A DNA stretch of 34,000 nt, taken from Candidatus Endomicrobium labiotermitis. GTDB taxonomy: Bacteria; Elusimicrobiota; Endomicrobiia; Endomicrobiales; Endomicrobiaceae. The stretch lies in NCBI GenBank assembly GCA_009778965.1, contig WRFE01000012.1, positions 1 through 34,000 on the forward strand. Reading direction: 5' to 3'. The notes under the pieces were generated by a model that saw only the letters and a program-made list of their open reading frames with translations, made no database searches and was not told where the DNA came from. The translations under genes and the position numbers were made by a program. Shown piece after piece: positions 1-34,000 of this stretch; the stretch's first letter is position 1; each line of letters starts with the position of its first letter.

Positions 1-824
1 AAAATCGTTAAAGTTTTTTCTTTGTCTTTGGGCAGCCTTGCTTCAATCGGAACATAATTCGATGCGTGATTTGAAAAGAACAAACAAGGAAAGTCTTCAA
101 GGCGTTCCATAATTATTTTTAACTCTTCCAAAGATTCAAAATCATCTAAAAGTTTAAACTCTCCCTTTTGTATCATCTTAAAAAGTTGCGTATTTTTAGC
201 CACCATAAGCGTTAATGCCGCTATTTGTTCAGGTTTTGAAGCATTAAGTATTTTTGCCGTATTTATCGCATGGGCATGCGTATGCTTTTTTCCGCCAAGA
301 CCCAAAATTACGGTTACATTAGACTTAATTCCGGCTTCTTTGAGCTTATTAACGGATTTTGCATTATCTTCAGGGCCGCCGTATTTTGAAATCATTTTAT
401 ATACATCTGCATCGCCGGTTTCAAAACCTATATATGCAACAGACATTTTTCTTTTTCTTAATTCTTTAAGTTCTTCAACGCTTTTGAGAGCAATGCTTTT
501 ATTTGAAGCATAAAGAGATATACGCCGTACATCTACATCTTTAAAATTCTCAAGTATTCTGTCAAAAACGGCAATAAGCTGATTTTGCGGCATAATTAAA
601 GCGTCACCATCGGCAAGAAATATTTTTCTTATTCCGGAATATTTATTTGAGATATAATCAATTTCTTTAAATATTATGTCCAAAGGTTTTATACGAAAAG
701 TCTTGTCTTTGTATGCGGGACAAAAAATGCATGAATTGTCCGAACAACCTAATGTTATTTGAAAAATTAAGCTGTCGGCTTCGCTTGGAGGTCTTATTAC
801 AGTCCCTTCATAATTTAAAGGCAT
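1..824 (-). CDS. Radical SAM protein, C-terminus beyond window edge
   Basis: The gene reads leftward and runs off the window at base 1; 274 codons are present. The ATG at 824-822 is chosen because a GGAG ribosome-binding site lies six bases upstream (831-834) and the protein then begins MPLNYEGTVIRPPSEAD, a usual opening for this family. A GCSDNSCIFC cluster (residues ~30-39; spacing C-x4-C-x2-C) should bind the 4Fe-4S cluster that cleaves S-adenosylmethionine. Further family signatures are FLADGDAL, YIGFETGD, a glycine-rich LGLGG and a terminal SNHASNYVPIEARLPKDK stretch. In related proteins that last stretch lies close to the C-terminus, so only a short tail is probably missing. The substrate is unknown; such proteins are usually annotated simply as radical SAM. 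Family assignment is sure; function is not. Confidence 0.9.
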   Translation of the reverse strand, partial: MPLNYEGTVIRPPSEADSLIFQITLGCSDNSCIFCPAYKDKTFRIKPLDIIFKEIDYISNKYSGIRKIFLADGDALIMPQNQLIAVFDRILENFKDVDVRRISLYASNKSIALKSVEELKELRKRKMSVAYIGFETGDADVYKMISKYGGPEDNAKSVNKLKEAGIKSNVTVILGLGGKKHTHAHAINTAKILNASKPEQIAALTLMVAKNTQLFKMIQKGEFKLLDDFESLEELKIIMERLEDFPCLFFSNHASNYVPIEARLPKDKEKTLTI

Positions 825-856
825 TTGCTTCTCCGTGGTTTGTAGTATTACTGTCG

Positions 857-862
857 ATTATA
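857..862 (-). promoter_or_regulatory. Candidate -10 box for the radical SAM gene
   Basis: On the minus strand a perfect TATAAT lies 32 bases before the start codon of the radical SAM gene. No good -35 hexamer sits 16-18 bases upstream, so this is a moderate candidate. It would give a short leader that keeps the GGAG ribosome-binding site. Confidence 0.4.
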
Positions 863-909
863 TTACCAAAATCAGTGTCTTCATTCAATGAGGGGGTATA
901 GCTCATTGT

Positions 910-1034
910 GTTGTCATACCGTTGAAAAACGGTATCTAAGTTGGTTGTTAAAGGCATAAGAATAGATTGCGTATAGGCGTCCGCAATTACGATAATAGTA
1001 ACAATGGATTCCGTGTCAAGCACGGAATGACAAC
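910..1034. repeat. Palindromic element, class A (GTC-hairpin...hairpin-GAC), 125 bp
   Basis: The ends are perfect 8-base inverted repeats (GTTGTCAT at 910-917, ATGACAAC at 1027-1034). Inside are three perfect hairpins: ATACCGTT/AACGGTAT (916-935), ATTGCG/CGCAAT (966-987) and ATTCCGTG/CACGGAAT (1008-1028). With the terminator at 1086-1110 it fills most of the 314-base gene-free stretch 825-1138, where I see no coding sequence. The architecture matches five other elements in the window. Dispersed repeats with GGAATGACA-type ends are common in many bacteria. Confidence 0.8.
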
Positions 1035-1085
1035 CCCTTTGTTGTGTTTTCATATTGTGGTGTTGGTAGTAAAATTAAAATAAAA

Positions 1086-1110
1086 AACCTCCGGCAAACT
1101 GCCGGAGGTT
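1086..1110. terminator. Bidirectional Rho-independent terminator
   Basis: A perfect 10-base stem (AACCTCCGGC 1086-1095 with GCCGGAGGTT 1101-1110) closes a five-base loop. It is followed by T-rich runs on both strands. It lies 29 bases past the stop codon of the giant minus-strand gene and is the only textbook intrinsic terminator I found in the window. Confidence 0.92.
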
Positions 1111-1138
1111 TTTCTTTTACAGATATTATAAAGTTTTT

Positions 1139-4100
1139 TTAAGCTTTTGTAAGGATTGCGGTTATATTTAAAATATCCAGCTGATCCGCGCCGCCCATTC
1201 TGTCGACATCTATAGTATCTGTTTTTATATCAGGAACAACAGGGTCAATAAATTTAAGGTCTGACGCAGCCAGAACAAGCATCATTCCTACTCTTATACC
1301 GTATAAATCTTTTTCTATATGACCGTCGAATTGAGAGAAATATTTATCAAAAAACTCGAGGAAAAACTGTTCTTTGCCTTTTATCGTAGGCCACCAAGCC
1401 CTGTTATATTTTTTGATATCTGTAATCAGCTCATTAATAATTTCAATTTCCATTTTGTTTCCGGGGTTTGGCATTAATACTAAATCATCTTTATTAATAT
1501 CAAACAAAATTCCGATTCCGTCTTCATCTATTATTCCGTCGGTGGCTGTCAGATAAGGCATTTTATCTTTATAGAGTATCATATAAGCCATAAACCTGTC
1601 GAATAAATCCTGTTTTTTGCCGGTAAGATTATCGTAATAATCTTTTTTATCTAATATATAAATTTTATCTCCGTATGCTCCTTCCAGGTATTTGTTCTTA
1701 ATATATTCCGTATATAGTCCCAGAAGGAATGATCTTGACATGGAATGCAAAGTCCTTTTAGATTCTACCACGAAATCAAAGAAATAAGGATGGTTATCCT
1801 TTATATATGTTATTCCCGATGTCCCTGACTTTCTAAGAATATCGGCTATTTTATTTGCTTCTTCTTCTGTCTCTATGACTTTTATTTTTTGCATTCTTGC
1901 AAATTTATAGGCGAAATATTTGCGCTCTACAATACCTTTGGTTTCTTTCATATATCTCATAAAACTGACCATGGAATTGATAACGTTCATATTGTAATCA
2001 AGACCTTCTCTTTCAGTATCTTTAAGAGGCTGTGAATAAACAAGATTTATCGGAAATGTAACTCTGGTTATCTCTCTGGAATTAAGGACTTTATTCATTA
2101 TGTTTAACAAGCGGTCTTCCATCATGACTGTATCCGTATGTTCTTTTAAAATAGTTTCAAGCGGCTGGTTCGAACTTTCCCATTTCTCTATTATATTTCT
2201 TATGGTGCTGTTCGGAATTTCGCCGTAATTTAAAGAGCCGTCCGGGTTTTTAGCTCTATAATAAATATTATTGATAACGTGAATCATATGCTGGATTTTT
2301 CTTTCATATTCATGCTGGTTTTTGTAAACGGATATCTCATAATGCGAGTTGAAACTGTTTAACGCGTAATCGTTATCCATAAGTTCTTCCTTACTGGATA
2401 AAATTCTTGTTATTCCAAGCGTTAAAAAAGTATGTCCGAATTTATTCCACATTTTTTCCGACACGTAAACCGACATTTCACACGCGAGATCGGGTTTTCT
2501 CGAAGTGTAGGACCGCATATCTTTTATAAATTTTTCAATGTCTTTTTCATTGCAGTCAAAAAGATCAAATTTTACGCCGGCGTAGCCTATTTCTTTTTGT
2601 TCCGTTTCGAATTTATCTAAGAAATCGTCAAAATGTTCGTCTATTCGGGTGAAAGTGTATTCAAAAAGTATTTTCTTGTCGATTTTGCGTAAATCCGCGG
2701 CTAATTTTTTTAAATTTTCTTTTACGGTAGTATCTCTGCTTAATACTTTTAAATCTAAATTATTATCCCTTATAACTACATTGACAAAGTCTACGCCGAT
2801 ATCTGTCATTATGGATATAAACTCCGATTCTTCTTTGAGACTGTTGAATATATGTTCATCCGAAGCTATTTTAACACCGACAATAGACGCTTTTTGGTCA
2901 GTGAATAGTCCTAAAAAAGATTTTCGCTTTAAGGCTTTTACTACTCTTACGACATTTGACGTATGTACAACGGAAGCCGCCACGTGGGGATATTTTAGTT
3001 CTTTAGGATTTGCTCTGTCGGCAATAGAGCTTTGCTGTAAAATGAAAGGGAAGCCCATTTCCGTGACTGTTTCTTTGTCTTCCTGTGAAGAATTTTCAGA
3101 CATTGTTACCACGGATTTATACGAATCTTCAAATACAGTATTAACTTTGGATTTTGGTATAGCCGGCGTTCCTTTAAATTCTATAATATTGTTTGAATAT
3201 TTTGTAAGAAAAGGTTTAATTTCTTTTAATACTTCCGGCAGCCATAAGCCGTCATAGTCTTGAGGAAAATCGGATACGTCTATAAAATAAACGGAATGTT
3301 TGCCGTCAATTTGCTGTTTGTATATTCTTGCCGCCTTATTTCCTGATACAAAGCAGGTTCTTACCAATGTGCTGTTATTTTCCGATATTAAATTTTTATC
3401 TCTTGTAGGTAATATCAAAGAAGCTTCAAATCCGTGCCTTCTGATGACTTTAAAATAATCTCTTAAAAAATCAATGTCATAATTTTGTTCTCTATAAACC
3501 ATAACCCAGTTTCCTTTCATATACATACGCGAAATGGGTCTTCTTAATGCGTCCGTCAAAATACTGCTGCTGTTGTAAATATCAGTAAGAACTCTTTGAA
3601 GTTCGTAAAAAATATAAGCTACAAACCCTTTTTTTATCGACGGATTCGCATTTATCAATAATTCATCGATGTTCAAATTTTCCTGCGTATATTCTTTATC
3701 GTGGTAAAAATATTTTATTGAGGCGTCTCTCCAAGGCAATTTTGTGTTGTCAAGAAAGTTATCGAAAGCTTTTCTTGCCTGGTGATATACATTTGTTAAA
3801 CTTTCAAGATACGCGTTTTCATTATGGCCTCTGTTTCCTTCAGGATAGAAAGCAAAAGTCATGCCGTCTATTTTTATAATGCTAAGCGTCTGATTATGTC
3901 CCCAGTCTCCGCCCTTAAAATTTGTATCCGTTTGCGCGTAATCTTTGTTTGCGATCTTGTCTTTATAATAACTTTGAAAAGCAAAGGTCATATATGCGGG
4001 GATGAAAAATATAACATCGACGCCGTATTTTTTTTCTTTTTCTGCTTTATAATTTTTTGCCGATTCTATAAATTTTGTAAACGGTTCATAGGCCAGTTCA

Positions 4101-7100
4101 AACTTCGCGTCTTCCGGGTGAGCGTCTCCTATGCTGCTCGGATCATAAGTCAGCTTTGCCGATTCTACCGGCCATATAAACATTGTTACGTCTCTTTCAA
4201 AGCCGGGAAGATATTTCAAATATTCATTTTCTTCTTCACTTTTTACCGGTTTTGCTAGTTCTATTTGCGATATCGGATAGCGTATTATACTCTTATCTGT
4301 ATTTATATATTCGGGCACCGGTTTCCCTTCGGAGTTTAGAGGGGTATGGGTTATTGTAATATTTTCAACGCCTACGGTATTTATAAAAAAGCTTACAAGT
4401 TCGTCAATATTATATTTAGTTTTATCAAGGTTGGTAAGGTCAAGTATAAGCCCTTCTTGTTCCTTTATTTTGTTAATATTTATTGTGGCAAACAATTTTC
4501 CGTAATCTATCGAGTAATCCTCTTTAAAAATACCGGATGCAGTCTCTTTTGATACGAAAGTATAATGGTCTTCGGGAACGTATCTGTTGTAAATGTTATC
4601 TACCGATCCTGACGCGCCGCCATCGCTCCATGAATCGCGCGCCGCGATAAATTTTTTCGGATTAATTGTATCTATGACGCAGAGATATTTATTGTCAATA
4701 TCATTAATTCTGTTAAATTTTTCATCACTGGCGTAAATGGTTATATTAGTTTTTTTGCCGGCGTAAACAAGCGCTTTTTCCGGTTCCTGACCGGTAATTT
4801 CTTTTATGTATTTGTAAACTTTAAATAGGCCGTTTTCATAAGTTATTTCAAATATTCCCTTGTCTTCAATTTGTATACCCATGCTGCCATGTTCCGCGGT
4901 ATTTATATTTTTAAATATTATTCTATTTTCTTCCGGAGTTTGAATTCCTATATATTCTGTTTGTGAGATTGACGAATTTACAAATGTGACTTGCGAGTTT
5001 GAAAGCATGGCTTCTTTACCTTCTATGCTTTGACCGTTTATAACTATTCTGGCATTTTCGTCTATATTGTTTTTTTCTTTAGGGGCTGTTTTTTTTGTCG
5101 TTTTTCCGGAGCTGATTCCTGCGCCGCCTACGCCGGTTATGCCGAGCGTTAAAAGCATGAGCGTAGTTTTGAAGATTGTTCCGAATGTTGAACTTTTTGA
5201 GGTTTTCTTTTTCGCGCCGGCATCCGCGGATGAAGTAATTACGCTGCCTTCATTAGCGCTTATTATAACTTCTCTTGTTTCTTTATTGCCTATAAGAACT
5301 TCCGCGACAAAAGTATTCTCATCCTGTTTGTGAAGTTTTGTTATTTTGGCGGTTTGGCTGATTTTTTTGTCAGAAAGTATTTTGGAAAGATAATTGTTAA
5401 GCGTATCGGTAATGTAATCATTTTTATCGCCCGTATGTTTCCATATCTCATCTAATAACGAAAAATTTAAAAAGTTAGAGAATATTACTTTTAAAGGATC
5501 CTGCCATTCAATATTAAAAATACTGCCTGTAACAAATACCTTGTAAGCGTTTCGCATTATCTCTTTTTTTATATGAAAATCTCTTTTAAATAAAATTTCA
5601 GTTTGTTTTGTGTCAAAAGAGGTTACAGCAGGCATTACTATGGCATAGTTAACGGAATTTACATTCATTAAGTCTTGCATTCCCTGCAAATGGAATCCGC
5701 CGGAAACAAGTATATCAATCTTGGCATTAGTTGTTTTAAGCATATCGGCAAGACTTAAATCAAATGAATTTTTTAAAGCTAACGATTGCCTTGCGCCGGA
5801 TGGGTTTATAGTTGTTACAGGAGCGCCTAAAGCGTTAGAAAGAAAGTAATTGTTTCTTAAAAGATTATTTTCGTAGAATTTGGACGCTATGGAGAATTGT
5901 ATTTTAATATCATTTATATAAGCGGCGGGAATATAATTTTCAAGCAATATGGAATATTTTGCAAAATTGTCTGATTCTGTCATATAGACATAATCTTCAG
6001 AAAGAAGCTTGTTGGTAAGCATATTTAACAATTTAGACGTGTAATTTTCGGTAAATATTAAGTCTTCTTCATTTTTTGTCCGCGCGTTTGCGTATAATAG
6101 TTCGCGGGATAAATAATCTTCCTGTATTAAAAGGGATCTATAATCAAAAGAATCCAATGCGGTTAAAAATAAAGTATAGTTTTTAATATTAGGGTATTTA
6201 CCGGATTTGCCGCTGTCAGATAAATAAGAACTTATTTTTTTTATATATTCCAGCGGGTGATTTTGCGCAAGCTCCGATATTTGTCTGTATTCTTTGTAAG
6301 GGATATCGTTTTTTAAATCGTCAGATATGGTTTTTAACTCCTTGCTTAATTTTTTACCGTTTATTTTATCTAAAGATTTAACGGTAGAATTATATTGCGA
6401 TATATATCTGTAATTAAAATACGGTATATCGCTTTTTTTTGCGGCTTTTTCCAAAGCCGAATAATACCGTTTCTCGCTTATTTTTCCTAGTTTATATTTT
6501 TGTTTAAGTTTGTATAAGCTTTTATTTTTAGCGCTAAATCGCGTTTGTGTTAATTTTGAAAGATGGTTTTGTATATAATTAATAAGCTCCGTGTTTTCCG
6601 CTTCTTTGTCGAACATTTGACCTAAAATTTTAAAGTTTTCAAGGTAAACGGCTTCATTTTCTATTCCTTCAAATTTTATAGAGGTTTTTGTATTATTGAT
6701 TAAAAAATATTCCGCGCCGCTGATTTTACCGTCTTTAAGCAGTCTTTTCGCAATGGCTTCGCGTAAGACTGAATCAGTTTCTTCTTTTAGCCAGTTCATA
6801 TTAATTGCGCCGTAAGCGCCTTCAAGGTATATGGAGCTTATTTCATGATTTTCATTAAGATAATCTATGATATCGGCGATATTTTTTTGGGTTGAATAAT
6901 CGGAATGTAAATCTTGGATATTTATTATGGTGTTATCGCTGCCAAAGTAAAAATCGCACATTACATTTGCCATATCCTGCGGGACAAGAGATATGCTTTT
7001 GTTATTATGAACGGACGGCGCAGCGCCGGTTGTTTGCGATGAAAATACTTCTCCGGGCAGAGAAGAAATAATAAAACAAAAAGAAACAAAAAAGGCAATA

Positions 7101-7114
7101 AATTTTTTCAACAT
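1139..7114 (-). CDS. Giant secreted multidomain protein (1991 aa), function unknown
   Basis: The protein opens with a signal peptide (basic MLKK, hydrophobic to ~20, likely cleavage ~25). Residues ~45-530 form a domain with NIQDLHSDY (D68, H70), IYLEGAYG (E99) and a late VSGGFHLQG (472-475). This motif order resembles the TraB/ChaN/EreA-like superfamily, which is my inference. Residues ~645-669 are hydrophobic and glycine-rich (a membrane helix or linker), then Lys/Thr-rich. A beta-rich stretch (~690-800) follows, then an alpha/beta region (~980-1120) holding GDWGHNQT and FYPEGNRGHNEN. Residues ~1355-1570 alternate strands and helices as in a TIM barrel. The last ~400 residues are unassigned. 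An AAGGG-like ribosome-binding site and a good promoter precede the ATG; a strong terminator follows. The reading frame is intact over 6 kb, so the gene is under selection. It stands alone, divergent from a glycosidase. I do not recognise a characterised homologue. Confidence 0.85.
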   Translation of the reverse strand: MLKKFIAFFVSFCFIISSLPGEVFSSQTTGAAPSVHNNKSISLVPQDMANVMCDFYFGSDNTIINIQDLHSDYSTQKNIADIIDYLNENHEISSIYLEGAYGAINMNWLKEETDSVLREAIAKRLLKDGKISGAEYFLINNTKTSIKFEGIENEAVYLENFKILGQMFDKEAENTELINYIQNHLSKLTQTRFSAKNKSLYKLKQKYKLGKISEKRYYSALEKAAKKSDIPYFNYRYISQYNSTVKSLDKINGKKLSKELKTISDDLKNDIPYKEYRQISELAQNHPLEYIKKISSYLSDSGKSGKYPNIKNYTLFLTALDSFDYRSLLIQEDYLSRELLYANARTKNEEDLIFTENYTSKLLNMLTNKLLSEDYVYMTESDNFAKYSILLENYIPAAYINDIKIQFSIASKFYENNLLRNNYFLSNALGAPVTTINPSGARQSLALKNSFDLSLADMLKTTNAKIDILVSGGFHLQGMQDLMNVNSVNYAIVMPAVTSFDTKQTEILFKRDFHIKKEIMRNAYKVFVTGSIFNIEWQDPLKVIFSNFLNFSLLDEIWKHTGDKNDYITDTLNNYLSKILSDKKISQTAKITKLHKQDENTFVAEVLIGNKETREVIISANEGSVITSSADAGAKKKTSKSSTFGTIFKTTLMLLTLGITGVGGAGISSGKTTKKTAPKEKNNIDENARIVINGQSIEGKEAMLSNSQVTFVNSSISQTEYIGIQTPEENRIIFKNINTAEHGSMGIQIEDKGIFEITYENGLFKVYKYIKEITGQEPEKALVYAGKKTNITIYASDEKFNRINDIDNKYLCVIDTINPKKFIAARDSWSDGGASGSVDNIYNRYVPEDHYTFVSKETASGIFKEDYSIDYGKLFATININKIKEQEGLILDLTNLDKTKYNIDELVSFFINTVGVENITITHTPLNSEGKPVPEYINTDKSIIRYPISQIELAKPVKSEEENEYLKYLPGFERDVTMFIWPVESAKLTYDPSSIGDAHPEDAKFELAYEPFTKFIESAKNYKAEKEKKYGVDVIFFIPAYMTFAFQSYYKDKIANKDYAQTDTNFKGGDWGHNQTLSIIKIDGMTFAFYPEGNRGHNENAYLESLTNVYHQARKAFDNFLDNTKLPWRDASIKYFYHDKEYTQENLNIDELLINANPSIKKGFVAYIFYELQRVLTDIYNSSSILTDALRRPISRMYMKGNWVMVYREQNYDIDFLRDYFKVIRRHGFEASLILPTRDKNLISENNSTLVRTCFVSGNKAARIYKQQIDGKHSVYFIDVSDFPQDYDGLWLPEVLKEIKPFLTKYSNNIIEFKGTPAIPKSKVNTVFEDSYKSVVTMSENSSQEDKETVTEMGFPFILQQSSIADRANPKELKYPHVAASVVHTSNVVRVVKALKRKSFLGLFTDQKASIVGVKIASDEHIFNSLKEESEFISIMTDIGVDFVNVVIRDNNLDLKVLSRDTTVKENLKKLAADLRKIDKKILFEYTFTRIDEHFDDFLDKFETEQKEIGYAGVKFDLFDCNEKDIEKFIKDMRSYTSRKPDLACEMSVYVSEKMWNKFGHTFLTLGITRILSSKEELMDNDYALNSFNSHYEISVYKNQHEYERKIQHMIHVINNIYYRAKNPDGSLNYGEIPNSTIRNIIEKWESSNQPLETILKEHTDTVMMEDRLLNIMNKVLNSREITRVTFPINLVYSQPLKDTEREGLDYNMNVINSMVSFMRYMKETKGIVERKYFAYKFARMQKIKVIETEEEANKIADILRKSGTSGITYIKDNHPYFFDFVVESKRTLHSMSRSFLLGLYTEYIKNKYLEGAYGDKIYILDKKDYYDNLTGKKQDLFDRFMAYMILYKDKMPYLTATDGIIDEDGIGILFDINKDDLVLMPNPGNKMEIEIINELITDIKKYNRAWWPTIKGKEQFFLEFFDKYFSQFDGHIEKDLYGIRVGMMLVLAASDLKFIDPVVPDIKTDTIDVDRMGGADQLDILNITAILTKA

Positions 7115-7163
7115 TTTAAACCCTTTTTTAAGCGTTACTATAAATATATAAAATCCTGCAGAT

Positions 7164-7191
7164 ATTATAACACTTTATTATCAAAAATCAA
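7164..7191 (-). promoter_or_regulatory. Promoter of the giant gene
   Basis: On the minus strand TTGATT (7191-7186), a 16-base spacer and TATAAT (7169-7164) are preceded by TG one base before the -10 (extended -10). The predicted start near 7157 gives a leader of about 43 bases with an AAGGG ribosome-binding site. It is back to back with the plus-strand promoter at 7225-7254. Confidence 0.7.
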
Positions 7192-7224
7192 CGTGTTTTG
7201 CGAGTTTTTGCATATTTTTCACAA

Positions 7225-7254
7225 TTGACAAATATAATTCTGTTTTGCTATTAC
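7225..7254 (+). promoter_or_regulatory. Promoter of the GH26-like gene
   Basis: A perfect TTGACA (7225-7230) is followed after 18 bases by TATTAC (7249-7254) with an upstream TG (extended -10). An alternative -10, TACAAT at 7252-7257, has a longer spacer. The predicted transcript begins near 7261 and keeps the AGGGGAT ribosome-binding site. Confidence 0.65.
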
Positions 7255-7273
7255 AATAACATAGGGGATAGAA

Positions 7274-8206
7274 ATGAATATAAAAATATTTTGTAGCTTT
7301 TTAGCTTTGTTATTATTTATAAGTGTAGTTTCCGCAAGAGATATTGAGCTGACCGGAAGATTTATTCCTCCGGCCGGCAAAACGTATATTTTTGGCGGAC
7401 AGAATAATGCCGACAGTGACAGTTTTGTCAAAATAAATAAGAGAGTTCCTTTCGGGTTTATGATTTATACGCCATTGAGCACTTTAGACGGTCTTGAGAA
7501 AGATGTCGATTTTGGCGCGGGCAAAACAAGCGGAAGACACATTTTAAAAAAATATCCGGGCGCCGCGCTGCAGATCGGACTGTATTTAGTCGGAGATTTA
7601 CAAGCGGTTATTGACGGTGATTTTAATGAAAATATAATAAAATTCGCGGATTGGATTAAAAAAGCAGGCATTCCCATATTTTTAAGAATAGGCTATGAGT
7701 TTGATTATCCGGCAAACGGCTATGAACCGGAGTTATATATAAAAGCCTATAAAATAATAGTTGATAAATTTGATGAACTTGAAGTTAAAAATGTTTCGTA
7801 TGTCTGGCATTCTTACGCGTCTATGAATCCGCGCGGAATAGAAGCATGGTATCCCGGCGATGAATATGTAGACTGGTGCGCGATTTCTTATTTTGAAAGT
7901 CCGCAATGGATTCCGATGTTAAAATTTTCGCAAAAGCATAATAAGCCGCTGATGATTGCGGAATGCGCCCCAATGTTAGGCTCCTATTTGAAACCAGAAA
8001 GAAAATTTGAATGGTATGAAAAACTTTTCAGATTTATAGAAAAGTATGATGTTAAAGCATTGTGTTATATAAATACCGACTGGAATAAGCTGCCGATGTT
8101 TGCAAACTATAATTGGGGAAACAGCAGGCTGGACGCTTCAAAAGAAATAAAAAAATTTTGGCTTGGACAAATGTCGGACGAACGGTTTGTTTTTAGAAAA
8201 CAATAA
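7274..8206 (+). CDS. Secreted GH26-like glycoside hydrolase (beta-mannanase family)
   Basis: A 310-residue protein with an N-terminal signal peptide (hydrophobic residues 5-19, cleavage near SA-R at 21-22), so it is exported. The rest fits a single TIM-barrel hydrolase of family GH26. RIGYEFDYP (~138-146) supplies the candidate acid/base Glu142. YPGDEYVDWCAISYF (~193-207) is the family's strand-6 signature. MIAECAP places the candidate nucleophile at Glu230. GH26 enzymes cut beta-1,4-mannan or related beta-glucans by a retaining mechanism. The divergence around Glu142 (no HE-x-NG motif) makes the substrate uncertain. The ATG has an AGGGGAT ribosome-binding site six to ten bases upstream. Own promoter; divergent from the giant secreted protein, which might hint at a shared surface role (inference). 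Confidence 0.75.
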   Translation: MNIKIFCSFLALLLFISVVSARDIELTGRFIPPAGKTYIFGGQNNADSDSFVKINKRVPFGFMIYTPLSTLDGLEKDVDFGAGKTSGRHILKKYPGAALQIGLYLVGDLQAVIDGDFNENIIKFADWIKKAGIPIFLRIGYEFDYPANGYEPELYIKAYKIIVDKFDELEVKNVSYVWHSYASMNPRGIEAWYPGDEYVDWCAISYFESPQWIPMLKFSQKHNKPLMIAECAPMLGSYLKPERKFEWYEKLFRFIEKYDVKALCYINTDWNKLPMFANYNWGNSRLDASKEIKKFWLGQMSDERFVFRKQ

Positions 8207-8266
8207 AAAAGATTTACTTTTCTAACTCTTAGAATGCAGTTATTCCATGATGTATTATCCTCATTT

Positions 8267-8347
8267 GTCATTGCGAGGAAAGACATAGTCTTGACGAAGC
8301 AATCCATTTTAAAGTAACGTGGATTGCCGCGCTTCGCTCGCAATGAC
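8267..8347. repeat. Palindromic element, class A (GTCATTGCGAG...CTCGCAATGAC), 81 bp
   Basis: Perfect 11-base terminal inverted repeats enclose a second inverted pair, GCAATCCA/TGGATTGC. This is a widespread bacterial dispersed repeat type whose arms resemble CATTGCGAGG...GAAGCAATCC. One reading frame through it gives the familiar pseudo-peptide DCRASLAMT, which falsely lengthens the next gene if its first ATG is taken. It sits between the GH26-like gene and the beta-lactamase-like gene. Confidence 0.88.
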
Positions 8348-8390
8348 GACAAAGACAGACAATCCGCAAAAAAATCAAAACTCTCTTTTT

Positions 8391-8399
8391 TGCTATAAT
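8391..8399 (+). promoter_or_regulatory. Extended -10 promoter, probably leaderless
   Basis: TGCTATAAT (perfect extended -10) ends six bases before the ATG at 8406. Transcription should therefore begin at or next to the start codon. No Shine-Dalgarno is present and no -35 box is obvious, as is usual with extended -10 promoters. Confidence 0.7.
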
Positions 8400-8405
8400 A
8401 GACCT

Positions 8406-9941
8406 ATGAGAAAATTTTTATCTTATTTAATATCCATATTTATTTTTTCGAATTTGGTTTTTGCCCAGAGTATTTCGCCGGCTGAAATTCAGGATGCCGA
8501 TATAAAAAGACTTGTTCAAAGTTTTGACGCTCATGCGCGCAAACTCCAGAAAGAATGGAACATTCCCGGAATGTCGGTTTGCATGGTTGTCGGAGATCAA
8601 ATAGTTTATAAAAGGTCTTTCGGAGTAAAAGAAGTAAGAAAGGACGCGAAAGTTACCAATAAAACAATTTTCCAGATAGCTTCCTGTACAAAATCTTTTA
8701 CGGCGGTTTTGACCGCTATTTTAGTAGATAAAGGCTATCTAAAATGGGATGATAAAGTCATAAAATACCTTCCTGATTTCAGGCTGCACAACAAAGAAAT
8801 CAGTGACAGTGTTACAATAGAAGATCTTCTCGCGCAAAACCTGCCTCTTCCTCCTTATTCCCAGCATTTAATGATGCTTTTTGATTATGATAAAAAAAAC
8901 GTAATAGAAACCATGAGATATATTCAGATTAAGGGTACTTTGGGCAAACAATACAGTTATCAGAATAACACATATCTTGTTATGGGTGAAGTTATAAAAA
9001 AAGCTACGGGAAAATCGTGGGAAGCCAATGTAAGAGAATATATTTTTAAGCCTCTCGGCATGAAAAGTTCTTCAATGGACTACAAAAGCTATTTAAAATC
9101 AAATGACAGGGCAATTGGGCATTATTATTCCGGCGGGAAACTCACGGCTATTTCCGATTCCCTGCCTTACAATCAGTGGCCATATAATTTTGCGCCGGCC
9201 GGCGGAATAAATTCCAATATTGACGATATGGCAAAATGGCTGGTATTTGTTATGAATAACGGAAGATACGGCAATAAAAAACTTGTTTCAAATGCTAATT
9301 TTAACAGACTGTTTGAACCTAAAACTTTTATAGATTATGATGTTTACGATAAAACGAAAAGAAATTATTATGGTCTTGGCTGGCGGTACGCGGAATATTA
9401 TCCTGAAAATATTTCCTGGCACGCCGGAGTTACCGACGGGCAAGGCGCATTTGTTTCTTTTGTTAGAAAAGGAAAGATCGGCATTGTAGTGTTGATGAAT
9501 CTTCCCAACGGCAAAATGGCGGATTCTCTTTCCCGTAAATTATACGATGAATATTTTGAAAAGCCTGAAGTAAACTGGAGTTCATTAAAACTTAAAGAAG
9601 CGCAGAAAAACGCAAACCGCAGAAATGCCGTAGCTCCTCCGGAAGTTATTGTCCCTCATATGGATTTAAAAAAGTATGTCGGAAAATATCATAATGTTTT
9701 ATACGGAACCGCGGAAGTTACGCTTGAAGGCGGGAAACTGATGTTTAGCGCGGGTTCTATGAAAACATGGATTACCTTGAAGCATTTTAATAATCATAGT
9801 TTTGACGGAGGCGGCATTCCCGGGTGGAGATTTAAAAGACCGATGTTTGTTTTCAGGGTGCTTGAACAATCCAGCGTAAACGGTTTAGTGGTAGAGGGAA
9901 TGACTGACGGCGTTGACGCGCGGTTTAATAAAATAAAATGA
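8406..9941 (+). CDS. Secreted serine beta-lactamase-family hydrolase with C-terminal DUF3471-like domain
   Basis: A 511-residue protein of the class C beta-lactamase/DD-peptidase superfamily. The signal peptide spans residues 1-20 (cleavage near VFA-Q). The catalytic SxxK is S93-C-T-K96; the second motif is Y185-Q-N187; the third is HAG in SWHAGVTDGQG. Residues from about 420 (KKYVGKYHNVLYGTAEV) look like the DUF3471 beta domain often found after this fold. Such proteins act in the periplasm or on the surface as esterases, peptidases or D-amino-acid amidases; antibiotic hydrolysis cannot be assumed. The in-frame ATG at 8319 is rejected because its extra 29 residues are translated from the palindromic repeat, and a strong -10 box lies between the two starts. 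Probably monocistronic. Confidence 0.85.
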   Translation: MRKFLSYLISIFIFSNLVFAQSISPAEIQDADIKRLVQSFDAHARKLQKEWNIPGMSVCMVVGDQIVYKRSFGVKEVRKDAKVTNKTIFQIASCTKSFTAVLTAILVDKGYLKWDDKVIKYLPDFRLHNKEISDSVTIEDLLAQNLPLPPYSQHLMMLFDYDKKNVIETMRYIQIKGTLGKQYSYQNNTYLVMGEVIKKATGKSWEANVREYIFKPLGMKSSSMDYKSYLKSNDRAIGHYYSGGKLTAISDSLPYNQWPYNFAPAGGINSNIDDMAKWLVFVMNNGRYGNKKLVSNANFNRLFEPKTFIDYDVYDKTKRNYYGLGWRYAEYYPENISWHAGVTDGQGAFVSFVRKGKIGIVVLMNLPNGKMADSLSRKLYDEYFEKPEVNWSSLKLKEAQKNANRRNAVAPPEVIVPHMDLKKYVGKYHNVLYGTAEVTLEGGKLMFSAGSMKTWITLKHFNNHSFDGGGIPGWRFKRPMFVFRVLEQSSVNGLVVEGMTDGVDARFNKIK

Positions 9942-9957
9942 CAAAAATTATTTATTT

Positions 9958-10031
9958 TTGTCACCCTGAGCGAAGCCGAAGGGTCTAGATGTTTCGACTT
10001 CGCAACTATGTTGCTTCGCTCAACATGACAA
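9958..10031. repeat. Palindromic element, class A (CACCCTGAGCGAAG type), 74 bp
   Basis: The ends are TTGTCA (9958-9963) and TGACAA (10026-10031). TGAGCGAAG near the left end is matched by CTTCGCTCA near the right end. The left half also folds on itself through ACCCT/AGGGT and the right half through GTTG/CAAC. It lies 17 bases past the beta-lactamase-like gene and may form a hairpin at the 3' end of that mRNA. Confidence 0.82.
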
Positions 10032-10067
10032 TACAAGACATTGAGTGATAATTCTAATTGCCAGATT

Positions 10068-10073
10068 TATAAA
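10068..10073 (+). promoter_or_regulatory. Candidate -10 box of the FAD oxidase gene
   Basis: TATAAA ends five bases before the ATG at 10079; no Shine-Dalgarno lies upstream. The -35 region is poor: TTGAGT at 10041-10046 is 21 bases away. This would be another leaderless transcript, with weaker support than the others. Confidence 0.4.
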
Positions 10074-10078
10074 TACAA

Positions 10079-11572
10079 ATGATAATCAAAAAAGACAAAG
10101 ATACCATTCAAAATTATTTTGAAGACAATTCAGGCTTAAGAGGTTCTTATGCCGACTTTGCGGCTATTGCCGAAAATGAACAGGATGTCGTTGCATTTTT
10201 AGCCGAAATGTCCGAAAAAAAAATTCCTGTTACCATAGCCGGCGCGTTAACCGGAAACACAGCTTCAGGACTTGCTTTCGGCGGCACGGTTTTGTCTTTG
10301 GAGAAGCTGAATAAAATCGGCGATATTGAAAAAGTTGACGATAACACTGCTTATATAACCGTTCAGTCCGGAGCAAGAATACAAGACATAAAAGATAAGG
10401 CTTTCGGCAAAGGCTGGATGTATCCACCCGACCCGACTGAGAAAAATGCTTCTATCGGCGGAAATATTTCCACCAATGCTTCCGGCGGCAGAGGTTTTAA
10501 ATTCGGCGTTACCAGAGATTATGTTCAGTCTTTAAAAATAGTTCTTGCTGACGGAAGTTCTGTTTTGATTGAGCGCGGAAAGAATTTTGCGGATGCCGCA
10601 GGCATTATAAATTTTGAAACAAGTACCGGAAAAAAAACAATAACTTTGCCTGAATATAAACTTCCTGTAATAAAAAACGCGGCAGGATATTACAATTATC
10701 CTAATGCCGATTTAATAGACATTTTTATAGGTTCGGACGGTACTTTGGGCGTAACCGTTGAAGCAAAACTCCGTTTGATACCTCATTTTAAAGAAGTTTT
10801 CGGAGGAATAATATTTTTTACTTCACGCGATGCGGCTTATAACTTTGTACAAAGTGTTAAAGAAGCTTCTAAAAAATCTAAAGCCGAAAATGACAAAAAT
10901 TCAATTAGCGCAATGTCCTTGGAGTATTTTGATAAAAACGCGCTGCTTTTGATACGCGATGATTACCCTGTTATTCCTGAAAACGTTGAAGCGGGGATTA
11001 TGTTTGAACAAGACGTTTACTATTACAATTTTGATATTTTAATGGAAAAATGGGTTGACATTATAGAACAAAGCGGTATAGATACGGACAAAGTATGGTT
11101 TGCTTCCAATATGGCAGAGCAGGAAGAATTCCGCCTTTTCAGGCATAGAATTCCCGAAAGAGTAAATGAACGTGTGAAAAAGAATAAAATTCCGAAAGTC
11201 GGTACGGATTTTGCAGTTCCTGAAGGCAAGCTTACTGAAATAGTTGATTTTTGCGATAAAGAATTTAAAGAATCGGGATTGTTTAATCTGACTTTTGGTC
11301 ATATAGGGGAAAATCATCTTCATGCCAATATTATAGCGTCAAATGAGGATGAGTATAAAAAAACAAAAGAAATGTACGCCAGAATCGCCCAAAAAGCGGT
11401 GGAACTTGGCGGAACAGTTTCCGCGGAACACGGGATAGGCAAACTCAAACATATATTTCTTGAAAAAATGGTTGGCGAAGAAGGCTTTAAAGAGATGGCG
11501 AAATTCAAAAAAAGCCTTGATAAATCAGCGATTTTAGGTCAAGACAATATCTTTCCCAAAAAATATCTGTAA
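10079..11572 (+). CDS. FAD-binding oxidase, GlcD / D-lactate dehydrogenase type
   Basis: A 497-residue flavoprotein of the FAD-linked oxidase family (PCMH-type FAD domain plus C-terminal GlcD-type domain). The FAD domain shows IPVTIAGALTGNTASG (~49-64) and the pyrophosphate-binding PPDPTEKNASIGGNISTNASGG (~116-137). The C-terminal domain shows TFGHIGENHLHAN (~405-417; usually GH-x-GD-N-H) and SAEHGIGKLKH (~444-454). Members oxidise 2-hydroxy acids such as D-lactate or glycolate and pass electrons to quinone, an electron-transfer protein or an iron-sulfur partner. No partner gene is adjacent and there is no 4Fe-4S domain in this chain, so the acceptor is unknown. No membrane segment is visible. 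The ATG has no Shine-Dalgarno. Confidence 0.88.
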   Translation: MIIKKDKDTIQNYFEDNSGLRGSYADFAAIAENEQDVVAFLAEMSEKKIPVTIAGALTGNTASGLAFGGTVLSLEKLNKIGDIEKVDDNTAYITVQSGARIQDIKDKAFGKGWMYPPDPTEKNASIGGNISTNASGGRGFKFGVTRDYVQSLKIVLADGSSVLIERGKNFADAAGIINFETSTGKKTITLPEYKLPVIKNAAGYYNYPNADLIDIFIGSDGTLGVTVEAKLRLIPHFKEVFGGIIFFTSRDAAYNFVQSVKEASKKSKAENDKNSISAMSLEYFDKNALLLIRDDYPVIPENVEAGIMFEQDVYYYNFDILMEKWVDIIEQSGIDTDKVWFASNMAEQEEFRLFRHRIPERVNERVKKNKIPKVGTDFAVPEGKLTEIVDFCDKEFKESGLFNLTFGHIGENHLHANIIASNEDEYKKTKEMYARIAQKAVELGGTVSAEHGIGKLKHIFLEKMVGEEGFKEMAKFKKSLDKSAILGQDNIFPKKYL

Positions 11573-11601
11573 TTCAAACCAAATAAAATAAAAAAATAGC
11601 T

Positions 11602-11630
11602 TTGACATTTATATCAGCAAATTATAAAAT
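11602..11630 (+). promoter_or_regulatory. Strong promoter of the zapB-like/zapA unit, probably leaderless
   Basis: A perfect TTGACA (11602-11607), a 17-base spacer and TAAAAT (11625-11630). The -10 box touches an ATG at 11631, which therefore cannot be in the transcript. The second in-frame ATG, at 11637, falls exactly at the predicted first transcribed base. Confidence 0.75.
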
Positions 11631-11636
11631 ATGAGC

Positions 11637-11888
11637 ATGGAAAATTTGGACATTTTAACCGCAAAAATAAAAAAAGCGGCTGAAAGTATAAAAAAACTCA
11701 ATTTAGAGAACATGAAGCTTAACGCCGAAATAGACTCTCTACATAAAACTCTTGATTTTTATAAGCAGGAACATAAAAAATACGCGCAAAAGATGGGTGA
11801 ATTTGCCCAATTTGAAAAAAATGCCGAAAACGCCATAGTGAAAATTGAAAGAATCTTAAAAAAAATTGATACGGCAAAGGCGTCTTAA
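11637..11888 (+). CDS. Small coiled-coil protein, ZapB-like
   Basis: A protein of 83 residues, almost wholly charged heptad-like helix (KIKKAAESIKKLNLENMKLNAEIDSLHKTL and onward), so a coiled coil without enzyme motifs. Position directly before zapA suggests a divisome-associated role like ZapB, which bundles with ZapA at the FtsZ ring. That role comes from context and shape, not from clear sequence homology. The start at 11637 is preferred to the in-frame ATG at 11631 because the promoter's -10 box ends at 11630. The next gene starts two bases past this stop codon. Confidence 0.6.
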   Translation: MENLDILTAKIKKAAESIKKLNLENMKLNAEIDSLHKTLDFYKQEHKKYAQKMGEFAQFEKNAENAIVKIERILKKIDTAKAS

Positions 11889-11889
11889 A

Positions 11890-12183
11890 ATGGATAATAA
11901 AATTAATACAAGAATTATGGGGCTGCCCGTATCTTTGAATCTTGAAGAAATGGATGATTTAAGTTTCAGCATTATAGAAAGCCGCATAAACGAAGAATGG
12001 CAGAAAGTAAAAAAAGATAATCCGGAAGTTGTAGATAGCTGGAAAACGGCGATTTTAACGATTGTAGAGATCACCAAAAAACTGATCAGATTAGAAAATT
12101 TACAGGGTAATATTTCAGATAAGTATGATAAAGAGATTAAAAAACTCATTAAGCATCTTGACGAAGCTGATTATTTAAACTGA
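11890..12183 (+). CDS. zapA: Cell division protein ZapA
   Basis: A protein of 97 residues with the ZapA layout. A short beta-rich N-terminus (INTRIMGLPVSLNLEE) is followed by a long helix with the SWKTAILTIVEITKKLIRLEN segment corresponding to the AiLaaLniA region of the family, and then a C-terminal coiled coil. ZapA binds FtsZ and promotes protofilament bundling at midcell. The ATG at 11890 is preferred to an in-frame upstream ATG at 11866 that overlaps the previous gene; stop and start are separated by one base, so translation is probably coupled. The downstream neighbour is a 6S RNA candidate, an arrangement known in many bacteria, which supports the call. Confidence 0.72.
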   Translation: MDNKINTRIMGLPVSLNLEEMDDLSFSIIESRINEEWQKVKKDNPEVVDSWKTAILTIVEITKKLIRLENLQGNISDKYDKEIKKLIKHLDEADYLN

Positions 12184-12192
12184 AATATTTAC

Positions 12193-12356
12193 TATATTTT
12201 CCCTGCAGCGTTGGTGATTGTTTTAAGCGTGTTTAATCCTACAAGTCTATTCAGGAGAACAGCAGTCGAGTGTATGCTCGCGGGCACATGCCACTGTATC
12301 TCACTTAAAAAATGGGCTTTAAACCGCTTGAGGCGCACGGTGCTGCGGGGTTTTTA
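12193..12356 (+). ncRNA. ssrS: Probable 6S RNA with its -10 box and terminal T-run
   Basis: The RNA proper is about 12200-12356. A closing stem pairs CCCTGCAGC (12201-12209) with GCTGCGGGG (12342-12350) and is followed by TTTTT. Inside it TTAAGCG (12222-12228) pairs with CGCTTGA (12325-12331), and GTTTAA (12231-12236) with TTAAAC around 12319-12324. A large open centre and a GC-rich apical arm (AGTG...CACT) follow. This long rod with a central bubble and ~155 nt length is the 6S fold, which mimics an open promoter and sequesters sigma70 RNA polymerase. Position after zapA and upstream of rarA and the formyl-THF cyclo-ligase gene agrees with the known ssrS neighbourhood. TATATT at 12193-12198 is a plausible -10. 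An 84-codon open frame crosses it but has no coding features. Confidence 0.72.
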
Positions 12357-12363
12357 TTTAAGG

Positions 12364-12450
12364 CAGATTGGAGATTTAAGATTGAAGAGTTTAGATAAAG
12401 GATGTTTGTTGTTATCTTCACTTTCCACTCTTCACTTTTCAAACTTTAGT
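12364..12450 (+). repeat. Palindromic element, class B (purine arm then pyrimidine arm)
   Basis: The left arm (~12369-12400, GAGATTTAAGATTGAAGAG and onward) is purine-rich. The right arm (~12414-12446, ATCTTCACTTTCCACTCTTC and onward) is its imperfect reverse complement. It lies between the 6S RNA and rarA and resembles the element before holA. With the 6S RNA it accounts for the 283 bases without a protein gene. Confidence 0.6.
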
Positions 12451-12466
12451 TATAACGGTGTTTGAT

Positions 12467-13786
12467 ATGTCCCAAACAGATTTTCTAACCAATGCCGCGA
12501 CAGGTAAAAATAAGCCTTTAGCCGCCAGAATGGCTCCTAAAGATTTTGAAGATTTTATGGGTCAGGATAATATTGTCGGCGACGGTAAACTTTTGCGGCG
12601 TTCTATTGAAGCTGATAATTTAGGTTCCGTTATATTTTTTGGTCCTCCGGGTACGGGAAAAAGCGCTCTTGCAAGAATTATCGCTTCAAAAACAAAATCT
12701 TATTTTGCAGAAGCAAACGCGGTAACGATAGGTATAGCAGACATAAGAAATATTATAAGCCAGGCTAAAGCCAGGCTTGAAATGTCAGGCAAGAAAACGA
12801 TTCTTATGCTTGACGAAATACACCATTTCAACCGTTCGCAGCAGGACGCTCTGCTGCCGGATGTTGAAAGGGGAACTATAACGCTGATAGGAATTACTAC
12901 GGAAAATCCGTTTTTTTATATCAACGCTGCAATAATTTCAAGAAGTATAGTTTTTGAGTTTCAATTTTTGTCTAAAGATGCTCTTTTAAAAATTCTCGAT
13001 ACCGCTTTGACTGACAAAGAAAACGGTTTAGGGAAATTCAAATTAGAAATGTCAGCGCAGGCGAAGGAACATTTAGTATTAAACGCCGGCGGCGATGCGA
13101 GAAAACTTCTTAACGCTCTTGAAATAGGCGTTCTTTCCACTAAAATGAATGAGAAAGGCATAAGAGTTTTTGATATTGCCGTAGCGCAGGAATCCATGCA
13201 GAAAAGGGCGGTTTTATACGACCGTTCCGGCGATGCTCATTATGACCACATTTCCGCGTTCATTAAATCCATGAGGGGCACAGACCCCGATGCAGCGGTT
13301 TACTGGATGGCGAAAATGCTTGCGGCGGGGGAAGACCCTCGTTTTATCGCGAGAAGAATAATAATTTGCGCGGCGGAAGATGTAGGCATGGCAGACCCGC
13401 GGGCTTTAACAGTTGCTGTTTCAGCATTGCATGCCGTAGAATTTGTCGGCATGCCTGAAGCAAGAATAATTTTGGCACAAGCTGCGGTTTATGTGGCTAC
13501 GGCTCCGAAATCAAACGCGTCTTATCTGGCTGTGGAAAACGCTCTGGCGGAAGTTAAAAACGGTAAAGCCAGAAACGTTCCAAACCATTTGAAAGATTCG
13601 AACCTTGACGGAAAAGAGCTGGGACACGGAAAGGGGTATAAATACCCGCATGACTATGACGGACATTACGTAGAGCAGGATTACTGGACCGATCCCGTGG
13701 AATTATACAATCCTTCGGGAGAAGGTTACGAGGGGAAAATTCGTGAAAGACTCTTTGGAATCAGAAAAAAGAAAAGTAAGGTTTGA
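12467..13786 (+). CDS. rarA: Replication-associated AAA+ ATPase RarA (MgsA)
   Basis: A 439-residue clamp-loader-like ATPase that acts at stalled replication forks. Walker A is GPPGTGKS (59-66), Walker B is LMLDEIH (113-119), sensor 1 is in GITTENP (~142-148), and GGDARKLLNALE is the sensor 2 region. The C-terminal half (SAFIKSMRGTDPDAAVYWMAKML, RRIIICAAEDVGMADP, NVPNHLKD, YKYPHDY) is the highly conserved RarA/WRNIP1 tetramerisation region. Length is typical of the family. The ATG at 12467 has a GGTG ribosome-binding site six bases before it; an in-frame GTG at 12458 overlaps that site and is less likely. The downstream gene starts inside its 3' end. Confidence 0.95.
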   Translation: MSQTDFLTNAATGKNKPLAARMAPKDFEDFMGQDNIVGDGKLLRRSIEADNLGSVIFFGPPGTGKSALARIIASKTKSYFAEANAVTIGIADIRNIISQAKARLEMSGKKTILMLDEIHHFNRSQQDALLPDVERGTITLIGITTENPFFYINAAIISRSIVFEFQFLSKDALLKILDTALTDKENGLGKFKLEMSAQAKEHLVLNAGGDARKLLNALEIGVLSTKMNEKGIRVFDIAVAQESMQKRAVLYDRSGDAHYDHISAFIKSMRGTDPDAAVYWMAKMLAAGEDPRFIARRIIICAAEDVGMADPRALTVAVSALHAVEFVGMPEARIILAQAAVYVATAPKSNASYLAVENALAEVKNGKARNVPNHLKDSNLDGKELGHGKGYKYPHDYDGHYVEQDYWTDPVELYNPSGEGYEGKIRERLFGIRKKKSKV

Positions 13787-14336
13787 GTTTTTGAATTTAA
13801 GAAACAGAATAGATCCTATTCTGGCGGCTGCTTACAGCAACGTTATTTTTTCAAAAATAGTTAAACTTCCCGTTTATGAAAAAGCGGAAACTGTAATGTT
13901 TTATCTTTCTTACGGTTCGGAAGTTGTAACCGACGCTATGATTGCGTCGGCTATTGAAGACGGAAAGACCGTTGTTGTTCCGGCCATAGCAAATCCGGGC
14001 GACGGTAAAATGGAAGCTGTAAAGATAGCAAGAATTGAAGAAGCTTATCAGTCTGTTTACGGAATAAGGCAGCCCGAAATAAATGCCGAAGATTTAGTCA
14101 ATAAAGACGATATTGATTTAATTTTTGTACCGGGAATTGCTTTTGACGAAAAAGGTTTCAGAACGGGTTACGGAAAAGGTTATTTTGACAGATGGCTTAA
14201 AGGCGTTCCTTTGGAAAAAACTATAGGAATTGCTTATGATTTTCAGGTGACGGACAAGCTGCCCGCGGGGAAATATGACCTGCCGGTAGGTATGATTGTG
14301 ACGGAAAAAAGAATTGTAGAAACAATTAAAAACTGA
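13743..14336 (+). CDS. 5-formyltetrahydrofolate cyclo-ligase
   Basis: A 197-residue enzyme that uses ATP to turn 5-formyl-THF into 5,10-methenyl-THF, recycling a folate that inhibits one-carbon enzymes. The N-terminal KRKVRFEFLNLRNRID carries the usual basic ATP-binding residues. LIFVPGIAFDEKGFRTGYGKGYFDRWL (~122-148) holds the phosphate-binding GYGKGYFDR loop. The C-terminal KLPAGKYDLPVGMIVTE matches the family's ending. It starts with GTG, 44 bases inside rarA, with a GAGGGG ribosome-binding site. The gene is often called ygfA or fau and commonly sits next to zapA and 6S RNA, as here. Confidence 0.93.
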   Translation: MKDSLESEKRKVRFEFLNLRNRIDPILAAAYSNVIFSKIVKLPVYEKAETVMFYLSYGSEVVTDAMIASAIEDGKTVVVPAIANPGDGKMEAVKIARIEEAYQSVYGIRQPEINAEDLVNKDDIDLIFVPGIAFDEKGFRTGYGKGYFDRWLKGVPLEKTIGIAYDFQVTDKLPAGKYDLPVGMIVTEKRIVETIKN

Positions 14337-14337
14337 A

Positions 14338-14428
14338 AATTACAAATTACGAATGACGAATTAAAGACAAGGCAAAAAATATTGTTGTTTGCAGTTGATT
14401 CGTAATTTTGAATTTGTAATTCGTAATT
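14338..14428 (+). repeat. Palindromic element, class B (AATTACGAATT type)
   Basis: The left arm AATTACAAATTACGAAT (14338-14354) is mirrored by ATTCGTAATTTTGAATTTG and TAATTCGTAATT (14398-14428). It begins right after the cyclo-ligase stop codon and ends 11 bases before the ribosome-binding site of rny. AATTACGAATT-type intergenic palindromes recur in several unrelated bacteria. There is no T-run that would make it a standard terminator. Confidence 0.7.
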
Positions 14429-14452
14429 GTAGTTAAAAAAGGGAGCGGAGAA

Positions 14453-16012
14453 ATGGAACAAATGATCGCGATAGTGCTTATAACCGCTGTTGTTGCCTTT
14501 GTAATAGGATATGTTTTGCGTTTGGTATATGCGAAAATAAATGCAAAGTCAACGGAGCAGATCTCAGAAAGAATTATCAAAGAAGCGAAAATGATGGCAG
14601 AAACAAAATCGAAAGAAGCTATGCTTGACGCAAAGCTTATAGTAGATAAAGAAAGAAAAGAGTTTGAGCTGGAAATAAAAGAAAAGAAGCAGTCCGCTCA
14701 AAATACCGAAAACAGGCTTAATCAGCGCGAAGAAAATTTAGAACGCAAATTTGATACTTTGGATCAAAAAGAGAAAAATTTAGTTGCTAAAGAAAAAGCC
14801 GTAGCCGATAAAGAAATAAGTCTTAAAGTGAAGTTTGATGAAGCCGAAAAACTTAAAGAAGACCAGAGAAAAACTCTTGAAAGAATTTCAGGATTGACGC
14901 GCGAAGAAGCAAAGAAAGAGCTTGTTAGCGCGATGGAAGAAGAAGCAAAGCAGGACGCCGCAGTTTTGGCTCAAAGGATCGAACAGGAAGCGCGCGATAA
15001 CGCGGACAGAAAATCCAAGGAAATTATTTCCGTGGCTATTCAGCGTATTGCGGCAGACCATACGGCGGACATTACTACTTCTACCGTTCAGATTCCCAAT
15101 GACGAGATAAAAGGCAGGGTAATCGGCAGAGAAGGCAGAAATATAAGAGCTTTTGAACAGGCAACGGGAGTTGATTTGATAGTTGACGATACGCCCGAAG
15201 CCATAACGGTTTCCGCTTTTGACGGCGTAAGAAGACAAATTGCGAAAATTGCTTTAGAAAGGCTTATAGCTGACGGAAGAATTCATCCGGCTAGAATTGA
15301 AGAAGTTGTTGAAAAAGTAAAAAAAGAAATGGAAACGCATATTAAAGAAATCGGAGAGCAAGCGGCGATTGACGCGGGCATTCCGGGTCTTCATCCTGAA
15401 ATTATCAAGCTGCTCGGCAAATTGAAATACAGAACTTCATACGGTCAAAACCAGCTGCAGCATACGCTGGAAGTTACATGGCTTGCGGGCGCTATAGCCG
15501 GCGAGCTTGGTCTTGACGTTATGTTTTGCAAAAAAGCCGCTTTGCTTCATGATATAGGCAAAGCCGTTGACCACGAAGTGGAAGGCACACATCATCAAAT
15601 TTCCGCAGATGTCGCTAAAAAGTACGGCGAATCGCCGAAAATGATAAATGCGATTCTTTCGCATCATGAAGGCTTTGAAACGCCTAACAGCGCGGAAGCG
15701 TTTGTAATAGCCGCTGCCGACGCGATTTCCGCCGCAAGACCCGGCGCGAGAAGAGAGTCTGTCGAGCATTATCTCAAGAGACTTGAAAAACTCGAAAAAG
15801 TCGCAAAAGAATTTAAAGGCGTTTCAATGGCTTATGCGATACAAGCCGGCAGAGAAGTGCGTATTCTTGTGGAGCCTGAAGATGTTGACGATAAGCAGGC
15901 GCAGGTTTTGGCGCACGATATAGCTAAAAAAGTGGAACAGGAACTTGAATATCCCGGTCAGATAAAAATAACCGTAATAAGAGAAACAAGAGCTCAGGAC
16001 ATAGCGAAGTAA
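14453..16012 (+). CDS. rny: Ribonuclease Y
   Basis: A 519-residue membrane-anchored endoribonuclease that begins mRNA decay. Residues 5-24 are one membrane helix. Residues ~35-200 are a long charged coiled coil. A KH RNA-binding domain follows, with [19 protein letters not shown] at ~221-239. The catalytic HD domain has [29 protein letters not shown] (~362-381; His-Asp pair) and SHHEG. The C-terminal region ([22 protein letters not shown]) is conserved and the length is normal. The ribosome-binding site GGGAGCGGAG is strong and sits two bases before the ATG, so the functional pairing is with its left half. It heads the long run of co-directional housekeeping genes. Confidence 0.97.
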
Positions 16013-16015
16013 AAC

Positions 16016-16110
16016 AGATGATGAGAAGTTGAGATGATGGGATGTTGAGAAACAACAAGGGAGTAGTGTCGTTGCCCAACATCTCGCCTTCCCACCCTCT
16101 CATCTTCTTT
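16016..16110 (+). repeat. Palindromic element, class B (GATGGGATGTTGAG type), copy 1
   Basis: The purine-rich left arm (16018-16053) holds GATGATGGGATGTTGAG; the pyrimidine-rich right arm (16071-16110) holds CCCAACATCTCGCC and CTCTCATCTTC. It fills the gap between rny and xseA. The run GATGATGGGATGTTGAGAAA and the bases after it are identical to the copy at 17564, as is the CTCTCATCTTCTT ending, which runs into the ACGGAG ribosome-binding site. Confidence 0.82.
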
Positions 16111-16122
16111 AACGGAGTTATT

Positions 16123-17367
16123 GTGTCAAAAGAACTTGAATTTGATTTTAGCGGCGGCGAAAAAGACGACGGCAGACTTATATACACTGTCTCTCAGATA
16201 AGCAATGAAATTAAATTAGTTTTGGAAGGTTCGTATCCGTCTGTGTGGCTTCGCGGAGAGATTTCAAATTATAAGCTTTACGGTTCGGGACATGCATATT
16301 TTAGTTTAAAAGACGAAGACGCGCAGATAAGAGCCGTAATGTTTAACGCGGCGGACAATTTGACTTTTGAGCCTGAAGACGGAATGGAAGTTTTGGTTTC
16401 CGGTCGGGTAAGTTCTTATCCTAAACGCGGCGATTATCAGATTATAATTAATTCTATAGAAAATTTCGGGCACGGCGATTTGGCTGCTGCTTTTGAAAAA
16501 CTTAAAAAGAAACTTGAAGACGAAGGTCTTTTTGATGATTTTGTCAAAAAAGAAATTCCTGAACTTGTAAATAAAATCGGAATTGTTACTTCTCGCGATG
16601 GCGCGGCGTTACACGATATTTTAAAAGTTTTAGACAATTTAAACGCGAATGTTGAGGCGCTTATATATCCCGTAAGGGTTCAGGGAAAAGAAGCTGAAAA
16701 AGAAATACCTCAAGCTTTAAGGTATTTGAATAAGAATTATAAAGATTTGGATGTTTTGCTTGTAGGACGCGGCGGCGGTTCAATAGAAGATTTGTGGGCG
16801 TTTAATACGGAACCTGTGGCAAGAGCCATTTTTGATTCTGAAATTCCGGTTATATCCTGCGTAGGTCACGAAACGGATTATACGATAGCTGATTTTGTCG
16901 CGGATATGCGCGCTCCGACTCCGTCTGCGGCAGCCGAAATGGCTGTCCGGGCAAAAAGCGAATTAAAAAAGCGGCTCAAGGATATGAGCGCCGCGCTGTT
17001 TGACGGTATGAATTTTATTTTTGAAGATAACAAAAAGAAATTGGAAATTCTTTCATCTTCAAGAGCTTTGCAAAAACCGCATCTTATTTATGAAGACAAA
17101 ATAAGCCATATTGAAGAAATTGGCGAGAGACTTCGTCTCTTAATTAAAAATACGGTTAATTTAAAAAGTTCCGCAATGGCTAATCTTTCGCATAAATTGG
17201 ATTTGGTTTCTCCGCTTTCCGTTTTAAAAAGAGGTTTTGCGGTAGTTAAAAACCAAGCCGGAAAAATAGTAAAAGATTCCAAAACGTTAAAAGCAGGAGA
17301 TAAGGTTAATGTCCGGCTTGCCGAAGGAAATTTTGAGGCAGGCGTAGAGGTAATAAACAATGGCTAA
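16123..17367 (+). CDS. xseA: Exodeoxyribonuclease VII large subunit
   Basis: A 414-residue catalytic subunit of ExoVII, which degrades single-stranded DNA to oligonucleotides with XseB. An OB-fold N-terminus (YTVSQISNEIKLVLEG, WLRGEISNYKLYGSGHAYFSLKD) binds DNA. The central nuclease domain has GIVTSRDGAALHDIL, LLVGRGGGSIEDLWAFN and the signature CVGHETDYTIADFVADMRAPTPSAAAE. A helical region and a terminal ALKRGFAVV-like strand follow. GTG at 16123 is chosen: GGAG at 16114-16117 is five bases upstream and the protein begins shortly before the OB fold. The longer frame from ATG 16042 is translated repeat sequence. It overlaps xseB by eight bases, so the subunits are translationally coupled. Confidence 0.95.
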   Translation: MSKELEFDFSGGEKDDGRLIYTVSQISNEIKLVLEGSYPSVWLRGEISNYKLYGSGHAYFSLKDEDAQIRAVMFNAADNLTFEPEDGMEVLVSGRVSSYPKRGDYQIIINSIENFGHGDLAAAFEKLKKKLEDEGLFDDFVKKEIPELVNKIGIVTSRDGAALHDILKVLDNLNANVEALIYPVRVQGKEAEKEIPQALRYLNKNYKDLDVLLVGRGGGSIEDLWAFNTEPVARAIFDSEIPVISCVGHETDYTIADFVADMRAPTPSAAAEMAVRAKSELKKRLKDMSAALFDGMNFIFEDNKKKLEILSSSRALQKPHLIYEDKISHIEEIGERLRLLIKNTVNLKSSAMANLSHKLDLVSPLSVLKRGFAVVKNQAGKIVKDSKTLKAGDKVNVRLAEGNFEAGVEVINNG

Positions 17368-17569
17368 AAAACAAGCGTCTTTTGAAACTGCGTTAAAACG
17401 TCTTGAAGAAATAGTTGATAAAATGGAAAATGCCGAGCCTGATTTAGATAAAGCTCTTGCTTTATTTTCCGAAGGCGCGGAACTTGTAAAGTTTTGTTCC
17501 GCTAAACTTAACGAAACAAAAAAGAAAATTGAAATATTAGTTGACGGAGAAAAACAGAAGATAGGATGA
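17360..17569 (+). CDS. xseB: Exodeoxyribonuclease VII small subunit
   Basis: A 69-residue helical protein with the XseB core: SFETALKRLEEIVDKMENAEPDLDKALALFSEGAELVKFC, then a helical tail. Several copies coat the helical arms of XseA and are needed for activity. The start overlaps the xseA stop by eight bases, and length and position are normal. The final codons and the TGA lie in the first bases of the next palindromic element, so repeat insertion may have set the C-terminus. Confidence 0.94.
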   Translation: MAKKQASFETALKRLEEIVDKMENAEPDLDKALALFSEGAELVKFCSAKLNETKKKIEILVDGEKQKIG

Positions 17570-17650
17570 TGAGATGATGGGATGTTGAGAAACAACAAAC
17601 AGCAAGTTGTTGCTCACCCTCTCACCTTCTCATCCTCTCATCTTCTTAAA
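17564..17650 (+). repeat. Palindromic element, class B (GATGGGATGTTGAG type), copy 2
   Basis: Purine-rich left arm (17565-17600) and pyrimidine-rich right arm (17611-17647) with AGCAAGTTGTTGCT at the tip. The left arm shares a block of more than 20 identical bases with copy 1. The right arm ends in CTCTCATCTTCTTAAACGGAG, so the ispA ribosome-binding site directly follows, exactly as for xseA in copy 1. The xseB stop codon is inside the left edge. Confidence 0.83.
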
Positions 17651-17661
17651 CGGAGTTCAAA

Positions 17662-18546
17662 TTGGATTTAAAATCTTATCTTTCAAAGCAGGAAAAAATC
17701 GTAAATAATGCCTTAAAGAAATCTCTCCCAAAAGACAATTCCATAATCTCGCAGGCAATGCGTTACAGTCTGCTTGCCGGCGGAAAAAGACTCAGACCAA
17801 TTTTTGTTATGTTAGCGGCGGAATTGTTCGGAGTTAAGGCGGAAAAAGTTATGCCGGCCGCGTGTGCGGTTGAGTATATTCATACATATTCTTTAGTGCA
17901 TGACGATTTGCCGGCGATGGATAATGACGATTTAAGAAGAGGCAAACCTACAAGCCATAAAAAGTTTGGTGAAGCTGCGGCGATTTTGTGCGGCGACGCT
18001 TTGCTTACCGAAGCTTTTAACCTTATAACGAAATCATCAGCGGAAGGTAAAAATATAAGTAAAGCCGTTTCAATTCTTTCAACGTATGCCGGTTTTAAAG
18101 GTATGATTGCTGGACAAGCGGAAGATACGATTTTTGCCGGAAAGTGGAATAAAAAAGATAAAGCTTTTCTTTCAAAAAAACTTAGATTTATACAAATAAC
18201 AAAAACAGCAGCTTTGCTTACGGCAAGTTTAAAAATGGGCGCGGTTTTAGCCGGCGCGGATGACAAAAGCGTTAAGGCTCTCGAAATATACGGAACTAAT
18301 GCCGGAATAGCGTTTCAGATAGCCGATGATATTTTAGACGTTTACGCTGATAAAAAACTTCTTGGTAAAAAAGGAAGCGATAAAGATAACGATAAGCTTA
18401 CGGAACTTTCGCTTTTTGGAAAAGAGCAGGCAGAAAAAAATGCCGCTTTGTATGTTAAAAAAGCTAAGAATGCTTTAAAAATATTTGGCAGCAAAGCCGA
18501 AAAATTAATTGCTTTAGCCGATTATATGACGGAAAGAAAATACTAA
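17662..18546 (+). CDS. ispA: Short-chain polyprenyl diphosphate synthase (farnesyl/geranylgeranyl type)
   Basis: A 294-residue trans-prenyltransferase that condenses isopentenyl diphosphate with allylic diphosphates. GGKRLRP is at 40-46. The first aspartate-rich motif is DDLPAMD (81-87), with the four-residue spacing typical of bacterial FPP/GGPP synthases, and RRGKPTSHKKFG follows. The second aspartate-rich motif, QIADDILD, is near 218-225. The bulky Tyr71-Ile72 residues upstream of the first motif may limit chain length, but product length cannot be fixed by eye. The start is TTG with GGAG six bases upstream. dxs follows, so precursor supply and chain assembly are genetically linked, as in many bacteria. 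Confidence 0.92.
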   Translation: MDLKSYLSKQEKIVNNALKKSLPKDNSIISQAMRYSLLAGGKRLRPIFVMLAAELFGVKAEKVMPAACAVEYIHTYSLVHDDLPAMDNDDLRRGKPTSHKKFGEAAAILCGDALLTEAFNLITKSSAEGKNISKAVSILSTYAGFKGMIAGQAEDTIFAGKWNKKDKAFLSKKLRFIQITKTAALLTASLKMGAVLAGADDKSVKALEIYGTNAGIAFQIADDILDVYADKKLLGKKGSDKDNDKLTELSLFGKEQAEKNAALYVKKAKNALKIFGSKAEKLIALADYMTERKY

Positions 18547-18565
18547 AATGGCAGAAAGTATGCCG

Positions 18566-18634
18566 TGTCATTCCGAACTTGTTTCGGAATCTAGTCGTTT
18601 AGCTGTAAGACCCTGAAACAAGTTCAGGGTGACA
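18566..18634. repeat. Palindromic element, class A (TGTCATTCCGAAC...AGGGTGACA), copy 1
   Basis: The ends are TGTCA and TGACA. Left hairpin: ATTCCGAA with TTCGGAAT. Right hairpin: CCCTGAA with TTCAGGG. AACTTGTTTC in the left half is the exact reverse complement of GAAACAAGTT in the right half, so one long cruciform is an alternative fold. It lies between ispA and dxs and ends nine bases before the dxs ribosome-binding site. Confidence 0.9.
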
Positions 18635-18653
18635 TAATACGCGGGAGTAAACG

Positions 18654-20489
18654 TTGAACATTTTAGAAAAAATAAACAATCCGGGCGATTTAAAGAAAAT
18701 CAAAAAAGAAGATTTGCCTAAAGTCGCTTCGGATATAAGAAAAAAAATAATAGAAACCGTTTCAAAAACCGGCGGACATCTTGCTTCAAGTCTTGGCGCG
18801 GTTGATTTAACCGTTGCTCTTCATTATGTTTATAATTCTCCGGCAGATAAAATAATTTGGGATGTTGGTCATCAGGCATACGCTCATAAAATTTTGACCG
18901 GCCGCAGAGATAAGTTTGAAACTTTAAGAACCCATAACGGCATAAGCGGATTTCCTAAGCGTTCCGAATCCGAGCACGATGCTTTTGGCGTCGGTCATTC
19001 GTCAACGTCAATTTCAGCGGCTTTAGGTTTTGCGGCTGCAAGAGATATAAAAAAAGAAGATTACAAAGTTGTCGCCGTGATTGGCGACGGTTCCATGACC
19101 GGAGGACTTGCTTTTGAGGGGCTTCAAAACGCGGGGCATTTGAAAAAAGATATGCTTGTTATTTTAAACGATAATGAAATGTTTATATCCCAGAAAGTCG
19201 GGGCAATCGCGGGTTACTTCGCGAAACTTTTAACAGGCGGAATGGTTAAAAAAGCCGAACAGAAAATCATGAAAACGGTAAGCCGTTTTAACAGTTTCGG
19301 CAAACTTATAAAAAGGGTAAAAGTAATGCTTTTTCCCGGAATGCTTTTTGAAGAAATGGGTTTTACTTATATTGGACCCGTTCAAGGCCATGATATATCA
19401 AATCTTACGAATATACTTACAAATATTAAAAATATGCAGGGTCCAGTCTTATTGCACTTGATAACCAAAAAAGGAAAAGGCTATGAGCCTGCAGAAGAAA
19501 ATCCGACAAAATTTCACGGCATAGGTAAATTTGACATAAATACCGGAAAAACTCCTAGCAGTAAAGAGCTGACTTATACGCAGGTTTTTTCGGATACTCT
19601 TGTAAAACTTGCAGCTGCTAACGATAAAATTGTAGCCATAACAGCCGCTATGCCTGAAGGAACCGGACTTGATAAATTCGCGAAGGATTTTCCGGAAAGA
19701 TATTTTGACGTGGGCATTGCCGAAGAGCATGCCGTTACTTTCGCCGCGGGAATGGCTGCCGACGGAATGCAGCCGGTTTGCGCTATATATTCAACTTTTA
19801 TGCAAAGAGCTTTGGACAATATAATTCATGATGTTGCTTTGCAAAATCTTCCGGTTGTGCTTGCTTTAGACAGAGGCGGGCTTGTAGGCGAAGACGGCGG
19901 AACGCATCACGGCGCTTTTGATTTTTCGTTTTTAAATTTTGTGCCTAATTTGATTATTATGGCTCCCGCAGATGAAAATGAATTGCAGCATATGATTAAA
20001 ACAGCTTTGAACTCAAACAAACCTTGCGCTTTAAGATACCCAAGAGGCGCGGGCAGCGGAGTTTCTCTTGATATGGCGCCGTCTGTTTTGCAGATAGGAA
20101 AAGCCAAAGTTGTTGCTGAAGGCAAAGATATATGTTTGCTTGCGATAGGCAATCATGTTGAAACGTGTATTAAAGCCGCGGAAATACTTGCGGAAAAAAA
20201 TATTAAAGCGTCTGTAGTGAATATGAGATTTTTGAAACCTCTTGACGAGGAAATAATAAAAGAAATGCTTTCAAAAACCAAAAATTTTATTACGGTAGAG
20301 GAAAATGCCTTGATAGGCGGGTTTGGCGAAAGCGTTAAAAGTTTGTTGTGCGGAAGCGGCGCTGTTGTCGAATGTATAGGGCTTCCTGATAAATATATTG
20401 AACACGGAAGTTTAAAAGTTTTAAGAAAAAAATACGGTCTTACCGCGGAAAATATCGCGAAGACAGCTTTGAAAATGTTAGATAAATAA
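18654..20489 (+). CDS. dxs: 1-deoxy-D-xylulose-5-phosphate synthase
   Basis: A 611-residue thiamine-diphosphate enzyme that joins pyruvate and glyceraldehyde 3-phosphate, the first step of the MEP isoprenoid pathway. WDVGHQAYAHKILTGR (~64-79) and GHSSTSISAALG hold catalytic and cofactor residues. AVIGDGSMTGGLAFEGLQNAG followed by NDNEMFIS (~140-177) is the ThDP/Mg site. The pyrimidine domain has DVGIAEEHAVTFAAGMA and DRGGLVGEDGGTHHGAFD (~405-422). The transketolase C-terminal domain ends the protein. Slightly shorter than E. coli Dxs (620). TTG start with GGGAG six to ten bases upstream. Downstream of ispA; tlyA follows, a common dxs neighbour. Confidence 0.97.
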   Translation: MNILEKINNPGDLKKIKKEDLPKVASDIRKKIIETVSKTGGHLASSLGAVDLTVALHYVYNSPADKIIWDVGHQAYAHKILTGRRDKFETLRTHNGISGFPKRSESEHDAFGVGHSSTSISAALGFAAARDIKKEDYKVVAVIGDGSMTGGLAFEGLQNAGHLKKDMLVILNDNEMFISQKVGAIAGYFAKLLTGGMVKKAEQKIMKTVSRFNSFGKLIKRVKVMLFPGMLFEEMGFTYIGPVQGHDISNLTNILTNIKNMQGPVLLHLITKKGKGYEPAEENPTKFHGIGKFDINTGKTPSSKELTYTQVFSDTLVKLAAANDKIVAITAAMPEGTGLDKFAKDFPERYFDVGIAEEHAVTFAAGMAADGMQPVCAIYSTFMQRALDNIIHDVALQNLPVVLALDRGGLVGEDGGTHHGAFDFSFLNFVPNLIIMAPADENELQHMIKTALNSNKPCALRYPRGAGSGVSLDMAPSVLQIGKAKVVAEGKDICLLAIGNHVETCIKAAEILAEKNIKASVVNMRFLKPLDEEIIKEMLSKTKNFITVEENALIGGFGESVKSLLCGSGAVVECIGLPDKYIEHGSLKVLRKKYGLTAENIAKTALKMLDK

Positions 20490-20494
20490 GATTT

Positions 20495-21232
20495 ATGGAA
20501 AAAAAGAAAGATAAAAAACGTTTAGACGTTATGCTGTTTGAAAAAGGTTTAGCTGAAACGCGTACAAAAGCGCAGGCATTTATTATAGGCGGCAGTGTTT
20601 TTGTCAACGGAGAGGTTTGTTATAAGCCGGGAACGCTAGCCGGAGAAGAAGACTTAGTAGAAATAAAAAATATAAATCCTTATGTTTCCCGTGGCGGGTT
20701 AAAATTAGAATCGGCGTTAAATGCGTTAAATATAGATGTTTCGCGTTTTATATGTCTTGACATAGGCGCGTCTACCGGCGGTTTTACCGATTGTATGCTT
20801 CAAAAAGGCGCGGTCAAAGTTTACGCGGTAGATGTAGGTACGGGACAGCTTCATTATAAGTTAAGGCAGGACCCTAGAGTAATTAACATAGAAAACGTAA
20901 ATTTCAGATATTTTGATAACGTTCTTTTGAAAGATAAAATAGATTTCGCGACAATAGACGTTTCGTTTATATCGCTTGATAAGATTTTGCCGATGGCTTA
21001 CAAAAGCGTTAGCGAAAACGGTTATGTTTTAGCAATGATAAAGCCACAGTTTGAGCTTGAACCGTCTGAAATAAGAAAAGGCGTGGTAAGAGACGAGAAA
21101 CTGAGGCAAAAGGCTATAGATAAAATTAAAAATTTTGCTTTAGGGTTGGGTTTTAAAATAATTTCGGAAGCGGATTCCGGATTAAAAGGTCCTAAAGGTA
21201 ACTTAGAGCATTTTGTTTTGTTAAAAAAATAA
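20495..21232 (+). CDS. tlyA: TlyA-family rRNA (cytidine-2'-O)-methyltransferase
   Basis: A 245-residue protein: an S4 RNA-binding domain (KRLDVMLFEKGLAETRTKAQAFIIGGSVFVNGEV, ~8-45) followed by an FtsJ/RrmJ-type Rossmann methyltransferase. The SAM site is ICLDIGASTGGFTDCMLQKGA (~86-106). DFATIDVSFISLDKILP and MIKPQFELEPSEIRKGVVRD carry the catalytic Asp and Lys region. TlyA proteins 2'-O-methylate cytidines in 16S/23S rRNA; some relatives are annotated as haemolysins. The start is five bases past the dxs stop with no clear ribosome-binding site, so translation probably depends on coupling to dxs. Confidence 0.92.
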   Translation: MEKKKDKKRLDVMLFEKGLAETRTKAQAFIIGGSVFVNGEVCYKPGTLAGEEDLVEIKNINPYVSRGGLKLESALNALNIDVSRFICLDIGASTGGFTDCMLQKGAVKVYAVDVGTGQLHYKLRQDPRVINIENVNFRYFDNVLLKDKIDFATIDVSFISLDKILPMAYKSVSENGYVLAMIKPQFELEPSEIRKGVVRDEKLRQKAIDKIKNFALGLGFKIISEADSGLKGPKGNLEHFVLLKK

Positions 21233-21258
21233 AGATTTATGCAGCATTGTTTAAAGGA

Positions 21259-21334
21259 TGTCATGCTGAACTTGTTTCAGCATCTTGTCTAAAAACTATA
21301 AACTACCAGACCCTGAAACGAGTTCAGGGTGACA
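21259..21334. repeat. Palindromic element, class A (TGTCATGCTGAAC...AGGGTGACA), copy 2
   Basis: Same family as 18566-18634. The ends are TGTCA and TGACA, the left hairpin is ATGCTGAA/TTCAGCAT and the right hairpin is CCCTGAA/TTCAGGG. Left stem bases differ from copy 1 (GCTGAA against TCCGAA) with compensating changes on both sides, so pairing is kept. It lies between tlyA and leuS; its right end is 13 bases before the leuS start. Confidence 0.9.
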
Positions 21335-21347
21335 CTATGAGGTTGAA

Positions 21348-23807
21348 ATGTCAGAATACAATTATTCGGAAGTTGAAAAAAAATGGCAGAAAAAATGGGC
21401 GGACGATAAAATTTTCAAGGCTGTCCCTCAAGACGGCAAAGAAAAGTATTATTGTCTTGTTATGCTTCCTTATCCTTCTGGAAATCTCCATATGGGGCAT
21501 GTCAGAAACTACAGCATAGGCGATGTTTTTGCGCGTTTTCATAAAATGAAAGGCAAAAACGTAATTCACCCTATGGGCTGGGACGCTTTCGGTCTTCCTG
21601 CTGAAAACGCGGCTATTAAGGGTAAAACTCATCCCGCTAAATGGACAAAACAAAATATAGCCCGTATGAGAGAACAGCTTAAAGGTTTAGGCATATCTTA
21701 TGATTGGGACAGAGAGCTTGCTACATGCGATCCCGAATATTATAAATGGAATCAATGGTTGTTTATAAAGATGTGGGAAAAAGGTTTGGTTTTCAGAAAA
21801 AAAGCGACCGTAAACTGGTGTAATTCCTGCAACACTGTTTTGGCAAACGAGCAGGTTTCAGAAGGCGTTTGCTGGAGATGCAAAAATCCTACTGAACACA
21901 GGGATCTTGAACAGTGGTTTGTAAAAATTACCGATTATGCGGATGAACTTCTTGAAGGGCATAAAGAACTTAGCGGCTGGCCTGAGCAAGTATTATCTAT
22001 GCAAAGAAATTGGATAGGTAAATCTTTTGGCGCGGAAGTTGATTTTGAATTGGCAGCCGTCGATAATAAAACCGGAAAGAATTTAAAAGTTTTTACAACC
22101 CGTCCCGATACTCTTTTTGGTGCGACTTTTATGGTTGTCGCTCCTGAACACTCTATAATAAACGAGTTAAAATCTCAAATAATAAATTATGCCGAAGTTG
22201 AAAAATATATAACAGCCACAGCGTCAAAATCAAATATAGAACGTTCGCAAGGCAAAGATAAAACAGGCGTTTGTCTGCAGGGAATAAAGGCCGTAAATCC
22301 GGTTAACGGAAATCTAATTCCTATTTTTACAGCGGATTATGTTTTAACGGGTTACGGTACGGGCGCCATAATGGCTGTGCCCGCGCACGACCAAAGAGAT
22401 CACGATTTCGCTAAAAAACATAATGTGCCGATTGTTGAAGTTATCAAAGGCGAAGCGCCGTTTGACGTTCAGGAAAAGGCTTATGAAGACGAAGGAGTCC
22501 TTGTAAATTCCGGGCAGTTTGACGGAATAAAATCAACGGATGCTTTTAATGTTGTTTCCGAATGGGTTGAGAAACAGGGTTTTGGTAAAAAGACCATAAA
22601 CTTTAAATTGAAAGACTGGCTTATTTCCCGTCAGAGATATTGGGGAACGCCTATTCCTTTCATACATTGTAATATGTGCGGTACTGTTCCGGTTTCTATG
22701 AAAGATTTACCTGTAACTTTGCCCGAAGATGTTGAGTTTACAGGAGAGGGAGAATCTCCTTTAAAAACGAGCCAGAGTTTTGTAAATGTAAAATGCCCGA
22801 AATGCGGTATGGACGCAAAAAGAGAAACCGATACTATGGATACTTTTGTAGATTCTTCATGGTATTACGCAAGATACTGCGACGCTCATAACGATAACGC
22901 ACCTTTTGACACCAAAGAATTAAATTATTGGATGCCCGTAAATCAGTATATCGGCGGAATAGAACACGCCTGTATGCATTTGATATATTCAAGATTTTGG
23001 TATAAGGTTATGAGAGATTTGGGTTTAACTAGAGACGGTGAGCCTTTTACAAATCTTTTAACGCAAGGTATGGTGACTCTTGGCGGATATGCTATGTCAA
23101 AGTCCAGAGGAAATACCGTAAGTCCTGACGAGATAGTCGATAAATACGGAGCAGACACAGCAAGGCTTTTTATTTTGTTTGCCGCGCCGCCTCAGAAACA
23201 GCTTGACTGGTCTTCCGACGGCGTTGAAGGCAGCTGGCGTTTTATCAACAGAATATGGAGACTTTACGAAATTGTAAATTCTAAATCTGAAAATTCTGCG
23301 TCAGATAAAGACAAAGAAGAACTTTTAAGAATAACGCATCAGACAATAAAAAAAGTTACCGGCGACATAGAAGCGGATTTCCAGTTTAATACGGCGATAT
23401 CTTCGGTTATGGAACTCGTGAACGCTTTATATGCATATAAATTTCACGGAAATGACGGCGGAATTTCCAAAGATTCTTATAAAACAGTTGTTTTGCTTAT
23501 GGCTCCGTTTACTCCGCATTTATGCGAAGAAATTTGGGAAAAGCTTGGGAATAATACTTATATTTCGTCTGCGCAGTGGGCTGAGTATGATGAAAAATTT
23601 ATAAAGCAGAATGAAATTGAAATTCCGGTGCAGATAAACGGAAAACTTAAAGGCAAAATAGTTGTCGCGGCTGACAGCAGTGAAGAGCAGGTAAGAAAAC
23701 AAGCTGAAATCGACGAAAAAATTGCCCAGCAGCTCAACGGCAAACAGATAGTTAAGTTTATATATGTTAAGAATAAAATTGTGACAATAGTTGTTAAAGA
23801 CAAATAA
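21348..23807 (+). CDS. leuS: Leucyl-tRNA synthetase
   Basis: An 819-residue class Ia synthetase that charges tRNA-Leu. The HIGH motif appears as HMGH (48-51) in LPYPSGNLHMGHVRNYS. Two cysteine pairs (CNSCNTV, CWRCKN) and later CNMCG and CPKCG form zinc-knuckle-like regions. The CP1 editing domain has the threonine-rich TTRPDTLFGATF (~250) and GYGTGAIMAVPAHDQRD. The KMSKS loop reads AMSKS (582-586): its first lysine is replaced, the second is kept. The C-terminal anticodon-binding and end domains are present. ATG start with a GAGG ribosome-binding site. The order leuS-lptE-holA matches that in proteobacteria. Confidence 0.97.
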   Translation: MSEYNYSEVEKKWQKKWADDKIFKAVPQDGKEKYYCLVMLPYPSGNLHMGHVRNYSIGDVFARFHKMKGKNVIHPMGWDAFGLPAENAAIKGKTHPAKWTKQNIARMREQLKGLGISYDWDRELATCDPEYYKWNQWLFIKMWEKGLVFRKKATVNWCNSCNTVLANEQVSEGVCWRCKNPTEHRDLEQWFVKITDYADELLEGHKELSGWPEQVLSMQRNWIGKSFGAEVDFELAAVDNKTGKNLKVFTTRPDTLFGATFMVVAPEHSIINELKSQIINYAEVEKYITATASKSNIERSQGKDKTGVCLQGIKAVNPVNGNLIPIFTADYVLTGYGTGAIMAVPAHDQRDHDFAKKHNVPIVEVIKGEAPFDVQEKAYEDEGVLVNSGQFDGIKSTDAFNVVSEWVEKQGFGKKTINFKLKDWLISRQRYWGTPIPFIHCNMCGTVPVSMKDLPVTLPEDVEFTGEGESPLKTSQSFVNVKCPKCGMDAKRETDTMDTFVDSSWYYARYCDAHNDNAPFDTKELNYWMPVNQYIGGIEHACMHLIYSRFWYKVMRDLGLTRDGEPFTNLLTQGMVTLGGYAMSKSRGNTVSPDEIVDKYGADTARLFILFAAPPQKQLDWSSDGVEGSWRFINRIWRLYEIVNSKSENSASDKDKEELLRITHQTIKKVTGDIEADFQFNTAISSVMELVNALYAYKFHGNDGGISKDSYKTVVLLMAPFTPHLCEEIWEKLGNNTYISSAQWAEYDEKFIKQNEIEIPVQINGKLKGKIVVAADSSEEQVRKQAEIDEKIAQQLNGKQIVKFIYVKNKIVTIVVKDK

Positions 23808-23888
23808 CAATTTTCAAATAACAAAGTTCAAAGTTGGAGTTTTCGTGAAACGCCATAATTGTTAATTGTACTTTGTAAATTGTTAATT
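23806..23888 (+). repeat. Palindromic element, class B (AACAATTT...AAATTGTT type)
   Basis: The left arm AACAATTTTCAAATAACAAAG (overlapping the last bases of leuS) is mirrored by CTTTGTAAATTGTTAATT at 23871-23888. GTTTTCGTGAAAC forms a small inner hairpin. It fills the leuS-lptE gap and ends just before the GGAGG ribosome-binding site of the next gene. Confidence 0.65.
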
Positions 23889-23911
23889 AAAAGTTGTTTT
23901 TGGAGGAATCA

Positions 23912-24487
23912 ATGAAAAAGGCGCTGCTTTATTTATCTTTATGTATGATATTTGTTTTAACGTCCTGCGCTTCAATTTATGACCCTGCTCCCCAGATTTT
24001 GCCCGAGCATATAAGAAATGTTTTTATCAGACCGATTACCAATAATACCAATCAATTCGGACTGGAAGCCAGATTTACAAACGCCTTAGTCGATGAAATT
24101 TTGCGCGACGGCAGACTTTCCGTTGTTAATAGTGAAGATGAAGCTAATGGAATGCTGAGCATTACAATAAGAAGATATATTTTGCAGCCTTTGACTTATG
24201 ACGTGAACATGGTTGCGGAACAATTCAAACTTTGGATTATTGTAAGCGTTTCGTTTATAGACAGGGAAAATAATGTGACTTTGTGGACTGAACCGAATAT
24301 GGAAGGAATACAGATTTACAGAGATATTACAAACAGAAGCACTACGGATTTTTCTATGGGTGAAGGCATGACGGAAGAAGACGCAAGAACATTTATTTGG
24401 GAAAAGCTTTCAAGAGATATAGTTAAAAGGACAATAAGAGGTTTTGGCTCGGTAACAAGCGTATCCGAGAGAAAAGTCCCTATTTAA
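23912..24487 (+). CDS. lptE: LptE-like LPS-assembly outer-membrane lipoprotein
   Basis: A 191-residue protein with a lipoprotein signal: hydrophobic 5-16 and the lipobox LTSC with Cys19. IRNVFIRPITNNTNQFGLEARFTNALVDEILRDGRLSVV is the recognisable LptE core. A beta-rich body follows (YILQPLTYDVNMVAEQFKLWIIVSVSF) and a charged C-terminal helix. LptE plugs the LptD barrel that places lipopolysaccharide in the outer leaflet; its presence implies an LPS-type outer membrane. Sequence identity in this family is low, so position between leuS and holA, as in E. coli, carries much of the weight. The ATG at 23912 is chosen for its GGAGG five bases upstream; an earlier in-frame ATG at 23894 would include the ribosome-binding site. 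Confidence 0.82.
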   Translation: MKKALLYLSLCMIFVLTSCASIYDPAPQILPEHIRNVFIRPITNNTNQFGLEARFTNALVDEILRDGRLSVVNSEDEANGMLSITIRRYILQPLTYDVNMVAEQFKLWIIVSVSFIDRENNVTLWTEPNMEGIQIYRDITNRSTTDFSMGEGMTEEDARTFIWEKLSRDIVKRTIRGFGSVTSVSERKVPI

Positions 24488-24489
24488 AA

Positions 24490-24617
24490 ACAAAGTGAAA
24501 AGTTAAGAGTGAAAAGTGAAAATGCTGTGTTTTCGCGTAGCGAAAACTAATAAATAAGTTTCGGCATAGCCGAAACACAATATCTGCACTCTCTACTCTT
24601 CAATCTTCACTCTATAA
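24490..24617 (+). repeat. Palindromic element, class B with two perfect inner hairpins
   Basis: The outer arms are AAAGTGAAAAGTTAAGAGTG (24492-24511) and CACTCTCTACTCTTCAATC and onward (24588-24614), purine-rich then pyrimidine-rich. Inside are two perfect 8-base hairpins with three-base loops: GTTTTCGC/GCGAAAAC (24529-24547) and GTTTCGGC/GCCGAAAC (24558-24576). The flanks TGTGTTTTCG and CGAAACACA can also pair with each other. The right arm ends about five bases before the holA start. Confidence 0.82.
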
Positions 24618-24621
24618 ATTT

Positions 24622-25641
24622 ATGGCATTACTTAAAATACAAGATTTCAATAAACATATATCATCAAAAAAGATTTCTCCCGTTTATTTATTTGCCGGAG
24701 AAGAAGCTTATCTTATAGACTACTGCCTTAAAAAAACCGAATCTTTTTTAGATGCCGGTGATTTAAATAAAGAAGTTTTTTATGCCGCTGATTCTTCCTC
24801 GGAAGATATTTTAAACGCTTTACAGACATTGCCTTTTTTAAGCGAAAAAAGAGTAATAGTAGTTAAAGATTTACATAAAATTAAAGCGGCAGATGCCGAA
24901 CGTCTGAGCAGTTATATTGATAACCCGGTTGACACATCGTGCCTTATAATGCTTTATCCGTCAAACTATAAAAAAGAAACAATTTCAAAAAGAAAATCTC
25001 TTATCAATGACGCTATATCTTCAAAAATCTGTGTTTCCGCTGATTGCCGTAAACAATATGAAAGTGAAGTAAAAGAGTTTATAAGAAATGAATTTACCCA
25101 AAAAGGTAAAACTGCTTCCATTGGTGTAATTTCGCGGATAGTCGATGAGAACGGAACGGATTTGCTAAACATTTCAAACGAAATAGAAAAACTGTCTCTT
25201 TTTGCGGGAAAGGACAAAAAAAATATTACTGAAGAAGATATCGAAAAAATAAGCGGATATACCAAAGAGATCAACACTTATTCTTTGTCGTCTTATATAG
25301 AAGCCAAAGATTTAAAAAACGCGATGTTTGTTTTGGAAAAGCTTTTTGAGGAAGGGGAAGAACCTGTAATGATTCTTTCTGCCATAGTTTCAGCGGTCAG
25401 AAGAATGCTTGATGCGAAAAGTAAGATTGAAGAACAGAAAATGTCCGGGCAGGAAGCGGCGGCGTCTTTAAGAATACATTCGTTTTTTGCGGGACCGTTT
25501 TTGTCGAATCTTAAAAAGCACAGTTTAAAAAATTTAAAAGACAGTATGAAAATTATGCTGAAAGCTGATACTGCCATTAAAACAGGAACTTCCGATGCCG
25601 TATCGGCTTTAGAAAAAGCGATACTCTTCGTTTGTCGTTGA
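24622..25641 (+). CDS. holA: DNA polymerase III delta subunit
   Basis: A 339-residue subunit of the clamp loader, the wrench that opens the beta clamp. The N-terminal domain begins with PVYLFAGEEAYLIDYCLKK, the usual HolA opening (YLl-GEE-yLi), followed by ALQTLPFLSEKRVIVVKDLHKI. The middle has ISRIVDENGTDLLNISNEIEKLSLFAG and ITEEDIEKISGYTKEINTYSL. The C-terminal collar domain has ADTAIKTGTSDAVSALEKAILFVCR. No Walker A motif is present, as expected for delta. The ATG has no visible Shine-Dalgarno; it follows the pyrimidine arm of the repeat and TATAAA at 24613-24618. Confidence 0.93.
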   Translation: MALLKIQDFNKHISSKKISPVYLFAGEEAYLIDYCLKKTESFLDAGDLNKEVFYAADSSSEDILNALQTLPFLSEKRVIVVKDLHKIKAADAERLSSYIDNPVDTSCLIMLYPSNYKKETISKRKSLINDAISSKICVSADCRKQYESEVKEFIRNEFTQKGKTASIGVISRIVDENGTDLLNISNEIEKLSLFAGKDKKNITEEDIEKISGYTKEINTYSLSSYIEAKDLKNAMFVLEKLFEEGEEPVMILSAIVSAVRRMLDAKSKIEEQKMSGQEAAASLRIHSFFAGPFLSNLKKHSLKNLKDSMKIMLKADTAIKTGTSDAVSALEKAILFVCR

Positions 25642-25649
25642 AACAGAAA

Positions 25650-26351
25650 ATGAAACAGACTTCTAAAATAATAAGAAATACAGCGGCTATTATCGCGATT
25701 CCGGCTATAGCCGCGGCAATGTTTACTTTGTTTAAAAATTTTTTATCGTTTTCCGCTTCGGGCGGAAATGAGTATATGCCTTTTTGGGCAGGCGTTTTGT
25801 GTTATGTTGTTTTTCAAATAGCATTTTATAAGCCTTTGAGAACCTATATTTTCGGTCATGAGCTTTCCCATGCCGTTGCGGGAATTCTCAGCGGAGCGAG
25901 AATAAAAAGATTTAATGTCGGGAAACAGTCCGGCAGCGTTGTTTTGACTAAAGATAATATATGGATAACTTTAGCGCCGTATATGTTTCCGATATATACT
26001 TTCGTGCTGATAATAATATACATAATGCTCGGCTGGTTTGCGGATATTAAACTTTTTTATGGGTATTTTCTGTTTTTGCTTGGTTTTTCTATTTCTTTTC
26101 ACGCGGCGTTAACGGTATATATATTGGGAATAGGGCAGCCGGATTTAAAAGTTTACGGAGTTTTTTTCTCGTGTGTAGTAATTGCTGCAGTAAATGTCAT
26201 TGTATTCGGGCTGCTTATGGTATTGGCTTTTCCGGACGCAATAAATATAACGGAATTGTCCGTTGAAGTTTATAGTAATATTTTTTCATTTTATCATTTT
26301 ATGTATTCAGGGGTAAGTGAGATATGGTTAGCGTTCCAAAAGACGAGTTAA
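25650..26351 (+). CDS. Integral membrane protein with HELSH zinc-protease motif (M50-like)
   Basis: A 233-residue hydrophobic protein with about five or six membrane segments. GHELSHAVAGILSGARIKRFNVG (~69-91) contains H70-E-x-x-H74, the zinc-binding and catalytic motif of site-2-type (M50) proteases, followed by the glycine-rich turn seen in that family. LAPYMFPIYT may supply the third-ligand region but lacks the NPDG motif of classic site-2 proteases. A membrane-embedded metallopeptidase is therefore likely; substrate unknown. ATG 25650 is used; TTG codons at 25632 and 25638 overlap or adjoin the holA stop and could be the true start by coupling. The 3' end overlaps the next gene by 28 bases. 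Confidence 0.68.
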   Translation: MKQTSKIIRNTAAIIAIPAIAAAMFTLFKNFLSFSASGGNEYMPFWAGVLCYVVFQIAFYKPLRTYIFGHELSHAVAGILSGARIKRFNVGKQSGSVVLTKDNIWITLAPYMFPIYTFVLIIIYIMLGWFADIKLFYGYFLFLLGFSISFHAALTVYILGIGQPDLKVYGVFFSCVVIAAVNVIVFGLLMVLAFPDAINITELSVEVYSNIFSFYHFMYSGVSEIWLAFQKTS

Positions 26352-26914
26352 AAAGAAAAGGGTTTCATTTATTGACGCTCATTTATGTGGCGGGTTATTG
26401 GTATCTTTCCAAGCCGACTGTCATATGGGGGCTGGCTATCGCAATTTTTGTAGTGGCTGTCTTAGAGTTTTTAAGATTTAAAGTTCCCGTATGCAATAAT
26501 TTTTTCTGCAATAATTTTAAAGGTTTTTACAGACCCGAAGAAGCCGAAAAGATCAGTGGGCTTATATGGACTTTGTCCGGCGCTTTAATCACAATTATTT
26601 TGTTTCCTAACAAGTATATGGTTATGGCGAGTTTTTTATATTTGGCTTTTGGCGACGCCGCTGCAGCTCTTGTGGGTAAGACTTTCGGGAAACACAAGTC
26701 TATTGCCGGAAAAAGTATTGAAGGAAGCATTGCTTGCTTTGCCGTTTGTTTTGTTGTTGGGTTATTTCTGTTTAATTGGAAATTCGCTTTGATAGGAGCT
26801 CTTTTCGCTACAATAATTGAAGCAATGCCCTGGAAAGTAAACGATAATTTTTGGATGCAAATTATAAATGCCGGTTTTTTAACGGCGCTTTCTATATTTC
26901 TTGTATGGGGATGA
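26324..26914 (+). CDS. CTP-dependent lipid kinase family protein (SEC59/DGK1/VTE5-like)
   Basis: A 196-residue membrane protein with about six to seven hydrophobic segments. The family signatures are ELKRKGFHLLTLIY (N-terminal K-R-K-x-x-H), FGDAAAALVGKTFGKHKSIAGKSIEGSIA (~109-136; G-D and G-K-x-S-x-E-G nucleotide region) and FATIIEAMPWKVNDNFWMQIINA near the C-terminus. Relatives phosphorylate dolichol, diacylglycerol or phytol with CTP. In a bacterium, undecaprenol or diacylglycerol salvage is a reasonable guess, consistent with envelope genes around it (inference). It starts inside the preceding gene after a GGGGTAAGTGAG stretch. The stop overlaps the region just before the deacetylase gene. 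Confidence 0.8.
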   Translation: MVSVPKDELKRKGFHLLTLIYVAGYWYLSKPTVIWGLAIAIFVVAVLEFLRFKVPVCNNFFCNNFKGFYRPEEAEKISGLIWTLSGALITIILFPNKYMVMASFLYLAFGDAAAALVGKTFGKHKSIAGKSIEGSIACFAVCFVVGLFLFNWKFALIGALFATIIEAMPWKVNDNFWMQIINAGFLTALSIFLVWG

Positions 26915-26928
26915 TAAAAGGATTGAAA

Positions 26929-27603
26929 ATGAAACAAATTATAGCTATGTTTTTATTACTGTGCGTTTCTGTATGTTTTGCCGAAAACAAAATTTTTTAT
27001 ACTGACGGAGATAAAAATTCTAAAAAAATAGCGCTGACTTTTGATGACGGTCCCGGAGCAGCTACTGAGAAAATATTGGAAATATTGAAAGATAAAAATG
27101 TTAAAGCTACTTTTTTTCTGCTCGGCAGCAGGGTGGAAAGAAAGCCTGAACTTGCAAAAAAAGTCGCAGAAGAAGGGCATGAGGTTCAAAGTCATACGTA
27201 TTCGCATATAAGTTTTTTTGCCTATAAAAATGAAGATAAAGATGAAAAAATGGAAAACGAACTTTTAAAAGCTCAAAAGTCCATAGAGAAAAATACGGGC
27301 GTTAAACCTTATCTTGTGAGGTTTCCTTACGGTTATTCCAAAGATGACGCGAAAAAAGTTGTTGAAAAAAACGGATATAAAATAATAAACTGGACTTTCG
27401 GCTGTGACTGGGACAGAAAACTTACTGCCGACGAAATGCATAAAAAGTATTCTGGTCACATAAGAAACGGCGCTATTTTTCTTATGCACGATTTAAATTA
27501 TAATGAACGTCTGCTTTCTTTTCTGGGCGATTTCATAGATGAAATTAAAGCAAAGGGTTACGAACTTGTTACGGTAAGCGAGCTGTTGGATTTGAAAAAA
27601 TAA
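26929..27603 (+). CDS. Secreted polysaccharide deacetylase (NodB domain)
   Basis: A 224-residue protein with a signal peptide (hydrophobic 4-17, cleavage near CFA-E at 18-19) and a complete NodB domain. TFDDGPG (37-43) gives the base Asp39 and metal ligand Asp40. SHTYSH (88-93) gives metal ligands His89 and His93. RFPYGYSKDD is motif 3. FGCDWDRK and IFLMHDL give motifs 4 and 5 with the catalytic His. Such enzymes remove N-acetyl groups from peptidoglycan, chitin oligomers or exopolysaccharide. Size and context fit envelope modification. ATG 26929 is chosen because AAAGGA lies seven bases upstream and the signal peptide starts there. The in-frame ATGs at 26851 and 26911 overlap the previous gene. 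Confidence 0.92.
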   Translation: MKQIIAMFLLLCVSVCFAENKIFYTDGDKNSKKIALTFDDGPGAATEKILEILKDKNVKATFFLLGSRVERKPELAKKVAEEGHEVQSHTYSHISFFAYKNEDKDEKMENELLKAQKSIEKNTGVKPYLVRFPYGYSKDDAKKVVEKNGYKIINWTFGCDWDRKLTADEMHKKYSGHIRNGAIFLMHDLNYNERLLSFLGDFIDEIKAKGYELVTVSELLDLKK

Positions 27604-27615
27604 CCGGAGGGAAAA

Positions 27616-27861
27616 ATGGCTGAAATCTTAGTTGTGTCTCTCGAAAAAAGAAGGGAAACTGCCGTTAAAGTTCAGGAAGTTCTTACGGATTTTGGATGCT
27701 CCATAAGAACGAGGATTGGATTGCACGAAAGCAATATTAATGCATGTTCCGATAATGGGATTATAATACTTGATCTTGTTTCAGATACGGACAAAAACAA
27801 TGAACTTATGAAAAAGCTGGAAATTATTTCCGGCGTAAAAGTAAAATTTGTATCGATTTGA
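27616..27861 (+). CDS. Small ACT-like protein, TM1266-type putative regulator
   Basis: An 81-residue protein. The pattern of a hydrophobic strand (EILVVSLEKR), a helix (AVKVQEVLTDFG), a strand with IRTRIGLHESN, a strand GIIILDLVSD, then a helix and the closing strand GVKVKFVSI is a ferredoxin-like ACT fold. It closely resembles the TM1266/iron-only hydrogenase system regulator family, where the glycine-rich G-D-x-I-x-x-R-x-G-x-P region corresponds to GCSIRTRIGL. No hydrogenase gene is in the window, so its target is unknown. The ribosome-binding site CGGAGGG, seven bases before the ATG, is one of the best in the window. It ends the plus-strand run. Confidence 0.6.
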   Translation: MAEILVVSLEKRRETAVKVQEVLTDFGCSIRTRIGLHESNINACSDNGIIILDLVSDTDKNNELMKKLEIISGVKVKFVSI

Positions 27862-27876
27862 AGTCGCACATTTATC

Positions 27877-27945
27877 ATTCTGCGTTGCAAGGCAATCGCA
27901 GAAGCTATAAATATTAATAGACCCTGCGACTTTGCGCAGGGAGAC
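27877..27945. repeat. Palindromic element, class A (TTCTGCG...GCAGGG), variant
   Basis: The left hairpin is TTCTGCG (27878-27884) with CGCAGAA (27897-27903). The right hairpin is CCCTGCG (27922-27928) with CGCAGGG (27935-27941), followed by AGACA. The AGACCCTG...CAGGG half matches the elements at 18566 and 21259. It lies between two convergent genes and may act as a hairpin end for both transcripts; no T-run is present. Confidence 0.75.
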
Positions 27946-27967
27946 AACGATGAAAGATATTATTTCG

Positions 27968-28444
27968 TTAATATTTTTTCTTATTAGGAAGTGTTTTCCA
28001 AATTTTAAACGGAATAAGGCTGTCGGAATTTTTAATTTTTGTTTGTTTAATTTTTCTGCTGTTTTGCGGTTTTGAAAGTTCTTTAAAAATAAGTCCGTCT
28101 TTAAATCCGTATTTTGAAGCGGTTTTTGTGTCCGCGTAATAGTAATTTTTTTTTATATCAGCCCAGTATATAGCGCTTAAGCACATAGGGCAGGGCTGGC
28201 ACGACGTATAAATTTCGCAGCCTGACAAACTGAAGTTTTTTAGTTTTTTTGCGGCTTTTCGTATTGCTTCTATTTCGGCATGGGCTGTCGGATCATTTTT
28301 TGAAATAACGTTGTTTGAAGCAGAAGATAAAATTTTGCCGTTTTTTACTATTATTGCGGAAAACGGACCGCCTTTATGTTTTTTTACGTTTTCGGCGGCA
28401 AGTTTTATCAATTTATCGTCAATTGTATTTTTAGATGTTTTCAT
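27968..28444 (-). CDS. guaD: Guanine deaminase-type nucleobase deaminase
   Basis: A 158-residue member of the cytidine-deaminase-like zinc family. Zinc ligands and catalytic residue are H55-A-E57 and P84-C85-P-M-C88, within DPTAHAEIEAIRKAAK and YTSCQPCPMCLSAIYWA. The N-terminal AAENVKKHKGGPFSAIIVKNGKI and the ending PFKIWKTLPNKKKY match bacterial GuaD (F-x-x-W...NKxxY), which turns guanine into xanthine; tRNA-adenosine deaminases end differently. The start at 28444 is preferred to the in-frame ATG at 28504: a TTGTTA-17-TATAAT promoter ends seven bases upstream, so the longer form would begin before its own -35 box. Only minus-strand gene in the right half of the window. Confidence 0.85.
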   Translation of the reverse strand: MKTSKNTIDDKLIKLAAENVKKHKGGPFSAIIVKNGKILSSASNNVISKNDPTAHAEIEAIRKAAKKLKNFSLSGCEIYTSCQPCPMCLSAIYWADIKKNYYYADTKTASKYGFKDGLIFKELSKPQNSRKIKQTKIKNSDSLIPFKIWKTLPNKKKY

Positions 28445-28451
28445 ATTTAAA

Positions 28452-28480
28452 ATTATACTCTTTTTTGCGTTGTTTAACAA
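28452..28480 (-). promoter_or_regulatory. Promoter of guaD, probably leaderless
   Basis: On the minus strand TTGTTA (28480-28475), a 17-base spacer and a perfect TATAAT (28457-28452) end seven bases before the ATG at 28444. The predicted first transcribed base is at or next to the start codon. There is no Shine-Dalgarno between them. Confidence 0.75.
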
Positions 28481-28544
28481 TAAGGTTTTATTTGCGATAG
28501 GCATATTATAATTAAGGTAAGAGTGTTGTGTTGTTGCAGTTCCG

Positions 28545-28718
28545 CATACACGCGTATATGAGCGAGAATTTTTTAGGGGTATTCGGCGAGGACTGTTTGA
28601 GCGAAGCGAGTTTCGCAGCCGCCTAAAAAATGTGAGCGAATTCGTGTCAGCGGCGGGCGTTTTGTTTACTTTTTCGCTCGTGAAAAAGTAAGGCAGAGGT
28701 TGGGAGGCGCAGCGCTCC
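28545..28718. repeat. Composite repeat region with several hairpins upstream of mreC
   Basis: The 300 bases between guaD and mreC hold no gene. They contain a TTTTTTAGG/CCTAAAAAA palindrome (28569-28577 with 28622-28630), GAGCGAAGCGAG-type repeats, an ACTTTTTC/GAAAAAGT hairpin (28668-28689) and a GGGAG/CTCCC hairpin (28702-28719). The region is more GC-rich than its surroundings and reads like a dispersed element, different from both palindrome classes elsewhere. The purine/pyrimidine layout of class B is absent. Confidence 0.65.
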
Positions 28719-28732
28719 CTGTAAAAATAATG

Positions 28733-28738
28733 TAAAAT
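28733..28738 (+). promoter_or_regulatory. -10 box of the mre operon, probably leaderless
   Basis: TAAAAT ends six bases before the mreC ATG at 28745, with no Shine-Dalgarno between. There is no good -35 hexamer; 17 bases upstream lies the edge of the GGGAG/CTCCC hairpin. The spacing is the same as for the beta-lactamase-like and zapB-like genes. Confidence 0.5.
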
Positions 28739-28744
28739 ACAAAA

Positions 28745-29581
28745 ATGAGTGATAACAGAAAATCTAAATTATCTGATATAGTTTTTATAATTCTTCTTGC
28801 CTTGAGTTTTGCTTTGATAATAGCAAGGTCTACTCCTTTTGTAAGCCTTGTCAAAAATTTTGTTTTCTATGTTTCTTATCCTAATGTCAGCGCGGCAAAT
28901 CAAATATTCCAATACGCAGGCAGTTTTGCCGAAAACATAAAGTCCATAGTATATATCAGTCAGGAAAATCTTTCATATAAACAAAAAAACCAGGAACTTA
29001 CGGATAAGCTTCGCAATTATGACGCGGTAATAGAGCAATACGATAATTTAGCAAAACTTTTAAATGTTCCTAAAATTAAAGATACGCAATCCGTATTTGC
29101 GAGAATTTCTACAAGAGAGCCAAACGAGTGGTATCAGTGGTTTATAATAAATAAAGGCGAAGCTGACAGTTTGTCAAAAGAGCTTCCTGTTGTAATGCTT
29201 AGAAATAATGGAGAGCTTTGCGCCGTAGGAAGAATAATTGAAACGAGGCAGGGTTCAGCTAAAGTCGGTCTTATAACTAATTCTCTGTCTGCCGTTCCGG
29301 TGGAAATTAAAGGGAAAAAAATTAATTGTCTTGCCGAAGGTCTAAATTCTAATATGTTAAAAATAACATATATTCCGTTAAACGCCAATATTGAAGCCGG
29401 AGATGAAGTTATAGTAAGTCCATTCAGTTCCGTGTTTAATGCCGGCATGCCTATAGGCGTTATCAAAAGTGTATTGAAAGATCGTTCTCTTGATTTTAAA
29501 ACCGCGATTGCAGAGGTTTATTTCGATTCTGTCAGTTTATACGAGGCGATTGTTCTTGTGCCTAAAGAGAGCATAAAATGA
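28745..29581 (+). CDS. mreC: Rod shape-determining protein MreC
   Basis: A 278-residue bitopic protein of the elongasome. One membrane helix spans ~12-33 after a basic cytoplasmic N-terminus. A coiled coil runs through ~60-95 (SIVYISQENLSYKQKNQELTDKLRNYDAVIEQYDNLAKLL). Two beta domains follow, with ISTREPNEWYQWFIINKGEADSL, NGELCAVGRIIETRQGSAKVGLITN and GDEVIVSPFSSVFNAGMPIGVI, all typical of MreC. It activates PBP2-RodA in the periplasm. It starts the operon; mreB is not adjacent. The ATG has a leaderless-type promoter. Its stop overlaps mreD by four bases (ATGA). Confidence 0.93.
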   Translation: MSDNRKSKLSDIVFIILLALSFALIIARSTPFVSLVKNFVFYVSYPNVSAANQIFQYAGSFAENIKSIVYISQENLSYKQKNQELTDKLRNYDAVIEQYDNLAKLLNVPKIKDTQSVFARISTREPNEWYQWFIINKGEADSLSKELPVVMLRNNGELCAVGRIIETRQGSAKVGLITNSLSAVPVEIKGKKINCLAEGLNSNMLKITYIPLNANIEAGDEVIVSPFSSVFNAGMPIGVIKSVLKDRSLDFKTAIAEVYFDSVSLYEAIVLVPKESIK

Positions 29582-30078
29582 GAAGAACGACATATTACTT
29601 TTTATTTTACGCTTTTTTTTGTCTGCTGCAGTTTTTTTTCGGAAAATATATAAATATCGGCGGAGTATTTCCGAACTTTATTCTGATTGCGATAATTTAT
29701 TTGGGTTTTACCCGCGGGCGTCTCGGCGCGCAAACAATGGGTTTTATATTCGGTCTTACATGGGATTCGTTTTCTACGGATATCTTCGGCGTCAGGGCAT
29801 TGATGTTTACGATAATAGGTTATTTCGCCGGAATGTTCAACAGACAGTTTGACAAAGACCAAATTATTGCGCAGCTTATGGCTGTTTTGTGCGCGGAAAT
29901 ATTTTATTGGTTTGGCTTTAGTATGATATGTTTTATTTTACCGGAGGGAAGCGGAAGTTATACTCCGTTTGTCTTTACCCTTTCGGGATCTCTTAAAATA
30001 CTCGTTACGGTTTTGGTAACTCCTCTTGTCTTTTTAGGTTTAAATTTTGCGTCAAAATCCGTAAGAAGGTACTTGTAA
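29578..30078 (+). CDS. mreD: Rod shape-determining protein MreD
   Basis: A 166-residue polytopic membrane protein with about five hydrophobic segments. VFPNFILIAIIYLGFTRGRLGAQTMGFIFGLTWDSFSTDIFGVRALMFTIIGYFAG is the family core (P-N near the start of a helix, then G-F-x-x-G-L-x-x-D). MreD is a small partner of MreC in the elongasome. Translational coupling is indicated on both sides: ATGA overlap with mreC, and the next start follows the stop codon directly. Confidence 0.9.
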   Translation: MRRTTYYFLFYAFFCLLQFFFGKYINIGGVFPNFILIAIIYLGFTRGRLGAQTMGFIFGLTWDSFSTDIFGVRALMFTIIGYFAGMFNRQFDKDQIIAQLMAVLCAEIFYWFGFSMICFILPEGSGSYTPFVFTLSGSLKILVTVLVTPLVFLGLNFASKSVRRYL

Positions 30079-31884
30079 ATGGTTTGGCAGAAAGAGAGTA
30101 AATTTATCTACGAAATTTTTCTTGAAAAACACAAGATAATACTTGTGTTTTTTGCGTTATTGTTTATTCTGCTGTCCGTAAGGCTTTTTTATCTTCAGAT
30201 TCTCAAAGGCACGCATTACAGAAAAGTTTCCGACCAGCAAAGAATGTATAATACGCACGAGCGAGCGCCTAGAGGTATTATATATTCGGACAATGGTTCT
30301 ATGATGGTAGGCAACGATTTTACTTATGTGGCGTTATTTTATCCTTTTGAGCAGCAGGAAACGCCTTCCGACGAAACTATAGAGCAGTTAAGTAAAATTT
30401 TAAAAAGAGATATTAAGCCCACCATAGACAGAGGCTGGCGTTACGGAAGAGTAGTAAAACTTGCCGATAATCTTACAATGGAAGAAATGTTTAAAATTCA
30501 GGAGAAAAAACTGATTTTAAGCGGAATATCGGTGGTCAAAGAGCCTAGAAGAGTATATTTTTATCCGGAGCAAAACAGTCACGTTACCGGCTATACGGGG
30601 GAAATAAACGCGGAGGAAGTAGCGAGGCTGTATGAGCAAGGTTATAAACCCGGCGATTATGTCGGAAGAGGCGGAATTGAACAGTATTATGACCGTTTCC
30701 TTCAGGGAACAGACGGCGGCTGGCAGCTTGAAGTTAACGCGAAAGGTAATCAAACAAGAGCTTTTAAATATATTCATCCTGAAATCGGCGCGAGCGTTCA
30801 TTCGACAATAAGCCAGCAGCTTCAAAATGCCGCCTACGACGCTTTAAAAAACAGCGCGACCGGCAGAGGCGCTGTCGTAGTTTTAGACACAAAAACAGGA
30901 GCGGTTAAAGCTTTGGTTTCGCTGCCGGGATTTGACACAAATAAAGCAGGGACAAGAGAGTTCGCAAAATATCTTAAAGACAAAGATCTTCCGCTTTTTA
31001 ACAGAGCCTTGCAGGCATTATATCCGCCGGGTTCGATTTTTAAAATAGTAACTTTTGCAGCTGCGGTTGAACTGCTTGATATAAATCTGAAAGAAACCGA
31101 AATCTGTACCGGAAGTTTTGAGCTTGGAGACAGATGGTACGCGTGCTGGCTTAAAAGCGGTCACGGGCGCGTTAATTTGATTGCCGCAATGGCGCAGTCA
31201 TGCAATATTTACTTTTACGATTTGGCTTTGAAGCTGGGAGTCAGAAATATTGAAAGGTTTGCGAGAAAGTTTTATCTTGGAGAAAGAACAGGCATAGATT
31301 TGCCGAATGAAAAGAAAGGTTTTATTCCTAATCCCGAATGGAAAAAGATGAAAACTAAAATGTCATGGCTTCAGGGTGATACGCTGATTTTTGCCATCGG
31401 GCAGGGAGCTTTGTCGGTAACACCTATACAAATGGCGGATATGATAACTGCCGTAGCAAACAGAGGCGTATATTTAAGACCTTATATAGTTGATAATATC
31501 ATCAATATAAAAGGAGAAGAAGTCTTCAAACATACTGTAAGAACAAGAGATACTATAGAATTGTCCGAAGAAACTTGGGACTTGCTTTATGAATCTCTGG
31601 TTGAAACCGTTGAAAACGGTACGGGAAGAAGAAGTAAGCTTTCTGGTATAAAAGTAGCGGGAAAAACCGGGACGGCGCAGAATCCGCATGGTGAGAATCA
31701 CGCGTGGTTTGTGACTTTTGCACCCGCTGACAATCCTGAGATAGCGATTGCCGTTATAGTAGAAGCCGGCGGCGGCGGCGGGCTTAATGCCGTGCCGGTA
31801 GCGAGAAAAATATATGAATCATATTTCGGCATAGAAGATATTGAAGAAGAGGCTGTGGAAAAGCCAAAGAGGAAAAACAGATGA
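30079..31884 (+). CDS. mrdA: Penicillin-binding protein 2 (elongation transpeptidase)
   Basis: A 601-residue class B PBP that cross-links peptidoglycan made by RodA. One N-terminal membrane helix (~20-38, IILVFFALLFILLSVRLFYLQIL) is followed by the pedestal with HERAPRGIIYSDNG and YPEQNSHVTGYTGEI, GDYVGRGGIEQYYDRFLQGTDGG. The transpeptidase motifs are complete: S319-I-F-K322 (SxxK), S374-C-N376 (SxN) and K529-T-G-T532. The C-terminus is basic. The start lies immediately after the mreD stop; the end overlaps rodA by four bases, so PBP2 and RodA are made together as the known pair. Confidence 0.97.
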   Translation: MVWQKESKFIYEIFLEKHKIILVFFALLFILLSVRLFYLQILKGTHYRKVSDQQRMYNTHERAPRGIIYSDNGSMMVGNDFTYVALFYPFEQQETPSDETIEQLSKILKRDIKPTIDRGWRYGRVVKLADNLTMEEMFKIQEKKLILSGISVVKEPRRVYFYPEQNSHVTGYTGEINAEEVARLYEQGYKPGDYVGRGGIEQYYDRFLQGTDGGWQLEVNAKGNQTRAFKYIHPEIGASVHSTISQQLQNAAYDALKNSATGRGAVVVLDTKTGAVKALVSLPGFDTNKAGTREFAKYLKDKDLPLFNRALQALYPPGSIFKIVTFAAAVELLDINLKETEICTGSFELGDRWYACWLKSGHGRVNLIAAMAQSCNIYFYDLALKLGVRNIERFARKFYLGERTGIDLPNEKKGFIPNPEWKKMKTKMSWLQGDTLIFAIGQGALSVTPIQMADMITAVANRGVYLRPYIVDNIINIKGEEVFKHTVRTRDTIELSEETWDLLYESLVETVENGTGRRSKLSGIKVAGKTGTAQNPHGENHAWFVTFAPADNPEIAIAVIVEAGGGGGLNAVPVARKIYESYFGIEDIEEEAVEKPKRKNR

Positions 31885-33230
31885 TTAACGAAAAAAGTTT
31901 TTTCCATCGTTTTGCCAATGCAATAGATATATGGCTGCTTGCGTCGCTTTTTGCGCTTGTTTTAATAGGCGGTTTTGCCGTTTATTCCGCAAGTTTTAAT
32001 TACGGCATATCTTCAAAATATGTAACCGTACAAACAGCGGCTTTTTTTCTGGGTATTGTGTTAATGCTTTTTACGGCAGGATTCAATTATCAATATTACA
32101 GGCAGCTCGATAAAGCTGTTTATATATTTTCGATTCTGCTTTTGGTGTCCGTGCTTATTTTCGGTGTAACGATTAATGGCGCGAAACGCTGGATCAATTT
32201 CGGATTTTTTTCATTTCAGCCGGTTGAAATAGCAAAGCTGGCTTATATTCTTGTCATTTCGTCTTTTTTAGATAAAAATTGGAAAAATATAAAAAAACCG
32301 TCGGCTCTTGCCTATACTTTCGCAATACTTATGGGACATTTTATACTTATTATGGCGCAGCCGGCTTTTTCATCAATACTTCCTTATTTTCTTGTTACGC
32401 TTGTGCTTTTATATGTCGCGGGCGCCGAAAGGTTTTATCTTTTGTGCATATCTCTCTTTTGCGGATTGAGCGTAGGAATACCGCTGCTGATAGAATTTTT
32501 AAAACTTCAGCCGTTTGTCGCAAATCCATCTTCGTATATAGGATATTTTATAAATTCGCTGCAAAGTAATGTTATCGGAATTTTCTACGTTGCGGTTGTA
32601 ATAGTCGCGCTTATATTTGTTATTTGGTGGCTGTTATGGAAATTCAGGGTGAAAATTTCGATAATATATGCTGTCCTGCTCGGATTTGCCGTGATGTTTG
32701 GTTTTATGGCTTCAATGTCGGTTGAAAAGTCTCTTAAAGATTATCAAAGAAAAAGAATGGTTGTCTTTTTGTATCCGGAAACCGATTCGCGCGGCGCGGG
32801 ATACAATGTAATACAATCTAAAATAGCGATGGGATCCGGTAAAATTTCAGGAAAAGGATTTCTTAAAGGAACTCAAACACAGCTCGGATTTCTTCCTGAA
32901 CAGCATACTGATTTTATTTTTTCAGTGATAGGGGAGGAAGGAGGCTGGTTTTTTTCGCAGCTGGTTATTTTATTGTATTTTATTTTTATATGGCGCGCTT
33001 TGATAATTGCGCGAGAGTCGCGCGACAGATATGGTTCGCTTGTAGCGATGGGTATAGCAGCAATGTTTGTTTTTTACGCGGTTATTAATATAAGTATGGT
33101 TACCGGACTTATGCCCGTAGCCGGCGTTCCTTTGCTTTTCTTATCTTACGGAGGATCTTCAATGGTTTCATCAATGATTGCCGTAGGATTACTCTTTTCA
33201 ATACACATGAGAAGATATACGTACTATTAA
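31881..33230 (+). CDS. rodA: SEDS peptidoglycan polymerase RodA, atypical
   Basis: A 449-residue polytopic protein, glycosyltransferase partner of PBP2. Family signatures: VTINGAKRWINFGFFSFQPVEIAKLAYIL, YQRKRMVVFLYPETDSRGAGYNVIQSKIAMGSGKISGKGFLKGTQTQLGFLPEQHTDFIFSVIGEEGG (with the catalytic Asp of HTDFIF) and GVPLLFLSYGGSSM. Two features differ from E. coli RodA (370 residues): roughly 70 extra residues, rich in membrane segments, lie between GAERFY and DYQRKR; and the conserved QPDLGT motif reads QPAFSS. The catalytic Asp is present, so it is probably active. It ends the operon; a class B palindrome follows. Confidence 0.94.
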   Translation: MINEKSFFHRFANAIDIWLLASLFALVLIGGFAVYSASFNYGISSKYVTVQTAAFFLGIVLMLFTAGFNYQYYRQLDKAVYIFSILLLVSVLIFGVTINGAKRWINFGFFSFQPVEIAKLAYILVISSFLDKNWKNIKKPSALAYTFAILMGHFILIMAQPAFSSILPYFLVTLVLLYVAGAERFYLLCISLFCGLSVGIPLLIEFLKLQPFVANPSSYIGYFINSLQSNVIGIFYVAVVIVALIFVIWWLLWKFRVKISIIYAVLLGFAVMFGFMASMSVEKSLKDYQRKRMVVFLYPETDSRGAGYNVIQSKIAMGSGKISGKGFLKGTQTQLGFLPEQHTDFIFSVIGEEGGWFFSQLVILLYFIFIWRALIIARESRDRYGSLVAMGIAAMFVFYAVINISMVTGLMPVAGVPLLFLSYGGSSMVSSMIAVGLLFSIHMRRYTYY

Positions 33231-33233
33231 ACA

Positions 33234-33320
33234 CAGAAGATGGGAAGGTGAGAGGATGGGAGGTTGAGTAAAAACAAAGCCGTTGTCAAACATCTCATCT
33301 TCTCACCCTCTCAACATCTG
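33234..33320 (+). repeat. Palindromic element, class B (GATGGGA-GTTGAG type), copy 3
   Basis: The left arm (AGAAGATGGGAAGGTGAGAG and onward) is purine-rich, and the right arm (AACATCTCATCTTCTCACCC and onward) is pyrimidine-rich and complementary. Related to the copies at 16016 and 17564 but diverged. It begins a few bases after the rodA stop and ends just before the tRNA promoter, so it may serve as a 3' hairpin for the mre operon. Together with the promoter and leader it fills the gap up to tRNA-Tyr. Confidence 0.8.
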
Positions 33321-33325
33321 CTGTA

Positions 33326-33355
33326 TTGACATTTAAAATCGTTTTGTAGTATAAT
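33326..33355 (+). promoter_or_regulatory. Strong promoter of the tRNA-tuf operon
   Basis: Perfect TTGACA (33326-33331), an 18-base spacer and perfect TATAAT (33350-33355). Transcription should start near 33362, about 70 bases before tRNA-Tyr. It is the only promoter in the window with both hexamers perfect, fitting a highly expressed tRNA and EF-Tu unit. Confidence 0.88.
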
Positions 33356-33432
33356 CAACAAGTTATTTTAAATTAAGAATAGAAAAGTTTCAAAAGCTCT
33401 TTTTTCCTTTTATATTAAACAGCAATAATTGC

Positions 33433-33516
33433 GGGGGTGTGGTCGAGCGGTCAAAGGCATCAGACTGTAAATCTGACGGACTATGTCCTACGAAGGTTCA
33501 AATCCTTCCGCCCCCA
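33433..33516 (+). tRNA. tRNA-Tyr (GTA)
   Basis: 84 bases. The acceptor GGGGGTG pairs with CGCCCCC (one G-T pair). The anticodon stem TCAGA/TCTGA closes the loop CTGTAAA, anticodon GTA. The long variable arm with a GGAC/GTCC stem makes it a class II tRNA, as tyrosine tRNAs are in bacteria. The T-arm is GAAGG-TTCAAAT-CCTTC and the discriminator is A. CCA is not encoded; TTTT follows. Confidence 0.97.
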
Positions 33517-33545
33517 TTTTTACAAAAAATTTAATTGTTGTTTTT

Positions 33546-33616
33546 GCGGGAGTAGCACAATGGTAGTGCTCCAGCCTTCCAAGCTGGCCACGCGGGTTCG
33601 ATTCCCGTCTCCCGCT
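33546..33616 (+). tRNA. tRNA-Gly (TCC)
   Basis: 71 bases. The acceptor GCGGGAG pairs with CTCCCGC. The anticodon stem CCAGC/GCTGG closes the loop CTTCCAA, anticodon TCC, which reads GGA and GGG. The T-loop is TTCGATT, the discriminator is T and CCA is not encoded. Confidence 0.97.
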
Positions 33617-33641
33617 TATGAATTTCACCTCGTTAAACAAT

Positions 33642-33713
33642 GCCGAGGTGGCTCAGTGGTAGAGCACCTCCTTGGTAAGGAGGTGGTCGTGGGTTCAATT
33701 CCCATCCTCGGCT
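33642..33713 (+). tRNA. tRNA-Thr (GGT)
   Basis: 72 bases. The acceptor GCCGAGG pairs with CCTCGGC. The anticodon stem CCTCC/GGAGG closes the loop TTGGTAA, anticodon GGT, which reads ACC and ACU. The T-loop is TTCAATT, the discriminator is T and CCA is not encoded. It lies 50 bases before tuf, the usual tRNA-Thr-tufB order. Confidence 0.97.
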
Positions 33714-33763
33714 AATGTTATGCAGGTATATATATAGTAAAATAAATTTTTAGGGAGCAGATT

Positions 33764-34000
33764 ATGTCAAAAGAAAAGTTTGATAGAAGTAAACCGCACG
33801 TAAACGTAGGAACAATAGGGCACGTGGACCACGGCAAAACAACATTGACGGCAGCAATAACAAAAGTGTTAGGCGACAAAGGCTTAGCGCAGTACATATC
33901 TTATGACCAGGTAGCAAAAGCCTCCGAATCACAAGGAAGAAGAGACGATACGAAGATTGTGACAATCGCAGTATCGCACGTAGAATATTCGACAGAAAAA
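33764..34000 (+). CDS. tuf: Elongation factor Tu, N-terminal 79 codons
   Basis: EF-Tu delivers aminoacyl-tRNA to the ribosome as a GTP complex. The window shows the start: [26 protein letters not shown] with the P-loop GHVDHGKT (19-26). The switch I region is unusual: instead of the near-universal ARGITI it reads [18 protein letters not shown], about five residues longer than in E. coli, with Thr67 in the position of the GTP-sensing threonine. SHVEY afterwards is normal. The ribosome-binding site AGGGAG (33752-33757) is strong. Probably co-transcribed with the three tRNAs. The gene continues beyond the window. Confidence 0.97.

Follow-up and report, generated by a model that had tools for sequence, protein, structure and literature searches.

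Elusimicrobiota is, according to the consulted parts of PMC11573180, a phylum rich in proteins of >5,000 amino acid residues, while the giant open reading frames (ORFs) of Omnitrophota contain few annotated domains and, in the parts of PMC10066038 consulted, have a proposed role in adhesion or predation. The work of West-Roberts 2023 on giant proteins is cited in PMC12057145. The family reported here shares with the Elusimicrobiota and Omnitrophota giants its very large ORFs and paucity of annotated domains (PMC11573180, PMC10066038), whereas a shared TIKI-like front, a shared C-terminal tag and glycolytic enzymes within the bodies are undescribed in the consulted portions of PMC11573180, PMC10066038 and PMC12057145. 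The consulted portion of a 2024 comparative-genomics paper on Endomicrobia (PMC11257099) likewise contains no word on giant proteins, secretion or TraB. The tag had apparently not been noticed before; neither it nor the enzyme-bearing paralogues were visible to the initial annotation of this locus. In polymorphic toxins and carriers of the MARTX type, too, a variable stretch of several domains lies between constant ends; the giants resemble these in layout, but their cargo is mostly metabolic-type enzymes. To our knowledge, no delivery machine is known for the giants.

The window, that is the whole stretch of DNA analysed, comprises 34,000 nucleotides (contig WRFE01000012.1, positions 1 to 34,000) of the gut symbiont Candidatus Endomicrobium labiotermitis. 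Chances appear to us evenly balanced that one of its genes belongs to a large family whose giant, exported members agree at both ends, vary in between and function as Sec-exported carriers. At the sequence level, this family is typified by a common module with an invariant D/H/E/R/GGxH set, a common tag, unrelated bodies and, in many paralogues, enzymes with kept signatures. For the giants of Elusimicrobiota and Omnitrophota, which are described as poorly characterized, the shared front and tail provide a handle with which they can be listed and aligned, and their sorting studied.

The initial annotation had described an intact gene of ~6 kb at positions 1139-7114, but had not given its strand. 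The ORF is indeed present, on the minus strand, and encodes 1,991 residues from an ATG at 7114 (ATGTTGAAAAAA, with AAAAAAGGG upstream of the start) to a stop codon at 1141-1139. Residues 1-26 (7037-7114, minus strand) form a putative Sec-type signal sequence (MLKKFIAFFVSFCFIISSLPGEVFSS), assigned by inspection. The middle of its hydrophobic segment contains a family-conserved Cys-Phe pair (residues 13-14; 7073-7078, minus strand), which is not a standard lipobox; in Endomicrobiia homologues the Cys is found in 64/88 and the Phe in 73/88. The promoter and terminator ascribed to this gene exist as candidate sites on its two sides, both of them matches to consensus only: a promoter-like TTGATT-16-TATAAT upstream (7164-7191, minus strand), and a terminator-like hairpin of 15 pairs after the stop codon (1082-1114, minus strand). 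The nearest orthologue of the window protein (L062, genome G003) displays 70% identity, and the dN/dS ratio between the two genes is 0.25 overall, 0.21 in the N-terminal module (N-module) and 0.22 in the body, from which we conclude that the whole frame is under purifying selection and is not a product of chance. When synteny was compared with orthologues, the giant gene alone matched. At approximately 8256-8350 (plus strand) the window also contains an imperfect palindrome (TCATTGCGAGG...CAATCC / GGATTG...CGCAATGA), which resembles a dispersed repeat.

The N-module (residues 45-560; 5435-6982, minus strand), which is common to 13 other ORFs of the home genome, is probably a divergent member of the TIKI/TraB/ChaN/EreA superfamily, an assignment which is based upon motifs and a family match rather than upon fold searches. 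The key residues, all encoded on the minus strand, are D68-x-H70 (6905-6913), with Asp in 97/98 homologues (Glu in one) and His in 98/98; E98, located 28 residues past H70 (6821-6823; 98/98); R420-N421 (5852-5857), an RN/RD motif in which Arg is found in 98/98 and the second residue is always N or D; and GGFH at residues 472-475 (5690-5701), where both glycines and the histidine are present in 98/98 homologues and the third position is occupied by F or Y. In all, H70, Q76, E98, R420, G472, G473, H475 and P495 show no variation across the 98 homologues. The initial annotation had located D68-x-H70 and GGFH correctly; the glutamate that it reported also exists, but as E98 instead of E99. It had named a lack of conservation of D68, H70, E99 and GGFH as one ground for refutation, and this did not arise: the H, E, GG and H are found in every homologue (98/98), the D in all but one (97/98). 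In the modules of other classes (L192-L200, L248-L252), a motif such as FW-x-ERR or IWAERK precedes, right after the signal segment.

TIKI-superfamily enzymes possess a 2His/2Glu site, and in one solved enzyme 28 residues separate H3902 from E3930 (PMC6254334). The window protein exhibits a corresponding 2His/2acid layout (D68-x-H70, E98 at +28, and the distal H475) with the same spacing. This layout, together with the H-to-E distance of 28 observed in the TIKI member (PMC6254334), is also its point of likeness to the TraB/PrgY/GumN and erythromycin esterase families. With ChaN (PF04187) the N-module shares the acid-x-H, the downstream E and the G-x-GH/GGFH site, while differing in the replacement of the first E by D, in a helical insertion of ~275 residues, and in its fusion to giant bodies. 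The RN motif before GGFH resembles TraB. One homologous module (G127:C43, i.e., L248) scores above the gathering cut-off of PF04187, which Pfam describes as "Tiki superfamily" (31.2 versus 27.7 bits), and that this ORF carries the N-module was confirmed at E 3e-97; five of ten other modules match below the cut-off, at the GGFH end. The window protein itself has no match to PF04187. A direct TraB or EreA match was not obtained: Pfam searches with PF01963 (TraB/PrgY/GumN) and PF05139 (erythromycin esterase) hit neither the window protein nor the home genome. Sequence searches of Pfam, NCBIfam and PDB with the whole window protein returned nothing significant. Alignment of the N-module (whole, core-only and halves) to an eight-sequence ChaN profile using hhalign was unsupported, with scores no better than those of column-shuffled controls, and against E. 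coli YbaP hhalign aligned the GGFH site alone, without significance. The confident AlphaFold2 model of the N-module (pLDDT 88.9; pTM 0.86) opens with beta-alpha alternation, which is interrupted by a long helical insertion (residues ~154-429; 5828-6655, minus strand) and resumes around GGFH. Of the 50 matches that Foldseek listed for this model, none was a TIKI structure and none had E <= 0.001, the matches being helical only. The invariant motifs and the PF04187 matches in homologues nevertheless lead us to call the N-module a probable, divergent member of the TIKI/ChaN superfamily. The earlier reading, in which the protein is of exported type and its N-terminal domain belongs to the TIKI/TraB/ChaN/EreA group, appears to be supported.

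When the window protein was searched against 199 related genomes, all from within the phylum, only its first ~560 residues proved to be widespread. The N-module occurs in 56 of these 199 genomes, at the front of open frames of very different length, the shortest having a few hundred residues and the longest 12,444. A later profile of 19 rows located 14 copies in the 1.89-Mb home genome (107 contigs), each in a separate large ORF, some of them truncated by contig ends. If three ORFs that bear the tag but lack their 5′-ends are included, the total is ~40,500 codons, about 6% of the genome; protein statistics for the home genome were drawn from retrieved stretches of its contigs. Far fewer genomes, eight others in the family, matched the C-terminal half of the protein. 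The proposal that this protein is lineage-specific is correct for its C-terminal half only, and does not apply to the N-module, with at least 14 copies in the home genome.

The window protein terminates in ITAILTKA-COOH (residues 1984-1991; 1142-1165, minus strand), its version of a tag with the consensus [IV][RK][AS]IL[SA]AA-COOH, derived for positions -8 to -1 from 55 non-redundant giant ends. The pattern L.[ASKRG][AG]-stop is present in 42 of the 55 non-redundant giants versus 0/597 other ORFs (Fisher P 5e-55), the controls being a mechanical set taken from the same stretches as the giants, in which some non-genes may be present. Of the 13 exceptions, several end similarly (e.g., IEVAG, INAAG, IKSAA, ILKAS). 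The tag is found on giants with unrelated bodies: the window protein, L049, L051, L054, L055, L057-L059, L061 and L142-L190. Searching the home genome with a DNA pattern for the strict tag core gave 41 matches compared to 35 for a reversed-pattern control; the raw count is consequently uninformative, and what matters is the identity of the ORFs that are so ended. Within the subset of hits followed up were three further tag-bearing long ORFs (894-2,328 residues), cut at the contig edge; besides giants, the only in-frame matches there of >60 residues were ORFs of 76 and 83 residues. In the giants of other classes sampled the tag was absent or not evident. A search for tmRNA, for comparison with the ssrA tag, returned nothing above the cut-off, the listed hits being tRNA-like. 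The window protein thus combines the two ends by which we define the family, namely the N-module and a [hydrophobic]L-x-[small or basic]-A tag, in an ORF of >1,000 residues.

Between these ends the giants differ, and the body of the window protein matches no family. The linker proposed at residues 645-669 (5108-5182, minus strand) does correspond to a hydrophobic stretch, but a weak one, which remains below 1.6 on the Kyte-Doolittle scale; rumen orthologues show a stronger hydrophobicity there (YLTMILVLPLLAIMGGGG, for example). The segment from residue ~690 to 956 (4247-5047, minus strand) is mostly missing from the G003 orthologue. It is followed by a body belonging to no known family (residues 957-1991; 1142-4246, minus strand), with orthologues in Endomicrobium and Ruminimicrobiellum genomes, for which Pfam and PDB searches gave no match. 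Two motifs had been highlighted in this half and both exist; the orthologues retain most of FYPEGNRGHN, with Y161, P162, G164, R166, H168, N169 and E170 of the body alignment invariant, whereas GDWGHNQT is not conserved. The best-conserved part is a beta/alpha-repeat stretch (residues ~1410-1580; 2375-2887, minus strand), and for residues 1410-1600 dN/dS is 0.12. The AlphaFold2 model of the body, from a six-sequence alignment, is poor (pLDDT 53.5) and its weak matches were to glycogen synthase, GH84 and type I dehydroquinase; hhalign provided no confirmation of a glycogen synthase or type I dehydroquinase identity. Since beta-alpha alternation is seen in the model, a TIM-like domain in residues 1410-1600 is possible.

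Many other giants carry known enzymes of cytosolic type: across the family the cargo includes PGM, PFK, ADK, NDK, phosphatases, M48, ABC1 kinase, SF1 helicase, PGI and PPDK. In the home genome a complete PGM/PMM is found in L049 (with the TASHNP and DPDGDR signatures kept), PGM, ADK and PFK in L053 (GGDG of PFK kept), NDK and GNAT in L054 (NDK histidine kept), phosphatases in L051 and L060, an M48 protease and an ABC1 kinase in L059 (HEIEH kept), and an SF1 helicase in L058 (Walker A kept); the remaining giant bodies matched no family. Elsewhere, L068 and L092 contain PGI followed by PGM in one chain, with a UDPGP match also in L092; L103 possesses PPDK domains; and in L197, which belongs to another class, TIM is found together with a GAPDH domain. 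The occurrence of intact-looking PGI, PGM, PFK, NDK and PPDK in exported-type chains beside housekeeping copies was unexpected.

PGI was sought in 100 genomes, and a giant PGI was almost always accompanied by a standalone enzyme of ~550 residues in the same genome, the exceptions including the incomplete genome G038. A phylogenetic tree separates the housekeeping from the giant PGIs with 100/100 support, although long branches leave the inner order of the giant copies unsure. The housekeeping PGIs all lie on one side of this tree, which refutes a recent origin of the giant PGI from the pgi gene of its own genome and indicates that the giant copies are old and diverged. The standalone pgi gene often adjoins a giant gene on the same strand (G000:C46, G001:C21, G003:C3, G012:C54, G021:C2, G022:C97, G036:C18, and others).

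In the scheme that we favour, the Sec pathway would take the giant chain out of the cytoplasm; outside it, the N-module might handle a ligand in the same way for all giants, its H/E/H site serving for binding or cleavage; the C-terminal tag, displayed by full-length chains only, may serve as a common docking or sorting signal; and the body would be cargo, set on the surface or handed to the host or a neighbouring cell. Several considerations count against this carrier: enzymes that depend on ATP, and a helicase, would be out of place beyond the cell; the tag is absent or not evident in the other classes sampled; some giants have hydrophobic segments after the module; and no cargo enzyme was recognized by sequence in the window body. 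We regard it as improbable that these are instead cytoplasmic multienzymes tethered to the membrane by the signal sequence or later hydrophobic segments. Such a location would suit a cargo dependent on nucleotides and sugar phosphates, and L049, L068, L103 and L058 do have hydrophobic segments between the module and the enzymes, which could return the body to the cytoplasm. By comparison L053 (PGM, ADK, PFK) and L092 (PGI, PGM) lack any hydrophobic segment of >1.8 past the N-terminus, which fits a body on the same side as the N-module; moreover, a separate housekeeping PGI exists, and ChaN-like domains, as a matter of general knowledge, usually act outside the cytoplasm. Such segments, present in some giants and absent from others, do not decide between the two locations.

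It is also conceivable, albeit unlikely, that the giants are polyproteins, in which an N-module of the TIKI protease kind cuts the chains into working pieces and the tag is a recognition or trimming site for a protease that reads C-termini. TIKI proteins include metalloproteases, the N-module keeps the 2His/2acid layout, the bodies are strings of separate enzymes, and the tag ends in small hydrophobic residues; yet haem binding is the property of ChaN-type members, which are not necessarily proteases. That the captured enzyme copies serve as structural or binding modules of a noncatalytic, adhesin-like scaffold seems very improbable. It would suit the many bodies that match no family, and the changes in the giant PGIs, which carry ESLGK for ESNGK and, in most, TAGTDAQH for EPGTN.QH; most giant PGIs, however, keep the catalytic Arg, Glu, His and Lys positions, and their dN/dS is 0.10-0.12. 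The Sec-exported carrier may be extended, though only tentatively, to a dedicated export system of Endomicrobiia, and in other form of the phylum, for giant multi-enzyme carriers, in which a TIKI-like front and an IL-x-AA tail would flank a cargo that includes sugar-phosphate and nucleotide enzymes in active form and is brought to the surface or into a host or prey cell. The enzyme-bearing giants pose a testable question, namely what role such metabolism would have outside the cell or toward the host.

A scan of the GTDB collection recovered 80 loci by organism name, all from Endomicrobiia (Endomicrobium, Ruminimicrobiellum and relatives). More distant modules are found in other families of Elusimicrobiota (G116, G127, G135, G152, G163 and G186). 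A one-contig genome of the same genus (G002, probably E. proavitum) is without the module, and in the reduced genomes of genus g8 (G043:C18, G066:C12) the copies are full of stop codons, as if decaying.
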